A DNA stretch of 64,000 nt from Bifidobacterium breve. Its GTDB lineage: Bacteria > Actinomycetota > Thermoleophilia > Solirubrobacterales > Solirubrobacteraceae. Of this stretch, positions 1-64,000 are shown piece after piece. Position numbers and translations under genes: made by a program. Within the stretch, counting starts at the first letter, position 1. Each line of letters begins with the position of its first letter. Under the pieces are notes generated by a model. That model searched no databases. It was not told the origin of the DNA and saw only the letters and a program-made list of their open reading frames with translations. The DNA lies in contig CAMCUD010000009.1 of assembly GCA_945878865.1 (NCBI GenBank), forward strand, positions 62,001 through 126,000, written 5' to 3'.

Positions 1-652
1 CGACCGCCTTGCTCATGTGGATCGCCTCGAGGTCGGGCAGGTACAGGTGGCGGTAGCCGTGGTCGAGCAGCCGCATCGTGAGGTCGACCTCGTTGGCCCA
101 GATGAAGATGTCCGGGTCGTAGCCCTGCACGGCGCGCAGCGCGGGGGCGCTCAGCAGCGCGGCGCAGCCCCAGTAGCTCAGCAGCCCCGTGTCGTAGACG
201 TCGTTGAAGCGCAGGCCCTCGTCGAACGTGCTGATGATCGAGAACGAAACGAGCCCCGCGCCCTCCTCCTCGGCCGCGCGCACCGCCGTCTCGAGCACGC
301 CGGGCCGCAGGTAGCAGTCGTCGTCGAGGATGAGGATGTAGTCCCCGCCGGCCTCGGCGAACCCGAGGTTCCAGCCGGGAGCGCCCGCGTTCTCCGGGTT
401 GCGGATGAGGCGGACCTGCGGGAAGTCGCGCGCGACGACCTCGGCGGTGTCGTCGGTCGAGGCGTTGTCGACGACGATGACCTCGAGCCGGTCGGCCGGG
501 TAGCCGCTCTCGTCGAGCATCTGCCGCAGGGACGTCGTGACGGCCTCGCAGCGGTTGTAGGCGAGGAACACGATCGACACCACGGGAAGCGGGTCGGCGT
601 GGGCGCCGGTGACGGCATCGGGGCTGGGGGTCTGCGCGGGCGGCGTGCTCAT
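1..652 (-). CDS. Family 2 glycosyltransferase (C-terminus beyond window)
   Basis: Translating the minus strand from ATG 652 gives about 217 residues of a GT-A fold glycosyltransferase. After a short leader comes the first strand PVVSIVFLAYNR, then VIVVDNASTDDTAEV (nucleotide-binding region), the DxD-like LDDDCYL near residue 115, and NEVDLTMRLLDHGY with a following IHMSKA, as in rhamnosyl or N-acetylglucosaminyl transferases of family GT2. It should transfer a nucleotide-activated sugar to a growing polysaccharide or lipid carrier on the cytoplasmic side; donor and acceptor cannot be read from sequence. The gene starts 14 nt after the stop of the upstream lipoprotein gene on the same strand, so the two are probably co-transcribed. 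The remainder of the protein lies outside the window. Confidence 0.85.
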   Translation of the reverse strand, partial: MSTPPAQTPSPDAVTGAHADPLPVVSIVFLAYNRCEAVTTSLRQMLDESGYPADRLEVIVVDNASTDDTAEVVARDFPQVRLIRNPENAGAPGWNLGFAEAGGDYILILDDDCYLRPGVLETAVRAAEEEGAGLVSFSIISTFDEGLRFNDVYDTGLLSYWGCAALLSAPALRAVQGYDPDIFIWANEVDLTMRLLDHGYRHLYLPDLEAIHMSKAV

Positions 653-666
653 GATGGGTTCGGGGG

Positions 667-1635
667 TCACTGCTCGAAGAAGGTGCCGTTCTGGCGGCTT
701 GTGATGCCGTACTCGGGCTGGACGATGTTGTGCAGCAGGAACGACCCGATCCGGTTCGCGACGTCGTCGGCGTCCGGCCCGAGCGTGGGGTTGTGGCTGC
801 CCCGGAAGTCGTAGACCGTCTTGGGCGCCTTCGCGGCCTCCTGGAGCTTGCGCGCGTTGGAGAGCAGCACGGTCTGGTCGGTGGTCCCGCTGATGATGAG
901 CACGGGACGCGGCGCGATCTGCGCGACGTAGCGGTCGGGGTCGAACGGCGAGTACACCCGCACGCCCTCGTTGAACCGCGCGGTGTCCGGCTTGACGCCG
1001 GGCAGGATCGGCGAGTCCGGCGCGCGCATGACGTCACGCCACGTCCCCGGCGTGACGACGAGCACCGTCGCCTTCACCCGCTTGTCCTTCGCCGCGAAGA
1101 TCGTCCCGATCGCGCCGCCGAGGCTCACGCCGGCGTACGCGATGTTCTTGTGGCAGTAGGGCTGCTCCTCGAGGAAGTCGACCGCGCTGCGCAGGTCACC
1201 GACGGTGCCGCGCACCATCTTCGCGAACGTCTCGGGATCGTTGAGGACCTGCTCGTAGGAGTCCTTGCTCTTGGCGCGGGCGCCGTGCTCGCGCATGTCG
1301 ATCGAGAAGGTCGTCAGGCCGAGCGCCGCGATGCCCTGCCACGCCAGCGACGTGTTCTCCTTCGTCGAGCGGAAGCCGAACTGCCACATGACGCAGCCCT
1401 TGGACTCCACGCCGCGCGGGATCGCCACGAGCCCCTTGACGTCCGTGTCGTCGAAGGACGAGCGGTACGTCACCGGGTGCACGCTGACGAGCGCGTCGGG
1501 CTTGCCGCCGTCGGCGTCGAGTTGCTCGTCCGATTGCCCGCCGCATCCGGCGAGGAGCAACGCGGCGGTCAGCAACGACGCGAGGATCCGGCCGCCGGCG
1601 GCGGCTGTCCTGCTCCGTCGCCACCGACAGTCCAT
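667..1635 (-). CDS. Lipoprotein alpha/beta hydrolase (dienelactone hydrolase/prolyl peptidase-like)
   Basis: The 322-residue product begins with a charged n-region and a hydrophobic stretch ending in a lipobox (LLAGC, Cys31), so it is predicted to be a membrane-anchored lipoprotein on the outer face of the cytoplasmic membrane. The hydrolase core carries the nucleophile elbow GVSLGG (Ser171), a plausible acid in the TTDQT segment (about Asp253) and a His in GSHNP (about His281), the expected order for the alpha/beta fold triad. The substrate is unknown. An ester such as an O-acyl group on the polysaccharide made by the surrounding locus is a reasonable guess from context, not something the sequence shows. 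The gene sits between a secreted glycosidase-like gene and a GT2 gene on the same strand. Confidence 0.8.
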   Translation of the reverse strand: MDCRWRRSRTAAAGGRILASLLTAALLLAGCGGQSDEQLDADGGKPDALVSVHPVTYRSSFDDTDVKGLVAIPRGVESKGCVMWQFGFRSTKENTSLAWQGIAALGLTTFSIDMREHGARAKSKDSYEQVLNDPETFAKMVRGTVGDLRSAVDFLEEQPYCHKNIAYAGVSLGGAIGTIFAAKDKRVKATVLVVTPGTWRDVMRAPDSPILPGVKPDTARFNEGVRVYSPFDPDRYVAQIAPRPVLIISGTTDQTVLLSNARKLQEAAKAPKTVYDFRGSHNPTLGPDADDVANRIGSFLLHNIVQPEYGITSRQNGTFFEQ

Positions 1636-1695
1636 GGCGCGGATGATAGACCGCGGCTGGGCCCGGCAACAGATCCGGGAGACCGGAGCTGCGCG

Positions 1696-4350
1696 CTACG
1701 CGTCGTCGATGGTCAGCAGTCGTGGCGTGTCGGTGACGGGCAGCTCGACGACGAGCCAGCCGCTGTCCGTGCGCCGCACGACGTCGACGGGGACGCTCGC
1801 GCCGGTGAGCGGGTCGGTCGCGCTGACCTTCGCGGCCTTCGCGTCCGTGCCGCCGATTGTCAGCTGATACGTCTCGGCGGGCAGGTCGAACCGGGTGGGG
1901 TCGCTCGACGGCGCGCCCGGCTTCTGCACCTTCGCCATGTTGCGCGTCATCACGTAGACCGGGACGACGAAGCGCGAGTCCGACGCCTGGAAGGGCAGGA
2001 ACGCCAGCGCGTCGCGGTCGTAGAAGGTCGGGCGGGCGGCGCTGCCGTCGCCGTCGAACTGCTTGCGCCCGGCGTAGTCGCCGATCGAGGCGAGCGTCAG
2101 TTTGCGGGGCACCGTGATCTGGTCCCGGCCCAGCGCCGAGGTGATCCGCCGGATGCCGTCGAGGGCCGGGCCGCCGGTGCCGTCCCCCGGGTACTGGCCG
2201 TCGGCGGCGAGCTTGCGCCAGAACTCCTGGCCGAGCAGCGTCCACTCCGGCGTGCCCGCGCCGTAGAAGTCGACCTGGGTGACGCCCTTGTTGACGTACG
2301 AGGTCAGCGTGCGCAGCGCGGCCTTCGCGCGCAGGTACTCCTCGTCGGTGTACGTCAGGCTCGTCAGCGCCTTCGCCGCCGCGGTCTCGACGTTGATCTC
2401 GGTCATCCAGAACTCGACCGGGGCGCCGGCAGCGTTCGTCACGTTGCGCCCGTGCGGGGTGCTGCGGCCCTTGAGGTCGATGATGTTCGTCGTGATCGGC
2501 GCGGTGTCGCGCACGATCGACTCCGTCGTGATCGCGTTGAGCGAGTACTCCGGCAGGAACGTGTCGTACGTCGGGGCGAACTGGTCGCGCCAGCCGCCGA
2601 TGTTCCAGCCCGAGACGTTGCCCAGCGCGTCGATCGGCCGGTTGCCCGTCAGCTGGGTCGAAGGGAACCGGTGGTAGCGCGGGTAGTCGTGGCGGTCGAG
2701 CGCGTCGAGGCCGACCGGGGATGTCGCGGCGCTGTCCCAGGGACGCTGGCTGGAGAAGCCGCTGCCGATCCGCACGCCCGTGAGGCCGTGCGCGGGGTCC
2801 TTGATCCAGCCGACCGTGCGGCGCAGGATGTCCTCCTCGGCGACGCGGCCGGGGAACGGGTCGGGCTCGTAGTAGCGGTTGACGTCCCAGAAGGCGGCGT
2901 TGAGGTTCGCCTCGTTGGAGACCTCGACGTCGAAGTTCGTGCTGCCGAGCTCGGTCCGGACGAACGACGTGACCGTCTGCACGTAGTCCAGCCACGCCTG
3001 CATGGTCTGCGCCCCGGCGGGGTTCGCGCTCCCGTCGGCCTTCGTGAGCGGGCTGAACGGCTCGACCTGCAGCGTCGCCGCCGGGTACGAGCCGGCGCCC
3101 ACGGACATCGGCAGGGGCTTGGACAGCGTCGCCGTCGTGCCGGAGATGCTGCTGATGAGGATGTCCGCGCGGGTGTGGCCGTTGGTGAAGCCGGTGCGCC
3201 GCGGGACGACCTTCGCGGCGCTGGCGGCGTCGAGCTGGACGGTTCGCGTGCCGGCCGACGCGGAGCTCGTGAGCTTCAGCGTCTCATCCTTGACGGCGGT
3301 GGGCCGCCCGTCATCGGAGTTCAGCAGGACGAGCGGGCGCAGGCCGTTGTCGCGCAGCGCGCGGAGCTTCGTGCGCCACTCGTCGGCCCGCCACAGCTTC
3401 GTCGGGTCGGTGAAGTCGAGCTCGCCCCACGCGATCTCGATGCGCGCGCGGTGGAAGCCGTTGGCGGCCAGCAGCCGGGCGACGGACGGCGCCTCGGCGG
3501 CGGACACGTTGAAGTTGATGCCCACGGCGTCGCGCAGTCGGGAGGCGGGCGGCGTGTCGAGGTACGCGCGCCAGGGCTGCAGCCAGTGCGAGCGGTCGCC
3601 GAACGGGACCTGCGTGAGGAAGCGCGTGTCGATCGGCGTGCTCACCACGCCGGCGAAGCTCCCACGGCTCGGCGCGGGTGTGGGCGCCGGGCCCGTCGGC
3701 TCGTGGGCGGTGGCGCCGGTGCCGACGTCCGTCGCGTCGCCCTGCGGCGTCGGGTCCGCATCGGTCGCCGGCGGAGGGGCCGTGGGCGTCGTCGTGGTGG
3801 GGGTCGGCGCGGGGGCGGGCTTCGCCGGGGCGGTCGTGGTGGTGGGCGCCGGGGCCGTCGGCGTCAGCCGCTGCATGAACAGCCGGACCTCGTTGAGCCA
3901 GACGCTCCACGCCCCGAAGGACCGCAGCCGCACGGCCTTGCCGCGGCGGCCGTCCAGCGCGATGCGCTGCCAGCGCCCCGACTTCAGCTGGACCGTCCGG
4001 ACCGTCGTGAAGCGGCGGCCGTCGGCCGACACCTGCACCGCAACGCGCTGCGAGGCACCGCCGCGCCGTCCCTGCGCGTAGACCTCGAGGTGCGAGAGCG
4101 CGCCCGTTCCGGCGATGGTGCCCTGCCACGTCGACGCGCGCCGGTTCGAGGGGCGCCACGCGGTCGTCGTGCTGCCGTCGACGGCGAGCGTCGGGGCCGC
4201 GCTGCGCGCCGCGCTCGACGCGCCGGCGTCGACGATCCGCGCCTCGTCGGGCCGGGCCGACGCGGGGGTCGCGGCAAGCGTGAGGCCGAGCGTCGCCGCG
4301 AGCAGCGCGGCGCGTCCCGCCCCGTGGGTGTGGGTGCGCAGATGAACCAT
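1696..4350 (-). CDS. Secreted discoidin-like plus clan GH-A glycosidase-fold protein
   Basis: The ATG at 4350 was chosen because it starts directly on a signal peptide (charged n-region, hydrophobic core, ATPASA cleavage site); frames further upstream add only low-complexity sequence. The 884-residue product then has a beta-sandwich resembling F5/8 type C (discoidin) domains (about 40-160), with a typical VDGSTTTAW motif. A Thr/Pro-rich linker follows (about 165-230), then a long domain with a TIM-barrel glycosidase pattern. Candidate catalytic residues are Glu480 in SNEANLN (acid/base) and Glu651 in WMTEIN (nucleophile), the paired Glu arrangement of clan GH-A families such as GH39 and GH5. 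It shares its full architecture and many segments with the gene at 9601-12327. Its placement in the polysaccharide locus suggests trimming or binding of the exported polymer, which is an inference. Confidence 0.8.
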   Translation of the reverse strand: MVHLRTHTHGAGRAALLAATLGLTLAATPASARPDEARIVDAGASSAARSAAPTLAVDGSTTTAWRPSNRRASTWQGTIAGTGALSHLEVYAQGRRGGASQRVAVQVSADGRRFTTVRTVQLKSGRWQRIALDGRRGKAVRLRSFGAWSVWLNEVRLFMQRLTPTAPAPTTTTAPAKPAPAPTPTTTTPTAPPPATDADPTPQGDATDVGTGATAHEPTGPAPTPAPSRGSFAGVVSTPIDTRFLTQVPFGDRSHWLQPWRAYLDTPPASRLRDAVGINFNVSAAEAPSVARLLAANGFHRARIEIAWGELDFTDPTKLWRADEWRTKLRALRDNGLRPLVLLNSDDGRPTAVKDETLKLTSSASAGTRTVQLDAASAAKVVPRRTGFTNGHTRADILISSISGTTATLSKPLPMSVGAGSYPAATLQVEPFSPLTKADGSANPAGAQTMQAWLDYVQTVTSFVRTELGSTNFDVEVSNEANLNAAFWDVNRYYEPDPFPGRVAEEDILRRTVGWIKDPAHGLTGVRIGSGFSSQRPWDSAATSPVGLDALDRHDYPRYHRFPSTQLTGNRPIDALGNVSGWNIGGWRDQFAPTYDTFLPEYSLNAITTESIVRDTAPITTNIIDLKGRSTPHGRNVTNAAGAPVEFWMTEINVETAAAKALTSLTYTDEEYLRAKAALRTLTSYVNKGVTQVDFYGAGTPEWTLLGQEFWRKLAADGQYPGDGTGGPALDGIRRITSALGRDQITVPRKLTLASIGDYAGRKQFDGDGSAARPTFYDRDALAFLPFQASDSRFVVPVYVMTRNMAKVQKPGAPSSDPTRFDLPAETYQLTIGGTDAKAAKVSATDPLTGASVPVDVVRRTDSGWLVVELPVTDTPRLLTIDDA

Positions 4351-4522
4351 CGATCTGGACCGCGCAGCCCCTGCCAGAGAGCGCCGGTCGAGTGAGGCCG
4401 GTATGGCCTGGGAAGGGATTCGGCCGCGCGGGGCCCGCAACCGAGGCTGCGACGCGAGGTTGGACGTTCATCCAGTGGGGCAGACCACGAAACCCGGGGC
4501 TCCACCCGGGCGCCGAGCGTCC

Positions 4523-4528
4523 GTACCC
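4523..4528 (+). promoter_or_regulatory. Putative -10 box (TACCCT) for the flippase gene
   Basis: TACCCT fits the TANNNT pattern seen in front of many starts in this window. It lies 36 nt before the GTG at 4565, so a short leader would be expected if that start is used; a TTG at 4529 is the alternative. It is inferred from pattern only. Confidence 0.35.
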
Positions 4529-4564
4529 TTGAGCGCTACCGGCACGACCCGCCGGCCCCGTCGC

Positions 4565-5866
4565 GTGTTCAACCGCCTCCGAACAGCCCTCCGCCACCCG
4601 GTCAGCCGCAACGCGCTCGCGCTGTACGGCGTGCAGATCGCGACGCTGGTGATCCCGCTGCTCACGCTGCCCTACGTCGCGCGGGTGCTCGAGCCGACGG
4701 CGCTCGGCCTCGTGATCTTCGCCCAGGGGTTCGCCTTCGCCCTCATGGCGTTCATCGACTGGGGCTTCGGGCTGACGGGCGTCCGCTCCGTCGCGGCCGT
4801 CCAGGACGACCCGGACGCGCTGGCCGAGGTCGTCCGCCGGGTCCGCGGCGCGCAGATCGGGCTCGTCCTGCTCTCGGGCCTGTTCGCACTCACCGCGTTC
4901 CTGCTCGTCCCCACGCTGCGCGAACACCCCGAGTTCCTCGTGCTCGCCTACGTGGCCGCGGCGACCTCCGGGCTCGCGCCGGACTGGTTCTTCCTCGGTA
5001 TCGAGCAGATGCGGATCATGGCGATCATCCAGCTCGGCTTCCGGATCGTCGGCGCCGCGTTGACGTTCGTGCTCGTCAAGAGCCCCGCGGACGCGTGGAT
5101 GGTCATGGCGCTCTTCGCGGCGTCGTCGGTGGGCAGCCTGCTCGTCGCCGACGTCCTCATGTACCGGCGGGTCGAGTACCGCACGCCGCGGTGGCGCTCG
5201 TCGCTCGGCGAGATCAGGAACGGCTCGATGATCTTCGTCGCGACGCTCGCGGTGACGCTCTACACGTCGTTCAACGTCGTGCTCCTCGGCTTCCTCGCCA
5301 CGAGCGCGGACGTCGCGCACTTCGGCGCGGGCGAGCGGCTCGTGCGGGTCTCCATCACGCTGCTCGGGCCGATCGGCGCCGCGGTCATCCCCCGCATGAC
5401 CGCGTTGCATACCGCGGGAGAGACCGAACGTGCGCGGCGCCTGCTCGTCATCGCCGTGGCGGTGTGCGCCCTGCCGGCGATCGCGATCACGCTCGTGCTC
5501 GTCGTCTTCGCCGGGCCGATCATCCGCCTCATCTACGGCGGGGCGTTCGTCGAGGACTCGGTCCCCATTCTGCGGGTGCTCGCGCTCCTCATCCCGATCA
5601 ACGTCACCGCCGTCGTGTTCGGCGTGTGGCTGACGACGATGCACCGCGACCGGCTCGTGCTCGTCGTCGCGCTCACCGCGGGGATCGCCAACATCATCCT
5701 CGGGGTGATCCTCACGCTGACGTTCGGGCCGATCGGGATGGCGTGGTCGGTCATCGCCGCTGAGGGCGTCGCCGCGATCGGCGCCCTCATCGCCGTGCGA
5801 TGGGGCACGAGGAGGTCGGCCGCGCGCGCCGCTGAGACCCCTGCCACGGAACTCAGCGAAGCATGA
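4565..5866 (+). CDS. Wzx-like polysaccharide flippase (MOP superfamily)
   Basis: This is an integral membrane protein of about 12-14 hydrophobic segments. It opens with NALALYGVQIATLVIPLLTLPYVARVLEP, written here in fragments: NALALYG, then LVIPLLTLPYVARVLEP, the conserved start of Wzx/RfbX-type O-unit flippases. It also has the PDWFFLGIEQMRIMA segment typical of that family. It is expected to flip lipid-linked oligosaccharide repeat units across the membrane for polymerisation by the Wzy/WaaL-like protein encoded at 15518-17395. The frame is open back to an ATG at 4403. I prefer GTG 4565 because the extra 54 residues are Arg/Pro/Gly-rich and precede the normal family start, and because a -10-like box lies at 4523. 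The gene is divergent from the discoidin/glycosidase gene. Confidence 0.82.
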   Translation: MFNRLRTALRHPVSRNALALYGVQIATLVIPLLTLPYVARVLEPTALGLVIFAQGFAFALMAFIDWGFGLTGVRSVAAVQDDPDALAEVVRRVRGAQIGLVLLSGLFALTAFLLVPTLREHPEFLVLAYVAAATSGLAPDWFFLGIEQMRIMAIIQLGFRIVGAALTFVLVKSPADAWMVMALFAASSVGSLLVADVLMYRRVEYRTPRWRSSLGEIRNGSMIFVATLAVTLYTSFNVVLLGFLATSADVAHFGAGERLVRVSITLLGPIGAAVIPRMTALHTAGETERARRLLVIAVAVCALPAIAITLVLVVFAGPIIRLIYGGAFVEDSVPILRVLALLIPINVTAVVFGVWLTTMHRDRLVLVVALTAGIANIILGVILTLTFGPIGMAWSVIAAEGVAAIGALIAVRWGTRRSAARAAETPATELSEA

Positions 5867-5897
5867 TCGTTCGGCGTTTGTTGGGCCCGGGATCACG

Positions 5898-5904
5898 TAC
5901 TACT
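5898..5904 (+). promoter_or_regulatory. Putative -10 box (TACTACT) upstream of GTG 5916
   Basis: TACTACT ends 11 nt before the GTG start at 5916 with no Shine-Dalgarno in between, consistent with a leaderless or nearly leaderless transcript for the glycosyltransferase/acyltransferase pair. Confidence 0.45.
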
Positions 5905-5915
5905 GTGCCGCCCTC

Positions 5916-7181
5916 GTGACCGACCGGGGGCCACTTGCGGGCGGGCCCGTCGCCTCGTCCAGCGCGGACCTGCCGATCGTCGTCGTGGGGGCGTACGACT
6001 ACGCGATCTCCATGAATCAGAACTCGACACTCGCCGCGCGGGAGCTGGCCCGGGAGCGCACGGTGCTCTACGTCAACAGCGAGGTCGGCGGCAGCATCCT
6101 CAACGTGGCGCGCGGCCGCGGCCGCTACGTCAAGGCCGATCGGCTCGCCCGTGTCGCGTTCGGCGGCATGCGCCCGCGCCGGGTGGAGGAGCGCCTGTGG
6201 GTCGCGCCGCTGCGAGGCGCGGTGGCCTATGCGCCGCTGGCCTATCCCGAACCGATGCGCCGGTACGCCGTGCGGCGCATCACCCGGGTGATCCGCGACT
6301 GGCTCGCCGCGCGCGGGGAGTCCGCGTGCCTGCTGCTCTTCTACTGGTCGGAGCTCCCCGAGCTCGCCGAGACCATCCCGTTCGCCGCCAGCGCGTACGA
6401 CTGCACGGACGACCATGCGACGATGCCTGGGCGGCTTGTCCCGGCCGAGCGGGTGCGGGCGCTCGAGTCGCGGCTCATGGACGCGGTCGACCGCACCTGG
6501 GTCGTCTCCCCGGGGCTTCTCGAGGCGCGCGAGGACGGGCGCCGGAAGCTCGCCGTGGCGGCGACGCCGATCGACCTCCGGCTCTTCGATGACGTCGCCC
6601 GTCACCCCTCGCGGGATCTGCCGGAGCTCACCGGCCGGCGCGGGCCGGTGGTCGGCTACGCGGGCGGTCTGACCGAGCGGCTGGACTGGGAGCTCCTCGA
6701 CGCGCTCGCGGCGGCTCGCCCGGAGTGGACCTTCCTGTTCGTCGGCCACGACCCGGCGGTCGCGCCGCAGTCCCTGCACCGGCGCCCGAACGCCGTGTTC
6801 ACCGGGCTGCTCCCCTACGAGCGCGCGCTGCAGGCGATCGCCCGCTTCGACGTCGGCGTCATCCCCGTGCGCGCCGGCGCGTTCTCCCACGGCAACTCGT
6901 TCCTCAAGCTCCTCGACTACGTCGCGTCGGACCTTCCGGTCGTGGCCTCGGTGGTGCCGGACACCGCGCTCATCGCCGAGCGCGAGCCCGAGATCATCAC
7001 GCTGGCGACCGGGACCGACGCGTGGCTCACCGCACTCGACGCCGCCGTCGCGGCGACGCCCACCGAGACGGTGCGTGCGGCGCGGCGCCGGCTGCTTGAC
7101 GCGCGCAGCAACGAGCGGCGGGTCGCCGCGCTCGTCGCGGGGCTCGAAGAGGATCGCCGCGCGCGGGCGGAGCGGACGTGA
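5916..7181 (+). CDS. Glycosyltransferase, GT-B fold (GT4-like)
   Basis: The 421-residue product has two Rossmann-like halves. The N-terminal half (PIVVVGAYDYAISMNQ) carries acceptor-side loops. The C-terminal half holds VVGYAGGLTERLDWELL, FLFVGHDP, AVFTGLLPYERALQAIARFDVGVIP and KLLDYVASDLPVVAS. That final KxLDY...PVVA stretch is the nucleotide-sugar binding region of GT4/GT1-type enzymes (TuaH-like proteins are similar). It probably adds one sugar of the repeat unit in the cytoplasm. The start is GTG 5916, preceded by a -10-like box and no ribosome binding site. Its stop overlaps the next start in the string GTGA, so translation of the acyltransferase is probably coupled to it. Confidence 0.82.
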   Translation: MTDRGPLAGGPVASSSADLPIVVVGAYDYAISMNQNSTLAARELARERTVLYVNSEVGGSILNVARGRGRYVKADRLARVAFGGMRPRRVEERLWVAPLRGAVAYAPLAYPEPMRRYAVRRITRVIRDWLAARGESACLLLFYWSELPELAETIPFAASAYDCTDDHATMPGRLVPAERVRALESRLMDAVDRTWVVSPGLLEAREDGRRKLAVAATPIDLRLFDDVARHPSRDLPELTGRRGPVVGYAGGLTERLDWELLDALAAARPEWTFLFVGHDPAVAPQSLHRRPNAVFTGLLPYERALQAIARFDVGVIPVRAGAFSHGNSFLKLLDYVASDLPVVASVVPDTALIAEREPEIITLATGTDAWLTALDAAVAATPTETVRAARRRLLDARSNERRVAALVAGLEEDRRARAERT

Positions 7182-8323
7182 CCACCACGGCGGCACGGCG
7201 GACCCGCTACCTCGACGGGCTCCGCGGTCTCGCCGCCCTCCAGGTCGTCCTGCATCACACGTACCTGACGGTGTATCCGCTGGCGCTCGGCGTCTACCCG
7301 ACCGGCCTGACGAAGCTCGTGACGAGCTCGATGATGATCGCCGGCCTCGGCGTGACGATGTTCGTCGTCCTCTCGGGCTACTCGCTGTCGATGTCCGCGC
7401 ACCGGCACGGGTGGACGATGCCCGATGGGACGAAGCCGTTCTTGTACCGCCGGGCGCGCCGGCTGCTCCCCGCCTACTACGTGGCGCTGCTCATCTCGAT
7501 CCCGCTCGGGCTGACCGTGCTCTCGGAACGGACGGGCTCGCTGTGGGACACGTCCGTCCCGTTCGACGCGACGGACGTGCTCGGCCACGCCCTGCTCGCC
7601 CAGGACATCGTCGGCTACCCGTACGCGATCAACCATCCGCTGTGGTCGATCTCGATGACGTTCCACCTGTACCTGCTGTTCCCGGTGTTCGCGGCGTGCG
7701 CGGTGCGGTGGGGGATCACCCGGGTGGCGATGTGGGCGATCGTCCTCTCGACGCCGATCGCGATCGTGGCGTTCTCCGACACCACCGCGCCGGTCCTGCT
7801 GCGCCAGTTCCAGTTCGTCGGCGAGTTCGCCGCGGGGATGGCGACCCTGGCGATCGTGCGCGATGGCGGAGCCTTCGCGTGGCGCGGACGCACGGTGCAT
7901 CCGCCCTGGACGAAGCTCGCGATCGCGTGCTTCGCCGTGTGGGTGATCGCGCCCGCGAACCACCTCAACCACCTGCCGTTCGCCCTCGGCCTGTGCTGCC
8001 TGCTCGTCGAACTCGGGACCGGCGGTCTCGTCCGGCTGCGGCGGGCGCTCGAGTGGCGCGCGATCGCGTGGGTGGGCAGCGTGTCGCTCAGCCTCTACCT
8101 CATCCACGCGCTCGTGGTCCACGCGGTGTGGCTCACCGTCCTGCGACCCGCAGGGCACGGCGTCGGGCACCTGCTCACGCTCATCCTCCTGCTCCCGCTG
8201 GCGCTCGGCGCGTCGCTGCTCGCGGCGTTCCTCTTCGCGCGCTTCGTCGAGCGCCCGCTCGCCCCGCGCAGCGCCCCGATCGTCGCCGCCGCGCCCGATC
8301 AGGCCCCTCGTGGGACCCCGTGA
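7178..8323 (+). CDS. Acyltransferase-3 family membrane O-acyltransferase (OafA/YrhL type)
   Basis: The 381-residue polytopic protein begins RYLDGLRGLAALQVVLHHTYL, quoted here as its core motifs RYLDGLRGLAAL and VVLHH. The conserved His of the family lies in VVLHH. About ten transmembrane segments follow, with the conserved Arg-rich loop FLYRRARRLLPAYYV. Family members move acetyl, succinyl or other acyl groups onto exported polysaccharides or lipids across the membrane, so this enzyme most likely decorates the locus polymer. It is the second gene of a two-gene unit (4-nt overlap with the glycosyltransferase) and is followed by a hairpin that may terminate transcription. Confidence 0.88.
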   Translation: MTTTAARRTRYLDGLRGLAALQVVLHHTYLTVYPLALGVYPTGLTKLVTSSMMIAGLGVTMFVVLSGYSLSMSAHRHGWTMPDGTKPFLYRRARRLLPAYYVALLISIPLGLTVLSERTGSLWDTSVPFDATDVLGHALLAQDIVGYPYAINHPLWSISMTFHLYLLFPVFAACAVRWGITRVAMWAIVLSTPIAIVAFSDTTAPVLLRQFQFVGEFAAGMATLAIVRDGGAFAWRGRTVHPPWTKLAIACFAVWVIAPANHLNHLPFALGLCCLLVELGTGGLVRLRRALEWRAIAWVGSVSLSLYLIHALVVHAVWLTVLRPAGHGVGHLLTLILLLPLALGASLLAAFLFARFVERPLAPRSAPIVAAAPDQAPRGTP

Positions 8324-8342
8324 ACCGGATTCAGGCGGCTTG

Positions 8343-8366
8343 AGACCCCCAGGTGGGGGGTTTCTG
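8343..8366 (+). terminator. Probable intrinsic terminator after the acyltransferase gene
   Basis: AGACCCCC (8343-8350) pairs with GGGGGTTT (8356-8363), with one G-U pair and a short loop, followed by TTTC. It lies 20 nt after the acyltransferase stop and just before the promoter of the next gene. Confidence 0.55.
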
Positions 8367-8388
8367 TGTGCTCTGCCTAACAGTAGGC

Positions 8389-9561
8389 ATGGCGAAACCG
8401 CCGATGGTCAAGTACTTTTCGGGCACCGTGCGCGTCGTCTACCTGTCACACGCCGCGCGTCACTCCGGTGCGGAGATCGGCCTCCGCCGCTTTGTGGAGG
8501 CGACCCGCGGCCGCATCGACGCGACGGTCATCCTCGCTGAGAACGGCGATCTCGTGCCGGCCCTCGAAGAGGCCGGCGCCGAGGTGCTGGTCCTCCCGCT
8601 CGCCGAGGACACCCGCGCCCTGACGCGGGGCCAGATCCGGGTGGGGCGCCAGCAGCTCACGGCCGCCACGCAGCTCTCGCGCTACGTCCTGCGCCTGCGG
8701 ACCGAGCTCGCCGAGCGCAAGCCGGACCTCGTCCACGCGATCAGCCTGAAGTCGGGCCCGTACGGCGCGGTGGCCGGGCGCATGGCCGGCATCCCGACGA
8801 TCTGGCACCTGCACGACCACCTCATCCCGGAGTACCTCCCGCCGCGCGTCGTCCCGCCGATGCGGCTGCTCGCCGGCACGCTTCCCGACGGGCTGCTCAC
8901 CCCGTCGCAGTCGGTGCTGCGCGCCGCCGGTCACCGTCGCCCCGGGATCGTCACGGGGATCATTCCGTTCCCGGTCCCCCGCCCGCCCGAGCCGGTGGCG
9001 GTGCGCGACGAGGTGCAGGTCATCGGGATGGTGGGCCGGTTGACCCAGTGGAAGGGGCAGCACGTGTTCCTCGAGGCGTTCGCGCGGGCGTTCCCGGATG
9101 GGCCTACCCGCGCGCGCATCATCGGGAACGCGATGTTCGGCGAGCAGGAGTACGAGGACGCGCTCCACGCCCTCGTCCGGCGTCTGGGCATCGAGGACCG
9201 GGTGGACTTCATGGGGTTCATCGAGGACGTCGACGGCCAGATGCGCGAGATCGACGTGCTGGTCCACGCCTCGATCTCCGCCGACCCCCTCCCGGGCGTG
9301 GTCATCGAGGGGATGGGCGCGGGGCTTCCGGTCGTCGCGGCCAACGCGGGCGGCACGCCCGAGTACATGACCGACGGCGTCGACGGCTTTCTGCACCGCC
9401 CCGGTGACGTCGACGATCTCGCGCGGACGCTGCGGCTCGCCGCCGGCTCGCGTGACCAGCGCGCGGAGGTCGGCGCGCACGCGCGCGAGACCGTGCGGCG
9501 GTACGAGCCCGAGCCCATCGTCGAGCAGATGCTCTCGTTCTACGGCGAAGTGCTGCACTAG
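8389..9561 (+). CDS. Glycosyltransferase family 4
   Basis: The 390-residue GT-B protein has the N-terminal RVVYLSHAARHSGAE (glycine-poor acceptor loop), HLHDHLIPEYL in the middle, and the diagnostic C-terminal blocks VIGMVGRLTQWKGQHVFLEA and PLPGVVIEGMGAGLPVVAANAGGTPE. The second block is the E-x7-E nucleotide-sugar site (EGMGAGLPVVA) of GT4 retaining transferases. It should add a sugar to the repeat unit in the cytoplasm. ATG 8389 follows a TAACAG box by 5 nt, consistent with a leaderless start; the frame is open upstream to 8353 but that would cross the terminator hairpin. It is expressed separately from the upstream pair. Confidence 0.87.
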   Translation: MAKPPMVKYFSGTVRVVYLSHAARHSGAEIGLRRFVEATRGRIDATVILAENGDLVPALEEAGAEVLVLPLAEDTRALTRGQIRVGRQQLTAATQLSRYVLRLRTELAERKPDLVHAISLKSGPYGAVAGRMAGIPTIWHLHDHLIPEYLPPRVVPPMRLLAGTLPDGLLTPSQSVLRAAGHRRPGIVTGIIPFPVPRPPEPVAVRDEVQVIGMVGRLTQWKGQHVFLEAFARAFPDGPTRARIIGNAMFGEQEYEDALHALVRRLGIEDRVDFMGFIEDVDGQMREIDVLVHASISADPLPGVVIEGMGAGLPVVAANAGGTPEYMTDGVDGFLHRPGDVDDLARTLRLAAGSRDQRAEVGAHARETVRRYEPEPIVEQMLSFYGEVLH

Positions 9562-9588
9562 CGCCGGATGCCGGCGCGACCGGTTGAC

Positions 9589-9594
9589 TATTCT
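9589..9594 (+). promoter_or_regulatory. Putative -10 box (TATTCT) placing the transcript start on GTG 9601
   Basis: TATTCT ends 6 nt before GTG 9601, which would put the +1 nucleotide at the start codon. A TTGAC-like stretch directly abuts it and is too close to be the -35. It supports a leaderless reading of the downstream secreted protein gene. Confidence 0.45.
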
Positions 9595-9600
9595 TGCGCG

Positions 9601-12327
9601 GTGATGTGCTGCCGTGGCTTCCTGCTCTTCGTCCTCGTGGCGTCGGCCGTGCTGGCGATCGCCGGGCCGGCCGCGGCGGCGGGTGAGTCCGCGTTCGTCG
9701 GCACGTCGGCGTCCAGCGCGGCGCGGGGCATGGGCGCCGGGCTGGCCGCGGACGGCAGCACGCGCACGGCATGGAGCACGGCGCGCGCTGGAACATGGTC
9801 CTGGCGGGGTCGACTCGCGCGTGCTGCCGCGCTCGACGGCGTCCGGGTGCTGGCCGCGCGCTCGCTGCGCGACGTCGCGATCTCGGTCTCCGAGGATGGG
9901 CGCCGCTACCGGCACGTCAAGACCGTCGCGCTGCGCCGCGGCGTGTGGCGGGCGGTGGACCTGCGCGGCCGGCGCGCGCGGTTCGTCCGGATCTCCGGCC
10001 GGGCGAAGCGGCCTCCCGGTGGTGGGTTGGCGGAAGTCGTCGTGCGGGCGCGTCCCGTGGGCGCCGCGGTGGCCTCGGCGGGAGCCGCGATCGCGCCGTC
10101 GCCGGGCGCCGCCGTGCTCTCCGGAGATGAGGTGGCGCCACAGCCTGCGCCCTCGCCCGGGCCGCCGGCCGATCCCGGTCCGGTGTGCGCGCCGCGCTCC
10201 TCCGGTCCGCGGCCGCCGGCGCGTCCTGCACCACCGGCCACCGTCGTGCCCGCCCCGGACCCCGGGGGGCTGCCTGCACCGGCGCCGTCGGACGGCCGCA
10301 CGTTCCAGGGCACGATCACCGATCCCATCGACGTCAAGCAGCTGGAGGGCCTGCCGTTCTGGACCCGCTCGCACTGGTTGCAGCCATGGCGCGCGTACCT
10401 GGAGACGCCGCCGGCGCGCCGGCTGCGCGACGCGATCGGCATCAACTTCAACGCGGAGGCGAAGGACGCCGCTCCCGTCGCACGGCTCCTGGCCGCCAAC
10501 GGGTTCCGCCGTGCGCGGATCGAGATCCCGTGGGGCGACTTCGCCTATGAGGATCCGTCGACGCTCATCCACCGTGAGAAGTTCGAGCGCGCGCTCTGCG
10601 CGATCCGTGATGCGGGGCTGCGTCCGCTGATCCTGCTCAACGCCAACGACCAGCAGCCGGTGCCGTCGTACCGGACGAAGCTCACCGTCGCCGAGGACGT
10701 GTCCGAGGGCGCGACGCAGATCCGGCTCGAACCCGAGAGCGCGGCGAAGGTCATCGCGCCGTACACCGGCATCGACGGCGCGTTCGCCGCGGAGTCGCTC
10801 ATCCTCGAGGTCCACGATGACGTGGCGACGCTGTCGAAGCCGCTGTCGGCGACGGCGCGGTTCAAGGACGCCGCGATCCCGAAGGGGACGGTCCTCGACG
10901 CGACGGTGCTGCGGTATCTGCCGTTCTCCCCACCCGAGCACGACGACGGGGCGCCCAACCCGTACAGCGAGGCGACGCTCGAGGGCTGGCGCCACTACGT
11001 CGAGGCGGTGACGGGCTTCGTCACGACGATGCTGGGCACGACGGACTTCGATCTCGAGGTCTCCAACGAGCTGAACCTCAACGCCGCGTTCTGGAACGTC
11101 AACGCGTACTTCGACACGCCGTTGTTCGCGCAGCCGCTGCGCGACCAGGAGATCGTCGATCGCACCGTCGCGTGGGTGCGCGACCCGAAGAGCAAGCTCC
11201 CCGGCGTGCGCGTGACGAACGGGTTCGCCTCCCAGCGGCCCTGGGACAGTGGCGCGACGTCGCCGAAGGGGCTCGATGCGCTGAGCAAGCACTACTACCC
11301 GCGCAACCTGCGCTTCCCCGACGTCATGACGTGCGACACGCGGCCGGTCGACCCGTGCCGCGTCGACCCCCTGCGCGTCAGCCAGCCGGTCGACGCGCTG
11401 CGCGTCCCGGAGGGGACGAAGGACGACAAGGGCCGGTGGACCGACGCGTTCGTCCCGACGTACGACACCTTCTTCCCCGAGTTCTGGCTGACAGGCATCG
11501 CCACGGAGACGATGGTGCGCGACCTGGCGCCCCGCGAAGAGACGTTCGGTGGCGCTGCGCACGGGCGCGCCGTCGCACCCGCCGGCGGCACCCCGCCCGA
11601 GGTCTGGATGACCGAGATGGGACTCGACACGGGCTGGGCCGAGAGCCAGCACGGCCTGGGCCTCACGCTCGACGACGCCGACATCGGCCACCTCCGCGCC
11701 AAGGCCGCGCTGCGCACGCTCGTCTCCTACGTCAACAAGGGCGTCACGCAGGTCGACCTCTACGCGGCGGTGACGCGCGAGTGGGGTCTCGTCGGCGGCA
11801 CCTTCTGGGACCGCTGGCGCGACACGGGCCGCTACCCCGGCGACGAGACCGGCGGCCCCGTGCTCGACGGCATCGGGCGGCTCGTCGCCACCCTCGGAGA
11901 CGACACGATCACCACCGCACGCAGCCTCACACTCGCCTCGATCGGCGACTACGGCGGGCGCAAGCAGTTCGACGGCGACGGCACGCCCGAGCATCCCGAC
12001 CTGTTCGACCGCGACGCGCTCGCCGTCTTCCCCTTCCAGGCCTCCGACCACCGGTTCGTCATCCCGGTGTACGTCATGACGCGCAACCTCGCGCGCACGT
12101 ACGGCAACGGCGCCGCCGGCCCGGCGCGCTTCGACCTGCCGGCCGAGCGCTACCAGCTGACGATCGGCGGAGCGGATACCGCAAAGGCGCGCGTACGAGC
12201 CGTCGATCCGCTGACGGGCGACGCGGTGCCCGTCGACGTCGTGCGGCGCGACGGCACCTGGCTCGTCGTCGAGTTGCCGGTCACGGACAGCCCGCGTCTG
12301 CTCATCCTGGACGACGCCGGCGCGTGA
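9601..12327 (+). CDS. Secreted discoidin-like plus clan GH-A glycosidase-fold protein (paralogue)
   Basis: The 908-residue product has a clear signal peptide (LLFVLVASAVLAIAGPAAAA), a discoidin-like beta-sandwich with the motif ADGSTRTAW, a Pro/Ala-rich linker, and a GH-A-like barrel. Candidate catalytic Glu residues lie in SNELNLNAAFW and WMTEMG. It matches the protein at 1696-4350 throughout: SHWLQPWRAYL, RDAIGINFN, RRARIEI, FASQRPWDSGATSPKGLDAL, YVNKGVTQVDLY, LASIGDYGGRKQFDGDG and PVYVMTRNLA all have close counterparts. This copy has an extra Cys-containing insert (TCDTRPVDPCRVDP). The two copies therefore arose by duplication and now face opposite directions. The start is GTG 9601 or ATG 9604. 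Polymer remodelling or cell-surface binding is the likely role. Confidence 0.82.
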   Translation: MMCCRGFLLFVLVASAVLAIAGPAAAAGESAFVGTSASSAARGMGAGLAADGSTRTAWSTARAGTWSWRGRLARAAALDGVRVLAARSLRDVAISVSEDGRRYRHVKTVALRRGVWRAVDLRGRRARFVRISGRAKRPPGGGLAEVVVRARPVGAAVASAGAAIAPSPGAAVLSGDEVAPQPAPSPGPPADPGPVCAPRSSGPRPPARPAPPATVVPAPDPGGLPAPAPSDGRTFQGTITDPIDVKQLEGLPFWTRSHWLQPWRAYLETPPARRLRDAIGINFNAEAKDAAPVARLLAANGFRRARIEIPWGDFAYEDPSTLIHREKFERALCAIRDAGLRPLILLNANDQQPVPSYRTKLTVAEDVSEGATQIRLEPESAAKVIAPYTGIDGAFAAESLILEVHDDVATLSKPLSATARFKDAAIPKGTVLDATVLRYLPFSPPEHDDGAPNPYSEATLEGWRHYVEAVTGFVTTMLGTTDFDLEVSNELNLNAAFWNVNAYFDTPLFAQPLRDQEIVDRTVAWVRDPKSKLPGVRVTNGFASQRPWDSGATSPKGLDALSKHYYPRNLRFPDVMTCDTRPVDPCRVDPLRVSQPVDALRVPEGTKDDKGRWTDAFVPTYDTFFPEFWLTGIATETMVRDLAPREETFGGAAHGRAVAPAGGTPPEVWMTEMGLDTGWAESQHGLGLTLDDADIGHLRAKAALRTLVSYVNKGVTQVDLYAAVTREWGLVGGTFWDRWRDTGRYPGDETGGPVLDGIGRLVATLGDDTITTARSLTLASIGDYGGRKQFDGDGTPEHPDLFDRDALAVFPFQASDHRFVIPVYVMTRNLARTYGNGAAGPARFDLPAERYQLTIGGADTAKARVRAVDPLTGDAVPVDVVRRDGTWLVVELPVTDSPRLLILDDAGA

Positions 12328-12391
12328 CCTCAGCTACCTTGCCCGCACCTGTGCGCGCCGAGGTCCTCCGATAGCCGATCAACGCCCCAGG

Positions 12392-13558
12392 GTGCTGGTC
12401 ACGGGTCACCCGAACACGGTGATCCACAACCAGCTGGTCTACATCCGGCTCGCGGACCTCGGGTGGGACGTGTCGATCGTCGTGCCGAACCGGTGGGCCG
12501 ACGACTACACGCCGGACGGGTACACGCCGCAGTGCCTCGAGGGCTTCTACGGCCGGTTCGGCCGGGCGCGGATCGTCAAGCCCGGCGACATCCAGAAGCA
12601 CACGTACGTCAGTCCGCTGACGCGCTGGATCCGCGAGCCCCACCGGCCCGACGTGATCTTCCTCGAGCACGAGGCGTTCTCCGTCTCGGCGCTGCAGTGG
12701 GGGCAGCTCGCGTGGCGGCACGGGATCCCGTGGGGGGTGCAGGGCGACGAGAACCTCGACCGGCCGCTGCCGTGGCCCGCGCACGTCATCCGCGCGCTGA
12801 CGATCCCGCGGCTGGACTTCATCGCGGCGCGCTCGCCAGGCGGCACCGAGATGCTGCGCTGGTGGGGCGCGACCGCGCCGGCGGACGTCGTGCCGCACAC
12901 GATCCCTGAGTGGGACCTGCCGCCGCGCACCGACGACCGTCCGTTCACCGTCGGCTTCGCCGGGCGCCTCATCGAGCAGAAGGGGATCCGCGACCTCATC
13001 GCCGCGTTGCGGCGGCTCGACTTCCCGTTCCGGTTCCTCGTCGCGGGTAACGGGCCGCTGCGCGACGAGATCGCCGCGGCGGACCTCCCGCACGGCACCG
13101 TCGAGATGGTGCCGCCCGGGCAGCGGCCCGACGATCTCCCGGGGTGGTACGCGCAGATGGACGTGCTCGTCCTGCCGTCCCGCACGATGCCGACGTGGGC
13201 CGAGCAGTACGGCAAGGTGCTCGCCGAGGCGCTGCTGTGCGGGACGCCGGTCGTCGGCTCGTCGTCCGGCGCGATCCCGTGGGTGATCGAGCTGACGCAG
13301 GGCGGTCGCGTCTTCCCCGAAGGTGACGACGCCGCGCTCGCCAAGGTCCTCTCCGAGCTGCACGCCGACCCGGCGCTGCGCGCGCAGCTGGCCGAGACGG
13401 GGCGGGCGAACGTCGTCGAGCACCTCCTCCCGCGCGCCGCGGCGAAGAAGCTCGACGTCCTCATGCGCGACGCGATCGCGCGTGGCCCGAGCGCTCGGCT
13501 GCTCAGCCGGCGGCCGCCGAAGGCGCAGCGCCCGGTGCCTACTGCGTTGTCCAGCTGA
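12392..13558 (+). CDS. Glycosyltransferase family 4
   Basis: The 388-residue GT-B enzyme begins at strand one with LVTGHPNTVIHNQLV. The C-terminal domain has FTVGFAGRLIEQKGIRDLI, FRFLVAGNGPL and the donor site EQYGKVLAEALLCGTPVVGSSSGAIPWVI (E-x7-E type, here split into EQYGKVLAEALLCGTPVVG and SSGAIPWVI). It should elongate the lipid-linked oligosaccharide. The start is GTG 12392; no better ATG exists in frame and a TACCTT box lies at 12335. The gene ends inside the last 20 bp of the convergent glycosidase-like gene, so the two share a 3' overlap and the C-terminal tail is encoded opposite the other gene's tail. Confidence 0.85.
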   Translation: MLVTGHPNTVIHNQLVYIRLADLGWDVSIVVPNRWADDYTPDGYTPQCLEGFYGRFGRARIVKPGDIQKHTYVSPLTRWIREPHRPDVIFLEHEAFSVSALQWGQLAWRHGIPWGVQGDENLDRPLPWPAHVIRALTIPRLDFIAARSPGGTEMLRWWGATAPADVVPHTIPEWDLPPRTDDRPFTVGFAGRLIEQKGIRDLIAALRRLDFPFRFLVAGNGPLRDEIAAADLPHGTVEMVPPGQRPDDLPGWYAQMDVLVLPSRTMPTWAEQYGKVLAEALLCGTPVVGSSSGAIPWVIELTQGGRVFPEGDDAALAKVLSELHADPALRAQLAETGRANVVEHLLPRAAAKKLDVLMRDAIARGPSARLLSRRPPKAQRPVPTALSS

Positions 13559-14975
13559 GGCTGCTGTCCGTCCCCTGCCGGGCGCGCAGGGTGACGTTCG
13601 GCCCGGCGCGCAGGCGGCCGGTGAAGATGCCGTTCGCCCCGGGCTGCAGCGTGGCGGCGGTCACCCAGGTCTCGCCCTGACGCGCCTCGACGACGACCGG
13701 CCCGGCGGCCGGCGCGCGGCCCCACAGCGCCGCGACGCCGCCACTGCGGTACGCGGTGAACGGAAACCGGATCGCGGTGAACGACGGCTTGGGGATGTCG
13801 AGCAGCGGCGTGGCGCCGCGCAGGAACACCCCGGACTGATGGGTCGCGCCGTAGCTGGGCACCGGGGCCTGGTCGCGCAGGTTGAACCAGATGACGGTCT
13901 GCGCGCCCTGGCGCCAGAGCACGTAGAGCGCGCCCTCGAGGTACGTGGCCTGCTGGTCGAGGGTGAGGCCGTCCGGGTCGGGCCGGCTGTCCCAGGAGAA
14001 CTCGGTGATCCACAGCGGGACGGTCTTGCGGGCGGGCCGGATCGTCTTCGCGCGCACGGCCGGGCGCAGCCACCGGGTGATGCGCCCGAGGTCGGGGATC
14101 GTGATGTCGTCGCGGTTGCGCGCATGACGGCGCGGCGGGCCGATCGGATACGGGTGGTGCGAGACGGCGTCGAGGCGGATCGTCCGGCCGCACTTCCGCG
14201 CCTTGCCGGCGCTGACGCACAGCAGCTTGCGCCAGAACCGCGCCGGCGCCATCCGTGCGCCGCCGGGCGCGTCGCCGTAGGGCGCGGTCGCGCCGGCGAT
14301 CACCGTGACGCCCGGGTCGACGGACTTCACGCCCGCGTAGAACGCGTTGTGCAGCCGGCGGAACAGCTCGGGGCCGGTCTCGACCCAACGCCCCTTGCGC
14401 TTCGTCCACTGCGGGGCGAGTTCGAGGTTGAGGTTCGGCTCGTTCCACGATTCCCACGCGGGCACGCGCGCGAGGGGGAACAGGGGAAGTAGCGGGTCGG
14501 GGAAGTTCCCGGAGTAGCGTTTCGCCAGGGCGGCGGCGAACGCCTTCATCCAGACCGGCGACGGCTTCCACGCGCCGTCGCGCATCGTCGGCGACGGGGG
14601 AGGTGAGCCCGGACCTTCGGCCCAGTCGGGCGCGGTGGTCACGACACCGAGCGGCCGCAACCCCGCCGCGCTGGCGGCGCGCACGATCCGGTCGACCTTG
14701 TCCCACCGGTAGCCGTTCCACGCGGGGTCGGCGGCCTGCGCGGTCGACGGCGGCTGCGTCGGCGAGACGTCGCGCCAGACGACACCGAAGCGCCACACCG
14801 TCGCGCCCGCCTTGCGCGCGTTGAGCAGGCCCGCTTCGAGCTCGCCGGGGCCGCCGAGCAGCTCGATGCCGCCGTCCTGAAAGCCGGTGGCGAGGCCAGG
14901 CGCGGCGCGCGCGGGGCCCGCGAGCAGCGCGAACGCCGCGGCCGCGACGGTGACGATGCGGATCCCCACGCCCAC
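13539..14975 (-). CDS. Secreted glycosidase-like protein, clan GH-A (GH39-like)
   Basis: The 478-residue product has an N-terminal signal peptide ending GPARA. A TIM-barrel follows, with VWRFGVVWRDVSP (strand 2 region), WESWNEPNLNLE (Glu179, acid/base) and LWITEFSWDS (Glu325, nucleophile), plus HHPYP between them. This is the pattern of GH39/GH5-like enzymes and of the Psl-type hydrolases found in exopolysaccharide loci. It ends with a small beta-rich domain. It lacks the discoidin part of the two larger GH-A proteins in this locus. The probable role is cleavage or editing of the secreted polymer; the substrate is unknown. Downstream on the same strand there is nothing before the convergent GT4 gene. 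Confidence 0.8.
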   Translation of the reverse strand: MGVGIRIVTVAAAAFALLAGPARAAPGLATGFQDGGIELLGGPGELEAGLLNARKAGATVWRFGVVWRDVSPTQPPSTAQAADPAWNGYRWDKVDRIVRAASAAGLRPLGVVTTAPDWAEGPGSPPPSPTMRDGAWKPSPVWMKAFAAALAKRYSGNFPDPLLPLFPLARVPAWESWNEPNLNLELAPQWTKRKGRWVETGPELFRRLHNAFYAGVKSVDPGVTVIAGATAPYGDAPGGARMAPARFWRKLLCVSAGKARKCGRTIRLDAVSHHPYPIGPPRRHARNRDDITIPDLGRITRWLRPAVRAKTIRPARKTVPLWITEFSWDSRPDPDGLTLDQQATYLEGALYVLWRQGAQTVIWFNLRDQAPVPSYGATHQSGVFLRGATPLLDIPKPSFTAIRFPFTAYRSGGVAALWGRAPAAGPVVVEARQGETWVTAATLQPGANGIFTGRLRAGPNVTLRARQGTDSSLSWTTQ

Positions 14976-15002
14976 CGGTCCAGTCTGACAGGCGCCCGGA
15001 GC

Positions 15003-15521
15003 TCAGCCGTCGGTGCGGCGACGGCGGTCGACGGCCCACAGCGCGGCGACGAGCGCCGCGATGGCGACGAGGGCGACGACGAACCCGACCCCGGCGATCC
15101 CGCCTTCGCCGACTGAGGCCTTGACGGCGGCGATCGGCCCGCCGGGCGGCGCGGCGAGGCTGTCGCTCTCGCGTTCGGCGGTCGTGCCCTTGACCGCGCC
15201 CTGTGGCCGGGTGCGCTCCACGAAGGTCGCGAGCGCCGCACCATCGAGGTCCTGGGCGGCGAGGCGCTGCGCGAGCGGGCTCGTGCCGTTCGACGTCGCC
15301 TGATCGGCGTACCGCGCGCTCGGCGTGGACCCGCGCTCGTCGGGGATGACCTCGCAGTACTGGTCGACTGCGGCGGTGCCGGGCGGCGCCTCGCACTTCT
15401 GCGCCAGCGCGGTGCCGGCCGCTGGGCCGAGCAACGCGGCGACGGTGAGCGTGAGCAGGAGGCGGCGGAGCATCCACCGTCTTGTACGCGGATCGGCCCG
15501 GCGCGCTGACAGCCCGGTCAT
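15003..15521 (-). CDS. Exported protein with C-terminal membrane anchor, function unknown
   Basis: The 172-residue product starts with Arg-rich residues and a signal sequence (RRLLLTLTVAALLGPAAGTALA), followed by a mature part with two Cys (KCEAPPG and QYCEVIP). It ends with a single transmembrane helix (IAGVGFVVALVAIAALVAALWAV) and a basic tail RRRRTDG, an arrangement that anchors the domain outside the cell. ATG 15521 was chosen because it overlaps the stop of the O-antigen ligase-like gene (ATGA), which implies translational coupling. I do not recognise the family. Its coupling to the ligase suggests a role in surface polymer assembly or attachment. Confidence 0.65.
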   Translation of the reverse strand: MTGLSARRADPRTRRWMLRRLLLTLTVAALLGPAAGTALAQKCEAPPGTAAVDQYCEVIPDERGSTPSARYADQATSNGTSPLAQRLAAQDLDGAALATFVERTRPQGAVKGTTAERESDSLAAPPGGPIAAVKASVGEGGIAGVGFVVALVAIAALVAALWAVDRRRRTDG

Positions 15522-17395
15522 CCGCCGGCTCCCACGAAGGAGCTGGAGGGACGCAGCTGCTGGGCGCGGTCGTACGCGTCGAGCGCGGCCCGCAGCCGTC
15601 CCCGTTCGGTCTCCACGCGGGCGAGCAGGAGCTGCTGGCGCCAGTTCTCCGGCTCCCGGTCGATGGCGCGGCGCAGGTCGACGGCGGCGGCCCTCAGGCG
15701 CCCCTGCCCTTCGAGAACGAGGGCGCGCTGCACGTACGGCGTGGCCGCCCACGGCTCGGCCTCGACCGCCCGGGTGGCGTGGCGCAGCGCGGCTGCGCGG
15801 TTCCCGTCGTCGACGGCGTCATGGCTGCGCCGGACCTCGCTGACGGCCACGATGCCCGGCACCAGCACGAGCCCGGCGAGAAGTGCAGCGAGTCCGAGCG
15901 CGAGCCGCGGCGCAACGGGCAGCCGCGGTGCGGGCGTGCCGGTCGCGGCGATCAGCGCGCCCAGCAGCAGGAGGGCGAGCACGGTGACGGCGGTCGCCTC
16001 CCAGAGCCAGTCGAGCCCGGCGCCGAAGAGGAACGCGGCGAGCGCGGCGGTCGCGGCCGCGGCGGCCCCACGGTCCGGCCCGTCGGCGAACGCGCGCAAC
16101 GCGCGGACGGCGGCCCCCGCGATCCCCGCGACGAACGTCATGAGGAGGAGCAGTCCGGGAATGCCCTGCTCGCTGAGCGTCTCGAGGTAGAGCGAGTGGG
16201 CGTCCTTGACGAACTCCGAGGCCTTGCCGCTCTGGCTCCACACGAACTCGAACGTCCCGGGGCCCGACCCGGTCAGCGGCTGGGCGGAGAACTCGTCGGC
16301 CGCGACCTCCCAGATCTGCGGGCGGGTGCCGTTGAGGTTCGTCAGGCGTGCGGCCGGGTCCGCGGTGGCGGTGGCGTTGGCGGGCAGCGTGGTGAGGCTG
16401 TCGCGGATGTCGTCGGCGTTCGCCGCGATGCCGACGGCGGCGGCGCCGGCGATGAGCACCACGCTCGCGATTCCCGCCACCCGGCCGGCGGTGCGGGGCA
16501 TGCGCAGGCGGTCGCTGCCGACGAGACCCGAGACGCCCGCCACCGCTGCGGCGCCGAGCATCGCGACGAGGAGGACCGCGCCGATCGTTCCCGCTCCGGC
16601 GGTGCCGACGCCCTCCGCCACGTCGCTGTGACCGCGGACCGTGAGCACCACGAGCGCCCCGGCGATCAGGCCGGCCCCGGCGTGGAGCGCGACGGTCCAC
16701 CGGTTGCGGCTGACGACGAGCAGCACGAGCGCGCCCAGGAGCGTCCCCCCGATCGACGCGCGCGAGTACGTGAGGTAGGACGTCGTGACGGCGAGGGGAA
16801 CGATCGCGGTGGCCGCGCCGCGCGCGAGCGGGTGGCGGGCGTGCGCGCCGAGGCCCAGGCCGAGCGCGGCGGTCATCCCCGCCCACGCGCCGAGCGCGTT
16901 CCAGTACCCGAGCGGCCGGCTCAGGCGGTTGATGCCGAACGCGTCGGCGGCGGTGTCCGCGCCGAAGGTCCCGGGATCCAGGCGGGAGAGGACGGCGAAC
17001 GCGCAGACCGCCGCGGCGCCGGTGGCTGCGCCCGCGACCGCGGCGCGCCAGGACGACGGGCCGAGCGCGGTGGCGGCGAGCACGAGCACGCCGAGGTGCA
17101 CGACGACGCGGGCGATCTCGAGATACGTACGCTCGGCGCTCGAGGTCCACGCCAGGCCGACTGCGGCCCAGACCGCCATCGCGGCGAGCGCGGCGATCGC
17201 GAGCGCGCCGGCACGGCCGGGCTTCGTGCGGGGGAGGACCCCGGCGGCGATCGCCAGCGCGAGGAACCACCAGACCAGGACGCCGCCCTCCTGGCGGGTG
17301 ACGACGTCGTAGGCGCCCTTCTCGAGTGCGGCGACGAGGACCGCCGCGGCGACGAGGACGAAAGCCGCGGCGGCGGGCAGGCTCGGTCGGCGCAC
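15518..17395 (-). CDS. O-antigen ligase/polymerase-like membrane protein with C-terminal TPR
   Basis: This is a polytopic protein of about 12 transmembrane segments with the periplasmic-loop signature SYLTYSRASIGG and PLTGSGPGTFEFVWS, typical of Wzy/WaaL (Wzy_C) proteins. After the last membrane span there are two to three TPR-like helices (ATRAVEAEPWAATPYVQRALVLEGQGRL, split here as ATRAVEAEPWAATPY and VQRALVLEGQGRL, then DRAQQLRP). It should polymerise or ligate the exported repeat units. The TPR tail may recruit partners on the outer face. The frame is open to 17536. I prefer GTG 17395 because it immediately precedes the first membrane helix and the upstream part is Arg-rich non-family sequence. 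It is followed by the anchored protein with a 4-nt overlap. Confidence 0.82.
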   Translation of the reverse strand: MRRPSLPAAAAFVLVAAAVLVAALEKGAYDVVTRQEGGVLVWWFLALAIAAGVLPRTKPGRAGALAIAALAAMAVWAAVGLAWTSSAERTYLEIARVVVHLGVLVLAATALGPSSWRAAVAGAATGAAAVCAFAVLSRLDPGTFGADTAADAFGINRLSRPLGYWNALGAWAGMTAALGLGLGAHARHPLARGAATAIVPLAVTTSYLTYSRASIGGTLLGALVLLVVSRNRWTVALHAGAGLIAGALVVLTVRGHSDVAEGVGTAGAGTIGAVLLVAMLGAAAVAGVSGLVGSDRLRMPRTAGRVAGIASVVLIAGAAAVGIAANADDIRDSLTTLPANATATADPAARLTNLNGTRPQIWEVAADEFSAQPLTGSGPGTFEFVWSQSGKASEFVKDAHSLYLETLSEQGIPGLLLLMTFVAGIAGAAVRALRAFADGPDRGAAAAATAALAAFLFGAGLDWLWEATAVTVLALLLLGALIAATGTPAPRLPVAPRLALGLAALLAGLVLVPGIVAVSEVRRSHDAVDDGNRAAALRHATRAVEAEPWAATPYVQRALVLEGQGRLRAAAVDLRRAIDREPENWRQQLLLARVETERGRLRAALDAYDRAQQLRPSSSFVGAGG

Positions 17396-17555
17396 GCCGA
17401 CAGCATGCCAGGCGCGTGACGCGCCATCGCCCTCGGCGCTCCCACGGAACGTGACAAGACTGCGCAGAAGGCGCAACGCTTCTGCGTCATACGCCGGCGT
17501 CGCAGCGGGGCGGCCATACGGTCGCGTCCTCGACACCGACCAGGAGGCTCATCCC

Positions 17556-18101
17556 ATGGCCATCGCCACTCCCCCGACGCAGGTTCCGCTCGCGCCGTCA
17601 CTCCCGGTCCACCGCTCGATCGGCCGGTGCGCGCTCTGGTACATCCTGAGCGGCGGCGGGTGGGCGCTGGCGTGGCTGCACGACACGCTGCGCGAGCTCG
17701 GGCAGGCGCGGCTGCGCGATCTTCACGCGACGCGCATGACCTGGCTGCTGATGGTGCCGCTCGTCAACCTCTGGGTGGTGCTCGTCGCGTGGCGCGAGGT
17801 CGACGCGTTCGATCGTGAGACCGGCGGCACCGGCTTCTCGCCGGGCCTCTACGTCGCGCTGACGTTGCTGCCGGGCGGGTTCCTCTTCACGTTCCCTGAC
17901 GTGCAGTCCCGTCTCAATGCGGCGTGGCGGCGACGGGCCGGCGCCACAGGCATCGCCGAGGCGCCGCTCGGCACGCTCGGGACGGTGATGGTCGGGATCG
18001 GCGTGGGGTGGATGGTGCTCGTCGTCGTGGGCACCCTGGCGCTGATGTTCTTCTGGGTTTCCTTGGGTCTCGGGCTGCCGGAAACCTCTGGCGGCGTGTG
18101 A
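17556..18101 (+). CDS. DUF4234-like membrane protein
   Basis: The 181-residue protein has three to four hydrophobic segments. The core RCALWYILSGGGWALAWLH followed by LRELG resembles DUF4234 proteins (WWILLSIxTxGIYxLYW pattern). A second pair of helices (WLLMVPLVNLWVVLVAW, YVALTLLPGGFLFTF) precedes a C-terminal helix (VMVGIGVGWMVLVVVGTLALMFFWV). Function is not known for this family. The start ATG 17556 is fixed by a perfect AGGAGG at 17542-17547, one of the clearest Shine-Dalgarno sites in the window; the open frame extends upstream to 17451 without other support. The neighbours on either side point away from it or are separately expressed. Confidence 0.75.
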   Translation: MAIATPPTQVPLAPSLPVHRSIGRCALWYILSGGGWALAWLHDTLRELGQARLRDLHATRMTWLLMVPLVNLWVVLVAWREVDAFDRETGGTGFSPGLYVALTLLPGGFLFTFPDVQSRLNAAWRRRAGATGIAEAPLGTLGTVMVGIGVGWMVLVVVGTLALMFFWVSLGLGLPETSGGV

Positions 18102-18194
18102 AATCCGGCCTGTCCAGGGCCTTCTGCATCTGTCCGCTGGATCCCGCAGACTCCCCCACCGCATGCCGCTGTCCGCCGTCGCCCACCCCACCCG

Positions 18195-19823
18195 TTGAGC
18201 ACACTCCGGGGGTGGCAGGCAAGCGCGCTCGCGCAGATGCGGGTGTGGATGGGATCGGGTCCCGAAGAGCCGTTCCTCATCTCGGCGGCGCCCGGCGCGG
18301 GCAAGACACGGCCGTCGCTGCTGTTCGCCAAGGAGCTCCTCGACGCGAAGGTGGTCCGCCGGGTCGTCATCGTCTGCCCGACGACGCCGCTGACCCGCCA
18401 GTGGGCTGAGGCGGCCGCGCGGCTGGGGGTTCATCTCCAGCCCGACGCCGAGGAGCTGCTGCCGCCCCGGGACTTCCACGGGGTATCGGTCACCTACGCG
18501 CGCGCGGCAGCCTCGGCGGCGCGGTGGCAGAAGCAGTGCACGGAGGGCACCCTCGTCATCGCCGACGAGGCGCACCACCTCGGCGACGACCTGGCCTGGG
18601 GCCAGGGTTTCAACCGTGCGTTCGGCGCGACGAAGCGCTGGCTCCTGCTCTCGGGTACGCCGTTTCGCAGCGACCAGACCCCGATCCCGGGCGTGCGCTA
18701 CGAGGACGGCGTCGCGCAGCCCGACGTCTCGTACACGTACGCCGACGCGGTCCGCGACGGGATCTGCCGGCCGGTCGCGTTCATCCCGTTCGACGGCACG
18801 CTGTCCTGGCAGTCGGGCGACGACACCATCGAGGCGTCATTCAGCGACGTGCTCACCGGCCGGGAGGCGAGCCGGCGCTACCGCACCGCCATCTCGACCG
18901 AGCTGTCTGACGGCCTGCCGCGGATCCTGCGCACCGCACACGAGCGGCTTGTCGCGCTGCGCGAGCGCGATCACCGCGATGCCGGCGGGCTCGTCATCGC
19001 CGCCGACGGCGGTCACGCGCGGCGGGTGGCGAAGGTCCTGCACGAGATCACGGGTCGCTCGCCGGTCGTCGTCCTCCACGACGACGCCAAGGCACACGAC
19101 AAGCTCCACGCGTTCACCGAGAGCAAGGACCCGTGGATCGTCGCGGTCAACATGGTCTCGGAGGGCGTCGACATCCCGCGCCTGCGTGTCGGCGTCTACG
19201 CCTCCGCTGCGAAGACCCCGCTGATCTTCCGCCAGGTCGTCGGTCGGTTCGTGCGCACGATCCAGGGGCGCCCGCACGGGGAGGCCAGCTGGCTCTACCT
19301 GCCGGGCGAGGGAGCGCTGCGCGCGCACGCGAGCGACGTCGAGACCGAGCTGCGCCACGTCCTGCGTCCGGTCAACGACGACGAGGACCTCGGCATCTGG
19401 GACGAGCCGCCGACGAAGCGCGAGACCGAGCGCACCGAGGAGCTCGCGTTCGTCCCGGTGCACGCGGAGGTCAATCCGCAGATGGCGCTGTTCGGTGGCG
19501 GCCCGCCGCCACCGGCGCCTCCGCCTGCACCCATCGGCGCGCCCGTCTCGGCGGCGCCCGCGGCCGCGGTGCTGGACGCCGAGCCGGAGCCTGAGCCCGA
19601 GATGCCGGCGTGGCAGCGCCGTCGCCTGCTGCGCGACAAGCGCAAGGACCTCGTCGGCTCGCTCGCCCGGATGGACGGACGCTCACACCGCGAGATCAAC
19701 GCCTGGGTCAACCGAGAGACGGGTGTATCCCGAGTGGATGACGCGACGATCGCGCAGCTCGAGCGCTCGATCGACGTCCTCCTGCGCGCGCTTGAGCGCG
19801 GGAGTCGGCGCCGCGCCTCCTAG
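18195..19823 (+). CDS. SF2 DEAD/DEAH-box helicase with C-terminal extension
   Basis: The 542-residue product has helicase motif I APGAGKT (about 31-37), motif Ia IVCPTTPLTRQW, motif II ADEAHH (DEAH type), motif III LSGTPF, and C-terminal motifs IV-VI including VSEGVDIPRLRVGVYAS and FRQVVGRFVRT. It should be an ATP-dependent nucleic-acid translocase or helicase; substrate and pathway are unknown. After residue 430 comes a Pro/Ala/Glu-rich linker and a helical tail (WQRRRLLRDKRKDLVGSLARM) followed by REINAWVNRETGVSR, a small helical domain. The start is TTG 18195, the first usable codon before the conserved LRGWQASALAQM. No restriction or defence partner gene is adjacent, so I do not assign it to a defence system. 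Confidence 0.85.
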   Translation: MSTLRGWQASALAQMRVWMGSGPEEPFLISAAPGAGKTRPSLLFAKELLDAKVVRRVVIVCPTTPLTRQWAEAAARLGVHLQPDAEELLPPRDFHGVSVTYARAAASAARWQKQCTEGTLVIADEAHHLGDDLAWGQGFNRAFGATKRWLLLSGTPFRSDQTPIPGVRYEDGVAQPDVSYTYADAVRDGICRPVAFIPFDGTLSWQSGDDTIEASFSDVLTGREASRRYRTAISTELSDGLPRILRTAHERLVALRERDHRDAGGLVIAADGGHARRVAKVLHEITGRSPVVVLHDDAKAHDKLHAFTESKDPWIVAVNMVSEGVDIPRLRVGVYASAAKTPLIFRQVVGRFVRTIQGRPHGEASWLYLPGEGALRAHASDVETELRHVLRPVNDDEDLGIWDEPPTKRETERTEELAFVPVHAEVNPQMALFGGGPPPPAPPPAPIGAPVSAAPAAAVLDAEPEPEPEMPAWQRRRLLRDKRKDLVGSLARMDGRSHREINAWVNRETGVSRVDDATIAQLERSIDVLLRALERGSRRRAS

Positions 19824-19929
19824 GCGGCGCGCCGTACATGTTGCGCAGGTCGGCTGTGAACGTCAGCAGCCACACCGGATCTGGCCCGCCCTCGAGGGAC
19901 GGCTCGTACTTGTTCCTCTTCCCCGCCAT
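19708..19929 (-). CDS. Possible small protein antisense to the helicase 3' end
   Basis: A 73-residue frame starts at ATG 19929, 5 nt after GGAG (TAGGAG) on the minus strand. Its N-terminal half (MAGKRNKYEPSLEGGPDP then VWLLTFTADLRNMYG) looks like ordinary protein and lies in the gap after the helicase. The C-terminal half is Arg/Ala-rich and runs antisense to the last 116 bp of the helicase gene, which is suspicious. The gene may be real with a shorter product, or may be chance. I do not recognise the family. Confidence 0.35.
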   Translation of the reverse strand: MAGKRNKYEPSLEGGPDPVWLLTFTADLRNMYGAPPRRRGADSRAQARAGGRRSSARAARSSRHPLGIHPSLG

Positions 19930-20014
19930 CGCGGCTCCTATCGACCCCGATCGTCGGTTCTTCAGTCGCCGAGCCGCGTTTCTCGACGACTGATCGACAA
20001 GAATCAGCCCTGAC

Positions 20015-20818
20015 ATGGATCTCACGGATCGCAAGCTGCTCATCACCGGCGTCCTGACGGACGACTCGATCGCGTTCGCGGTGGCCAAGGCCGCCCAGGA
20101 GGCGGGCGCCGAGATCGTCCTGACGAGCTTCGGCCGCCCGATGCGGCTCACCCAGCGCGTCGCGCGCCGCCTGCCCGTCGAGCCCGACGTGCTCGAACTC
20201 GACGTCACGGAGCCCGCGCACATCGAGGCCGTCGCCGCGGAGCTCTCGTCGCGCTGGGGGAGGGTCGATGGCGTGCTGCATGCCATCGCCTTCGCCCCCG
20301 AGGACGCGCTCGGGGGCAACTTCCTCAACACGCCGCCCGAGTCCGCCGAGATGGCGTTCCGGATCAGCGCGTACTCGATGAAGTCCGTCGCGGTCGGGCT
20401 GCTCGACCTCCTGAAGGCCTCGCCCGACGGCGGCAGCGTCGTCGGTCTGGACTTCGACGCGACCCGCGCCTGGCCGGTCTACGACTGGATGGGCGTCGCG
20501 AAGGCCGCGTTGGAGTCCGTCAACCGCTACCTGGCACGGGACCTCGGCGCCCACGGGGTGCGTTCGAACCTCATCGCGGCCGGGCCGCTGCGGACGATCG
20601 CCGCGAAGGGCATCGGCGGGTTCGACAGCATCGCCGGGCACTGGGAGGACCAGGCGCCGCTGGCGTGGGACCTCGGTGACGCCGGGCCGGTCGCCGACGC
20701 CACGCTGTTCCTCCTGTCGCGCCTGTCGCGCGGGATCACCGGGGAGATCATTCACGTCGACGGCGGCTACCACGCGCTCGGCGCGCCGATCGCGCCGCCC
20801 GAGGTCGCTGAGGCCTGA
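20015..20818 (+). CDS. fabI: Enoyl-[acyl-carrier-protein] reductase, InhA type
   Basis: The 267-residue SDR-fold enzyme carries the InhA/FabI hallmarks: LLITGVLTDDSIAFAVAKAAQE replaces the classical TGxxxGIG (here LLITGVLTDDSIAFAVA), followed by HAIAFAPEDALGGNFLN and VYDWMGVAKAALES, with the Tyr-x6-Lys active site (Tyr-Asp-Trp-Met-Gly-Val-Ala-Lys). It also has AAGPLRTIAAKGI. It catalyses the NADH-dependent last reduction of each fatty acid elongation cycle, completing the FAS-II set encoded at 23847-27795. It is followed after 2 nt by the YrdB-like gene, so they are probably co-transcribed. FabI being 3 kb away from the main fab operon and on the opposite strand is unremarkable. Confidence 0.93.
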   Translation: MDLTDRKLLITGVLTDDSIAFAVAKAAQEAGAEIVLTSFGRPMRLTQRVARRLPVEPDVLELDVTEPAHIEAVAAELSSRWGRVDGVLHAIAFAPEDALGGNFLNTPPESAEMAFRISAYSMKSVAVGLLDLLKASPDGGSVVGLDFDATRAWPVYDWMGVAKAALESVNRYLARDLGAHGVRSNLIAAGPLRTIAAKGIGGFDSIAGHWEDQAPLAWDLGDAGPVADATLFLLSRLSRGITGEIIHVDGGYHALGAPIAPPEVAEA

Positions 20819-20820
20819 GC

Positions 20821-21171
20821 GTGCTCGCGAGCGCGAATCTCGCGGTCCGGTTCGCGCTCGAGCTGTGCCTGGTCGGCGTGGCGGCCTGGTGGGGCGCGGA
20901 CACCGGCGGGGTCGCGCTCGCCGTCGCCGCGCCACTGGCAGTCGCGGTGGTGTGGGGCGTGATCGTCTCGCCGAAGGCGCGGGTGCGCGTCGGCGAGGCC
21001 GGCCGCGCGCTGATCGAGGCCGTCCTGTTCCTCGCCGGCGCGCTGGCGCTGCTCGATCTCGGTCACACGGCGCTCGCCGTGGCCTTCGCCGCGGCGGCGC
21101 TCGTCAGCGGGACCCTCGACCGCACCCTCACTCCACCCGCCTGGGTGAACGGTGGTTCACCGGGGTCATAG
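20821..21171 (+). CDS. YrdB/DUF2568-like small membrane protein
   Basis: The 116-residue protein has four hydrophobic helices and the family motif LAVRFALELCLVGVAAWWG, then VIVSPKARVRVGEAGRALIEAVLF. This matches the DUF2568 (YrdB) pattern (LRFLLELxxLxxxxxxG... PKAP...). Its role is unknown. The start is GTG 20821, 2 nt after the fabI stop. The last eight residues and the stop are encoded by the first copy of a hairpin repeat (21143-21195), so the C-terminus has been reshaped by that repeat. Confidence 0.75.
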   Translation: MLASANLAVRFALELCLVGVAAWWGADTGGVALAVAAPLAVAVVWGVIVSPKARVRVGEAGRALIEAVLFLAGALALLDLGHTALAVAFAAAALVSGTLDRTLTPPAWVNGGSPGS

Positions 21172-21195
21172 CCCCGCAGGACGTACGCTCGGCCC
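21143..21195 (+). repeat. Hairpin repeat family A, copy 1
   Basis: It contains GTGAAC...GTTCAC and CGGGGTCATAGCCCCG stem-loops followed by CAGGACGTACGCTCGGCCC. A near-identical copy begins 61 bp further on. It overlaps the 3' end of the YrdB-like gene. Confidence 0.75.
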
Positions 21196-21203
21196 GGCAG
21201 GTG

Positions 21204-21255
21204 GGGTGAACGGTGGTTCACCGGGGCTATAGCCCCGCATGACGCACGTTCGGCC
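21204..21255 (+). repeat. Hairpin repeat family A, copy 2
   Basis: Same order of elements as copy 1 (GTGAAC/GTTCAC stem, then CGGGGCTATAGCCCCG and CGTTCGGCCC). It lies in the convergent gap before the DUF2236 gene and could also act as a bidirectional terminator. Confidence 0.75.
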
Positions 21256-21267
21256 CCCGGCGGGGCG

Positions 21268-22530
21268 TCAGGCGGGCTGCATCTCCGGCTGCCGCGGCGC
21301 GTCCGGTTCCCGGGTGAAGCTGAGGTCGGGCGCGGAGGTCCGCGACGCCCGCTCCAGCAGGTCGCGACGGGAGGCGTCGCCGAGCCGCACGGCCAGCGAC
21401 GTGGCGCCCGGCGTGATGCGCCGCACGGTCTCCAGGGCGAAGTTCCCGGCCGCGATCGCCCCGATCACCCCGAGGAACACCGGCCGGTCGGGCAGGCCGA
21501 GCCGGTCGGCGTTGCGCTTGCCGAGCGCCAGTCGGCTGTATGCCCCGTGGGTCTGCCGCAGCAGCCAGCCGAGGCCGCGGCTCACGGGCCCGTCGCCGCG
21601 CAGGCCGTGCGCGGTGGGGACGGCTTCCATCATCGCGGCGGCGAGCTTCTTGGAGTCCTCGTCGGGCAGGAACTCCGTGAGCGCTTCGAGCCAGGTGATC
21701 CGCCACGCGTCGGCCTCGGTGGCGGGAAGCAGGTCAGGGTGCACGCCGAGCAGGTGCCCCATGTAGCGCCAGAAGTGGAAGATCGCCTCGCGCTCGCGGC
21801 GGCTGAACTGGAAGCCGAGCATCTGCAGGCCGCCGGTGAACACGACGGAGAACAGGATGAGCGTCCCCACCGTGTGGATCTGGTTGACCGGGTCGTCCCA
21901 CGCCTCGTAGTCCCAGTCGTCGCGCCGGTGCATCGCGGCGCGGATGTGAGCGTGGGTCAGGCGCACGCGCGCGGTGCTCTTGAAGCCGTCGGAGAAGCGG
22001 TCCAGGCCGCCGGGCGTGGAGATCTGAACCCACCACGTCGCGGTCTCGATCAGCCGCCCAGGCGCCTTGGCGTAGAGGTCGCCGGAACGGACGAGCACCT
22101 TGTCAGGCTTCGATGAGAGGTACCCGCCCATCAACGCGATGTCCGGCAGCGGGCCGTAGACGCCGAGGATGCCGGTCCGGGTCATTGTCCGGGCGCCGAG
22201 GGCGAGACGGTCGTGGTCGACCCACACCGGGACGGACTCGATCGCCTCGAAGTACGCGCGCAGGGCGGGCGGCGGGTTGTCGAGCGTCTCGATGCCGTGG
22301 TCGAGCGCCTGGTTGAAGAGGCGGCGCCCCTCGCCTGGCGACAGGTCGCGCATCTCGGCGACGAGGTCATCGGCAACCGGGTCGCCGATGGTGGCGAACC
22401 GGCGGAACGCTGCGAGCTGCGCCGGGGTCGCGCGAACGTCGCCGCCGGCCATGAGCCGGGTGGCGATGTTGAAGGGGAAGGCGCGGAACAGCGGGGGATG
22501 CTCCAGGCGATCGGTCGACGTGGGGGACAT
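21268..22530 (-). CDS. DUF2236 oxygenase (MpaB / latex-clearing-protein superfamily)
   Basis: The 420-residue cytosolic protein belongs to the DUF2236 group, which includes fungal MpaB and actinobacterial rubber oxygenase Lcp. Matching blocks are PVWVDHDRLALGARTM, GGYLSSKPDKVLVRSGDLYAKAPGRLIETATWWV (split here as GGYLSSKPDKVLV and RLIETATWWV), RVRLTHAHIRAAMHRR, NQIHTVGTLILFS and FWRYMGHLLGVHPDLLP. Conserved His residues in these blocks are candidates for haem ligation, as known for Lcp. It probably oxidises a hydrophobic, perhaps unsaturated, substrate. ATG 22530 is preferred over the in-frame TTG 22551. A palindrome GACCATGGTC lies at 22553-22562 in the promoter region. The gene is bracketed by two family A repeats on each side. 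A paralogue lies at 53707-55002. Confidence 0.8.
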   Translation of the reverse strand: MSPTSTDRLEHPPLFRAFPFNIATRLMAGGDVRATPAQLAAFRRFATIGDPVADDLVAEMRDLSPGEGRRLFNQALDHGIETLDNPPPALRAYFEAIESVPVWVDHDRLALGARTMTRTGILGVYGPLPDIALMGGYLSSKPDKVLVRSGDLYAKAPGRLIETATWWVQISTPGGLDRFSDGFKSTARVRLTHAHIRAAMHRRDDWDYEAWDDPVNQIHTVGTLILFSVVFTGGLQMLGFQFSRREREAIFHFWRYMGHLLGVHPDLLPATEADAWRITWLEALTEFLPDEDSKKLAAAMMEAVPTAHGLRGDGPVSRGLGWLLRQTHGAYSRLALGKRNADRLGLPDRPVFLGVIGAIAAGNFALETVRRITPGATSLAVRLGDASRRDLLERASRTSAPDLSFTREPDAPRQPEMQPA

Positions 22531-22552
22531 GACGCTCCGGACGAGTGACAAC

Positions 22553-22562
22553 GACCATGGTC
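22553..22562. promoter_or_regulatory. Small palindrome upstream of the DUF2236 gene
   Basis: GACCATGGTC is a perfect 10-bp palindrome 22 nt before ATG 22530. It could be an operator for a local regulator such as the TetR protein encoded at 23148-23780; this is position-based speculation. Confidence 0.25.
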
Positions 22563-22627
22563 AGATGTCTGCGCAGTCTGACTCGGGCAGGGAGCGCTGT
22601 CAACCCGCGGGACGACACCCAAGGGGC

Positions 22628-22676
22628 GAGCGTACGTTTGGCGGGGCTCTGACCCCGCAGGACAGACGCTCGGCCC
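22628..22676 (+). repeat. Hairpin repeat family A, copy 3
   Basis: GAGCGTACGTTTGGCGGGGC leads into the stem GCGGGGCTCTGACCCCGC and then CAGGACAGACGCTCGGCCC. The right half matches copies 1 and 2; the left half differs. Confidence 0.7.
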
Positions 22677-22688
22677 GTGGGGGTGAGC

Positions 22689-22738
22689 GAGCGTACGTTT
22701 GGCGGGGCTCAGGCCCCGCAGGAATGACGTTTGGCGCG
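22689..22738 (+). repeat. Hairpin repeat family A, copy 4
   Basis: Direct repeat of copy 3 with stem GGCGGGGCTCAGGCCCCGC and a degenerate end. Together with copy 3 it fills the gap between the DUF2236 gene and the DUF2283-like gene. Confidence 0.7.
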
Positions 22739-22756
22739 GCCGGGGCCGCGTGGCGC

Positions 22757-23173
22757 TCAGCCTTTGCGCAACTCGGGCGGCATGGCGCCGTCGCCGTAGA
22801 ACTCGATGCCCACGATTCGGCCGCGCTTGTCGACGTCGACGATCACGTCGGATTCCTCGGTCACGACCACCACGGTCCGCGCCGACCGCGTCCTCTTCTT
22901 CGCGAGGTACACGTAGCCCAGCCCCGCGCCCGATCGGTCGTGCGTTCGGCGCACGGGCAGCTCCCCGGCGACCAGCGCGTCGTGCAGCATCTCGGGCACG
23001 TCGACCTCAACACCCAACAGCCGGTCCTCGGCGTCGAAGATCAGGCGGCGGCCCGGAAAATCCCGCTCCGCGAGGTCGACCACGCGCCCCACCGGCCGGT
23101 CCCCGAACAGCACGCGGACCCCATCGCCCGCGCGCTCGACGACGAACTCAGGACGCGCCGCCCGGCCGGCCAT
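22757..23173 (-). CDS. DUF2283-like protein
   Basis: The 138-residue soluble protein seems to be a tandem of two related beta-rich modules. Module 1 has RRLIFDAEDRLLGVEVDVPE and module 2 has VIVDVDKRGRIVGIEFYG. The pattern (V/I)hhDhDxxGRIVGIEh is characteristic of DUF2283, a small family of unknown function. The first 26 bp overlap the 3' end of the TetR gene upstream on the same strand, so the two are very likely co-transcribed and the protein may work with, or be controlled together with, that regulator. No catalytic residues can be picked out. Confidence 0.6.
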   Translation of the reverse strand: MAGRAARPEFVVERAGDGVRVLFGDRPVGRVVDLAERDFPGRRLIFDAEDRLLGVEVDVPEMLHDALVAGELPVRRTHDRSGAGLGYVYLAKKRTRSARTVVVVTEESDVIVDVDKRGRIVGIEFYGDGAMPPELRKG

Positions 23174-23780
23174 CCGGCCACGAGTACGCCGCCCGCCACC
23201 ACAACTCGGCCAGCGTGTGGATCGAGTCGTCCAGCTCGCGGCCGACCTTCCCGCGCTGCACCTCGATCGACAGGTGGCGCTCCACCATCGCGCACAGCGC
23301 CAGCGCGCTCGTCCGCGGCGAGATGTCCGAAGGCGCGACCCCGCGCTCCTGGTCGCGCCGCAGCCGCCGCTCGGCGCCCACGATCAGCCGCCGGATGTAC
23401 GGCTCCCATTCAGGCGGGAGCCGGTCGCCGCGGCCCGAGAGCTGGAACGCCAGCAGGAGCACCTTGTCGTTGCGGTTGACCGCCGAGACCATCCGCGACA
23501 GCGCCAGGCGCAGCTGCATCCGCGGCTCGCCGTCGCCGTCGAAGTACACCGAAGCGCCCTCGTACAGCTCCGAGAACGCCTGCTGGATCAGCCGATCGAC
23601 GACCGCCCGCTTGTTCGGGAAGTAGAAGTAGACGGCCGTCCTGCTCACGAACGCGCGGCGGGCGATGCCGTCGATCGTCAGGCGATCGAACGGCTCCTCC
23701 TCGACCGCAGCGCGGGCGGCGGCGAGGATCGCGTCCTCCGTCGGGTTCCGCGGGGCAAGCTGCTCTGCGGGAACACTCAC
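23148..23780 (-). CDS. TetR-family transcriptional regulator
   Basis: The 210-residue protein has an N-terminal helix-turn-helix, FDRLTIDGIARRAFVSRTAVYFYFPNKRAVVDRL (key block IARRAFVSRTAVYFYFPNK, about residues 39-57), followed by an all-helical ligand domain. The helix-turn-helix resembles EthR-type regulators (VSRTAVYFYFPNK). The gene lies 66 nt downstream of fabF on the same strand and may be the last transcribed part of the fab operon or have its own promoter. Control of fatty acid synthesis genes or of the nearby DUF2236 gene is plausible, but no operator shared between their promoters is evident. It overlaps the DUF2283-like gene by 26 bp. Confidence 0.85.
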   Translation of the reverse strand: MSVPAEQLAPRNPTEDAILAAARAAVEEEPFDRLTIDGIARRAFVSRTAVYFYFPNKRAVVDRLIQQAFSELYEGASVYFDGDGEPRMQLRLALSRMVSAVNRNDKVLLLAFQLSGRGDRLPPEWEPYIRRLIVGAERRLRRDQERGVAPSDISPRTSALALCAMVERHLSIEVQRGKVGRELDDSIHTLAELWWRAAYSWPDGRPGGAS

Positions 23781-23846
23781 AGCGGCGAATCCTCGCAGGT
23801 CAGGCCCCGGAAGGGGGCGCGTCGGTCGAGACGCACCCCCCGAATG

Positions 23847-25040
23847 TCAGTTCGACGCGAAGGCGACGGACGCGTTCTGCCCGCCGAACCCGAACGAGTT
23901 CGACAGCGCCAGCTTCGCCCCCGAGACCGAGCGCGCCTCGAGCACGTGGTCGATCTCGCACTCCGGGTCGGGCTGCTCGAGCCCGCCCGTCGGCGGCAGC
24001 ACGCCGCGCTCGAGCGCGGTGATCGTCGCGACCGCCTCCACGGCGCCGGCGGCGCCGAGCAGGTGGCCGATCTGGCCCTTCGTCGAGGAGACCGCGGGCG
24101 CGTGTCCGTTGAAGACCTCCTTGATGGCCTTCGACTCGATCGCGTCGTTGAACGGCGTCGACGTGCCGTGCGCGTTGATGTACGCCACATCCGTCACCGA
24201 GGCGCCGGCCGACCGGATGGCGCTGCGCATCGCCGCCGCCGCGCCCCGCCCGGTCTTGTCGGGCTGCGCCATGTGGAACGCGTCGCTCGACGCGCCGAAC
24301 CCGACCACCCGGCCGAGGATCTTCGCCCCGCGCGCCCGCGCGTGCTCCTCGGCCTCGAGGATCAGCGCACCCGCGCCCTCACCCATGACGAACCCGTCGC
24401 GACGCTCGTCGAACGGCCGCGACACGCCCGACTTCGACAGCGCACCCATACGGGCGAACGCCGCATCGGGGATGCCGCACAGCGTGGCCTCCGACGACCC
24501 CGCGATGACGACATCCGCGTCACCGAACTGGATCGTGCGCAGCGCATCGCCGATCGCGTGCGCCCCCGTCGCGCACGCGCTGGACACCGACCACGACGGC
24601 CCGTACGCGCCCAGCTGGATCGCGAGCAGGCCGGCGGCGGCGTTGCTCATCATCATCGTGATGAAGTGCGGGGAGACCTCGCGCGGGCCACCCTCGAAGA
24701 AGTCCTGGAAGGTCGACTCCATCGTGGTGATCCCGCCGATGCCCGTGCCGAAGATGACCCCGAGGCGCTCGGGGTCAACACCGGCGTCGGCCAGCCCCGC
24801 TTCCTCCCAGGCCTGGAGGCCTGCGGCGATGGCGAACTGGCCGTAGCGGTCCGTCTTGCGGATCTCGCGGGGGGTCATCCACCCCTCGGGATCGAAGGTC
24901 GAGGCGGGGGCCTCGGAAACCGCGACGTCGTCCGACGGCACGATCCCCGACACACCCTCGACGAGGGCGTCGAAGAACGTGTCGACCGAGTTGCCGACGG
25001 GCGAGACGACCCCGCGCCCGGTGACGACGACGTCGCGCAT
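23847..25040 (-). CDS. fabF: 3-oxoacyl-ACP synthase II
   Basis: The 397-residue thiolase-fold condensing enzyme has Cys156 in SSACATGAH, His291 in NAHGTSTPFND and His326 in TKGQIGHLLGAAG, the Cys-His-His triad of KAS I/II enzymes, plus the C-terminal NSFGFGGQNAS. It elongates acyl-ACP with malonyl-ACP. It is the fifth gene of the fabD-fabH-fabG-acpP-fabF run and starts 2 nt after the acpP stop. The length is slightly below the usual 410, with all motifs present. The next gene downstream is a TetR regulator. Confidence 0.95.
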   Translation of the reverse strand: MRDVVVTGRGVVSPVGNSVDTFFDALVEGVSGIVPSDDVAVSEAPASTFDPEGWMTPREIRKTDRYGQFAIAAGLQAWEEAGLADAGVDPERLGVIFGTGIGGITTMESTFQDFFEGGPREVSPHFITMMMSNAAAGLLAIQLGAYGPSWSVSSACATGAHAIGDALRTIQFGDADVVIAGSSEATLCGIPDAAFARMGALSKSGVSRPFDERRDGFVMGEGAGALILEAEEHARARGAKILGRVVGFGASSDAFHMAQPDKTGRGAAAAMRSAIRSAGASVTDVAYINAHGTSTPFNDAIESKAIKEVFNGHAPAVSSTKGQIGHLLGAAGAVEAVATITALERGVLPPTGGLEQPDPECEIDHVLEARSVSGAKLALSNSFGFGGQNASVAFASN

Positions 25041-25042
25041 GG

Positions 25043-25300
25043 CTACGCCGTCGTCCCCGCGAGCTTGAGCGTCAGCTTGACCGCGTCACCCACGGTCTCC
25101 ACCGGCTTCAGCTCGTCGTCGCTGATCGTGATGTTGTACTCGTCCTCGAGCGCCTTGATGAGCTCGACGAGGTCGAGCGAGTCGACGTCGAGCTCCTCCC
25201 AGGTCGTGTCGAGCTCCGCGTTCTCGGCGCCCGGCACCTTGATCGCCTCGAGCTCGTCGCGGACGCGCTGCAGCACGGCCTCTTCGGTCACATCTGCCAT
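25043..25300 (-). CDS. acpP: Acyl carrier protein
   Basis: The 85-residue acidic protein has the phosphopantetheine site ELDVDSLDLVELI with Ser41, typical of FAS-II acyl carrier protein (DSLD variant). It carries the growing acyl chain between the enzymes of this operon. ATG 25300 is preceded by AAGGAG at 6 nt spacing, a stronger ribosome binding site than its neighbours have, as expected for the most abundant product of the operon. It is separated by 34 nt from fabG and 2 nt from fabF. Confidence 0.94.
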   Translation of the reverse strand: MADVTEEAVLQRVRDELEAIKVPGAENAELDTTWEELDVDSLDLVELIKALEDEYNITISDDELKPVETVGDAVKLTLKLAGTTA

Positions 25301-25334
25301 GTCGGCTCCTTCGTTGTCGTCTGGGTGTTTGAAG

Positions 25335-26030
25335 TCATGCGCCCATGCCCCCGTCCACGGAGAGCGTGGCGCCGTTGATGTAGCCCGCGTCGTGCGAGCA
25401 GAGGAACCGCACCGCCGCGGCCACCTCTTCCGGCCGGCCGACGCGGCCCGCCGGGATGAACTCCACGAGCTGGCCGGCGTCCAGCTCGGCGGTCATGTCC
25501 GTCTCGATGAAGCCCGGGGCGACCGCGTTGACGGTCACGCCCCGCTTGCCGATCTCCTTGGCCAGCGCGCCGGTGAGCCCGAGCAGCCCGGCCTTCGAGG
25601 CGATGTAGTTCGACTGCCCCGCCTGGGTGCGGGTCGCGACGACGCTCGAGACGTTCACGATGCGTCCCCAGCGGTTGCGCAGCATGTCGCCCATCACGCC
25701 GCGGGTGAACATGAACGCGCCGGACAGGTTCGTGTCGACGACGTCGCCCCAGTCGCTGTCGCTCATGCGCAGCGCCAGGCCGTCGCGGGTGATGCCCGCG
25801 TTGTTGACGAGGACGAAGACCTTGCCGTGCTCGGCGTGGATCTTCTCGATCGCGGCCGTCACGGATTCCGGATCGCTCACGTCGGCCTGCACGTCGCCGC
25901 CGGACCGGCCGATGGTGATGACCTTCCAGCCGTCCTCGCGCAGGGCGTCGGCGATCGCGGCGCCGATCCCGCGCGTCCCGCCGGTGACGACGGCCACACC
26001 CTGCTCCTGCATCTCACTCAGAGAGCTCAC
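25335..26030 (-). CDS. fabG: 3-oxoacyl-ACP reductase
   Basis: The SDR enzyme has the cofactor motif TGGTRGIG, NNAG, the catalytic Ser in NVSSVVATR, YIASK (Tyr-x3-Lys) and the C-terminal INGATLSVDGGM typical of FabG. It reduces 3-oxoacyl-ACP with NADPH. GTG 26030 was taken as the start because it overlaps the fabH stop (GTGA), giving 231 residues; the frame is open further upstream inside fabH and an ATG at 26012 is the alternative. It is the third gene of the fab operon. Confidence 0.93.
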   Translation of the reverse strand: MSSLSEMQEQGVAVVTGGTRGIGAAIADALREDGWKVITIGRSGGDVQADVSDPESVTAAIEKIHAEHGKVFVLVNNAGITRDGLALRMSDSDWGDVVDTNLSGAFMFTRGVMGDMLRNRWGRIVNVSSVVATRTQAGQSNYIASKAGLLGLTGALAKEIGKRGVTVNAVAPGFIETDMTAELDAGQLVEFIPAGRVGRPEEVAAAVRFLCSHDAGYINGATLSVDGGMGA

Positions 26031-26971
26031 GCCCTGTCCTCTTTCCATCCGATCACGGTCGCCCCCCACACGTAGCCCGCGCCGAACGCCGCCAGGCCGA
26101 CGAGCATCCCGGGCTCGAGCCGGCCGTCGCTCTCCGCGTCGCGCAGCGCGAGCGGGATGGACGCAGAAGAGGTGTTCGCCACGCGGTCGACGTTCGACAC
26201 GAGCTTCTCCGCGGGCACCCCGAGCTGCGCGGCGGTCGCGTCGAGGATCCGCTGGTTGGCCTGGTGCGCGACGAAGAGGTCGAGATCGTCGACGGTCAGG
26301 CCCTCGCGCTCGAGGACCGCGCGCGTCGCCTGCGCCATGCGGTCGACGGCGTTCGTGTAGACGCTGCGGCCGTTCATGCCAAGGAAGCCGCCGATGGGGG
26401 CGTTGAGCTGATCGACCTGGTAGTCGCTGCCCAGCTCGGCCGCCGCGACGCCGCGCGCGAACTCACCGCCGGTGAGGATCGCCGCGCCGGCGCCGTCGCC
26501 GAAGAGCACGGCCGTGGAGCGATCCTCGAAGTCCGTGATCCGGCTGAGGATGTCGCAGCTGACGACGAGCACCGCCGAGGCGCGGCCGGCCTCGATGAGC
26601 GCGGAGGCGTGATCCAGCGCGTAGACGAACCCCGCGCACGCGCCGTTGAGGTCCACGGCGCCAGCGCCGACGCCGAGATCGTCGGCGACGCGAGGCGCGA
26701 GGCCGGGCGTGATCCAGTCCGGCGTGATGGTCGTGACGATGATGTGGTCGAGCTCGTCGGCGCCCAGGCCGGCGTCGGCCAGCGCTTCGCGCGCCGCCTC
26801 GGTCGCGAGTGCGCCGGCCTGGTCCTCGGGTTCGAGGTGGTGGCGCTCGCGGATGCCGGTGCGGCGGACGATCCAGTCGTCGGTCGTGTCGAGCCCACGG
26901 GCTTCGAAGTCCGCGTTCGTGACGACCTTGTCGGGAAGCGCTCGGCCGATGCCGACGACGCCCGCCTTCAC
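26027..26971 (-). CDS. fabH: 3-oxoacyl-ACP synthase III
   Basis: The 314-residue initiation condensing enzyme has Cys112 in DLNGACAGF, His236 in AHQANQRI and Asn266 in NTSSASIPLAL, the KAS III triad, and a typical DDWIVRRTGIRERH near the N-terminus. It joins acetyl-CoA or a branched acyl-CoA to malonyl-ACP. The start overlaps the fabD stop (ATGA) and its own stop overlaps the fabG start, so translation through fabD-fabH-fabG is tightly coupled. Confidence 0.95.
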   Translation of the reverse strand: MKAGVVGIGRALPDKVVTNADFEARGLDTTDDWIVRRTGIRERHHLEPEDQAGALATEAAREALADAGLGADELDHIIVTTITPDWITPGLAPRVADDLGVGAGAVDLNGACAGFVYALDHASALIEAGRASAVLVVSCDILSRITDFEDRSTAVLFGDGAGAAILTGGEFARGVAAAELGSDYQVDQLNAPIGGFLGMNGRSVYTNAVDRMAQATRAVLEREGLTVDDLDLFVAHQANQRILDATAAQLGVPAEKLVSNVDRVANTSSASIPLALRDAESDGRLEPGMLVGLAAFGAGYVWGATVIGWKEDRA

Positions 26972-27795
26972 GCGGCCACCGTCACCGTCCGGCGCACGAG
27001 GCCCGCGAGGACCCGGCCGGGGCCGACCTCCTCGAACTCCGCGACCCCGTCGTCGGCCAGGCGCAGCAGCGTCTCACGGAAGCGGACGGGGGCGAGCAGG
27101 TTCGCCACGAGCTCGGCGCGGACGTCGCCGAACGGCTCGACCGTGCTGTTGCTGATGACAGGGAATGCCGGGTCGCCGATCTCGGCCGTGGCGAGCGCCT
27201 CGGCGAGCTCGTCGGCGGCGGGCGCCATGAGCGGCGTGTGGAACGCGGCGCTGACGGGCAGCCGGCGCACGCGGACCTCGAACTCGCGCCCGAGCTCGAT
27301 CGCCTGCTCGAGGCCCTCCTCGCGACCGGAGAGCACGACCTGGCCGGGGGCGTTGTCGTTGGCGACGTGCAGGCCGGTGCGGCGCGCCAGCCCGCGCGCG
27401 GCGTCGATGTCGCCGCCAAGCAGCGCGACCATCCCACCGGGAACGAGCTCGTTGGCGCGATCCATCGCCGACGCGCGGACGTCGACCACGCGCAGCGCGT
27501 CCTCGAATGTCAGGGCGCCCGCGGCGACGAGGGCGGCGTACTCGCCCAGCGAATGGCCGGCCGCGGCGACGGGCGCCTCGGCGTCGGCGTCCTGCAGCCG
27601 GGCGTCCCACGCCGCGACGGAGCACAGGAAGATCGCGGGCTGCTGGTAGCGCGTCCCCTCGTCAAGACGGGAGAACGGGTCGTAATCGAGCAGCTCGAGA
27701 CCGCGCTGTAGGCGCGGCGACGAGGTCCAGGGCTCCTCCATGCCGTCGGCATGGCTGCCCTGTCCGGGGAACAGGACGGCGGTGGCGGGGGGCAT
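26968..27795 (-). CDS. fabD: Malonyl-CoA:ACP transacylase
   Basis: The 275-residue protein has FPGQGSH at the N-terminus, the active-site GHSLGEYAAL (Ser82), and AFHTPLM (catalytic His), as in FabD. It loads malonyl groups on ACP. It is slightly short of the usual 300 residues but complete in motifs. It is the first gene of the operon. TATCGGT lies about 9 nt before ATG 27795 on the minus strand, consistent with the operon promoter giving a leaderless or nearly leaderless mRNA. The gene is divergent from the tRNA-Lys gene. Confidence 0.93.
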   Translation of the reverse strand: MPPATAVLFPGQGSHADGMEEPWTSSPRLQRGLELLDYDPFSRLDEGTRYQQPAIFLCSVAAWDARLQDADAEAPVAAAGHSLGEYAALVAAGALTFEDALRVVDVRASAMDRANELVPGGMVALLGGDIDAARGLARRTGLHVANDNAPGQVVLSGREEGLEQAIELGREFEVRVRRLPVSAAFHTPLMAPAADELAEALATAEIGDPAFPVISNSTVEPFGDVRAELVANLLAPVRFRETLLRLADDGVAEFEEVGPGRVLAGLVRRTVTVAA

Positions 27796-27893
27796 CGAAC
27801 TACCGATACACGACGAATGGCCCCCGGTCTCACGGTTTCGACATCCATGCCGCCCGTGTCAAACGGGGACGTAGGGCATACTGGCCCGCGCAA

Positions 27894-28211
27894 GGGTCGT
27901 TAGCTCAATCGGTAGAGCACCGGACTTCAACACACATAGGAGCGCCAGCAGGGAAACCACTGGTCAGTCGGCGGCTGTGTGCTGGGACCCCCTGAGAGCC
28001 TGAGGTACCCATCGCGGTGACAATCCTCAGGATTGGGCAATCAGCAGGCAATCCGTGAGAACGGCGAGCCCTCAGAGGCCATACGCCGCCCACCCTAACG
28101 TCGAGCCGAGGGTGAAGAGATGGTCCAGACCGCAACGCCTTCCCGGCGGCCGGTGAAAGCCGGTGCGGCAGGTTAATCCGAGGGATCTGGGTTCGAGTCC
28201 CAGGCGACCCA
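27894..28211 (+). tRNA. tRNA-Lys (UUU), interrupted by a group I intron
   Basis: Exon 1 (27894-27927) and exon 2 (28173-28211) join into a 73-nt tRNA. It has a 7-bp acceptor stem (GGGTCGT with GCGACCC), D-arm GCTC/GAGC with an 8-nt loop, T-arm CTGGG-TTCGAGT-CCCAG, a 5-nt variable loop and discriminator A; CCA is not encoded. The anticodon loop after joining is CTTTTAA, giving UUU for Lys. The anticodon stem has four good pairs and a C27/A43 mismatch. The break lies between positions 34 and 35, the same place as in the cyanobacterial tRNA-Leu intron. A CATACT box lies at 27877-27882. The hydrolase gene starts 1 nt after the tRNA. Confidence 0.9.
27928..28172 (+). ncRNA. Group I self-splicing intron (subgroup IC3-like) in tRNA-Lys
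   Basis: The 245-nt intron has no reading frame of its own. Core elements in order: GGGAAACCAC (27951-27960), identical to the P4-side segment of the Azoarcus tRNA-Ile intron; a Q-like GCAATCAGCAG (28037-28047); an R-like CTCAGAGGCCATACG (28071-28085); an S-like AAGAGATGGTCC (28115-28126); and a P9-like hairpin CCGGT-GAAA-GCCGG (28150-28163). The guide GAG (27940-27942) pairs with exon CTT, with the required G-U at the splice site. UAG (27937-27939) can pair with exon UUA after the intron as P10. The intron ends in G (28172). All group I boundary rules are met. Confidence 0.9.
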
Positions 28212-28212
28212 C

Positions 28213-28983
28213 TTGCCGAACATCGCCATCCCCGCCGTCACCCGGATCGGATCCGGGCCGCCGGTCGTGCTCGTCCATGGGACGTGTCCGGCCTGGTGGG
28301 GCGAGCTGCCCGCGTGGCTGGCCGCGTCGACCGAGGTCCTGACGTACGACCGGCGCGGCTTCGGCACGAGCCGTGGGCTGACCGCCGACGGGTTCTCCGC
28401 GCACGCGTGCGACCTCGCCGCCGTGATCGGGGACGAGCCGGCGGTCGTCGTCGGCTGGAGCATGGGCGGGGTCGTCGCCCTGGAGGCGGCGTGCGCGCAC
28501 CCCGAGCGGTTCCGTGGGCTCGTACTCATCGAGCCGCCGCTGCACGCAAAGCGCAGCCCCGACGTCGCGATGGCCTCCTCGGTGCTGGGCGCGATGGTGA
28601 TGGGGCGGCTCGGGCGCGCCGAGGCCGGCGCGCGGTGGTTCCTGCGCTGGGCGTTCACGCGGACGGACGGCGAGCCGAACGACCTTGAGCGCCTACCCGT
28701 CGACGCGCTCTCCCGCCTGCGCGAGGGCGACAACGCGGCGATCGTCGGCGAGATCGAACACGGCACCGGCGAGCACCTCGAGCTCGACGCGCTCCGGGCG
28801 CTCGATCTTCCGGTCACCGTGCTGCACGGCACCGCGAGCCGCCCGGCATTCGCCGCCGCTGCGCGCCGGATCGCCGGCGCCGTCCCGAGCGCGCTGCTGG
28901 AGACCGTCGAGGGCAGCGGGCACGTCATGCAGCTCGACGCGCCGGACCGCCTCGTCGCCGCGGTGCGCGCGGTCGTAGACTGA
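28213..28983 (+). CDS. Alpha/beta hydrolase
   Basis: The 256-residue soluble hydrolase has the oxyanion segment VVLVHGT, the nucleophile elbow GWSMGG (Ser about 78), and a C-terminal EGSGHVMQLDAPDRL with the catalytic His. A short cap region lies between. The substrate is unknown. The start is TTG 28213, one base after the 3' end of the tRNA-Lys gene, so this mRNA either continues from the tRNA transcript or starts within the tRNA; processing of the tRNA 3' end would remove nearly all its leader. This close packing makes the hydrolase potentially dependent on transcription through the intron. Confidence 0.82.
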   Translation: MPNIAIPAVTRIGSGPPVVLVHGTCPAWWGELPAWLAASTEVLTYDRRGFGTSRGLTADGFSAHACDLAAVIGDEPAVVVGWSMGGVVALEAACAHPERFRGLVLIEPPLHAKRSPDVAMASSVLGAMVMGRLGRAEAGARWFLRWAFTRTDGEPNDLERLPVDALSRLREGDNAAIVGEIEHGTGEHLELDALRALDLPVTVLHGTASRPAFAAAARRIAGAVPSALLETVEGSGHVMQLDAPDRLVAAVRAVVD

Positions 28984-28998
28984 ACGCCGTCCCGCCAC

Positions 28999-29070
28999 GC
29001 CCCCATGGTGTAGCGGTTAGCACGCCAGCCTTTCACGCTGGTAGCGGGGGTTCGATTCCCCCTGGGGGTA
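28999..29070 (+). tRNA. tRNA-Glu (UUC)
   Basis: The 72-nt cloverleaf has acceptor GCCCCCA with TGGGGGT (one G-U), the Glu-typical D-arm GGTGTAGCGGTTAGCAC, anticodon loop CTTTCAC (UUC) in the stem CCAGC/GCTGG, and T-arm GGGGG-TTCGATT-CCCCC. CCA is not encoded. It lies in the gap after the hydrolase gene and converges with the next gene. Confidence 0.95.
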
Positions 29071-29072
29071 CT

Positions 29073-30353
29073 TCAGTCGCCGACGGCCAGGTGCCCTGCG
29101 ATCCACTGCTGCGAGTAGTCGAGCCAGTCGCGGTAGTTGGCCATGGCGCAGTGGTCGTCGCCGGGGTAGAGCCGGAGCTCGGCGTGCCGGGCTCCCGCCG
29201 CGAGCTCGATCGAATCGCGGGTGCTCAGGAGCGTGTCGTTGTCGCCGTTGATGACGAGGAGCGGTTGGGTGATCTCGCGGTAGCGGTCGCGGAGCGAGAG
29301 CCGGCGCAGGCGGCAAAGCAGGCCAACGGGCGTTGTGGCGCCCGTGACGTCTGCGAGGGCGTCGAGGATGATCTCGGGCAGCCCGAGTTTGGGCCAGAAG
29401 CTGCGGTCCGTGGGGGCGCCGCATGCCACAGCGCACCTGATCCGGCGGTCCGTTGCGGCCATGCGCGCGGCCCAGTAGCCGCCGAAGCTGACACCGACCA
29501 TGCCGATGCGCTCGGGATCGACGCGAGGGTCGCCGGCGACCGTGTCGATCACGCGGCGGTACACGGCCGCCGACGCGCTCGACATCGGCTCGGCGTACGC
29601 GTAGGAGCCGGGCATCTCCATGACGAGGACGCCCAGGCCGCTGGCGTGGTAGCGCAGCAGGGGGACCAGGAGCTCCTGCACGGTCCCCTCGAGGCCGTTG
29701 GTCACCACGACGACCGGACACGGCCGATCTGTGGCGGGCAGGCAGCGGTAGGCCTCCACGACCTCGCTCCCGGTGTCGATGGAGATCTGCTCGACCACCG
29801 TGTCGAGCCCCGCTGCGAACGCGGTCGCAAGCGCGTCGAAGACGCGGCGTGAGTGCCGGTAGGCCTCCAGGCGATGCGGGGTGCCTCCGGGAAAGGCGCT
29901 GACCTGGAGGTACGTGATCGCCGCCAGGAGCTCTGCGACGGCGCCGACGACCTCCAACGCCCGCTGTGCGCCCTCGGTGCCGGCGTGCTGCTCGGCGAAC
30001 CGGGAGACCGCCTCGGCCGGGACGACGAGGCTGTGGTCGGCCAGGAGCCGGGCATACGGCGCGACGTGGCGCTGGAGGGTCTCGCGGTCGGTGATGTCGC
30101 CGAGCACCTCCTCTGCGCGACGCAGGTGCTCGCCGGCGATGCCGTTCCAGTACGCGCACCAGCGCGCGTCCTCGAAGGAGCGGCAGTCCCGGATCTGCCG
30201 GGCGAACCGCTCGCCGTCCAGGCCGCCCATGTTGGCGTAGCGCTGGACGAACAGCGCGGGCAGGAAGCCGGCGGCTCCCTGGCGGGCGGCGGCGCGCTCC
30301 GTGGTGCCGGTCGCCGCGCATGCGGTGATCAGCAACCGCTGCTTGATGGTCAT
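29073..30353 (-). CDS. FrsA/DUF1100-like alpha/beta hydrolase
   Basis: The 426-residue protein has a helical N-terminal part (about 150 residues) followed by a hydrolase domain with VVVVTNGLEGTVQE, the nucleophile elbow GVSFGGYWAARMA, INGDNDTLLS (acid region) and GDDHCAM (catalytic His). The layout matches the FrsA/dipeptidyl-peptidase-like esterases that carry an N-terminal helical lid. The substrate is unknown. ATG 30353 overlaps the stop of the DNA glycosylase gene (ATGA), which fixes the start and implies co-translation with it. Confidence 0.78.
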   Translation of the reverse strand: MTIKQRLLITACAATGTTERAAARQGAAGFLPALFVQRYANMGGLDGERFARQIRDCRSFEDARWCAYWNGIAGEHLRRAEEVLGDITDRETLQRHVAPYARLLADHSLVVPAEAVSRFAEQHAGTEGAQRALEVVGAVAELLAAITYLQVSAFPGGTPHRLEAYRHSRRVFDALATAFAAGLDTVVEQISIDTGSEVVEAYRCLPATDRPCPVVVVTNGLEGTVQELLVPLLRYHASGLGVLVMEMPGSYAYAEPMSSASAAVYRRVIDTVAGDPRVDPERIGMVGVSFGGYWAARMAATDRRIRCAVACGAPTDRSFWPKLGLPEIILDALADVTGATTPVGLLCRLRRLSLRDRYREITQPLLVINGDNDTLLSTRDSIELAAGARHAELRLYPGDDHCAMANYRDWLDYSQQWIAGHLAVGD

Positions 30354-30958
30354 GTGCCCACCCCTCTTCGCGCGCGTCGGCCGAACGCCGCCCGCGCCGC
30401 ATCCACCTCGGCCCGCGCGAAGCACCCGCGCTCGTGGTCGTTGACGATCCCGCACGCCTGCATGAAGGAGAACACTGTCGTCGGCCCGACGAACTTCCAC
30501 CCGCGCCGCTTGAGCTCCTTCGACATCGCGACCGACTCGGGGCTTGTCGACATCGTCTGCGGTTCGCCGAGTGTCGCGGCGTCCGGCTCGTAGCTCCACG
30601 CGAACGCCGCCAGCGATCCCTCGCGCTCGATGAGCTCCAGCGCGCGGCCCGCGTTGTTGATCGCCGCCTCGATCTTCCCGCGATGACGCACGATGCCGGC
30701 ATCGCCGAGCAGGCGTTCGATGTCGGTCTCGTCGAACGCCGCGACGCGCGCCATGTCGAAGTCGGCGAACCCCGCGCGGAACGCGGGGCGCTTCGTGAGG
30801 ATCGTCCGCCAGCTCAGCCCGGACTGGAATCCCTCGAGGCAGAGCTTCTCGAACAGGCGGCGGTCGTCGGCGACGGGGCGGCCCCACTCCTCGTCGTGGT
30901 AGCGGGGGAACTCCGGGGCGGTGGTGGCCCAGCGGCAGCGCGGGCGGTCGTCAGGCAT
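30350..30958 (-). CDS. tag: DNA-3-methyladenine glycosylase I
   Basis: The 202-residue protein matches Tag closely: CRW...YHDEEWGRPVADDRRLFE at the N-terminus and KFVGPTT, CGIVNDHERGCF at the C-terminus. The structural zinc ligands are all present: Cys8, His21, His175 and Cys179. The base-binding pocket residues Tyr20, Glu42 and Trp50 are also there. It excises 3-methyladenine from alkylated DNA, the first step of base excision repair. It is the first gene of a two-gene unit with the FrsA-like hydrolase, an unusual pairing. Confidence 0.93.
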   Translation of the reverse strand: MPDDRPRCRWATTAPEFPRYHDEEWGRPVADDRRLFEKLCLEGFQSGLSWRTILTKRPAFRAGFADFDMARVAAFDETDIERLLGDAGIVRHRGKIEAAINNAGRALELIEREGSLAAFAWSYEPDAATLGEPQTMSTSPESVAMSKELKRRGWKFVGPTTVFSFMQACGIVNDHERGCFARAEVDAARAAFGRRARRGVGT

Positions 30959-30967
30959 GCCACGGGT

Positions 30968-30973
30968 ATAGCC
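30968..30973 (+). promoter_or_regulatory. Putative -10 box (TATAGC) upstream of the DUF4333 lipoprotein gene
   Basis: TATAGC ends 11 nt before ATG 30985 and no Shine-Dalgarno is present between them. It sits in the 26-nt gap between divergent genes. Confidence 0.4.
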
Positions 30974-30984
30974 TGCGCGCCGTC

Positions 30985-31299
30985 ATGTCGCACGCTCGAT
31001 TCCCGCTCCTCGTTCTCGCCGCCGTCGCCGCGCTTGCACTCCCCGGGTGCGAGGCGTCGTTCTCCATCGGCGGGAAGACGCTGAACACCGACAAGGCTGA
31101 GACCGAGATCGCCAAGGGCATCAAGAAGCAGACCGGGGTGGACGCCACCGTCGTCTGCCCCGACGACGTGAAGATCAAGAAGGACGACACCTTCAAGTGC
31201 ACCGCCACGCCGAAGGGCGGCGGGAAGTCCGCGATCGTCGAGGTCACGCAGACCGATGACGAGGGCAACATCCACTGGGAGCTGAACCCGGGGCAATAG
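30985..31299 (+). CDS. DUF4333 lipoprotein
   Basis: The 104-residue protein has a lipobox (LPGC, Cys22) after a signal peptide and a small DUF4333 domain with two Cys (VVCPDDVKIKKDDTFKCTATP). This CPxxV...GxxFxCxA pattern is the family signature and probably forms a disulfide outside the cell. Function is unknown; the family is widespread in Actinobacteria. It has a paralogue 1.1 kb away (32146-32436), with the GST-like gene between them, suggesting duplication. GxxF is DDTF here. Confidence 0.85.
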   Translation: MSHARFPLLVLAAVAALALPGCEASFSIGGKTLNTDKAETEIAKGIKKQTGVDATVVCPDDVKIKKDDTFKCTATPKGGGKSAIVEVTQTDDEGNIHWELNPGQ

Positions 31300-31321
31300 C
31301 CTTGGTCGATGGTTCCGGCGG

Positions 31322-31327
31322 TACTAT
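31322..31327 (+). promoter_or_regulatory. Putative -10 box (TACTAT) placing the start on GTG 31335
   Basis: TACTAT ends 7 nt before GTG 31335, so the transcript would begin essentially at the start codon. This supports GTG 31335 over the upstream in-frame starts. Confidence 0.45.
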
Positions 31328-31334
31328 CGAGCCG

Positions 31335-32072
31335 GTGGACGTCCGCTTCTACGTCTTCACCGACTCGTACCCCTGCGAAGCCGTGCTCGCCGCGGCCCGG
31401 CACAAGGAGATCGACGTCCGGCGGGTCGACCTCGCACCGGTGCTTCACGCGTTCGTCATGAAGGCCGTCTTCGGTGAGCGCACCGTCCCGGGAGCGCGCT
31501 TCGGCGACCGCAAGGTGCACGGCAGCACCGCCATCTTCCACGCCCTCGACGACGTCCGCCCCGACCCGCCGCTCTTTCCGACACCCGAGGTCGAAGCGGC
31601 CGAGGCGTGGGGCGCGGGCCCGTTCCAGGACATCGGCCGGCGCTTCGTGTGGTTCCACCTGCGCGGCCGCCCGGCCGAGATGCGCCGCTGGGCGCAGCGC
31701 GACGAGGACCCGCGCACCGCCCGGATAAAGCGGGTGCTCGGTGCGCCCATGGCGGCGATCGCTGCACGGGCGAACGACGCGGCCCCCGAGCGCGTGCGCG
31801 CCGATCTCGCCGCGCTGCCCGAGCACCTGGCGCACGTCGATGAGCTCATCGCGCGAGGGGTCATCGGGAACCCCGACGCGCCGAACGCCGCCGACTTCCA
31901 GATCCTGTCGTCGGTCGCCGCCTGGTGGGTCATCCAGGACCTTCGTCCGCTCCTCTCCGAACACGACAGCGTGTCCACCGCGCTGCGGCTTTTCCCCCGC
32001 TACGCCCACGCAGACGGGTTCAGCGGCGGAGTCATCCCGCCGGCTTGGCTCGAACCTCTGCGCGCCGTCTGA
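31335..32072 (+). CDS. Glutathione S-transferase-like protein (thioredoxin-fold N-terminus)
   Basis: The 245-residue cytosolic protein has an N-terminal thioredoxin-like half with FYVFTDSYPCEAVLAAARHKEIDV (key SYPC motif, about residues 11-14), then VPGARFGDRKVHGSTAIFHALDD. The latter includes the VP and S-x-A-I elements that bind the gamma-glutamyl end of a thiol cofactor in GSTs. The C-terminal half is helical (GVIGNPDAPNAADFQILSS is the N-capping/hydrophobic-staple type segment). Actinobacteria generally use mycothiol rather than glutathione, so the true cofactor is uncertain. The start is GTG 31335 with a -10 box 7 nt ahead, probably leaderless. Confidence 0.72.
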   Translation: MDVRFYVFTDSYPCEAVLAAARHKEIDVRRVDLAPVLHAFVMKAVFGERTVPGARFGDRKVHGSTAIFHALDDVRPDPPLFPTPEVEAAEAWGAGPFQDIGRRFVWFHLRGRPAEMRRWAQRDEDPRTARIKRVLGAPMAAIAARANDAAPERVRADLAALPEHLAHVDELIARGVIGNPDAPNAADFQILSSVAAWWVIQDLRPLLSEHDSVSTALRLFPRYAHADGFSGGVIPPAWLEPLRAV

Positions 32073-32145
32073 TTCCGGGCTCAAGATGCGAGCTCGTCCG
32101 GCCGACGAGGACGAACATCCCCCGCAACGCTCAACCAGGAGCACC

Positions 32146-32436
32146 ATGACCGCTGCCACCCGTCTGTCCACCCTCGCCGCGCTCGCGCTCGCGACGCTCG
32201 GCATCGCCGCCTGCGGCACCACCACCATCAACACGGACAAGGCTGAGTCCGAGATCACGAAGCAGCTCGACGAGCAGGTCGGCAAGGGCGCGAAGGTCTC
32301 GTGCCCGGATGACATCGAGGCCAAGAAGGGCGACACCTTCAACTGCACCGCGACCGACCCGGATGGCAACAAGGCCACCATCGTCGTCACCCAGAAGGAC
32401 GACGAGGGCAACGTGTCGTGGGAGCTCAAGCAGTAG
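32146..32436 (+). CDS. DUF4333 lipoprotein (paralogue)
   Basis: The 96-residue product has signal peptide and lipobox IAAC (Cys23), and a DUF4333 domain VSCPDDIEAKKGDTFNCTATD with the same Cys pair as the protein at 30985-31299. About half the residues are identical, including NTDKAE(S/T)EI and QxDDEGNxxWEL at the end. ATG 32146 has AGGAG 5-6 nt upstream. The last 19 bp overlap the start of the following lipoprotein gene, which indicates coupled translation and perhaps a shared function at the membrane. Confidence 0.87.
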   Translation: MTAATRLSTLAALALATLGIAACGTTTINTDKAESEITKQLDEQVGKGAKVSCPDDIEAKKGDTFNCTATDPDGNKATIVVTQKDDEGNVSWELKQ

Positions 32437-34196
32437 CGCGCGCCCTCGCGCCCTTCGCCTGCGTCCTCGCACTCGCCGTCGGCGGGTGCGGGGGCGGCGA
32501 TGAAGGTCTCGACGGAGCCCAGCGCTCCGACCGCGCGAAGGGTGAGCCCGCGATCGGCGCCGTGGAGGCGCCGGCGATCCAGAAGAGCCTGCTCGGCGAC
32601 GGCGCCACCGCATCGGCGGGCGACGCGCAGAGCTACACCCCGAAGGGCGAGATCCTCGCCGACAGCGGCTTCCGCCCCGAGCGCGACGGCTTCTCCTTCG
32701 AGAACTACGGCAACGACGTCGAGCCGGAGAACCTCACGACCGCGTCGCTGCAGGCGCTGTTCGGCGATGACGTGTGCATCGGCGGCAACGGCGACGACTG
32801 CCGCTTGACCCCGGCCGCCAAGCGGTGGATGCAGACCGAGAACGACCGGATGGACGGCGGCCACTGCATGGGCTTCTCCGTCGCGGCGATCCGCATGTTC
32901 ACCGACAAGCTCGCAGAGACCGACTTCGGCGCGGACACGCCCGCCGGTCTCGAGATCCAGGGCAACACCGACCTGCAGTCCTCGATCGCCGAGCACTGGG
33001 TCTACCAGGACCTGCCGCGCATCCGGGCCAAGACCGTCGACGGCACCCCGACAGAGGTCCTGCAGAAACTCGCCGACGCGCTGAACAGCGGCAAGGAGGA
33101 CTACACCATCGGCATCTTCATGGCCGATGGCACCGGCGGCCACGCGATCACGCCCTACGCGATCGAGGACCGCGGCGACGACCGCTACGCCGTCCTGGTC
33201 TACGACAACAACTTCCCCGGGATCACCCGCGCGCTCGTCGTCGACACCGCGAACGACACGTGGCGCTACGTCGGCGGCACCAACCCGAAGGACACCGACG
33301 AGATCTACGAGGGCGACGCCGAGACGCAGTCGATGGTCCTGCTGCCGACGAGCCCAGGAGAGACGCTGCAGCCGTGCCCGTTCTGCCAGGGCGACGACGG
33401 TGAAGCGGGCGAGGGCTTCGGCGCGGCGGTCGGCTCGAAGAAGTCGTACTCGCAGATCACGCTCAACGGCGATCTCGAGAACCACCCGCACCTCGTGCTC
33501 ACCGACGACAAGGACCGCGTGACGGGCATCGTCGACGGCGAGTTCGTCAACGAGATCCCCGGCGTCGAGGTGCAGCAGAGCTTCAGCGTGCGCAACTGGG
33601 AGGCCGGGCCCGAGCCGTCCTATCTCGTTCCCGCCGGCCAGGACATCGGCATCACGATCGACGGGTCGAACCTCAAGAAGAAGGCGAAGGTCACGCTCGA
33701 CCTCATCAGCGGCGGCCTCGTCGTCTCCGTCGAGGAGATCAAGATCGCCCCCGGCCAGCAGGATGACGTCGCGCTGTCGGGCGACGGTCACGGCCTGTAC
33801 TACGCGACCGACGGCACGGGCGAGGAGTCTCCGGAGTTCTACGCGGGCGTTGACGACGGTGACGCGTCCTACACGTTCACCGCGGCGGCGCTCGGCATCA
33901 AGCGCGGCGCGACGGTCGGGCTGCTGGTCGACCAGGAGTCCGGCACCGTGCTGCTCGACGCCGACGGCGCCGACACAGCCGACGGGAGCAAGGCGTGGTT
34001 CGCGCTGCTCGTCGGCAAGGAGACGCCGAACGCCACGCGGATGTGGGGCACCGACGAGCTGCGCTTGAGCAGCACGCGCAAAGAGGGCGCGTACTTCAAC
34101 TACCGCGACACGCCGAAGGCCGGAAGGCCATTGGAGCTTGAGGTCGGGCCCGAGGACGGGCCGTTCCGCACGGTCGAGGCGCCGTACCAGGAGTAG
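32418..34196 (+). CDS. Large lipoprotein with a papain-like Cys/His/Asp-Asn core
   Basis: The 592-residue product opens with a signal peptide and lipobox (VGGC, Cys24), so it should be anchored outside the membrane. The central region has GGHCMGFSVAAIRMF (Cys150), GTGGHAITPYAIED (His242) and LVYDNNFPG (Asp263/Asn264), the order and spacing of a papain/C39-like cysteine peptidase or transglutaminase-type fold. Two Cys pairs (CIGGNGDDC and CPFC) may form disulfides. The C-terminal 250 residues are beta-rich and acidic without a family I recognise. The start is GTG 32418 inside the 3' end of the DUF4333 gene (19-bp overlap), which places the two lipoproteins in one unit. Peptidase activity is an inference. 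Confidence 0.65.
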   Translation: MGAQAVARALAPFACVLALAVGGCGGGDEGLDGAQRSDRAKGEPAIGAVEAPAIQKSLLGDGATASAGDAQSYTPKGEILADSGFRPERDGFSFENYGNDVEPENLTTASLQALFGDDVCIGGNGDDCRLTPAAKRWMQTENDRMDGGHCMGFSVAAIRMFTDKLAETDFGADTPAGLEIQGNTDLQSSIAEHWVYQDLPRIRAKTVDGTPTEVLQKLADALNSGKEDYTIGIFMADGTGGHAITPYAIEDRGDDRYAVLVYDNNFPGITRALVVDTANDTWRYVGGTNPKDTDEIYEGDAETQSMVLLPTSPGETLQPCPFCQGDDGEAGEGFGAAVGSKKSYSQITLNGDLENHPHLVLTDDKDRVTGIVDGEFVNEIPGVEVQQSFSVRNWEAGPEPSYLVPAGQDIGITIDGSNLKKKAKVTLDLISGGLVVSVEEIKIAPGQQDDVALSGDGHGLYYATDGTGEESPEFYAGVDDGDASYTFTAAALGIKRGATVGLLVDQESGTVLLDADGADTADGSKAWFALLVGKETPNATRMWGTDELRLSSTRKEGAYFNYRDTPKAGRPLELEVGPEDGPFRTVEAPYQE

Positions 34197-34228
34197 CGTC
34201 CGCCGCCCGGCGGTGGTACACCGTGGGC

Positions 34229-35419
34229 ATGCAATCGCACGAGATCGCGGCCAGCGGATCGCTCGCCGGGCGGGCGCTCGGCTCGTTCGGCACCGCGATT
34301 CGCGACACCCACCTCGCGATCTCGGGGCGGGTGTTCCGCTCGCTCGGCCCGTCGGCCGTCCCCGTCCAGCGCACCCACGACGCCATCTCGGCGCTTGCCT
34401 ACGGCGGCGTTGCGCTCGGGCTGCGCCAGGCTCCGCGCGCGGCGGGGAACGCTGCCGCGCTGCGCGCCCGCGCCGACGCCCCGTCGCTGGCCGACACGGT
34501 CGGCGGCGCGTTCGCGCTCAGCGCGCTCAACGCCGCGGCGGGCGACCGGCTGGAGGTCGAGCACGACCCGCTCGCGGTACCGATGCAGCTGCGCGCCGGC
34601 GGTCATCCGGTCGACGCCGAGCCCGCGGCGCTCGCGCACGCGTACCCCGACGCGACCTCGCGGCTGGTCGTCTTCCTCCACGGGCTGGGCGGCAACGAGG
34701 ACGTCTGGCGGCTCGACCCGTTCGCCCGCGACGTCCCCGGCCGGCTCGTCTACGGCGACGTGCTGGCCGCCGAGATCGGGGTCACGCCCGTCTACGTCCG
34801 GTACAACACCGGCCGCCGGATCTCCGACAACGGCCGGGACCTCGCGTCGCTGCTCGACCACCTCGTCGCGGGGTGGCCCGTGGCTCTGGAGGAGATCGTC
34901 ATCGTCGGCCACTCGATGGGCGGGCTCGTGGCGCGGTCGGCGCTGCACGTCGCCGGGCGCGGCGCGCATCCCTGGCTCGAGCTCGTGCGCACCGTGGTCT
35001 GCCTCGGCTCCCCGCACGGGGGCGCGCCGCTCGAGCGCGGGGCGAACCTCCTCGGGCGGGTGCTGCAGGCCGTTCCCGAGACACGGCCGTGGGGGGAGAT
35101 GGTCGACGCGCGCAGCGCCGGCATCAAGGATCTGCGGCGCGGCACCGTGACCGACGACGAGGATCTGCCGCATGTCCCGCCGGGTGTCGTGGTGCACACG
35201 GTCAGCGCGTGCGTGACGGCCGATCGCGATCACCTCGTCGGCCGGGTCGTCGGCGACATCCTGGTCCAGGAGACCAGCGCTCGGGGGTCGAACGCCACGC
35301 ATCCCCTGTGCGAGCACGAGCATCTCGACTCGGCCAACCACTGGACGCTGCTGTCGCACCCGGACGTCGCGGCGGCCCTGATCCGCTGGATCGGGAACGA
35401 GAACGTTCCTGAACGTTGA
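34229..35419 (+). CDS. Alpha/beta hydrolase, PGAP1/lipase-like
   Basis: The 396-residue cytosolic protein has a helical N-terminal 130 residues, then VVFLHGLGGNEDVWR (oxyanion region), VGHSMGGLVARSALH (nucleophile Ser) and LGSPHGGAPLERGANLL, the last being the signature of PGAP1-like and triacylglycerol lipases. The catalytic His is probably in SANHWTLLSHPDV. It is likely an esterase or lipase acting on membrane-derived or storage lipid; the substrate is not known. ATG 34229 and GTG 34223 are both possible starts; a TACACC box lies just upstream. It follows the large lipoprotein gene by 32 nt. Confidence 0.78.
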   Translation: MQSHEIAASGSLAGRALGSFGTAIRDTHLAISGRVFRSLGPSAVPVQRTHDAISALAYGGVALGLRQAPRAAGNAAALRARADAPSLADTVGGAFALSALNAAAGDRLEVEHDPLAVPMQLRAGGHPVDAEPAALAHAYPDATSRLVVFLHGLGGNEDVWRLDPFARDVPGRLVYGDVLAAEIGVTPVYVRYNTGRRISDNGRDLASLLDHLVAGWPVALEEIVIVGHSMGGLVARSALHVAGRGAHPWLELVRTVVCLGSPHGGAPLERGANLLGRVLQAVPETRPWGEMVDARSAGIKDLRRGTVTDDEDLPHVPPGVVVHTVSACVTADRDHLVGRVVGDILVQETSARGSNATHPLCEHEHLDSANHWTLLSHPDVAAALIRWIGNENVPER

Positions 35420-35427
35420 GGAACGGC

Positions 35428-35433
35428 TACTCT
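35428..35433 (+). promoter_or_regulatory. Putative -10 box (TACTCT) upstream of the secreted CocE-type hydrolase
   Basis: TACTCT ends 10 nt before ATG 35444, again without a Shine-Dalgarno. Confidence 0.4.
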
Positions 35434-35443
35434 TCCGGGCCCG

Positions 35444-37183
35444 ATGCTCCGGAAGATGGCCCTTGTCCTCCTCGGTCTCGCGTTGGCGCCCGCCGCCGCC
35501 TCGGCCGCCCCGATGCCGTTCGGGCACGCCTGTGAGGTCAAGGGCGCGCACCGCCTGTGCGCGACCAAGGGGTTGAGCGATCGGGTCGCGTCGTGGGACG
35601 GGACACCGATTGACGTGGACGTCCGCCTGCCGCCCAAGGGCGAAGGCCCGTGGCCGACCGTCGTGTGGCTCCACGGCTTCGGTGACGGCAAGGAGGTCGT
35701 CGCCGGGCCGGCGAGCGCGTACGCCAAGGCCGGGTACGCGGCGGTGTCCCTGTCGGCCCGCGGCTTCAAGCGCTCCTGCGGTGACCTGTCGTCGCGCACG
35801 CCGGACTGCGCGCGTGCGTGGCTGCACGTCGCCGACCAGCGCTACGAGGTCCGTGACATCCAGCACCTGCTCGGCCTGCTCGTCGACCAAGGCATCACGC
35901 AGCCGACGAAGATCGGCGCGACCGGGTCGTCGTACGCGGGCATCCAGGCGCTGCAACTGGCGTTCCTCAAGGACCGCATCCGTCTGCCCGACGGGACCTT
36001 CGCGCCGTGGCGGAGCCCGAACGGGACGCCGATGCGGATGGCGGCGGCGGTTCCCCAGATCGCCTGGTCGGACGCGGTCGCGGCGGTGTTCCCCGGCGGG
36101 ACGTTCACGGGCGCTGCGCAAGCGACGCCCGGCTACAGGCTCGCGTCGTTCTTCGACCTCATCGCCAACGGCGCGCAGTTCGTCAACCTCGTCGCGCCGC
36201 CCGGCGCCGACCCGTCCGTGGATCTCCAGCGCTGGCTCACGCTCGACCCCAAGGAGCTGGCCACGCCGTCCGGCCGCGCGGCGCTCGGCGAGCTGTACCG
36301 CTACCGCTCCGGATTGGCGATCCCGGGCACGCCGGTGCCGCTGCTGATGGTCCAGGGGTGGACCGACAACGCCATCCCGGTCGCGCACGCGCTCGCGGTC
36401 TACGACACGCTGCGCCGGCGCGATCCGCGCGCGCCGATCTGGCTGACGCTCGCGGACTTCGGCCACTGGCGCGCGTCGAACAAGCGGCGCACGGTCGACG
36501 CGATCGGCGTGCGCAACCTCGCCTTCTTCGATCACTGGCTGAAGGGGAAGGGCACGCTGCCGTCACCCGGCGAGGTGACGGTGTACCGGGAGAACTGCGC
36601 GAACAAGAAGAGCGACGGACCCGCGATCAGCGCGCCCTCGTACGCTGCGCTGACGCGCTCGACGGTCTCCGTGCGGGCGCCCGGCGCCGCGGGGACGGTG
36701 CGGTCGGACGGAGGCCTCGCGGCGGTGGGGCGCGCGGTCGATCCGGTGACCGCGCAGGAGCACTGCGTCGCGATCCCGGTCCGCGCCGAGCCGGGCACCG
36801 CGACCGTCGATGTGCGGGTCGCGCGGCCGTTCACCTACCTCGGGCGGGGTGAGGTCGCCGCGCGGATCGTGGGGACCGGCGGTCCGCGGGGGCAGATCGC
36901 CGCGCGGCTGTGGCTTGTGAAGGGCCGCAAGCAGCAGCTGATCGACCGGGCGGTGACCGCGGTCGCGCTTCCGCGGAAGCGCACGATCCGTTTCCGGCTG
37001 AACGGCGACGCCATCGCGCTCAAGCGCGGCGCGCGTCTTCGCCTCCAGCTGCTCGGCCGCGACGAACCGACCTACGAGGCGTCGGCCGACCGCTTCTCGA
37101 TCGTCATCTCCGACGTGCGCCTGACGCTGCCGGTCCGCGAGCGCGGTGCCGCGGGCGCGCTGGTCGTCACACCGCGCGGGTGA
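35444..37183 (+). CDS. Secreted CocE/NonD-type (S15-like) hydrolase
   Basis: The 579-residue product has a signal peptide (LVLLGLALAPAAASA), then a hydrolase domain with PTVVWLHGFGDGKEV, the nucleophile elbow GATGSSYAGIQAL and VQGWTDNAIPVAHAL (acid) with DFGHWRAS (His). This is the CocE/X-Pro dipeptidyl-peptidase (S15) arrangement. A C-terminal beta-sandwich (about 440-579, with ARLWLVKGRKQQLID) is the jelly-roll characteristic of that family. It should cleave an ester, amide or acyl-prolyl bond outside the cell. A related but divergent protein is encoded at 56120-57715. The 3' end overlaps the convergent SDR gene by 17 bp. Confidence 0.85.
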   Translation: MLRKMALVLLGLALAPAAASAAPMPFGHACEVKGAHRLCATKGLSDRVASWDGTPIDVDVRLPPKGEGPWPTVVWLHGFGDGKEVVAGPASAYAKAGYAAVSLSARGFKRSCGDLSSRTPDCARAWLHVADQRYEVRDIQHLLGLLVDQGITQPTKIGATGSSYAGIQALQLAFLKDRIRLPDGTFAPWRSPNGTPMRMAAAVPQIAWSDAVAAVFPGGTFTGAAQATPGYRLASFFDLIANGAQFVNLVAPPGADPSVDLQRWLTLDPKELATPSGRAALGELYRYRSGLAIPGTPVPLLMVQGWTDNAIPVAHALAVYDTLRRRDPRAPIWLTLADFGHWRASNKRRTVDAIGVRNLAFFDHWLKGKGTLPSPGEVTVYRENCANKKSDGPAISAPSYAALTRSTVSVRAPGAAGTVRSDGGLAAVGRAVDPVTAQEHCVAIPVRAEPGTATVDVRVARPFTYLGRGEVAARIVGTGGPRGQIAARLWLVKGRKQQLIDRAVTAVALPRKRTIRFRLNGDAIALKRGARLRLQLLGRDEPTYEASADRFSIVISDVRLTLPVRERGAAGALVVTPRG

Positions 37184-37919
37184 GCCCGCCGTCGACGACG
37201 AGCGCCTGGCCCGTGACGTATCCGGCGCGAGCGCTGAGGAGGAACGCCGCGGCGGCGGCCATCTCCTCGGGCTCGCCCAGTCGCTTGGCCGGCACCTCGC
37301 TGGCGGCGACCTGCTCGGCCGCCTCGCGTGAGCCGTACAGGTTGAACAGGCGGGGCGTGGCGATCCGCCCGGGCAGCAGGCTGTTCAGCGTGATGCCCTG
37401 GTCGGCGACCTGCCGCGCCACCGTCTTGAACGCGGCCATCGTCGCGGCGCGGTGCGTGTTGGAGAGCATGAGGTTCGGGATCGGCTCGCGCGGCCCGGTC
37501 GAGACGATGTTCAGGATGCGCCCGAATCCCTGGGCGCGCATCGCCGGAATCGCGGCCTGCACGAGCGCCATCGGCCCGAGCACGAGCTCGTGGTATGCGG
37601 CCTCCCACTGGTCCTTGGTGAAGGCGAGGGCGTCGGGGTTGCCGGGCGGGCCGCCGGTGTTCGTCACGAGCAGCGTGACGGGGGCGCTCAGCGCGTCGGC
37701 GACCGCCTCGAGGAGCGCGGGCGCGCCGTCGGCATCGGCGGTGTCGTGCACGAAGCCCGCGACGCCCAGCTCGGCCGCGGTCGCGTCCGCGCGCTCCCGC
37801 GAACGCGACGTGATCGCCACGCGCGCGCCCTCCGCGATGAGCTCTGCCGCGATCGCCTTGCCGATGCCCTGGGTGGCGCCGCAGACCAGGGCGGCGCGGC
37901 CGGTGATGCCGAGGTCCAT
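37167..37919 (-). CDS. SDR-family protein lacking the catalytic Tyr/Lys pair
   Basis: The 250-residue protein has a good Rossmann cofactor motif (CGATQGIG, residues 13-20) and the SDR C-terminal VTGQALVVDGG, so it resembles FabG-like reductases. However the active-site Tyr-x3-Lys is replaced: the segment 13 residues after Ser140 reads SNTHRAATM, with Ser153 and Arg157 where Tyr and Lys would be. The usual NNAG is NTGGPP. A subgroup of bacterial SDRs with this signature exists and its activity is uncertain, so I call it an atypical SDR rather than a reductase. It may bind NAD(P) for a structural or regulatory role. It is divergent from tRNA-Val. Confidence 0.75.
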   Translation of the reverse strand: MDLGITGRAALVCGATQGIGKAIAAELIAEGARVAITSRSRERADATAAELGVAGFVHDTADADGAPALLEAVADALSAPVTLLVTNTGGPPGNPDALAFTKDQWEAAYHELVLGPMALVQAAIPAMRAQGFGRILNIVSTGPREPIPNLMLSNTHRAATMAAFKTVARQVADQGITLNSLLPGRIATPRLFNLYGSREAAEQVAASEVPAKRLGEPEEMAAAAAFLLSARAGYVTGQALVVDGGLTRAV

Positions 37920-37968
37920 GGGGGAGACCCTAATGTGACGGCCGGGCCGCGCCCTGCGCGCGGCGCAC

Positions 37969-38042
37969 GGGCGGTTAGCTCAGCTGGTCAGAGCGCGCGC
38001 CTTACAAGCGCGAGGTCCCCGGTTCGATCCCGGGACCGCCCA
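37969..38042 (+). tRNA. tRNA-Val (UAC)
   Basis: The 74-nt cloverleaf has acceptor GGGCGGT with ACCGCCC, D-arm GCTC/GAGC, anticodon loop CTTACAA (UAC at 38003-38005), T-arm CCCGG-TTCGATC-CCGGG and discriminator A. CCA is not encoded. It is followed directly by the first family B repeat. Confidence 0.95.
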
Positions 38043-38061
38043 TCCGATCCGCGGTCGTGGC

Positions 38062-38111
38062 GAGCGATCGCCTGACGTTCTGCTCGTATGTGGGGCCGTT
38101 CGTCAGTCGCC
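38062..38111. repeat. Imperfect-palindrome repeat family B, copy 1
   Basis: GCGATCGCCTGACGTTCTGC runs into CGTATGTGGGGCCG and ends TTCGTCAGTCGCC; CCTGACG can pair with CGTCAG. The right end covers the last codons and stop of the small membrane protein gene. Copies 2 (38430-38480) and 3 (53626-53672, opposite strand) share the same order of blocks. Confidence 0.65.
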
Positions 38112-38369
38112 GCGCGCCTCGACCTTCGGCGCAAAGCGGTCCCGCGCTCGGGCGAGCTTCTCATCGTCGTACATCCTCCTCGCCCACCACGACGAGGGCT
38201 CGGCGAGACGCAGCGCCGTGATCCACCACACGAATCCGCTCAGGAGCAGGCCGACGGCGAAAAGGACGTAACGGCCCTTGAGCAGCGTCACGCCGCCGGG
38301 CACGACGACGGCCAGGATCATGGCGATGGAGACGAGGAGCTCGACGGGTGCCATTCGCGCGATCATCAC
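38103..38369 (-). CDS. Small membrane protein, function unknown
   Basis: The 88-residue protein (83 if ATG 38354 is used) has two transmembrane helices, ELLVSIAMILAVVVPGGVTLL and YVLFAVGLLLSGFVWWITAL, and a charged C-terminal tail (ARRMYDDEKLARARDRFAPKVEARGD, quoted by its core DDEKLARARDRF). I do not recognise a family. The gene is bracketed by family B repeats: copy 1 overlaps its stop codon and copy 2 lies just upstream. No partner gene is evident. Confidence 0.55.
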   Translation of the reverse strand: MMIARMAPVELLVSIAMILAVVVPGGVTLLKGRYVLFAVGLLLSGFVWWITALRLAEPSSWWARRMYDDEKLARARDRFAPKVEARGD

Positions 38370-38429
38370 CCATCGCTCGGAGCTTCACGCACGTTGCGTC
38401 TCAAGCCGTAGACGCGAGCCACCGCCGCG

Positions 38430-38480
38430 GAGTGATCGCCTTACGTTGTGCACGCATACGGGGTGGTTCGTCAGTCACGA
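38430..38480. repeat. Imperfect-palindrome repeat family B, copy 2
   Basis: GTGATCGCCTTACGTTGTGC, then ACGCATACGGGGTGG and TTCGTCAGTCACG, aligns along its length with copy 1. It overlaps the stop codon of the tyrosine phosphatase gene. Confidence 0.65.
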
Positions 38481-39281
38481 CGCGACGAGCGCCGCCCGCA
38501 CCCGCGCCTGCGCGGCTGCGTCGATCCCCAGCCCGTCGCGGAAGTAGTCCGCGATCGACCCGAACTCCCGCCGCACCGTCGCCATCGCGAGCTCCAGGTA
38601 CTCCGGCTCCACGCGGAACACCGGCATGATGAGGTCCGGGTCGCCGCCTCGCTCGGAGAACGCGTCGAACAGTGGTGCGAGCGCCGGCAGCAGGTCGCGG
38701 TTCGACGTCACGTAGTCGGCCATGACGTCGTCCTCGGACACGCCGGCGAGCAGCAACGCCGAGGCGACCGCCCAGCCCGTCCGGTCCTTCCCGGCGGTGC
38801 AGTGCACGAGCGCCGGGTGGGCGCCGTCGGCGAGGTGCTCGAAGAACACGCGGTAGCCGTCGCGCGCGCTCGGCAGCAGGACGAGGTCCCTGTAGGCCTC
38901 GCGCAGCGCCTGCTCGGCCCGACCCGAGCCGAAGAGGTCCGGCGCCGTCGTGGGGTCGGCGAACACGCTCTGCAGCCGCGCGGGCGCCGCGGCGCGGTGG
39001 TCGCCGAGGATGTCGAGCTCGACAAGCGCGGCACCGTCAGGCACCCGGTCCGGAGCCATCGCCCGCTCGGCGTCCGTCCGCAGGTCGAACACGGTGCGCA
39101 CGCCGAGCGCCGCAAACGCCACGGCGTCCTCGTCGGTCATACGCGCCAGGCCCGCCGAGCGGTACAGCACGCCGGTGCGCACCGTGCCGTCGCCGGCGGT
39201 CGCGTAGCCGCCGACGTCGCGGAGGTTCGGCAGCGACGGGATGTCGATCCGCTCGCCGGGGCTCGGTGCGCTCGTCGTCAT
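38475..39281 (-). CDS. Tyrosine-protein phosphatase (PTP-like, YopH/LMW-unrelated; Y_phosphatase3 type)
   Basis: The 268-residue cytosolic protein has NLRDVGGY near the N-terminus and the P-loop VHCTAGKDRTG with Cys161 and Arg167, the C-x5-R signature of the bacterial MptpB/IphP-like dual-specificity and phosphoinositide phosphatases. The general acid may lie in the preceding helix region. It should remove phosphate from proteins or lipids. ATG 39281 is preferred because a TATGGT box lies at 39290-39295 on the minus strand; the open frame upstream encodes Ala/Gly-rich sequence. It follows the carotenoid oxygenase gene by 20 nt on the same strand. Confidence 0.87.
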   Translation of the reverse strand: MTTSAPSPGERIDIPSLPNLRDVGGYATAGDGTVRTGVLYRSAGLARMTDEDAVAFAALGVRTVFDLRTDAERAMAPDRVPDGAALVELDILGDHRAAAPARLQSVFADPTTAPDLFGSGRAEQALREAYRDLVLLPSARDGYRVFFEHLADGAHPALVHCTAGKDRTGWAVASALLLAGVSEDDVMADYVTSNRDLLPALAPLFDAFSERGGDPDLIMPVFRVEPEYLELAMATVRREFGSIADYFRDGLGIDAAAQARVRAALVAS

Positions 39282-39301
39282 CGCGGCGCACCATACCCAC
39301 G

Positions 39302-40747
39302 TCAGTCCGTGCTGAAGAAGCTCCCGTGGAAGCTCAGCGGCACGGCCTGCGGCGCCCACGCCCGTCCGATCTCCTCGAACGTCCGCCCGTCGAGCACCAG
39401 CAGATACGACCGGTCGCTCGTGGTGTCCAGGACGACGGAGAGCACCACGCCGTCGCCCTCCTCCCGCGCATCTGGCGCCGAGGCGAACACGGGCTCGCCG
39501 GGGATCTGCCCGGCCGCCTGCCAGCGCGCCGCCTCGCCGCGTTCGAGGTCGATCCGCAGCAGCGACGGGTCGGCGCCGGGGCCGTCGGGCAGGAAGCCCG
39601 TCGCGAATGTGTAGCGGTAAGGCCGGCCCGCCGCCTGCGCGTCGTCGATGCGCGGCAGCTCGAAGGACTCGCCGCCGTAGAGGGTCTCGTCGGCGACGAC
39701 CTTGCCGCCGGGGGCCAGACGCAGCCGGCGCACCCGATTCTGCGGGCGGATCCGCGTGTCATCGTCGAGGTGGTCGAGGTAGAGCTCGTCGATGATCGTG
39801 GGGTCGTCGAACACGACCATGTCGACGACCGTCTCGTCGCCGTCCTCGAACGTGTTGACGTGGTGGAAGCAGAACGCCGCGTCGGTCTCCCATACGCCGC
39901 GGTGCTCACCCGTCGCCCGGTCGAACAGGTGCAGGCGGCTGCCCAGCTCCGGCTTCCAGCGGTAGTTCTGGATGAACGGCGCGCGCGCCCGCGCGAGGTC
40001 GAGCGGGTTGACGACGAGCGCGTTCTCGTGCAGCACGACGTGACGGTCCGTCAGCCCGAAGCTGTGCATGTACGACGGCTCGCGGACACCGAGCTTGGCG
40101 AGGCGTCGGTTGCTGTCAGCGCGGGTGGCGTGGACCTCGTACTGCGACCGCGGGCCGAACCGCGTCATGTAGTGCACGAGCTCGCCCGTCGCCGCGTCGG
40201 GAAGCGGATGGGCCGTCGTGTGGGCGACCTTGCCCGGGCTGGGCGGCAGCGCGTGGCTGACGCCGAGCGTCTCGAGGGTCTCGGGGTCGAACGCGATCGG
40301 CATCGGGAGCTCGGTGAGGGCGAGGAACTCGTCGCCCAGTCGCGCGATGTTGACGTTCGCGTTGTCGCTCAGCGCCGGCTTGAACAGCTGCATGAACCGC
40401 TGGAAGCGGCTGCGGCACGGGTCCACGGCAAAGCCTGCGAGCGTCACGCGGTCTTCCGCCGCACGCGAGCGGCGATCGGCGGTGTCGAGCATCCGGGCGG
40501 TGTACGTCACGCCACCGTCGCCGACCGTGAACGCATGCAGCATCGCCAGGCCGTCGAAGAGGTGCGGGACGCGGCCGGCGCCGACATCGAAGCGCGTGAC
40601 GCTGTTGCGCAGCAGCGTGCCGGTCAGCCACGGCGGCATCGCGCCCTCGACCTGGCACGCGGTGCGCGGCGTGTCGGCGGTGCGGACGTCGTAGATGGAG
40701 CGCAGCCGACCCTCGCGGGCCAGGCTGTCGGTGGTGGTCGGCGGCAC
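39302..40747 (-). CDS. Carotenoid oxygenase (RPE65/CCD family)
   Basis: The 481-residue protein shows the four iron-binding His motifs of the family: TTAHP (about His180), YMHSFGLT (His228), FHHVNTFED (His295/296) and LSFHGSFF (His474). Family members use O2 and a non-haem iron to cleave a double bond in carotenoids, apocarotenoids or stilbene-like compounds. ED in HVNTFED and the spacing fit active enzymes. GTG 40747 with GCGAGG upstream was taken as start; the frame is open further upstream without support. The neighbouring CrtC-like and DUF2236 genes (53-56 kb) hint at isoprenoid chemistry in this region. Confidence 0.88.
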   Translation of the reverse strand: MPPTTTDSLAREGRLRSIYDVRTADTPRTACQVEGAMPPWLTGTLLRNSVTRFDVGAGRVPHLFDGLAMLHAFTVGDGGVTYTARMLDTADRRSRAAEDRVTLAGFAVDPCRSRFQRFMQLFKPALSDNANVNIARLGDEFLALTELPMPIAFDPETLETLGVSHALPPSPGKVAHTTAHPLPDAATGELVHYMTRFGPRSQYEVHATRADSNRRLAKLGVREPSYMHSFGLTDRHVVLHENALVVNPLDLARARAPFIQNYRWKPELGSRLHLFDRATGEHRGVWETDAAFCFHHVNTFEDGDETVVDMVVFDDPTIIDELYLDHLDDDTRIRPQNRVRRLRLAPGGKVVADETLYGGESFELPRIDDAQAAGRPYRYTFATGFLPDGPGADPSLLRIDLERGEAARWQAAGQIPGEPVFASAPDAREEGDGVVLSVVLDTTSDRSYLLVLDGRTFEEIGRAWAPQAVPLSFHGSFFSTD

Positions 40748-40908
40748 AGCGGGACCTCGCTTTCCCAACGGACGAGCGAACGTTCTGACCGTACCGTCGC
40801 GGGCGCCACGGCGCGCCACTGCCGGGTCGCGCGGTCCCACGGACCGCAATCCGGGGTTATTCCGGTGGCCGGAACACCCTCCCGGCCGTATGGTGGCAGA
40901 AGATAGAC

Positions 40909-42084
40909 ATGCTGCCTCATGCCCGCCTGCATCACCGACGGCTGCTTCCCGCCGTCACGACCGCCCTCGCGCTCGCCGTGACGGCCGCGCCCGCCGGCGC
41001 CGCGGAGATCACCTCTCCCGGCCCGCTGTCGAGCGTCGTCGTCTCCAACGACCTCGGCTGCCAGGTCGCCCACACCGGTGACGCCGCGCTGGAGCTGTTT
41101 CCCTCCGGCGCGAAGCCGGGGGACTGCGGCACGTTCATCGTCGTTGGCTCCGACCTCTACGCGCCCGCTGCGCCCGCCGGCTCGGCGGCGTCGGGTCTCG
41201 GGTCGCGCACGCCGTTCACCGGCGTGAGCCAGACGGGCGTCGAGGGCGCGGGATCCACGGCCTCGCCGTTCAAGGTCACGAGCGTCGCGACCGCCGGGGC
41301 AACCGGCCTGAAGGTGACCGAGGTGGACCAGTACATCGTGGGTCAGGAGTCCTACCGCACGGACGTCACCCTGCAGAACACGGGCGGCGGTGCGCTCTCC
41401 GGCGTCGTCTATCGCGCGGGCGACTGCTACCTGCAGAGCTCCGACACGGGGTTCGGGTTCTCCGAGGCCAACGGCGCGGTCGGCTGCTCGCTGAACGCGA
41501 ACAACAGCCCGCCGAGCCGGATCGAGGAGTGGTACCCGATCACCGGCGGCAACCAGTTCATGGAGGCGAAGTTCTCCGAGGTCTGGTCGCACATCGGCAC
41601 CCATGCCCCGTTCCCGAACACGACGCGGGCGGGCGAGAGCATCGACAACGGCGCGGGCATCAGCTGGACGTACAGCCTGCCGCCCGGCCAGAGCGCGACG
41701 TTCTCGCACTACACGACGTTCTCGCCCACGGGCGTGACCGGGCCGCCCCCGCCGGTGAGCAGCAGTACGCCGTCGAGCGCGTTCGGCCCGAACGGCGTCG
41801 TCGATACGCCGAGCAACCGGCGCTGCATCAGCCACCGCTGGTTCCGCATCAAGGTGCGCAAGAAGTACTGGCCGGTGACGGTCGGTGTGACTGTGCGGAT
41901 GCCGAAGACGACGAAGATCCTCAAGCGCCCGCCGTGGGGGACCCTCGTCGACCTGCGCGGTCTGCCGAAGGGCACGTTCACGGTGAAGATCACGGCGCTG
42001 ACCGTGACCGGGGACGTCATCCGCGGCAGCCGGAAATACCGGACGTGCCGCGGCAAGCTCACGGGCGGGAAGCCGAAGCTCTGA
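40909..42084 (+). CDS. Secreted protein of unknown function
   Basis: The 391-residue product has a signal peptide (LLPAVTTALALAVTAAPAGA), then a beta-rich domain of about 240 residues with YRTDVTLQNTGGGALSGVVYRAGDCYL (NTGGGALSGVVYR is typical of CARDB/DUF11-like surface domains). After a Pro/Ser linker there is a C-terminal Lys-rich domain (KVRKKYWPVTVGVTV) ending GKLTGGKPKL. Five or six Cys may form disulfides. I do not recognise the family; an extracellular or cell-wall-associated role is likely. The last 26 bp overlap the 3' end of the convergent acetoacetyl-CoA synthetase gene. Confidence 0.65.
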   Translation: MLPHARLHHRRLLPAVTTALALAVTAAPAGAAEITSPGPLSSVVVSNDLGCQVAHTGDAALELFPSGAKPGDCGTFIVVGSDLYAPAAPAGSAASGLGSRTPFTGVSQTGVEGAGSTASPFKVTSVATAGATGLKVTEVDQYIVGQESYRTDVTLQNTGGGALSGVVYRAGDCYLQSSDTGFGFSEANGAVGCSLNANNSPPSRIEEWYPITGGNQFMEAKFSEVWSHIGTHAPFPNTTRAGESIDNGAGISWTYSLPPGQSATFSHYTTFSPTGVTGPPPPVSSSTPSSAFGPNGVVDTPSNRRCISHRWFRIKVRKKYWPVTVGVTVRMPKTTKILKRPPWGTLVDLRGLPKGTFTVKITALTVTGDVIRGSRKYRTCRGKLTGGKPKL

Positions 42085-43966
42085 GCGCGACGAACGGCGC
42101 GAGCGCCGCCGGGTTCGCCATCGCCTGCAGGCTCGTCGTCGACGCCGGGTCTGCGCCCATGAGGATCCGCTTGACCGGCACCTCGAGCGCCTTGCCGCTC
42201 AGGGTGCGCGGCACCTCCGCGATCGCGATGACGTCGCTGGGCACGTGGCGCGGTGAGCACCGCTCGCGCACCGCGCGCTTGATCTGCGTCACGAGCTCGT
42301 CGGTGAGCTCGTCGCCCTCACGCAGCACCACGAACAGCGGCATCCAGCTCTCCTCGCCCTCACGCGGGACGTCGACCACGAGGCAGTCGACGACCGCCTC
42401 CACCGTGGAGACCGCGCCGTAGATCTCGGCGGTGCCCATCCGGACGCCGCCGCGGTTGATCGTCGAGTCGCTGCGCCCGTGGATGATCGCCGTCCCGCGA
42501 TCGGTGAGCTCGAGCCAGTCGCCGTGGCGCCAGATCCCGGGGAACATCTCGAAGTACGACGCGCGGTAGCGGCTGCCGTCCTCGTCGCCCCAGAAGCCGA
42601 TCGGCATGCACGGCATCGGCTTGGTGATGACGAGCTCGCCGACCTCGCCGACCACCGGTTCGCCCGCCTCGTTCCACGCCTCGACCGAGGCGCCGAGGCA
42701 CCGCGCCTGCAGTTCGCCCTCGTACACCGGCAGGGTGGGGACGCCGCCGACGAACGCGGTGCAGACGTCGGTGCCGCCGCTGGTCGAGAAGAGCCACGTG
42801 TCCTCGCCGATGTGGTCGTAGACCCAGCGGAAGCCCTCCGGTGAGAGCGGGGATCCCGTCGAGCCGACGGCGCGCAGCGCGCCGAGGTCGCGCCCGGCGC
42901 CCGGCTCGACCCCGGCCTTCAGCGACGCGGCGAGGAACGCGGCGCTCGTGCCGAACGTCGTGACGCCCGCGTCCGCGGCGAGATCCCACAGCACCTCCCC
43001 GGCGGGGTTGCCGTCGTACAGGACGATTGACGCGTCGCCCAGCAGCACGGACATGAGGAAGTTCCACATCATCCAGCCGGTCGTGGTGAACCAGAAGATG
43101 CGGTCTCCCTCCTGCGCGTCGAGGTGCAGGTAGGTCTTCTTCAGGTGCTCGAGGAGCATGCCGCCCTGCCCGTGGACGATCGGCTTGGGCAGGCCGGTAG
43201 TTCCGCTGGAGTACAGGACCCAGAGCGGGTGGTCGAACGGCACGCGGTCGAAGGTCAGCGGCTCGCCTGGCACGAGGAACCCCTCCGGCCACCCGGTGCC
43301 GTCGAGGTAGCCGAACGGCACGAGCTCGGCCCCGATCGCCTCGGCGATCCGGGCGGCGTGGCCGCGGCGGTCGAAGTCCTTGCCGCCGTAGCGGTAGCCG
43401 TCGACGCTGAGCAGGACCTTCGGGCGAATCTGGGCGAAGCGGTCGATGACGGCTTGCTCGCCGAACTCGGGCGCCGCGCTCGACCAGATGGCGCCGAGCG
43501 ACGCCACGGCCGCGAACGCCGCGATCGTCTCGGCGATGTTCGGCAGGTACGCGGCGACGCGGTCACCGCGCCCGACCCCGCGCGCGGCCAGACCGGCGCG
43601 GATCGCGGCCGTCTCCTCGCGCAGCCGGCCCCACGTCCACGCGTTCAGCGGCCGGCTCTCCGACGCCTCCTGGATGGCGAGCGCGTCATCGGCCTTGCCG
43701 GAGAACAGCCGCTCGGCGTAGTTGACCTCGGTGCCCGGGAACCACACGGCGCCCGGCATCGAGGGGTCGGCGAGCACCGTGTCGAAGTCACCCGCCACGC
43801 CGAACTGGCGCCAGATCGCGCCCCAGAATCCGTCGAGGTCGTCGACCGACCACTGCCACAGCTCTTCGTAGCTCGCGCCGGGCAGGCCGACGTCGGCGGC
43901 GAACTGCGTGATCCGCGCGCGGGCGATGCGCTCGGGAGAAGGGGTCCAGAGAGGAGCGGCGGCCAT
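42059..43966 (-). CDS. Acetoacetyl-CoA synthetase
   Basis: The 635-residue AMP-forming ligase has the N-terminal ACAS_N part (YEELWQWSVDDLDGFWGAIW, by blocks YEELWQWSV and FWGAIW), the P-loop VLYSSGTTGLPKPIVHGQGG, the specificity segment FFTTTGWMMWNF (as FTTTGWMMWN) and the C-terminal lysine motif PRTLSGKALEVPVKRIL. The TTGWMMWN and SGKALEVPVK blocks point to acetoacetyl-CoA rather than acetyl-CoA synthetase. It turns acetoacetate, ATP and CoA into acetoacetyl-CoA. Acetoacetate is a product of the HMG-CoA lyase encoded 2 kb away on the same strand, a metabolic link worth noting. TACCGT lies at 43976-43981 (minus), 9 nt before ATG 43966. Confidence 0.9.
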   Translation of the reverse strand: MAAAPLWTPSPERIARARITQFAADVGLPGASYEELWQWSVDDLDGFWGAIWRQFGVAGDFDTVLADPSMPGAVWFPGTEVNYAERLFSGKADDALAIQEASESRPLNAWTWGRLREETAAIRAGLAARGVGRGDRVAAYLPNIAETIAAFAAVASLGAIWSSAAPEFGEQAVIDRFAQIRPKVLLSVDGYRYGGKDFDRRGHAARIAEAIGAELVPFGYLDGTGWPEGFLVPGEPLTFDRVPFDHPLWVLYSSGTTGLPKPIVHGQGGMLLEHLKKTYLHLDAQEGDRIFWFTTTGWMMWNFLMSVLLGDASIVLYDGNPAGEVLWDLAADAGVTTFGTSAAFLAASLKAGVEPGAGRDLGALRAVGSTGSPLSPEGFRWVYDHIGEDTWLFSTSGGTDVCTAFVGGVPTLPVYEGELQARCLGASVEAWNEAGEPVVGEVGELVITKPMPCMPIGFWGDEDGSRYRASYFEMFPGIWRHGDWLELTDRGTAIIHGRSDSTINRGGVRMGTAEIYGAVSTVEAVVDCLVVDVPREGEESWMPLFVVLREGDELTDELVTQIKRAVRERCSPRHVPSDVIAIAEVPRTLSGKALEVPVKRILMGADPASTTSLQAMANPAALAPFVALRASASRP

Positions 43967-43988
43967 GGGCCGCGGACGGTATCGCGAG

Positions 43989-45017
43989 TCAGGCGGCGAT
44001 CGGTCCAGCGGCCACGCGGTTGCGGCCCGCCGACTTCGCCGTGTACATCGCGCGGTCAGCGTCGGCGCGCAGTCGGTGCACATCGACTGCGGTGCCGCGG
44101 GCGGTCGCGATGCCCAGGGAGAGCGTCACATCGGCGCAGTCGCCGCCCAACTCCTCGACGGCTGCGCGCAGCTCCTCGGCGATGCGCGCGGCGTCGTCCT
44201 CCTCGCCGCCGGGGAGCAGGACGAGGAACTCGTCGCCGCCGACGCGGTAGAGGAGGTCGAACCCGCGCAGGCTCTTGCGCATCGCGTAGGCGATCTCGCG
44301 CAGGACGGCATCGCCTGCGTCGTGGCCGAGCCGGTCGTTGATCTGCTTGAAGCCGTCGAGGTCCAGCGCGATGACGGCGACCGGCGAGCCGGTCAGGCAC
44401 GCCTGGCCCTCCAGCTCCTCGGCGCGACGCTCGAGCGCCTTGCGGTTGAGCAGCCCGGTCAGCGGGTCGAGGACGGCCTCGGCGCGCGCGGTCCGCTCCG
44501 AGTTGGCGAGCACATGTGCCAGCGCGGGGATGAAGGTCAGAACGGCCATCCACACGTAGAGCGTGGAGAGGTCGCTCATCCCGCCGATGGCGGCGGCGGT
44601 GAGCATCGCGCCGATGTCGACGGCGAGCACGCCAGCGAGCGTGGCGCCGCGGAACCTCGCGCCCGCGAGCGCCGCGGCGACCGCCATGAGCGGCGCGGCC
44701 GGTCCATGTAGCCCCTCGGTGAGAAGGAGGACGGCGCAGAGCGCGGCGACCCCGATCGTCTGCTCAGTCAGGAGCCAGCGCTCCGGGTGCGGCGAGCGGC
44801 GCACGAGCCGCTGGGTCAGGACGATCGACCCGGCGAACATGACGGTGATGGCCGCGGCGGCGGCGAGTCGCGGGAGCGGAAAGATGAAGATCCCGGCGAC
44901 AAGCGAGAGCACCACGAAGGCGCCGAAGACGGCGAGGGCCGGCCGGATCCGCTCCTCGTTCTCGAGATGGCGCAGGCGTGCCGCCTCGGCGGCGCCGAGC
45001 TCTTCGTCTGCGCGCAT
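43989..45017 (-). CDS. Membrane-bound diguanylate cyclase (GGDEF)
   Basis: The 342-residue protein has an N-terminal region of five to six transmembrane helices (about 28-172) and a C-terminal GGDEF domain. The active-site GGDEF is intact (residues 260-264) with DPLTGLLNRK at the start, DLDGFKQIND for metal binding, and an intact inhibitory site RGFD (251-254) exactly five residues before GGDEF. It is therefore predicted to make c-di-GMP from GTP with product feedback. The sensory input is the membrane region. No EAL domain is nearby. It lies 22 nt upstream of the acetoacetyl-CoA synthetase start and may be transcribed with it. Confidence 0.92.
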   Translation of the reverse strand: MRADEELGAAEAARLRHLENEERIRPALAVFGAFVVLSLVAGIFIFPLPRLAAAAAITVMFAGSIVLTQRLVRRSPHPERWLLTEQTIGVAALCAVLLLTEGLHGPAAPLMAVAAALAGARFRGATLAGVLAVDIGAMLTAAAIGGMSDLSTLYVWMAVLTFIPALAHVLANSERTARAEAVLDPLTGLLNRKALERRAEELEGQACLTGSPVAVIALDLDGFKQINDRLGHDAGDAVLREIAYAMRKSLRGFDLLYRVGGDEFLVLLPGGEEDDAARIAEELRAAVEELGGDCADVTLSLGIATARGTAVDVHRLRADADRAMYTAKSAGRNRVAAGPIAA

Positions 45018-45081
45018 GGTTCTGCCGTCGGCGTCGTGCCGCCGCGGCTCAAGCTCGTCCCGCCCGCGCTGGACGGACCGC

Positions 45082-45969
45082 TCAGGTCTCGTGCATCGGC
45101 GGGAACGGCTCCACGCGATGCACCATGCCCGGTAGCGCGAGACCCGTCACCTCGTGCGCCCACCGCGCAGCGGCGACCGCCGCGGACAGCCGCACGCCGG
45201 TGGCGATCCCTTCGCGCTCAAGGAGGTAGACGAGGTCCTCCGTCGCGATGTTCCCGGCCGCCCCGGGCGCGAACGGGCAGCCGCCGATGCCGCCGAGCGA
45301 CGCGTCGAGCACCGTCGCGCCGTGCTGCACGCCGGCGATCGCGTTGGCGTACCCGGTGTTGCGTGTGTTGTGCAGGTGCAGCCCGAGCGGGACGCCCAGG
45401 CCGGCCAGCGCGTCGAGCGCCTCGGCGACCTGCCGCGGGACCGCGACGCCGATGGTGTCGGCCAGGATGACCTCCGTCGCCCCGGCCTCAGCGAGTGCCT
45501 GCGCCGTCGCGACGGTGGTCGCCAGCGGGACCTCGCCTTCGAACGGGCAGCCGAACGCCGCGCCCACGATCCCGCCCGCCGCGACGCCGGCCTCCCGCGC
45601 GTCGGCGATCATCGCGCAGGCGCGCCGCAGTCCCTCGTCGGCGCCGACGTTCGAGTTGCGCCGGCTGAACGTGTCCGACGTTAGCGCGAGCACCCGCGCA
45701 CCCGGCACTTCGAGCGCGATCAGACGCTCCAGCCCGCGCGGGTTGATGACCAGGCCGATCGCGTCGACGTCGTCGCCGAGCGCGGCGACCACCTCCTCGG
45801 CCCCGGCCATCTGCGGGATCCTGTCCTCGCGGACGAAGCTCATCGCCTCCACGCGGTCGACGCCGGCCGCCGCGGCGCGCCGCGCGAACTCCGCGCGCAG
45901 CGCAGGCGCGACGACGACCGGAGCGTTCTGCAGGCCGTCGCGCGGGCCGACCTCGACGATGCGGACCAT
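45082..45969 (-). CDS. Hydroxymethylglutaryl-CoA lyase
   Basis: The 295-residue TIM-barrel protein carries the HMG-CoA lyase active site: EVGPRDGLQN (Arg10, Asp11), Glu41 in VEAMSF, His198 and His200 in LHLHNTRNT, and the signature GGIGGCPFAPGAAGN with Cys231 and Asn240. The spacing from His200 to Cys231 to Asn240 equals that in the human enzyme. It cleaves HMG-CoA to acetyl-CoA and acetoacetate. Its start shares one base with the CoA transferase stop (TGATG), so the pair is translated together. It is the terminal step of leucine, isovalerate or acyclic isoprenoid breakdown, or of HMG salvage. Confidence 0.93.
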   Translation of the reverse strand: MVRIVEVGPRDGLQNAPVVVAPALRAEFARRAAAAGVDRVEAMSFVREDRIPQMAGAEEVVAALGDDVDAIGLVINPRGLERLIALEVPGARVLALTSDTFSRRNSNVGADEGLRRACAMIADAREAGVAAGGIVGAAFGCPFEGEVPLATTVATAQALAEAGATEVILADTIGVAVPRQVAEALDALAGLGVPLGLHLHNTRNTGYANAIAGVQHGATVLDASLGGIGGCPFAPGAAGNIATEDLVYLLEREGIATGVRLSAAVAAARWAHEVTGLALPGMVHRVEPFPPMHET

Positions 45970-47183
45970 CAGATGACGCCGCGGTCGCGCAGCCCGGCGA
46001 GGGTCTCCTCGTCGCGGGCGAGCAGGTCGCCGAACACCTCGGTGTTGTGGGCGCCGGGCTCCCACGGGCCGCTCCACCGCACGGCGCCCGGGGTCGCGGA
46101 GAACCGCGGGGTGATGCCCGGGCCGCGGAACGTGCCGATCTCCGGGTCGTCGTGCTCGACGAGCATCTCGCGCGCCTGCACCTGCGGGTCGGCGAACACG
46201 TCGGCGATGGTGTAGACCGGCCCGCAGACGACCCCGGACCGGGCGAGCAGCTGGTCGATCTCCTCGCCCGTGTGCTGCGCGGCCCACGCGGCGATCTCCT
46301 CGTCGAGCTCGTCCTGGTGGACACCGCGGGACTGATGGTCGCGGTAGCGCGGGTCGTCGGCCATCTCCGGCCGGCCCATCGCCTCGCACAGCCGGCGGAA
46401 GAGCGTGTCCTTGTTCGCGGCGATGACCATGTGCGTGCCGTCGCCCGCGCGGTAGACGTTCGACGGGGCGATGCCCTCCAGCCGCGGGCCCGTGGGCTCG
46501 CGCACGAGGCCGAGCGCGTCGAACTCCGGCGCGATGCTCTCGAGCAGGCTGAAGCACGACTCGAGGATCGACACGTCGACCTCCTGACCCTCGTCGCCGC
46601 CGAGCGCGTCGCGCTGGTAGAGCGCGGCGAGCAGCCCCTGGATCGCGTACATCCCGGCGAGCGAGTCGCCGAGCGAGATGCCCATCCGCGGCGGGATCTC
46701 GCCGGGTTCGCCGTTGAGGTAGCGCATGCCGCTCATCGCTTCGCCGACCGATGCGAAGCCGGGGCGGTCGGCGTACGGGCCCGTCTGCCCGTAGCCGGAG
46801 ACGCGCACGACGATGAGGCGGGGGTTGGCCTCCTTCAGCCGCTCGAACGTGAGGTTCCACCTGTCGAGCGTGCCCGGGCGGAAGTTCTCGATGATGGCGT
46901 CGGACTCGCGGACGAGGTCGAGGAAGAGCTCCTGGCCTTCGGGATCGCGGAGGTTCAGCGTCACGCAGTGCTTGTTGCGTGACAGGACGGGCCACCACAG
47001 CGCGCGGCCGTTGACCGTGCCGTGGCCCCACGTCCGCATCGGGTCGAGACGGTCGGGCGTCTCGATCTTCACGACGGTGGCGCCCATGTCGGCCGCAAGC
47101 CGCCCGGCGAACGGGCCGGCGAGCAGCGAGCCGATCTCGATGATCCGCAGGCCGGTGAGCGGCCCGGCGGTCTGTCCTGTCAC
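45969..47183 (-). CDS. CaiB/BaiF family (class III) CoA transferase
   Basis: The 404-residue enzyme has the family start GPLTGLRIIEIGSLLAGPFAGRLAADMGA (quoted as LRIIEIGSLLAGPFAGRLAA), VVKIETP, NKHCVTLNL and the conserved Asp173 in SLGDSLAGMYA, which forms the acyl-aspartyl intermediate. It moves CoA between acyl acids, for example succinyl-CoA and another acid. Fused operon-wise to HMG-CoA lyase, it could activate 3-hydroxy-3-methylglutarate (like human SUGCT) or a related acid; that is an inference. The start is GTG 47183, preceded by GGAGGAGG at 4 nt; an ATG at 47225 would overlap the operator-like palindrome and is unlikely. Confidence 0.87.
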   Translation of the reverse strand: MTGQTAGPLTGLRIIEIGSLLAGPFAGRLAADMGATVVKIETPDRLDPMRTWGHGTVNGRALWWPVLSRNKHCVTLNLRDPEGQELFLDLVRESDAIIENFRPGTLDRWNLTFERLKEANPRLIVVRVSGYGQTGPYADRPGFASVGEAMSGMRYLNGEPGEIPPRMGISLGDSLAGMYAIQGLLAALYQRDALGGDEGQEVDVSILESCFSLLESIAPEFDALGLVREPTGPRLEGIAPSNVYRAGDGTHMVIAANKDTLFRRLCEAMGRPEMADDPRYRDHQSRGVHQDELDEEIAAWAAQHTGEEIDQLLARSGVVCGPVYTIADVFADPQVQAREMLVEHDDPEIGTFRGPGITPRFSATPGAVRWSGPWEPGAHNTEVFGDLLARDEETLAGLRDRGVI

Positions 47184-47221
47184 GCGTCCTCCTCCGGCGG
47201 CATATCCCCCTGGCAATGTTT

Positions 47222-47239
47222 CCATACCTCGTGGTATGT
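47222..47239. promoter_or_regulatory. Operator-like palindrome, copy 1 of 3
   Basis: CCATACC-TCGT-GGTATGT between the divergent CoA transferase and four-repeat protein genes. Arms CATACC/GGTATG are perfect. It shares arms and 4-nt spacer with 52266-52283 and 53676-53693. TATGTT of the right arm could be the -10 of the downstream plus-strand gene. Confidence 0.6.
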
Positions 47240-47276
47240 TCGCCGCAGTCCTGAGGCGATCTCTGGGAGGAGAGGC

Positions 47277-50200
47277 ATGGACGGGGGAGTGGGTCGACGC
47301 CTGCGCGGATACGCGTGCGCATCTGTAGTCGTGCTGGCGCTGCTGGGCGGGATCGTCCCGGCGGCGCAGGCGAAGGTGAACGTGACGGACATGATCGCGA
47401 CGACGGTCCGTCCGGATGCGCCGTGCTCGTTCAGCAACCGTCCCGCGTCGTGGACGCAGGCCGGCGCGAACGCCGATGTCTGTCTCGCCGTGGCGTTCAA
47501 GAGCGCGTCCGGCGGGGACCTGGGCAACAGCCTTGGTCTCGGCGACGACGTCAAGGACATGCGCATCTCGCTGCCGCCCGGCCAGGTCGGCTCCCCGCGT
47601 GCGGTGCCGCTGTGTGACACCGCGACGTTCCGCCGTCGCGGCTGCCCCTCGACGAGTCAGGTCGGCACGGTCGCCGCAGCGGCCGAGACGGTCGTCGGCG
47701 TCGTCGGCGAGCAGCTGCTGCAGGGCAAGATCTACCTCATCTCCACCACCGGCACGGAAGCCGCGCGCCTGGGCGTGCAGCTCGAGGCCGTCGGCATCCC
47801 GGCGATCCGGCTCGAGGCCGAGATGCGCCTGCGCCCCGAGGACAACGGCGTCGACACGATCGTCAAGGACAGCCCGCGCGACTTCGCCGGGATCCCCATC
47901 GAGCTGCGGCGCATGACGATGCGGCTCTGGGGCTCGGACAAGCGGCACCCGCACTACACGCGGCCGTTCCTGTCGAGCCCGACGAACTGCGCGGCTCCGG
48001 CGACGTTCCGGCTTGAGCTGACGTCGTACGCGGGAGACAAGACCGTCGCCGAGCGCACGCCGTACACCCCGACGGACTGCGGCACGCTGAAGATGCCGAT
48101 CGGCGCGAAGGTCACGACCGAGCGCCAGGCCGACGTGCCGACTGAGGTGGTCGCCGACGTCACGGAGGACGACGACGCGGCCGCGGGCCGCGGCAACGCG
48201 CACGTGCGCAATGCCCGGCTCGTGCTGCCGGCCGGCTTCGAGATCTCCGCGTCCTCGGGCTCGAAGGGTCTGGAGGGCTGCACCGACGAGCAGTTCGGGC
48301 TCGGCAAGGCGCAGGCCGTGACGTGCCCGGATGCCTCGCGGATCGGCACCGTCCAGTTCCGCTCGCCGCTGCTGCTCGTCGATCAGCTCGAGGGCCCCGT
48401 GTACATCGCGGCGCCGCGGCCGGGCTCGCCGAAGCTGCGGTTCTTCGCGACCGCCGAAGCGGGCCCGCAGGACGACGCGCTGCGCGTGAAGATCGCGGCG
48501 CGGGCGGAGATCGATCCCGTCACCGGGCAGCTCACGACGGTCCTCGAGGATCTGCCGCCGACGCCGTTCACGCGCTTCCGCTTCATCTTCCGCGGCGGCC
48601 CGCAGGCGATGCTGTCGACGCCGCGGAAGTGCGGGACGTACACGTCCTCGATCGTCGCCGAGGGCTTCCCCGGCGCACCCGGAGCGTCGGCGCAGAGCGA
48701 CACGACGATCGACCAGGGCTGCAACGACCCCGAGCCGTTCTCGCCGACGCTGTCCACCGAGCTGAGCACGACGCAGGCCGGTGCCGACACGTCGGTCGTC
48801 GCGACCCTCGGCCGGCCTGACGGCAGTGCGCGGCTCGCCGGCGCAAGGGTCACCCTCCCGGCCGGTCTGGCGGGCCGGCTGGACTCCGTACCCGCCTGCC
48901 CGATCGACGCCGCGCGCGCCGGGAACTGCGGCGAGGAGTCGCGGGTGGGGTCCGTCGTCTCGACGGCCGGCCCGGGTCCGGAGCCGCTCTCGCTGCCCGG
49001 CGGCGTTTACCTGACCTCCCCCGTCGACGGCGCGCCCGCCGGCATGGCGGTCATCGCCGACGCAAAGGTCGGCCCGCTGGACTTCGGGCGGATCGTCGTG
49101 CTGGCGAAGGTCGACGTCGGGCCGGACGCCTCGATCACGATGACCTTCCTCGACGTGCCGCAGCGCCTCGAGGGCATCCCGCTGAACCTGCGGGGGCTGC
49201 GCCTCGCGCTCGACCGCCCCGGGTTCATCTTCAACGCGTCGAACTGCGGACCGCTCCAGCTCTCCGCGACACTGACCTCGGACACGGGTGCGTCGGCGGA
49301 CCTGACCGCGCCGTATCAGCTGACCGGCTGCGACAAGCTCGCGTTCGGCCCGAAGCTGAGCGCCTCGATCGAAGGCAACCGCGCGGCGCTGGCGCCGGGC
49401 GGCAACCCGAAGCTCAAGGTGCAACTCGCGTCCGACCCGGGGACGGCGAACGTGCGCGCGGCGGCGATCACGATGCCGGAGGGCATCTCGGTCGACATCA
49501 CGAAGCTCAAGACCGTCTGTCCGCTCGCGGACTACGAGCGGGGTGCGTGCGCGCCGTCCTCGCAGATCGGGACGGTCACGGCGCGAACGCCGCTGCTCAA
49601 CGACCCGCTCGGCGGGGTCGTGCGGTTCGTCTCCGTGCCGGGTGTGCCGCTGCCGCAGCTCGGCATCCAGGTGCGCGGCCGGATCAGCCTCGACCTCACG
49701 GGCAAGGTGGCCGTCGACGCACGGTCGCGCCTGGTGACCACGCTCGACCCTGTCCCCGACACCCCGATCTCGAGCCTCGAGATGACGCTCGGCGGGGCCG
49801 GTACGCCGCTCGTCGTCGGCAAGGATCTGTGCGCGAACGCGTCGAACCCGGTGCTCGCGACGTTCACGTCGTGGGCGGGCTCCAGCGTGTCGAGCACCAC
49901 CGGCCTGCAGACCAGCGGCTGCACGCCGACGGCGACGATGAAGGTCTCGTCGCTCACGCGCGGCCGGCCCGGCCTCGACCTGCGGGTCGTCAGCGGGCAG
50001 TCGCCCGTCGACCGGGTCGAACTCGCGCTGCCGAGCGGCCTGACCTACGCCTCGGCCAAGGCGGTGCGCTCGCGCGTGAAGATCAGCGCGACGAACGCCG
50101 GCAAGACGAAGGCGACCGTCACGATCAGCGGCGGCAAGCTGCGCGTGACGTTCCCCAAGGGCGTGAAGGCCACGACGGTCCGCGTGCGGATCGCCGCCGG

Positions 50201-50321
50201 GGCGGTGCGGGTCAGTCCGCGCCTGCGCCGCGCCTCGGCCCCGAAGCTCCGCTTCACGGTGGGGACCCGTCTGGCGACGGGTCGGACCACCAGCCTCCGG
50301 GTGACCACCCGGCCCACGTAA
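47277..50321 (+). CDS. Large secreted four-repeat, cysteine-patterned protein
   Basis: The 1014-residue product has a signal peptide (SVVVLALLGGIVPAAQA) and four repeats of about 200 residues. Each repeat holds four Cys at equivalent places: 113/123/238/268, 335/350/452/482, 541/551/657/685 and 748/758/852/882. The motif around the second Cys is C-P/A-x2-S-x-I/V-G-T/S-V. Motifs DxPxTP and CGxxxxxxxLTS recur later in each repeat. A tail of about 120 basic beta-rich residues follows without LPxTG or a membrane anchor. The pattern predicts a string of disulfide-stabilised beta domains, an adhesin or surface-layer-like protein. ATG 47277 has GGGAGGAG just upstream. It shares the palindrome at 47222 with the divergent CoA transferase gene. 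Confidence 0.75.
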   Translation: MDGGVGRRLRGYACASVVVLALLGGIVPAAQAKVNVTDMIATTVRPDAPCSFSNRPASWTQAGANADVCLAVAFKSASGGDLGNSLGLGDDVKDMRISLPPGQVGSPRAVPLCDTATFRRRGCPSTSQVGTVAAAAETVVGVVGEQLLQGKIYLISTTGTEAARLGVQLEAVGIPAIRLEAEMRLRPEDNGVDTIVKDSPRDFAGIPIELRRMTMRLWGSDKRHPHYTRPFLSSPTNCAAPATFRLELTSYAGDKTVAERTPYTPTDCGTLKMPIGAKVTTERQADVPTEVVADVTEDDDAAAGRGNAHVRNARLVLPAGFEISASSGSKGLEGCTDEQFGLGKAQAVTCPDASRIGTVQFRSPLLLVDQLEGPVYIAAPRPGSPKLRFFATAEAGPQDDALRVKIAARAEIDPVTGQLTTVLEDLPPTPFTRFRFIFRGGPQAMLSTPRKCGTYTSSIVAEGFPGAPGASAQSDTTIDQGCNDPEPFSPTLSTELSTTQAGADTSVVATLGRPDGSARLAGARVTLPAGLAGRLDSVPACPIDAARAGNCGEESRVGSVVSTAGPGPEPLSLPGGVYLTSPVDGAPAGMAVIADAKVGPLDFGRIVVLAKVDVGPDASITMTFLDVPQRLEGIPLNLRGLRLALDRPGFIFNASNCGPLQLSATLTSDTGASADLTAPYQLTGCDKLAFGPKLSASIEGNRAALAPGGNPKLKVQLASDPGTANVRAAAITMPEGISVDITKLKTVCPLADYERGACAPSSQIGTVTARTPLLNDPLGGVVRFVSVPGVPLPQLGIQVRGRISLDLTGKVAVDARSRLVTTLDPVPDTPISSLEMTLGGAGTPLVVGKDLCANASNPVLATFTSWAGSSVSSTTGLQTSGCTPTATMKVSSLTRGRPGLDLRVVSGQSPVDRVELALPSGLTYASAKAVRSRVKISATNAGKTKATVTISGGKLRVTFPKGVKATTVRVRIAAGAVRVSPRLRRASAPKLRFTVGTRLATGRTTSLRVTTRPT

Positions 50322-50358
50322 CGGAACGACCCCGGAGGCGTACCGAAGCCGCCCCGCT

Positions 50359-50389
50359 CCCCGGCTCCCATATCCCCAACGAGCCGGGG
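50359..50389. terminator. Hairpin between convergent genes
   Basis: CCCCGGCTC (50359-50367) pairs with GAGCCGGGG (50381-50389) across a 13-nt loop, in the gap between the four-repeat protein and multicopper oxidase genes. No T-tract follows. Confidence 0.5.
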
Positions 50390-50406
50390 GGCACGCGGCG
50401 GCGCGC

Positions 50407-52239
50407 TCAGACCAGGCGGACCGGCAGCATCATGTCGTGGTCCTCGTGATCGAGGACGTGGCAATGCCAGACGTACCCGCGCGCCTGGTCGACCTCGGGC
50501 TGGGTCGTCGCCGACAGCCGGCAGACCTCCGTCGGCTGGAAGCCGTTGGACGCGGCGCCGCCGGCGACGGTCGACGGGACGCTGAACGGCGCGTCGGGAT
50601 CGAAGCCCATCTCGGCGCGCGACGGCCAGCGCACGAGGATGCGCGTGATGACGCCGGGCGGCGCGTAGACCGTGTCCTTCCACCCGGCCTCCCACGGCTG
50701 GGGCGCGGCCGGCGCGCCGCGCTTGAACCGCTCGGCCGGCGGCGCCCACCGGCGGCCGTAGCCGGGGCGGGGGTTCGCGCCGATATACCGCAGGACGTCC
50801 ATCGTCTGGCGTTCGAGCACGCGCAGGAGGGCGATGTGCAGGTGGATCGGGTGGTCGTCGATGGTGAGATTGAGGATGTCCCACCGTTCGTAGACCGGCC
50901 GGTCGTCCTGCACCGGGATCATCTCGACGTCGTCGGTGTCGAACCCGAGGTTGTTCAGGCTCATGACCGCCGGCGGCCAGCGGCGGCCGTCGGGCAGCTC
51001 CATGACGGTCATCGTCCGCACGCGCTCGACGGCCCCGTTGGGCGGGAGCGCCGGCGGCTGGCCCGCGCCGCCGCGCAGGCGCTGGGGCACGGGCTTCGTC
51101 CACCCGCGTGCCGCGCCCACGCGGAACTGCACGATGTCGCGGATCCTCGCGTCGCCGACGGCGATCTGGAACTGGGCGGTCAGCCGGTCGGTGTTGCGCA
51201 GCTGCACCCGCGTGCCGGCGGGCAGCGCTCCGAAGTCGACCACGATGTCCGCGCGTTCACCCGCGGAGAGGCGGATGCGCCTCGTCTCGATCGGCGCGTC
51301 GACGAGCCCGGCGTCGGTGCCGACGACCCAGAACGGCATGTCGTTGGAGAACGACAGCATCATCGCCCGGAGGTTCGAGCCGTTGAGCAGACGCAGGCGG
51401 TACAGCCCGCGCGCGACCTCGTGGTACGGGTAGGCGACGCCGTTGACAACAGGGACGTCGCCGGCCTGCCCGCCCTCCCAGCGCCCCTCGGCGACATAGG
51501 TCGCCAGGCGGAACTGCAGCGTGCCGTCCTTGGCGAAGATCTTGTCCTGGATGACGAGCGGGATCTCGTACTCGCCGGCGGGCAGCCCGAGCGGGTTCGT
51601 CCCCTGACCGGTGTCGTACTCGTCGCGCAGCAGGTACATCCCGGCAAGCCCGGCGTAGACGTTCAGCCGGGTCACGCCCATCGAGTGGTCGTGGTACCAG
51701 AGGCCCGCGGCCTCCTGGGCGTTGCCGTAGTGGTGCACGCGCGTGCCGCCGGAGCGGGTCGTCGCCAGCGCGTGGCCATCTGAACCCGGCTCGGTCAGCC
51801 CGCCGTGGAGGTGGACGGTGAGCCGGGGGCGGGTGCGGTCGAGGACGGACGCTCCGTGGACCGTGGGGTCGAGGTGATCGGCGAGCGGATGGCGGCCGAT
51901 CTCGTTGCGGAAGGTCTGCGTGACGGCCTGGTCGCGGTGGGCCTCCAGGACCGGGCCGAGGTAGCTCTGACCGCCGAACCCCATGGTCGGGCTGAGCGGG
52001 AGGTCGCGGTGGAAGCGATGGCGCGCGGTCGCCGCGACGAGCTCCCCGCCGGCGGCGCGCCGGTCGAGCAGCGGCAGCGCGTCGACCCACGGCGTGATGC
52101 GCGGTGAGACGAACATGAAGGGGTTGCTGCCGATACGCGACGGCACGGCTCCGCCGGCCGGCGCGGCGTACCACGCGGCGGCAGCGCCTGCGGCGGCGCC
52201 GACGAATCCGCGGCGCGTCAGTCTCCGGTCTTGACCCAC
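50407..52239 (-). CDS. Tat-exported multicopper oxidase
   Basis: The 610-residue protein begins with a twin-arginine signal (RRLTRRGFVGAAAG), so it is exported folded with its copper. Copper motifs are complete: HLHGG (His143, His145), WYHDHSMG (His183, His185), HPIHLH in the C-terminal half, and WHCHVLDHEDHDMM (His592, Cys593, His594, His598, Met603) for the type 1 and trinuclear sites. It should oxidise phenolics, metals or other donors with O2. The start is GTG 52239 with GAGGGTGA upstream. It is divergent from a TetR gene across the operator-like palindrome at 52266-52283, so it is the prime candidate target of that regulator. Confidence 0.9.
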   Translation of the reverse strand: MGQDRRLTRRGFVGAAAGAAAAWYAAPAGGAVPSRIGSNPFMFVSPRITPWVDALPLLDRRAAGGELVAATARHRFHRDLPLSPTMGFGGQSYLGPVLEAHRDQAVTQTFRNEIGRHPLADHLDPTVHGASVLDRTRPRLTVHLHGGLTEPGSDGHALATTRSGGTRVHHYGNAQEAAGLWYHDHSMGVTRLNVYAGLAGMYLLRDEYDTGQGTNPLGLPAGEYEIPLVIQDKIFAKDGTLQFRLATYVAEGRWEGGQAGDVPVVNGVAYPYHEVARGLYRLRLLNGSNLRAMMLSFSNDMPFWVVGTDAGLVDAPIETRRIRLSAGERADIVVDFGALPAGTRVQLRNTDRLTAQFQIAVGDARIRDIVQFRVGAARGWTKPVPQRLRGGAGQPPALPPNGAVERVRTMTVMELPDGRRWPPAVMSLNNLGFDTDDVEMIPVQDDRPVYERWDILNLTIDDHPIHLHIALLRVLERQTMDVLRYIGANPRPGYGRRWAPPAERFKRGAPAAPQPWEAGWKDTVYAPPGVITRILVRWPSRAEMGFDPDAPFSVPSTVAGGAASNGFQPTEVCRLSATTQPEVDQARGYVWHCHVLDHEDHDMMLPVRLV

Positions 52240-52265
52240 GTCTCACCCTCCCCCGAGAGCCGTCA

Positions 52266-52283
52266 CCATACCTCAAGGTACGG
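52266..52283. promoter_or_regulatory. Operator-like palindrome, copy 2 of 3
   Basis: CCATACC-TCAA-GGTACGG between the divergent multicopper oxidase and TetR genes, one mismatch in the right arm. Its position beside the TetR gene suggests autoregulation. Confidence 0.6.
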
Positions 52284-52330
52284 TGCTCCGTCCAGCACCT
52301 GGACGCCCGGCCATATGGGACACTGGGCCC

Positions 52331-52900
52331 GTGGCCACGCGCGCGACCGCGAAGAAGGGAACCTCCCGGCTGTCCGTGGACGACTGGGTCGCCTGCGCCC
52401 TGGAGGTGCTCGCCGACGAGGGCGTCAGCGGCATCAAGATCGGGACGCTGTGCAAGCGCCTCGGTGTGACGAAGGGCAGCTTCTACTGGCACTTCGAGGA
52501 CATCGAGGCGTTCCTCGGTGCGGTCGCCGGCCACTGGGCCGCCGAGCGCGACGCGGCGCTTGAGTCGTTCGTCGAGCTCGAAGCGGTGGAGCCCGCCGAG
52601 CGCCTGCGGCTCATGCTGCTGCGCTTCGCCGACCGGTCCCAGTGGCCGCTCGAGCGCGCCGTGCGCGAATGGGCCCGGACCAATCCGTTCGTGCAGGAGC
52701 GCGTCGCGCGCACCGACCTCGTGATGGCGGGGAAGGTCAAGGACGCGTTCGAGGAGATCGGCTTCTCCGAGGACGACGCGATCCTGCGCTCGCAGATGAT
52801 GTTCTGCACGGGCGTGGGGCTGATGTTCACGCTGCCCGAGGGGGCGGACGTGGACCTCGCGCTGGGTGAGCAGATGCTTGCCGTGCTCACGCGGACCTGA
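52331..52900 (+). CDS. TetR-family transcriptional regulator
   Basis: The 189-residue protein has an N-terminal helix-turn-helix (VSGIKIGTLCKRLGVTKGSFYWHFEDIEAFL, core GTLCKRLGVTKGSFYWHF, about residues 36-53) and a C-terminal helical domain with WARTNPFVQERVARTD. It resembles AcrR/TetR regulators that respond to hydrophobic ligands. The start is GTG 52331, 48 nt inside a longer open frame; the preceding CATATGGGACACTG region has -10-like elements. It lies between copies 2 and 3 of the CCATACC-N4-GGTATGG palindrome and is the only regulator close to them, so it is the most likely binder. The ligand is unknown. Confidence 0.85.
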   Translation: MATRATAKKGTSRLSVDDWVACALEVLADEGVSGIKIGTLCKRLGVTKGSFYWHFEDIEAFLGAVAGHWAAERDAALESFVELEAVEPAERLRLMLLRFADRSQWPLERAVREWARTNPFVQERVARTDLVMAGKVKDAFEEIGFSEDDAILRSQMMFCTGVGLMFTLPEGADVDLALGEQMLAVLTRT

Positions 52901-52909
52901 GCCGCGCCG

Positions 52910-53602
52910 TCAGCCGATCGCCGCGAGGAGACGATCCTCGAGCTCCACGTCGCATCCCTCGAGCTGATCGAGCTGCTCGCGCGCGAGTCGCCGGATGGTG
53001 ATGGTGCGCTGGTCGTTGTCGCTCTCGCGGATGGTGACCTGGTCGTAGGGTCGCGCGCGGACTGCGGTGATGAGCGCGTCGGCACGGCGCCGGATGTCGG
53101 CCTCCTGCCCGGGGCTGGTTCCCGCACCGGGGCAGAGGTTGCCGAGGCTGATGTCGAGGGGAAGCTGGTCCTGGACCGCGGCCGGCGCGGGCGGGCCGCG
53201 CCGGATGGTCTCGACGACGGCCCACCCGGCCGGGACGAGGGCGATCGCGAACAGCACCGCGCTGAGCGGGCCTGGTCCCGGGTCGGCGGCGCGGCCGAGG
53301 GCGATCCCGCCGCCGGTGCACGCCAGGAGGACGAGCGCGGCGACGAAGAGGAGCGGCCACGACGTGGGGTCCACCTCCGCCGCCGCCCAGTCGACGGCGA
53401 TGGCCGCCACCGCCGCGAGCGGGACGACGAGCGCCCACCCGCGCGCGATGCCCGCACCGACCGCCGCGCTCGCTGCGGTGGCCGGGAGCAGCAGCACCAG
53501 GGCCTCCGCGCCCTCGTTTGGCAGGGCGTCGTAGAGCGGCGTGAACAGCGACGCGATGATCGCGGCGTAGACGGCGAGGGCGATCCACTGGCGCATCACC
53601 AT
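52910..53602 (-). CDS. Membrane protein with cytoplasmic/extracytoplasmic C-terminal domain, unknown
   Basis: The 230-residue product has five to six transmembrane helices in its first 150 residues (WIALAVYAAIIASLF; LVLLLPATAASAAVGAGI; and others). A soluble tail of about 80 residues follows, with LDISLGNLCPGAGTSPGQEADIRRRADALI and VTIRESDNDQRTITIRRLAREQLDQL. Two Cys are in the tail. I do not recognise a family. The frame is open to 53719 and an ATG exists at 53647, but that segment is encoded by repeat family B copy 3, so ATG 53602 is preferred. The gene ends 10 bp after the TetR gene, to which it is convergent. Confidence 0.55.
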   Translation of the reverse strand: MVMRQWIALAVYAAIIASLFTPLYDALPNEGAEALVLLLPATAASAAVGAGIARGWALVVPLAAVAAIAVDWAAAEVDPTSWPLLFVAALVLLACTGGGIALGRAADPGPGPLSAVLFAIALVPAGWAVVETIRRGPPAPAAVQDQLPLDISLGNLCPGAGTSPGQEADIRRRADALITAVRARPYDQVTIRESDNDQRTITIRRLAREQLDQLEGCDVELEDRLLAAIG

Positions 53603-53625
53603 GGCGCTGCATGGTGGCAGGCAGC

Positions 53626-53672
53626 GGCGCCGTACGAAACGCCTCATATGCGTGCAGAACGTACGGCGATCC
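53626..53672. repeat. Palindromic repeat family B, copy 3 (opposite orientation)
   Basis: On the minus strand it reads GGATCGCCGTACGTTCTGCA then CGCATATGAGGCG and TTTCGTACGGCGCC, aligning with copies 1 and 2. CGCCGTACG and CGTACGGCG form a perfect stem. It lies immediately beside the third operator-like palindrome. Confidence 0.6.
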
Positions 53673-53675
53673 GCT

Positions 53676-53693
53676 CCATACCCAAAGGTATGG
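53676..53693. promoter_or_regulatory. Operator-like palindrome, copy 3 of 3 (perfect)
   Basis: CCATACC-CAAA-GGTATGG, 7-bp perfect arms. It lies 14 nt before ATG 53707 of the DUF2236 gene. TATGGT or TAAAACT at its right edge could be the -10, so a bound repressor would block this promoter. Confidence 0.65.
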
Positions 53694-53706
53694 TAAAACT
53701 CCGGCC

Positions 53707-55002
53707 ATGGCCACAGCACGCCTCGACGACGCCCCGCTGACCACCGCCCCGGACCCCGACCTCCCGGCGACGCCCACCGACTTCGCCTACTGGGAGACCG
53801 TCCGCTCGCCCGGCTTCCAGAAGGCCCGCGCCCGCATCAAGCGCCTCCTGCGCTTCGACCCGGTCCTCCCGGACGAGGTCGCCCAGGACTACATCCAGGA
53901 GATGTGGAAGGGCGACCCGGTCGCCGAGAAGTTCGTCGACGAGACCGTCTTCGGCGAGCTCGGCCCGCGCAAGACCCGCAAGCTCATCGACCAGGCGCTC
54001 GAGCAGGGCATCGACAACGTTCCCGATGCGCCCGAGAGCATGCGCGCGCTGTTCGCGGAGTTCGAGACCGTCCCCGACTGGGTGAACCCGGAGCTTGTCG
54101 AGGAGGGCGCGAAGATCTGGCGCCGCTGGGGCACCGACCTCTTCGCCGTCGCCGGCCTCTCCACCCTGGAGATCTACACCGAGAGCGCCGTCGCGCTGCC
54201 GCTCTCGCTCACCGGCGGCTACGCCGGGGACAACGCGCTGCGCCGCTTCCTGGAGACGGGCAAGTTCTGGGTCGACGTCTCCGAGCCCGGCGCGCTGCTC
54301 ACGCCGTACAGCCAGGCGCGGAAGACCGCGATGCGTGTGCGGATCATGCACGTGTCCGTTCGCCGCCGCGTCTCCGAGCACCCCGAGTGGGACGCGGAGC
54401 GCTGGGGCACGCCGATCAGCCAGCTCTACATGCTGCTCACGCTCATGGGCGGCAGCGTCGCCCCGGCGCTGTTTCTCTGGGGCGCCGGCTACCAGACGTC
54501 GCCGAAGGAGATGGAGGCGCTGCTGCACTACCAGCGCTACATGGGCTACCTGCTCGGCGTGCGGACGGAGCGCTACCCGGAGACCGTCAGCGAAGCGTTC
54601 AAGCTCGTCGGGATGACCGCGCTCGCGCGCACGTACACCTCGGGCGACCACGGCAAGGAGCTCATCGAGTCCTTCCCCAAGGCGCTTTCCGAGCGCCAGC
54701 CGCACGGCCTGCGCGAGAAGCTGCGCCACGAGTACGAGCGCCACCTCTACAACGGCTACCTCGCGCTGTTCATGCAGCCCGCGACCCGCAAGCGCTACGA
54801 CATGCCGCCCGTCTTCCCGAGCATCCTGCTCATGGCCGCACGGGCGCCGATCGTCGGCGCGGGGGAGATCGCGCGGCGCCTCATCCCGGGCGCCGACGGC
54901 TACCTCGTCCGTCAGGCCGACCGTCGCCGCAAGGCGTGGCTCGCCAACCAGCTCAAGGGCCGCGAGGCCGAGTTCCAGGCCGCCTCCGCGCTGCGCCGCT
55001 AG
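53707..55002 (+). CDS. DUF2236 oxygenase (MpaB / latex-clearing-protein superfamily), second copy
   Basis: The 431-residue cytosolic protein aligns with the one at 21268-22530: FETVPDWVNPELVEEGAKIWRRWG, SLTGGYAGDNALRRFLETGKFWVDVSEPGAL (blocks LTGGYAGDNALRRFLETG), MRVRIMHVSVRRRV, LYMLLTLMGGSVAPALF and HYQRYMGYLLGVRTERYP. Conserved His in MHVSVRRR and LLHYQRYMG are candidate haem ligands by analogy with Lcp. It likely oxidises a hydrophobic or isoprenoid-like compound. ATG 53707 follows the third palindrome by 14 nt, so expression is probably under the adjacent TetR. It is followed after 37 nt by the CrtC-like gene on the same strand. Confidence 0.82.
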   Translation: MATARLDDAPLTTAPDPDLPATPTDFAYWETVRSPGFQKARARIKRLLRFDPVLPDEVAQDYIQEMWKGDPVAEKFVDETVFGELGPRKTRKLIDQALEQGIDNVPDAPESMRALFAEFETVPDWVNPELVEEGAKIWRRWGTDLFAVAGLSTLEIYTESAVALPLSLTGGYAGDNALRRFLETGKFWVDVSEPGALLTPYSQARKTAMRVRIMHVSVRRRVSEHPEWDAERWGTPISQLYMLLTLMGGSVAPALFLWGAGYQTSPKEMEALLHYQRYMGYLLGVRTERYPETVSEAFKLVGMTALARTYTSGDHGKELIESFPKALSERQPHGLREKLRHEYERHLYNGYLALFMQPATRKRYDMPPVFPSILLMAARAPIVGAGEIARRLIPGADGYLVRQADRRRKAWLANQLKGREAEFQAASALRR

Positions 55003-55039
55003 CACCACGCACCCAGACCCAAGGAAGGAACACCGCCGC

Positions 55040-56116
55040 ATGCCGACGCTGGAGGTCATCGACCGCTGGACCGGTCCGGGCAACCGTGACGAGGTCATCC
55101 GCCCCGTGCCGATGCGCGAGAACGGGGCGCACCCGACGAACGACAAGGGGCACTTCGAGCACTGGTACTTCGACGCCCGCCTGGACGACGGGCACGTCAT
55201 CGTCGGCTTCCTGCAGACCGCCGAGCTCATGACGAAGAAGGCCGGCGTCGAACTGCACGTCTACGAGCCCAACGGCACGCGGCACGAGGTGCGCAAGTTC
55301 TACCCGCACGCCGCGGCGCGGGCGTCGAGCGACAAGTGCGACGTGCGCGTCGGCCACAACTGGGGCAAGGTCGTCGAGGAGTTCGCCGACGGCGAGCTGC
55401 CCACGCATCAGATCTTCATCGCCGAGGACGGGATGGAGTTCAGCCTGACCTTCGAGAGCCTCGTCCCGATGTGGCAGCCCGGCGAGGGCCTGACGAACTA
55501 CGGCGACGACAGCTTCTTCGCGTGGGTCGTCGCGGCGCCGAAGGCGAAGGTCACCGGCTCGATCGTCGTCAACGGCGTCCGCCACGAGGTCAGCGGCATC
55601 GGCTACGCCGACCACAACTGGGGCAAGGGGACGATGCCGCGCATCGTCGACCACTGGTACTGGGGGCGCGTGTACGCCGACGACCTCACCGTCGTCTACG
55701 CCACGATCTTCACGACGGGCCGCTACGGCAACGTCGTCTCGACGCCGTTCATGCTCGCCCGCGACAGCGACATCGTCCTGAGCACCGGAGAGATCGAGAT
55801 CGAGGAAGGGCCGGCGGTCTACAACGAGATCGCCGACCAGTCCTACCCGTCGTCGCTGACGCTGCGCGCCGACGGCGGCCGCGCCGAGCTGCGGCTCGAC
55901 GTGCGGGAGATCATCCACGCGCACGACCTGCTCAACGACGTGCCGGTCGTCGGCAACCGCTTCGTCAAGCCGGTGGCCAAGCCCGTCATCAACAGGCTGC
56001 TCGGCAACCCCGGCTACTTCCGCTTCCGCTCGGACTTCACGCTGACCGCCGAGGTCGACGGCGAGACGCTCGTGCGGACGGGCTCGACGCTGCACGAGGC
56101 CGTCGCCTTGCGGTGA
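55040..56116 (+). CDS. CrtC/AttH-like lipocalin-type protein (carotenoid 1,2-hydratase superfamily)
   Basis: The 358-residue protein has FEHWYFDARLDDGHVIVGFLQ, VGHNWGKVVEEF, and the motif GIGYADHNWGKGTMPRIVDHWYWGRVYAD (blocks GYADHNWG, HWYWGRVY). This pattern, WYFDhxL and G.GYhDHNWG, is that of the AttH/CrtC family of double-calycin beta-barrels, which includes hydroxyneurosporene synthase. It could add water to an isoprenoid double bond or bind a hydrophobic ligand. ATG 55040 has AAGGAAGGA upstream. It is in an operon with the DUF2236 oxygenase and thereby in the putative TetR regulon. It ends 3 bp before the convergent hydrolase gene. Confidence 0.78.
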   Translation: MPTLEVIDRWTGPGNRDEVIRPVPMRENGAHPTNDKGHFEHWYFDARLDDGHVIVGFLQTAELMTKKAGVELHVYEPNGTRHEVRKFYPHAAARASSDKCDVRVGHNWGKVVEEFADGELPTHQIFIAEDGMEFSLTFESLVPMWQPGEGLTNYGDDSFFAWVVAAPKAKVTGSIVVNGVRHEVSGIGYADHNWGKGTMPRIVDHWYWGRVYADDLTVVYATIFTTGRYGNVVSTPFMLARDSDIVLSTGEIEIEEGPAVYNEIADQSYPSSLTLRADGGRAELRLDVREIIHAHDLLNDVPVVGNRFVKPVAKPVINRLLGNPGYFRFRSDFTLTAEVDGETLVRTGSTLHEAVALR

Positions 56117-56119
56117 CGG

Positions 56120-57715
56120 TCAGCGCGTCGGCAGCTCCAGGTAGGTCGGCGCGTCCGCCGGCGAGCTCAGGGCGATCCGCGCGCCCTTCGGGTTGCGGTC
56201 CAGGATGTAGTTCAGATCCGCGCCGGAGATGCTGAGCATCAGCCGGTGGCCCTGCGGGAAGTCGAACGCGGTCGGGCGCAGCGGCAGGTCGTAGGTGATC
56301 GGCACGCCGATCGGCTTGTCGAGCCAGGTCAGCGGCGTGTGCGTCGCCAGGTACGTCGTGTTCGAGGGGCTCAGTGAGAGGAGCGTGAGGATCACCGTGC
56401 CCTTGTGCGACTGCGGGGTGACGGTGAAGCGGACGTGCGGCGCGCCGCGCAGGCGCAGGCGCTCGGGCAGCGGGTCGCTGAGCCACAGCGCGCGGGTCGT
56501 CGGCGTGAAGTTCGCGAGCTTGCCGCTGAACGGGCGGGTCGAGAACGCCTCGGGCAGGTTGCCGACGAGCGGGCCGCCCGGGCCGTCGTCGGTCGACAGC
56601 TCGGGCCGGAACGACGTCGACCACCCCGGCTGCGGGGCGTCGGACATCGGACGGTACTTCGCACCGCCGCCGAGCCAGAAGCGCCGGGTGCCGGTGCTCA
56701 CCGACGCCCAGTCCGGATAGGTCTCCAGCGTCTTGTCGCCCCACGGCGTGCGCGGCCGGATGGTGATGCTGCCCGCCTTCGCGGCGGCGTCGGGCGCCTG
56801 CTTGAGCGTGCGGTCGAACCAGGCGTAGGTCTCGTTGAGGATGCGGTTGTTCTGCCCGACGAGGCCGAGGGTCTCCTGCGAGACGTGGTCACCGGGCTGC
56901 AGCAGCATCCGCTTGGGGCCCGTCAGCCCGTTGTAGAAGTCGATGATCTGGTCCGGCGGGAACGCCATCTCGTTCCACTGCTGCGAGAGCAGGATCGCCG
57001 GGGCGTTCGCGTTGATCCGATCGATGTACGTCTGCGCCGAGCGCTCGGCGCCGAACTGCAGGTTCTCCTCGATCCGCCGGTTCTGGAAGAAGCGGCTGAA
57101 GATGTCGAGGAACTCGTCGCCGAGGTGCGACGCCATGCGCGCTGACTGGGTGAGGATGAACGTGGCCCACGCGTTGCGGGTCTGGTTGGGCCAGAACGCG
57201 CGCATCTGGTCGGTCCAGCCGCTCATCGACACGACGCTGCGGATCCGCGGATCGAACGCCGACGTCAGCAGCGCGATCCCGGCGCCGTAGGAGATGCCGC
57301 CCGCGCCGATGCGCTGCGGGTCGGCCTGCTTGTGGGCGATGAGCCAGTCGATGGTCGCCGACATGTCCATGCGGTCCGCCGGGCCGCCCATCGACACCTT
57401 CCCGTCGCCGTCCTTCCCGGTCCCGCGCGTGGTGTAGCTGAAGACGACGTAGCCCTTCTGCGCGAGGCGCAGCGCGGGCAGGGTGTTCTGCTGATCGCCG
57501 CCGTTCCACGCCGCGGCGAACGTGATCCCGGGGTAGAGCTTGCCCGGCTGCATCCGCGCGGGGGTGGCCACCGACGCCTTGATGACCACGCCGTCGCCGC
57601 TGCGGATCTGGACGCGCGACAGCGTCGCCGTCTCGGCGCTCGCCGTCCCCCCGACGGCCAACGAGAGCAGCAGCGCGCACATCAGCGCGACGACTGCGGA
57701 CAGTCCCTTCGGCAC
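56120..57715 (-). CDS. Exported CocE/NonD-type (S15-like) hydrolase
   Basis: The 531-residue product has a signal peptide (LSAVVALMCALLLSLAVGGTASA), then a hydrolase domain with YVVFSYTTRGTGKDGDG, the nucleophile elbow AGGISYGAGIALL, an acid/His region with LQPGDHVSQETLG, and a C-terminal jelly-roll (TRALWLSDPLPERLRLRG, HKGTVILTLLSLSP, RLMLSISGADLNYIL). This is the CocE/X-Pro dipeptidyl-peptidase arrangement. It shares the fold but little sequence with the protein at 35444-37183. GTG 57715 with AAGGGGGAG just upstream was chosen; the frame is open to 57811 without support. The substrate is unknown. Confidence 0.82.
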   Translation of the reverse strand: MPKGLSAVVALMCALLLSLAVGGTASAETATLSRVQIRSGDGVVIKASVATPARMQPGKLYPGITFAAAWNGGDQQNTLPALRLAQKGYVVFSYTTRGTGKDGDGKVSMGGPADRMDMSATIDWLIAHKQADPQRIGAGGISYGAGIALLTSAFDPRIRSVVSMSGWTDQMRAFWPNQTRNAWATFILTQSARMASHLGDEFLDIFSRFFQNRRIEENLQFGAERSAQTYIDRINANAPAILLSQQWNEMAFPPDQIIDFYNGLTGPKRMLLQPGDHVSQETLGLVGQNNRILNETYAWFDRTLKQAPDAAAKAGSITIRPRTPWGDKTLETYPDWASVSTGTRRFWLGGGAKYRPMSDAPQPGWSTSFRPELSTDDGPGGPLVGNLPEAFSTRPFSGKLANFTPTTRALWLSDPLPERLRLRGAPHVRFTVTPQSHKGTVILTLLSLSPSNTTYLATHTPLTWLDKPIGVPITYDLPLRPTAFDFPQGHRLMLSISGADLNYILDRNPKGARIALSSPADAPTYLELPTR

Positions 57716-57935
57716 AACTCCCCCTTGCGGTGTTCCCCCTGCCCCGCATGCACGGGACCTGCGAAGCGTATCGCGTGTGTCGCCGATTCGACAGTCCTCG
57801 GAGACGCCCACTCGTACGTTGCGGTGAACGACGTTCCCATCCGTGGAACGCCGCAGAAGGAGCGGGCGACCGTAACTTCCGCCTGCTCCAACCGTTCAGG
57901 GAACGCGAATGAACTTCACCAGGAGGCACACGTCC

Positions 57936-60089
57936 ATGAGACTGCGATCGCTCGCCGCGGTGCTCGTCACCGCAGGCGCGACGCTGGCGACCCCCGCGCT
58001 TGCCGATGCAAGCGTTCGGGTCGGCACGTCCGGCTGGAGCTGGGGCAATCCGACCCCGACCGGCTCGGACATCAACGCCATCGGCTTCGCCGGCGGCCGG
58101 GGCTACGCGGCCGGCGCGTTCGGCACGCTCATCCGCACGGATGACGCGGGCGCGAACTGGAGCGGCCTGCCCACCGGCCTGCTCACCCCGCTGACCGAGC
58201 TGCAGGTCATCTCCCCCGACGCCTTCGTCGTCGGCGGCGGCTGCGCGGCCCGCCGCTCGACCGATGGCGGCGCGACGTTCACGCGCCTGTACTTCAACTC
58301 GCTCGGCTGCAAGGAGACCCTCGAGGGCCTCTCGTTCACCGACGTCAACACCGGCTACCTCGTGCTGAAGGACGGCACCGTCGTCGGCTCGACCGACGGC
58401 GGCGCGACGTGGTCGCCGAAGACCGCCGTTCCGGGCACGCGCGCGGCCGGCGGCAGCGCCACGCCGACGGACATCGCGTTCATCTCGCCGACGGTCGGCT
58501 TCGCCGCCACGACGCAGGGCCACATCTACCGCACCACGGACGGCGGCGGCTCGTGGACGCAGGTCAGCGACACGCAGCGGTCGGTCAACGACGTCACGTT
58601 CGTCGACGCGAACAACGGCTTCGCGGTCGGCGCGAACGGCCTGTTCCTCACCACCGACGACGGCGGCGTGACCTGGAAGCCGAAGAACTCGGGCGCCGAC
58701 GGCGTGAACCTCACCGCCATCCAGGCGGCGAACACGCAGGCCGCGATCGCCACGAACGAGAAGGGCGACTTCCTCCTGCGCACGACCGACGGCGGCGCGA
58801 CGTTCACGCGCGTCACCCCGATCACGAAGTCCAACGCGGTCGGCTTCTCGTCGGCCACGCGCGTGGTCGCGGCCGGCGGCGACGGCGCGATGGCGGGCTC
58901 CGACGACGGCGGCGCCACGTTCACCCCGATCGGCAACCCGCGCCTGTCGGGTCGCTTCTTCGTCATCCGCTCCGCCCCGGGCGGCGCGGCGTTTGCGACC
59001 GGCGAGAACGGCGCGCTGGCGCGCACGACCAACGGCGGCCAGCTGTGGTCGAAGGTCGGCGTCCCGACGTCGGAGGACATCCGCGACGTGTCGTTCCCGA
59101 CCGCCGCGATCGGCTACGCCATCGACACCGACGGCAAGCTGTTCAAGTCGACGAACACGGGCACGTCGTGGGCGAACCTCGACACCGGCACGACGGCGAA
59201 GCCGAACGCGATCTACGCGCCGAGCGCCTCGATCGTCCTGCTCGTCGGGCCGACCGGCGTGCGCCGCTCGACGAACGGCGCGGACTCGTTCAGCACGGTG
59301 AAGGGCGACGTCGCCAAGGCGAAGCTCTCCGACTACGACGACGCGGGCAGCACGATCTTCGTGTTCGGCACCACGTCGCTGCTGCGCTCGACCGACAAGG
59401 GCAAGACCTGGAAGAAGGTCTCGCTGCCGAGCAAGAAGACGAAGATCGACCACGCCGACTTCATCTCGACGAAGACCGGCTTCCTCGGCGACACGGGCGG
59501 CCGCCTGTGGAAGACGACGGACGGCGGCAAGAAGTGGACCGAGCTGCAGACCACGGGCACGGACGACTTCTACGGCATGTCGTTCGCGTCGAACGGCAGC
59601 GGCTTCCTCGTCATCAACGAGTTCGGCAACTCCGACGACCTCGGCTACCTGCTGCGCACCAGCGACGGTGGCAAGACGTGGGCGCCGCAGCTCGTCACGA
59701 GCTCGCAGATCGGCGGCTACGGCGTCGCCGCGGGCAGCACGAGCTACGTGCTGGCCGGGAACAACTCGCTGCTGTTCAGCGGGTCCGGCGGCCAGTACGG
59801 CAAGTCGTCGAACGTGACGATCAAGCCGTCGAAGACGAAGCTCAAGAAGAAGGCCCGGATCCGGGTGACCATCAAGGTCGCCGGGGCCAAGCAGGGTGAC
59901 GTCGCGATCGTCGCGGGCAAGCGCTCGGGCGGCTCGTGGACCCAGCAGCAGGTCGAGCTCGACCGCTCCGGTCAGGCGACCACGAGCTGGGACGTCAGCA
60001 AGACCACTTCGTTCGTCGGGCAGTGGGCCGGCAACGAGGCGTACGCGGGTGACGGCAGCGCCGTCGCCACCGTGAAGGTCGGCAAGTAG
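57936..60089 (+). CDS. Secreted Ycf48-like beta-propeller protein
   Basis: The 717-residue product has a signal peptide (LAAVLVTAGATLATPALA) and 13 repeats of the BNR/Asp-box type, each like IYRTTDGGGSWTQV or LLRTSDGGKTW, enough for two seven-bladed propellers or one large one. A C-terminal Ig-like beta domain (KPSKTKLKKKARIRVTIKVAG, block KLKKKARIRV) follows. Ycf48/HCF136 proteins are photosystem II assembly factors in phototrophs; here only the fold is shared and the role is probably binding of carbohydrate or cell-wall material outside the cell. ATG 57936 has a perfect AGGAGG at 57921-57926; the ATG at 57909 is less likely. A near-paralogue follows in tandem. Confidence 0.83.
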   Translation: MRLRSLAAVLVTAGATLATPALADASVRVGTSGWSWGNPTPTGSDINAIGFAGGRGYAAGAFGTLIRTDDAGANWSGLPTGLLTPLTELQVISPDAFVVGGGCAARRSTDGGATFTRLYFNSLGCKETLEGLSFTDVNTGYLVLKDGTVVGSTDGGATWSPKTAVPGTRAAGGSATPTDIAFISPTVGFAATTQGHIYRTTDGGGSWTQVSDTQRSVNDVTFVDANNGFAVGANGLFLTTDDGGVTWKPKNSGADGVNLTAIQAANTQAAIATNEKGDFLLRTTDGGATFTRVTPITKSNAVGFSSATRVVAAGGDGAMAGSDDGGATFTPIGNPRLSGRFFVIRSAPGGAAFATGENGALARTTNGGQLWSKVGVPTSEDIRDVSFPTAAIGYAIDTDGKLFKSTNTGTSWANLDTGTTAKPNAIYAPSASIVLLVGPTGVRRSTNGADSFSTVKGDVAKAKLSDYDDAGSTIFVFGTTSLLRSTDKGKTWKKVSLPSKKTKIDHADFISTKTGFLGDTGGRLWKTTDGGKKWTELQTTGTDDFYGMSFASNGSGFLVINEFGNSDDLGYLLRTSDGGKTWAPQLVTSSQIGGYGVAAGSTSYVLAGNNSLLFSGSGGQYGKSSNVTIKPSKTKLKKKARIRVTIKVAGAKQGDVAIVAGKRSGGSWTQQQVELDRSGQATTSWDVSKTTSFVGQWAGNEAYAGDGSAVATVKVGK

Positions 60090-60101
60090 GGGTTCCTCGC
60101 T

Positions 60102-60140
60102 CCCTCCCGCGCTGCAAGCGGCCCTGCAGCGCGGGCAGGG
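60102..60140. terminator. Strong hairpin between the two propeller genes
   Basis: CCCGCGCTGCA (60106-60116) pairs perfectly with TGCAGCGCGGG (60125-60135), extended outward by CCCT/AGGG with one bulged C. It lies 13 nt after the first propeller gene and probably ends its transcript. Confidence 0.6.
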
Positions 60141-60203
60141 GGCGTAGGCTCCGCGGCGAATCCCGCTGGGCTCGCCCCGTTCATCCGTTCAGGAGACCGC
60201 CCC

Positions 60204-62360
60204 ATGACCTTCCGATCGCTCGCCGTGGCCGCCTGCGCCGCGGCGGTGGCGCTCATCGCCCCCTCTGCCGCCGGCGCCGCGAGCGTCGGAACCTCCGGGT
60301 GGAACTGGGGCAGCCCGACACCCACCGGCGCACCGCTCAACGACGTCGGCTTCTCGGGGCTGACCGGCTACGCGGTCGGTGATGCCGGCACGCTGCTGAA
60401 GACCACCGACGGCGGGCAGACGTGGACCGGCCTGCGCACCGGCGTGGCCGGCGACCTCCTCCAGGTGCAGGTCCTCTCGCCGGAGCTCTTCGTCGTGGGC
60501 GGGAACTGCTCGGCGCTCCTGTCGACGAACGGCGGGACCTCGTTCACCCGGCTGTACTTCACGAGCACGACGTGCAGCCAGGCGCTGGGCGGCGTGTCGT
60601 TCGTCAACGCGACGACCGGCTTCATCGACCTGCAGAACGGCACGTTCCTGACGACGACCGACGGCGGCGGGACCTGGACGCCGAAGACGCAGATCCCGGG
60701 CGCGTCGCCCGGCAACGGCACGGGCTTCGCCTCGGAGATCTTCTTCACGAGCGCGACGACCGGCGTCGCGCTCCAGGCCGGGACCGGCGGCAGCAAGATC
60801 TACCGCACGACCGACGGCGGCGGCTCGTGGACCCAGGCGCTGGCCACGACCCAGCCCATCACCGACGTGACGTTCGTCGACGCGAACAACGGCTTCGCGG
60901 TCGGCAACGCCGGCATCTACGCGACGACCGACGGCGGCGCGACCTGGACGCAGCGCAACACGAACGCCAACGCCCAGCAGGTCGCGGCGTTCAGCGCGAC
61001 GCAGGCGATCTTCGTCTCGCCGAACTCGGGTGAAGGCGCGTCGGTGTTCACCACGGCCGACGGCGGCACGAGCCTGTCGAGCAACGTCAGCACGGGCGTG
61101 AACCCGCAGGCCGCGGGCTACGCGTCCGGCACGCGGGTCGTCCTCGTCGGGTCGAACTCGGGCGGCGTGGCGATCTCCAACGACGGCGGCGCGACGTTCC
61201 CCTCCAGCGCGGGCGGCGACACGATCACCGCCTCGCTCGGGCACCTGCGCTTCGCCCCGGGCGGCGCGGTGGCGACCGGCAACAACGGCGCCCTCGCCCG
61301 CACCACCGATGGCGGCGTGAGCTGGACGCAGAGCGGCGTGCCGACATCGGAGACGATCCAGGACGTCGCGTTCCCCAGCGGCTCGCTCGGCTACGCGATC
61401 GACACCGCCGGCAAGCTGTTCAAGACGACGAACAACGGCACCTCGTGGGCGAACATCGACACGGGCACGACGGCGAAGCCCAACGCGGTCGCCGCCTCGG
61501 GCACGTCGCTCGTCATGCTCATCGGCCCGACGGGCATCCGCCGCTCGTCGAACGCGGCGAGCTCGTTCTCCACGGTGAAGGGCACCGTCGCGAACCAGAA
61601 GCTCGGCAACTTCGACAAGGGCGGCAGCGCCTGGTTCGTCTGGGGCACGACGTCGCTCCTGCGCTCGACGAACAACGGCTCGAGCTGGTCGAAGCTGAAG
61701 CTGCCGTCGTCCTCGACGAAGATCGAAGCGGTCGACTTCCCGACGTCGTCGAAGGGCTTCCTGCTCGACACCGGCGGCCGCCTGTACGGCACATCGAACA
61801 CGGGCGGGTCGTGGAGCTTCATCGGCACGACCGGCACGAACAAGGCGTACGACCTGTCGTTCTCCTCCTCGTCGTCGGGCTTCCTCAGCATCTCGCGCTT
61901 CGGGCAGTTCCCGGGCGGCTACCTGCTGCGGACGACCAACGGCGGCAAGACGTGGGCGCCGCAGAACGTTTGGGGTGACGCGATCAATCCGGGCGGCATC
62001 CTCGCCGGCTCGACGAGCTACACCCTGATCGACGACAACCTCCTGCTGTTCAGCACGAGCGGCGGCTCGTCGGGCGCGTCGTCGTCGGTGTCGGTGAAGC
62101 CGTCGAGCACGAAGCTCAAGAAGAAGACGAAGATCCGCGTGACCGTCTCGGTGAAGGGCGCCAAGCAGGGCGACATCGCGGTCGTCTCGGCGCTGGCGTC
62201 CGGGAGCACGTGGAAGCAGCAGCAGGTCTCGCTCGCCAGCAACGGCTCGGCGACGACGAGCTGGACGGTCTCCAAGACGACGACGTTCGTCGGCCAGTGG
62301 GCCGGCAACGAAAGCGCCGCGGGCGCGGGCTCGACCGCTGCGAAGGTGACGGTCGGCTAG
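60204..62360 (+). CDS. Secreted Ycf48-like beta-propeller protein (tandem paralogue)
   Basis: The 718-residue product has a signal peptide (SLAVAACAAAVALIAPSAAGA) and again 13 Asp-box repeats with the same order and spacing as the gene before it. The N-termini (SVGTSGWNWGSPTPTGAP) and the C-terminal Ig-like domain (KPSSTKLKKKTKIRV; SKTTTFVGQWAGNE) are nearly identical, so the two are a tandem duplication. It has two extra Cys in the third and fourth repeats region, matching those in the first. ATG 60204 has AGGAGA upstream. A hairpin separates it from its twin, so the two may be expressed independently. Confidence 0.83.
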   Translation: MTFRSLAVAACAAAVALIAPSAAGAASVGTSGWNWGSPTPTGAPLNDVGFSGLTGYAVGDAGTLLKTTDGGQTWTGLRTGVAGDLLQVQVLSPELFVVGGNCSALLSTNGGTSFTRLYFTSTTCSQALGGVSFVNATTGFIDLQNGTFLTTTDGGGTWTPKTQIPGASPGNGTGFASEIFFTSATTGVALQAGTGGSKIYRTTDGGGSWTQALATTQPITDVTFVDANNGFAVGNAGIYATTDGGATWTQRNTNANAQQVAAFSATQAIFVSPNSGEGASVFTTADGGTSLSSNVSTGVNPQAAGYASGTRVVLVGSNSGGVAISNDGGATFPSSAGGDTITASLGHLRFAPGGAVATGNNGALARTTDGGVSWTQSGVPTSETIQDVAFPSGSLGYAIDTAGKLFKTTNNGTSWANIDTGTTAKPNAVAASGTSLVMLIGPTGIRRSSNAASSFSTVKGTVANQKLGNFDKGGSAWFVWGTTSLLRSTNNGSSWSKLKLPSSSTKIEAVDFPTSSKGFLLDTGGRLYGTSNTGGSWSFIGTTGTNKAYDLSFSSSSSGFLSISRFGQFPGGYLLRTTNGGKTWAPQNVWGDAINPGGILAGSTSYTLIDDNLLLFSTSGGSSGASSSVSVKPSSTKLKKKTKIRVTVSVKGAKQGDIAVVSALASGSTWKQQQVSLASNGSATTSWTVSKTTTFVGQWAGNESAAGAGSTAAKVTVG

Positions 62361-62367
62361 CCCCCAC

Positions 62368-62423
62368 CCCGCCGAACGTCGAGGTCATGTCGCTGGAGCG
62401 ACATCTCCTCGACGTTCGGCGGG
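62368..62423. repeat. 56-bp near-perfect palindrome in a convergent gap
   Basis: The 17-bp arms CCCGCCGAACGTCGAGG (62368-62384) and CCTCGACGTTCGGCGGG (62407-62423) are exactly complementary. Inside them lies a second stem ATGTCGCT/AGCGACAT with a 2-nt loop. It fills the gap between the second propeller gene and the ROK kinase stop codon, and should work as a bidirectional terminator. Confidence 0.85.
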
Positions 62424-63388
62424 TCAGAGGCCCAGTCGCGCGGCGCCGATCGCGCCGCCGAAGTCGCCCATCTCCGCCAGCACGAGCGGGACGGGCTCCA
62501 CGTCGTTGAAGAGGTGCGGCAGCATCGCGTCTTCGATGCGCTGGCGGTATTCCTCGCCCAGGCGCAGCCCGAGCCCGCCGCCGAGGATGACGCGCTCGAC
62601 GTCGAGGAGATTCACCGCGCTGGCCGTCGCGCACGCGATCGCCTCGACGGCCTCGTCGATGAGCTCGTGCGCGAGGCCGTCGCTCTTCTCCAGCGCCTTC
62701 GCCCACACGCTCGAGGTCAGGACCGGCTTGCCCTTCTCGTGCATGATGTGGAAGAGCTGCGTCTTGCGCCCGCGGTCGTGGTGCAGGTGGTGCGCGCGCT
62801 TCTGCATCGCGCCGCGCCCGGCGTAGGCCTCCATGCAGCCGCGCCGCCCGCACGGGCACTGGCGCCCGCCCTCCTTGACGACCATGTGGCCGATCTCGCC
62901 CGCGGCGCCGCGGCCGGCCCACTCCTCGCCGTCGAAGATCACCGCACCGCCGACGCCCGTGCCCCAGAAGACGCCGAGGATCGACGGGATGTCGCGGCCC
63001 GCGCCGAGCGCGACCTCGGCCTGCACGGCGACGCTCACGTCGTTGCCGAGGAAGACCGGCACGCCGCCGCCGAGCTCGCGGCCGAGCAGCTCGACGACGT
63101 TCACCGTCGCGTCGCGCCAGCCGTCGAGGTTGCCGCTGTTCGCCAGCGTGCCTGCGTCGGCGTCCACGCGCCCGGGGGCGCCGACGCCCACGCCGCCGAG
63201 GTCGCCGACCTGCACGTCCGCGTCGTCGCACGCCTCGCGCATGACGGAGGCCAGCTCGCTGATGATGCCCTGCGGCCCGTGGCCCTTCGGCGTCGCGGTG
63301 CGCGCCTGGCCGACGATCGCGTTGGTGTCGTCCAGGACGATGGCCTGGATCTTCGTGCCGCCGAGGTCCAGTCCGCCGCGGACGGCCA

Positions 63389-63389
<1 letters not shown>
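62424..63389 (-). CDS. ROK family sugar kinase (glucokinase-like)
   Basis: The 321-residue kinase has the phosphate-binding LDLGGTKIQ at the N-terminus, GNDVSVAVQAE with the catalytic-type Asp, and the zinc site GHMVVKEGGRQCPCGRRGCMEAYAG (blocks CPCGRRGCMEAYAG) characteristic of ROK proteins. An adenosine-binding region VILGGGLGLRLGEE follows. It should phosphorylate glucose or a related hexose with ATP (or polyphosphate, as in some Actinobacteria). The start shares one base with the glucose-6-phosphate isomerase stop (TGATG), so translation is coupled and the product feeds that enzyme directly. Its own 3' end abuts the palindrome. Confidence 0.92.

Positions 63390-64000
<611 letters not shown>

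What the first reader, a model, noticed from the sequence alone, without database searches (positions are those of the whole stretch)
27894..28211. Group I intron inside the anticodon of tRNA-Lys(UUU)
The tRNA is complete only after removing 245 nt between anticodon bases 34 and 35. The insert has P/Q/R/S-like core elements, a GAG guide pairing with exon CTT with the required G-U, a possible P10 with the 3' exon and a terminal G. GGGAAACCAC is identical to the same segment in the Azoarcus tRNA-Ile intron. Bacterial tRNA group I introns that I know of are in tRNA-Leu, -Arg, -Ile and -fMet; a tRNA-Lys host in an actinobacterium would be unusual. An essential lysine tRNA would then depend on self-splicing.
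Basis: partly seen in the sequence, partly recalled or inferred. Interest (0 to 1): 0.9.

Follow-up and report, generated by a model that had tools for sequence, protein, structure and literature searches.

The report
Chimeric group I intron in tRNA-Lys
The only gene for one lysine tRNA in this soil-type actinobacterium is split through its anticodon by a self-splicing RNA intron, and that intron looks like a natural hybrid of two intron families, so an essential tRNA probably depends on a chimeric ribozyme.

Summary
Window 27894-28211 (+) is a tRNA-Lys(UUU) gene whose exons (27894-27927, 28173-28211) are split by 245 nt between anticodon bases 34 and 35. The insert matches Rfam group I introns (35.4 bits, E 3e-7, below the gathering score of 50). 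It has P1-P9 with the P3/P7 pseudoknot, an invariant U·G at the 5' splice site and a terminal G. Thirteen genomes of the order (Solirubrobacterales, including Svornostia abyssi) carry it at the same site; base pairs covary well above controls. None of the 13 shows an intact tRNA-Lys(UUU), while intron-free relatives have one. The precursor therefore probably self-splices to supply the only AAA-reading tRNA; splicing itself is inferred.

In all 13 genomes the core P3-P7 is closest to rRNA introns, while P1-P2, P8 and P9 are closest to tRNA-type introns. P1-P2 is closest of all to an unannotated intron at the same site of tRNA-Lys in Gordonia phage Daredevil. Two more viral contigs also have introns in tRNA-Lys(UUU). 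It is a new variant of a known kind: new chromosomal host tRNA and natural chimeric ribozyme.

The parts
27894..27927 (+). tRNA-Lys(UUU) 5' exon (positions 1-34: acceptor, D arm, anticodon stem, C32 U33 U34)
   Evidence: sequence; alignment of 13 relatives A1; intron-free orthologues
27928..28172 (+). group I intron, 245 nt, no ORF, terminal G at 28172
   Evidence: RF00028 35.4 bits, E 3.3e-7; conserved in 13 genomes
28173..28211 (+). tRNA-Lys(UUU) 3' exon (U35 U36 A37 ... discriminator A73; no encoded CCA)
   Evidence: sequence
27925..27942 (+). P1: exon CUU + intron C (27925-27928) with GGAG (27939-27942), U-G wobble at splice site
   Evidence: 4 of 4 pairs invariant in 13 genomes
27945..27963 (+). 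P2 with GG-GAAA-CC terminal hairpin (L2 GNRA); tRNA-type, closest to phage Daredevil tRNA-Lys intron
27970..28090 (+). rRNA-intron-type core cassette: P3 (27970-27975/28085-28090), P4 (27980-27985/28041-28046), P5 (27990-27992/28035-28037), P5a (27999-28005/28025-28031), P5b (28006-28009/28016-28019), P6 (28047-28049/28068-28070), 5' strand of P7 (28075-28081)
   Evidence: P3 and P5a covary; best matches are LSU/SSU introns, Z 8-12
28075..28126 (+). P7, the guanosine-binding helix: G28075 and 28077-28081 with 28121-28126, A28076 bulged; pseudoknotted with P3
   Evidence: all pairs standard in 13 genomes, invariant
28091..28114 (+). P8 (28091-28096/28109-28114), tRNA-type (closest to tRNA-fMet introns)
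   Evidence: one covarying pair
28130..28168 (+). P9 (28130-28133/28165-28168) with P9a (28136-28139/28145-28148) and P9b with GAAA loop (28150-28154/28159-28163); tRNA-type
28999..29071 (+). neighbouring tRNA-Glu(UUC); the Lys-Glu-Val tRNA neighbourhood is shared with intron-free relatives

Best explanation
The gene makes a pre-tRNA in which a group I ribozyme interrupts the anticodon. The intron's GGAG guide pairs with exon CUU and intron C (P1, U-G wobble at the splice site). A guanosine bound in P7 attacks after U34. The freed 3' OH of U34 then attacks after the terminal G, joining U34 to U35 and releasing a 245-nt intron. The result is the cell's only tRNA-Lys(UUU), the only lysine tRNA expected to read AAA. 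Shown: architecture, conservation, covariation, site, lack of an intact second copy in the searched assembly. Inferred: the chemistry, its efficiency in the cell, and essentiality. Origin (inferred): an intron of the tRNA type, like that in phage Daredevil's tRNA-Lys, had its P3-P7 core replaced by one from an rRNA intron, and the chimera then spread or persisted patchily in Solirubrobacterales.
For: RF00028 match. 13 genomes with the intron at the identical site. Covariation: 98.3% of cells paired, 13 pairs changed on both sides vs 4.9 in shuffles, 32.7-52.3% paired when slid. U-G wobble and terminal G invariant. 45 other tRNAs found in the genome, none Lys(UUU); tRNA-Lys(CUU) is intact. Intact TTTTAA..TTCGANTC found in 166 of 232 genomes of the order and in none of the 13 with the intron; the looser pattern likewise finds none in those 13. 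Intron-free orthologues with Glu/Val tRNA neighbours show the empty site. Mosaic in 13 of 13 genomes, with 134 tRNA-type and 18 rRNA introns as references (also 76-78, 103). Same-site introns in phage tRNA-Lys(UUU): Daredevil, L399 and, by eye, L369. Present in a single-contig genome of a named strain, Svornostia abyssi J379.
Against: No RNA data. Rfam score is under the gathering threshold. P1 is only 4 bp and P10 is not conserved. MFE folding is not better than shuffles. The genome is 96% complete in 79 contigs, so an unassembled intact copy is not strictly excluded, although the single-contig relatives G001 and G010 also lack one. The mosaic rests on local alignment scores; P8 similarity could be convergence on a GNRA receptor, and P1-P2 similarity is weak in G010 (Z 2.1).
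Confidence: 0.92

Rival explanations
1. The intron-bearing gene is a dead or dispensable pseudo-tRNA; AAA codons are rare and the cell copes otherwise.
For: AAA is rare: 0 AAA vs 55 AAG in rpoB, 4 vs 58 in nine window genes. Several genomes show a mismatch at pair 27-43.
Against: Exons and core are conserved in 13 genomes with compensatory changes in tRNA stems as well as in the intron. An intron-free relative has the same 27-43 mismatch (L055). No replacement gene is found in any of the 13. tRNA-Lys(CUU) is not expected to read AAA.
Confidence: 0.05
2. The intron is not chimeric: it is an old lineage intermediate between IB4-like and IC3-like introns, or the tRNA-like P1-P2 and P8-P9 arose by convergence under the same tRNA exon and L2/P8 contact constraints.
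For: Only local alignments of 24-125-nt segments support the mosaic; P1 is forced by the exon CUU, and P8 similarity spans about 24 nt.
Against: Every reference intron tested kept both halves within its own class; only the Lys intron crosses. P7'-P9 also matches tRNA-type introns best in 13 of 13. The P1-P2 match to Daredevil includes unconstrained P1 loop bases in the window's genus.
Confidence: 0.27
3. The host gene yields another tRNA (ARAGORN with introns calls Phe, Asn or Leu), using other splice points.
For: Mechanical calls of tRNA-Phe/Asn/Leu with shifted boundaries.
Against: Those boundaries break the U-G plus terminal-G rule (rule stated in PMC11915505). The genome already has intact Asn, Phe and Leu genes and lacks Lys(UUU). 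Syntenic intron-free orthologues are Lys(UUU).
Confidence: 0.02

Closest known systems
Group I introns in bacterial and plastid tRNA-Leu(UAA) (cyanobacteria, plastids; Paquin 1997, cited in PMC8450103 and PMC4033280)
   Same: Same place in the anticodon loop (after C32 U33 U34, between 34 and 35; own knowledge and phage examples), CUU/GAG-type guide with U-G wobble, terminal G, no ORF needed, P2 with GNRA loop, tRNA-type P8-P9.
   Different: Host is tRNA-Lys(UUU); catalytic core P3-P7 is of the rRNA-intron type with a P5a/P5b extension, which is absent from IC3 introns (PMC11835236).
Intron in tRNA-Lys(UUU) of Gordonia phage Daredevil (NC_048021.1; unannotated; found here)
   Same: Same tRNA, same site, best P1-P2 match of 134 tRNA-type introns, similar P7'-P9.
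   Different: Its core is of the ordinary tRNA (IC3-like) type: P3-P7 Z about 0 against the window intron.
LSU and SSU rRNA group I introns of Actinomycetota and Gemmatimonadota, including LSU/1931-site introns (subgroup IB4 for archaeal examples, PMC6125680)
   Same: Core P3-P4-P5-P6-P7 with tags CAATCAGCAGG and CCTCAGAGGCCATACGCCG.
   Different: Different host gene and exon pairing; several carry endonuclease-like ORFs; P8-P9 and P1-P2 differ.
Azoarcus tRNA-Ile(CAU) intron
   Same: Small ORF-less tRNA group I intron; GGGAAACC in L2 (sequence recalled).
   Different: No significant similarity in any segment beyond that hairpin; splits the loop at another position (own knowledge).

Membership tests
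Group I catalytic intron | Statistically significant match to the group I covariance model | tested here: met
   RF00028 35.4 bits, E 3.3e-7, full model 1-253; best relative 48 bits
Group I catalytic intron | Score above Rfam's curated gathering threshold (50 bits) | tested here: not met
   35.4 bits here; 27-48 bits in all tRNA-Lys relatives. A curation cut-off, not a structural feature
Group I catalytic intron | P3-P8 / P4-P6 core with P3/P7 pseudoknot, supported by covariation | tested here: met
   98.3% pairs, 13 doubly changed pairs vs 4.9 shuffled; P3 col 80/216 A-U/G-C; P7 fully paired but invariant
Group I catalytic intron | U at -1 pairing with G in P1 and terminal omega-G | tested here: met
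   13 of 13
Group I catalytic intron | Guanosine-dependent self-splicing | not testable with these tools
   no RNA experiment possible
Subgroup IC3 (tRNA introns) | IC3-type core without P5a-d extension | tested here: not met
   7-bp covarying P5a and P5b present; IC3 lacks P5a-d (PMC11835236); core Z about 0 to IC3-like phage intron
Subgroup IC3 (tRNA introns) | tRNA-type P1-P2 and P8-P9 | tested here: met
   best match tRNA-type in 13 of 13 for P1-P2, P8, P7'-P9
Subgroup IB4 (rRNA LSU/1931-like introns) | Core P3-P7 similar to LSU/SSU introns | tested here: met
   Z 8-12, 13 of 13
Subgroup IB4 (rRNA LSU/1931-like introns) | P8-P9 similar to those introns | tested here: not met
   P8 43-54 vs 67-93 for tRNA-type
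tRNA-Lys(UUU) | Spliced exons give a cloverleaf with UUU anticodon, orthologous to intact Lys(UUU) genes | tested here: met
   pair 27-43 mismatched here as in intron-free L055

The most novel reading that the evidence does not exclude
A naturally domain-shuffled group I ribozyme: the P3-P7 catalytic cassette of an rRNA-type (IB4-like) intron was transplanted into a tRNA-type intron resident in tRNA-Lys(UUU), possibly brought by a temperate actinophage that carries the same intron-split tRNA. The hybrid became the sole route to an AAA-decoding tRNA in several bacterial genera.
Probability: 0.6. Interest if true: 0.8.

Novelty: new variant of a known kind. Interest (0 to 1): 0.7.

Why it matters
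It adds tRNA-Lys(UUU) to the short list of tRNAs split by self-splicing introns in bacterial chromosomes, with no intact copy left, so translation should depend on ribozyme activity. A natural hybrid of two intron subgroups shows which domains of a group I ribozyme can be exchanged as units, something otherwise studied with engineered chimeras. The same-site introns in phage tRNA-Lys genes offer a testable route for how such introns move. Standard annotation misses or misnames these genes, so such genomes may be recorded as lacking a tRNA.

Tried and rejected
MFE folding of the gene: not better than shuffles, not used as evidence. First RpoB tree: wrong frames (antisense ORFs) for about half the rows, discarded; redone. 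Whole-intron similarity alone: ambiguous between rRNA introns and tRNA-Ile introns, which led to the segment tests. Origin purely from rRNA introns: dropped after P8-P9 and P1-P2 matched tRNA-type introns. ARAGORN's Phe/Asn/Leu names: rejected on splice rules and orthology. Exact core pattern in viral contigs: none. Looser P1-P2 pattern: only Daredevil was a tRNA intron, the rest chance. A report of a tRNA-Lys(CTT) group I intron in cyanobacteria (PMC5733544): the reported inserts are 22-49 nt, far too short for a group I ribozyme, so not counted as precedent. Two Rfam scans of late loci failed, so the hosts of L256-L260 and L252-L253 are unknown. Paper searches found no tRNA-Lys group I intron in bacterial chromosomes, but the library is open-access only.

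Full report
Observation. Window 27894-28211 reads as a tRNA-Lys(UUU) gene split by 245 nt between anticodon bases 34 and 35. Joining 27894-27927 to 28173-28211 gives a complete cloverleaf with loop CTTTTAA; pair 27-43 is C·A, as it also is in an intron-free relative (L055). The insert matches Rfam Intron_gpI over the full model, 35.4 bits, E 3.3e-7, and is the only such match in the 4.96-Mb genome. It lies under Rfam's gathering score of 50, and so do all its close relatives.

Genome context. The genome shows 45 other tRNA genes. Reading their anticodons gives an essentially complete set with tRNA-Lys(CUU) but no tRNA-Lys(UUU). Default ARAGORN misses the split gene; with introns allowed it finds it but places the splice points wrongly and calls it Phe, Asn or Leu in different species.

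Relatives. A DNA search of 121 relatives found the intron at the same site in ten genomes. RF00028 and a purpose-built covariance model (R1) raised this to 13 of 232 genomes of the order. Model R1 scored these 142-166 bits, with nothing else in the order above 36. An exact core pattern in 84,980 species genomes named the group: ten loci in Solirubrobacterales (Solirubrobacteraceae and Thermoleophilaceae, plus one record titled only Actinomycetota), among them the single-contig chromosome of Svornostia abyssi J379. The other three matches, in one Acidimicrobiia and one Gemmatimonadetes assembly, lie in 23S rRNA. Intron-free tRNA-Lys(UUU) orthologues in the same family keep the Lys-Glu-Val tRNA neighbourhood. 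The pattern TTTTAAN{14,16}TTCGANTC finds an intact tRNA-Lys(UUU) in 166 of 232 genomes and in none of the 13 with the intron. A looser pattern finds it in 17 of the 22 well-assembled genomes it was rechecked in and again in none of the 13. Intron and intact gene are mutually exclusive.

Structure. On the alignment of 13 genes (A1) a named structure of 88 pairs has 98.3% standard pairs. Thirteen pairs are changed on both sides, against 4.9 in shuffles; slid structures pair in only 32.7-52.3% of cells. P3 (A-U/G-C), P5a (four pairs), P2, P8, P9a and the tRNA stems covary. P1, P4 and P7 are invariant, so they neither add nor remove support by covariation. P1 is CUU plus intron C with GGAG; the U·G at the splice site and the terminal G are invariant.

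Distribution and descent. In an RpoB tree the intron is patchy: all three genomes of the window's genus, most of one sister genus, single members of others, and two members of another family (rpoB not usable for these two). Introns of those two, same genus, are 84% alike, while one of them is 91% like introns of another family. Together with exon identities this suggests losses and horizontal exchange; the intron tree is too weakly supported to count events.

Mosaic. Segment comparisons gave an unexpected result. P3 to P3' (27970-28090) is similar to LSU and SSU introns, Z 8-12, and not to tRNA introns. P8 is similar to tRNA-fMet introns (Z 6-9), and P7'-P9 to tRNA-type introns. As a control, every rRNA intron and every tRNA intron tested kept both halves in its own class; only the tRNA-Lys intron crosses. 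With 134 tRNA-type and 18 rRNA introns as references, all 13 tRNA-Lys introns show the pattern tRNA - rRNA - tRNA - tRNA for P1-P2, P3-P7, P8, P7'-P9. The rRNA-type core includes the P5a/P5b extension that IC3 introns lack (PMC11835236). LSU/1931 introns of archaea are classed IB4 (PMC6125680); I therefore call the core IB4-like, without a formal subgroup test. The contrast in P8 and P9 is smaller than in the core, and convergence there is possible.

Phage link. A DNA search of phages found a 60-bp match running from tRNA-Lys exon into the intron in Gordonia phage Daredevil. The sequence is a complete tRNA-Lys(UUU) with a 238-nt intron at the same site (ARAGORN with introns: Lys, ttt), unannotated in the record, beside an integrase. 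Its P1-P2 is the best match to the window intron among 134 tRNA-type introns for all 13 genomes, but its core is of the ordinary tRNA type. Most are tRNA genes, above all Leu(UAA); further tRNA-Lys(UUU) cases are L399 (called by ARAGORN) and L369 (splice points read by eye). A 2014 review stated that all phage introns then known lay in protein genes (PMC3984707); this appears outdated. Introns with the guide GAG can sit after any C32-U33-U34, which fits the hosts read here: Leu(UAA), Lys(UUU), Thr(UGU), Arg(UCU) (the last two by eye).

Mechanism. The standard group I pathway explains all features: guide pairing at CUU, guanosine bound in P7, attack after U34, then attack after the terminal G joining U34 to U35. 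AAA codons are rare in this genome (0 AAA to 55 AAG in rpoB; 4 to 58 in nine window genes). Demand for this tRNA may thus be modest and slow splicing tolerable (inference). Splicing itself was not observed.

Verdict. New variant of a known kind.

Noticed in passing
L263:2495-2806 (NC_048021.1, Gordonia phage Daredevil): Unannotated tRNA-Lys(UUU) with a 238-nt group I intron beside an integrase gene; near L263:2325-2348 a second, uninterrupted anticodon-arm copy (CTACGGACTTTTAATCCGCAGAG) looks like an attachment site in a host tRNA-Lys. The intron may keep the phage tRNA from being its own integrase target (idea only).
   Followed up: partly
L099-L110, L123 (other Actinomycetota families): Group I introns in tRNA-Asn(GUU) between positions 35 and 36, apparently widespread in several families; some (L104, L105, L109) are longer and appear to contain endonuclease-like coding sequence.
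   Followed up: partly
L254, L255: Group I introns in initiator tRNA-Met of two Actinomycetota genomes, with P8 very similar to that of the tRNA-Lys intron.
   Followed up: partly
L111, L116: Group I introns in tRNA-Ile(CAU) of another Actinomycetota family.
   Followed up: no
viral contigs L282-L403: At least 120 viral contigs carry tRNA-type group I introns, mostly in tRNA-Leu(UAA), also Lys, Met and probably Thr and Arg; some lie in a protein gene instead.
   Followed up: partly
L266 (LR756511.1, 595-kb phage genome): tRNA-Leu(UAA) split by a long intron that seems to contain an HNH endonuclease reading frame.
   Followed up: no
L268:1486-1784 (pCTX-M3) and similar plasmids: tRNA-Leu(UAA) with a group I intron next to aac(3)-IId; similar stretches in 1269 plasmid records, unannotated in the two looked at.
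   Followed up: no
L077/L098 (G081), L156: 23S rRNA introns at the LSU/1931 site, apparently with endonuclease reading frames; G081 has two introns a few bases apart in 23S.
   Followed up: partly
L035:81-154 (-), own genome: A 74-nt tRNA with anticodon CAA called tRNA-Leu but without the long variable arm of leucine tRNAs.
   Followed up: no
window 23847-27795 (-): Fatty-acid synthesis cluster FabF, FabG, FabH, FabD-like directly upstream; an alpha/beta hydrolase gene lies between the tRNA-Lys and tRNA-Glu genes.
   Followed up: partly
window 40715-41027: ARAGORN with introns also calls a tRNA-Ala here; no group I match, most likely spurious.
   Followed up: no
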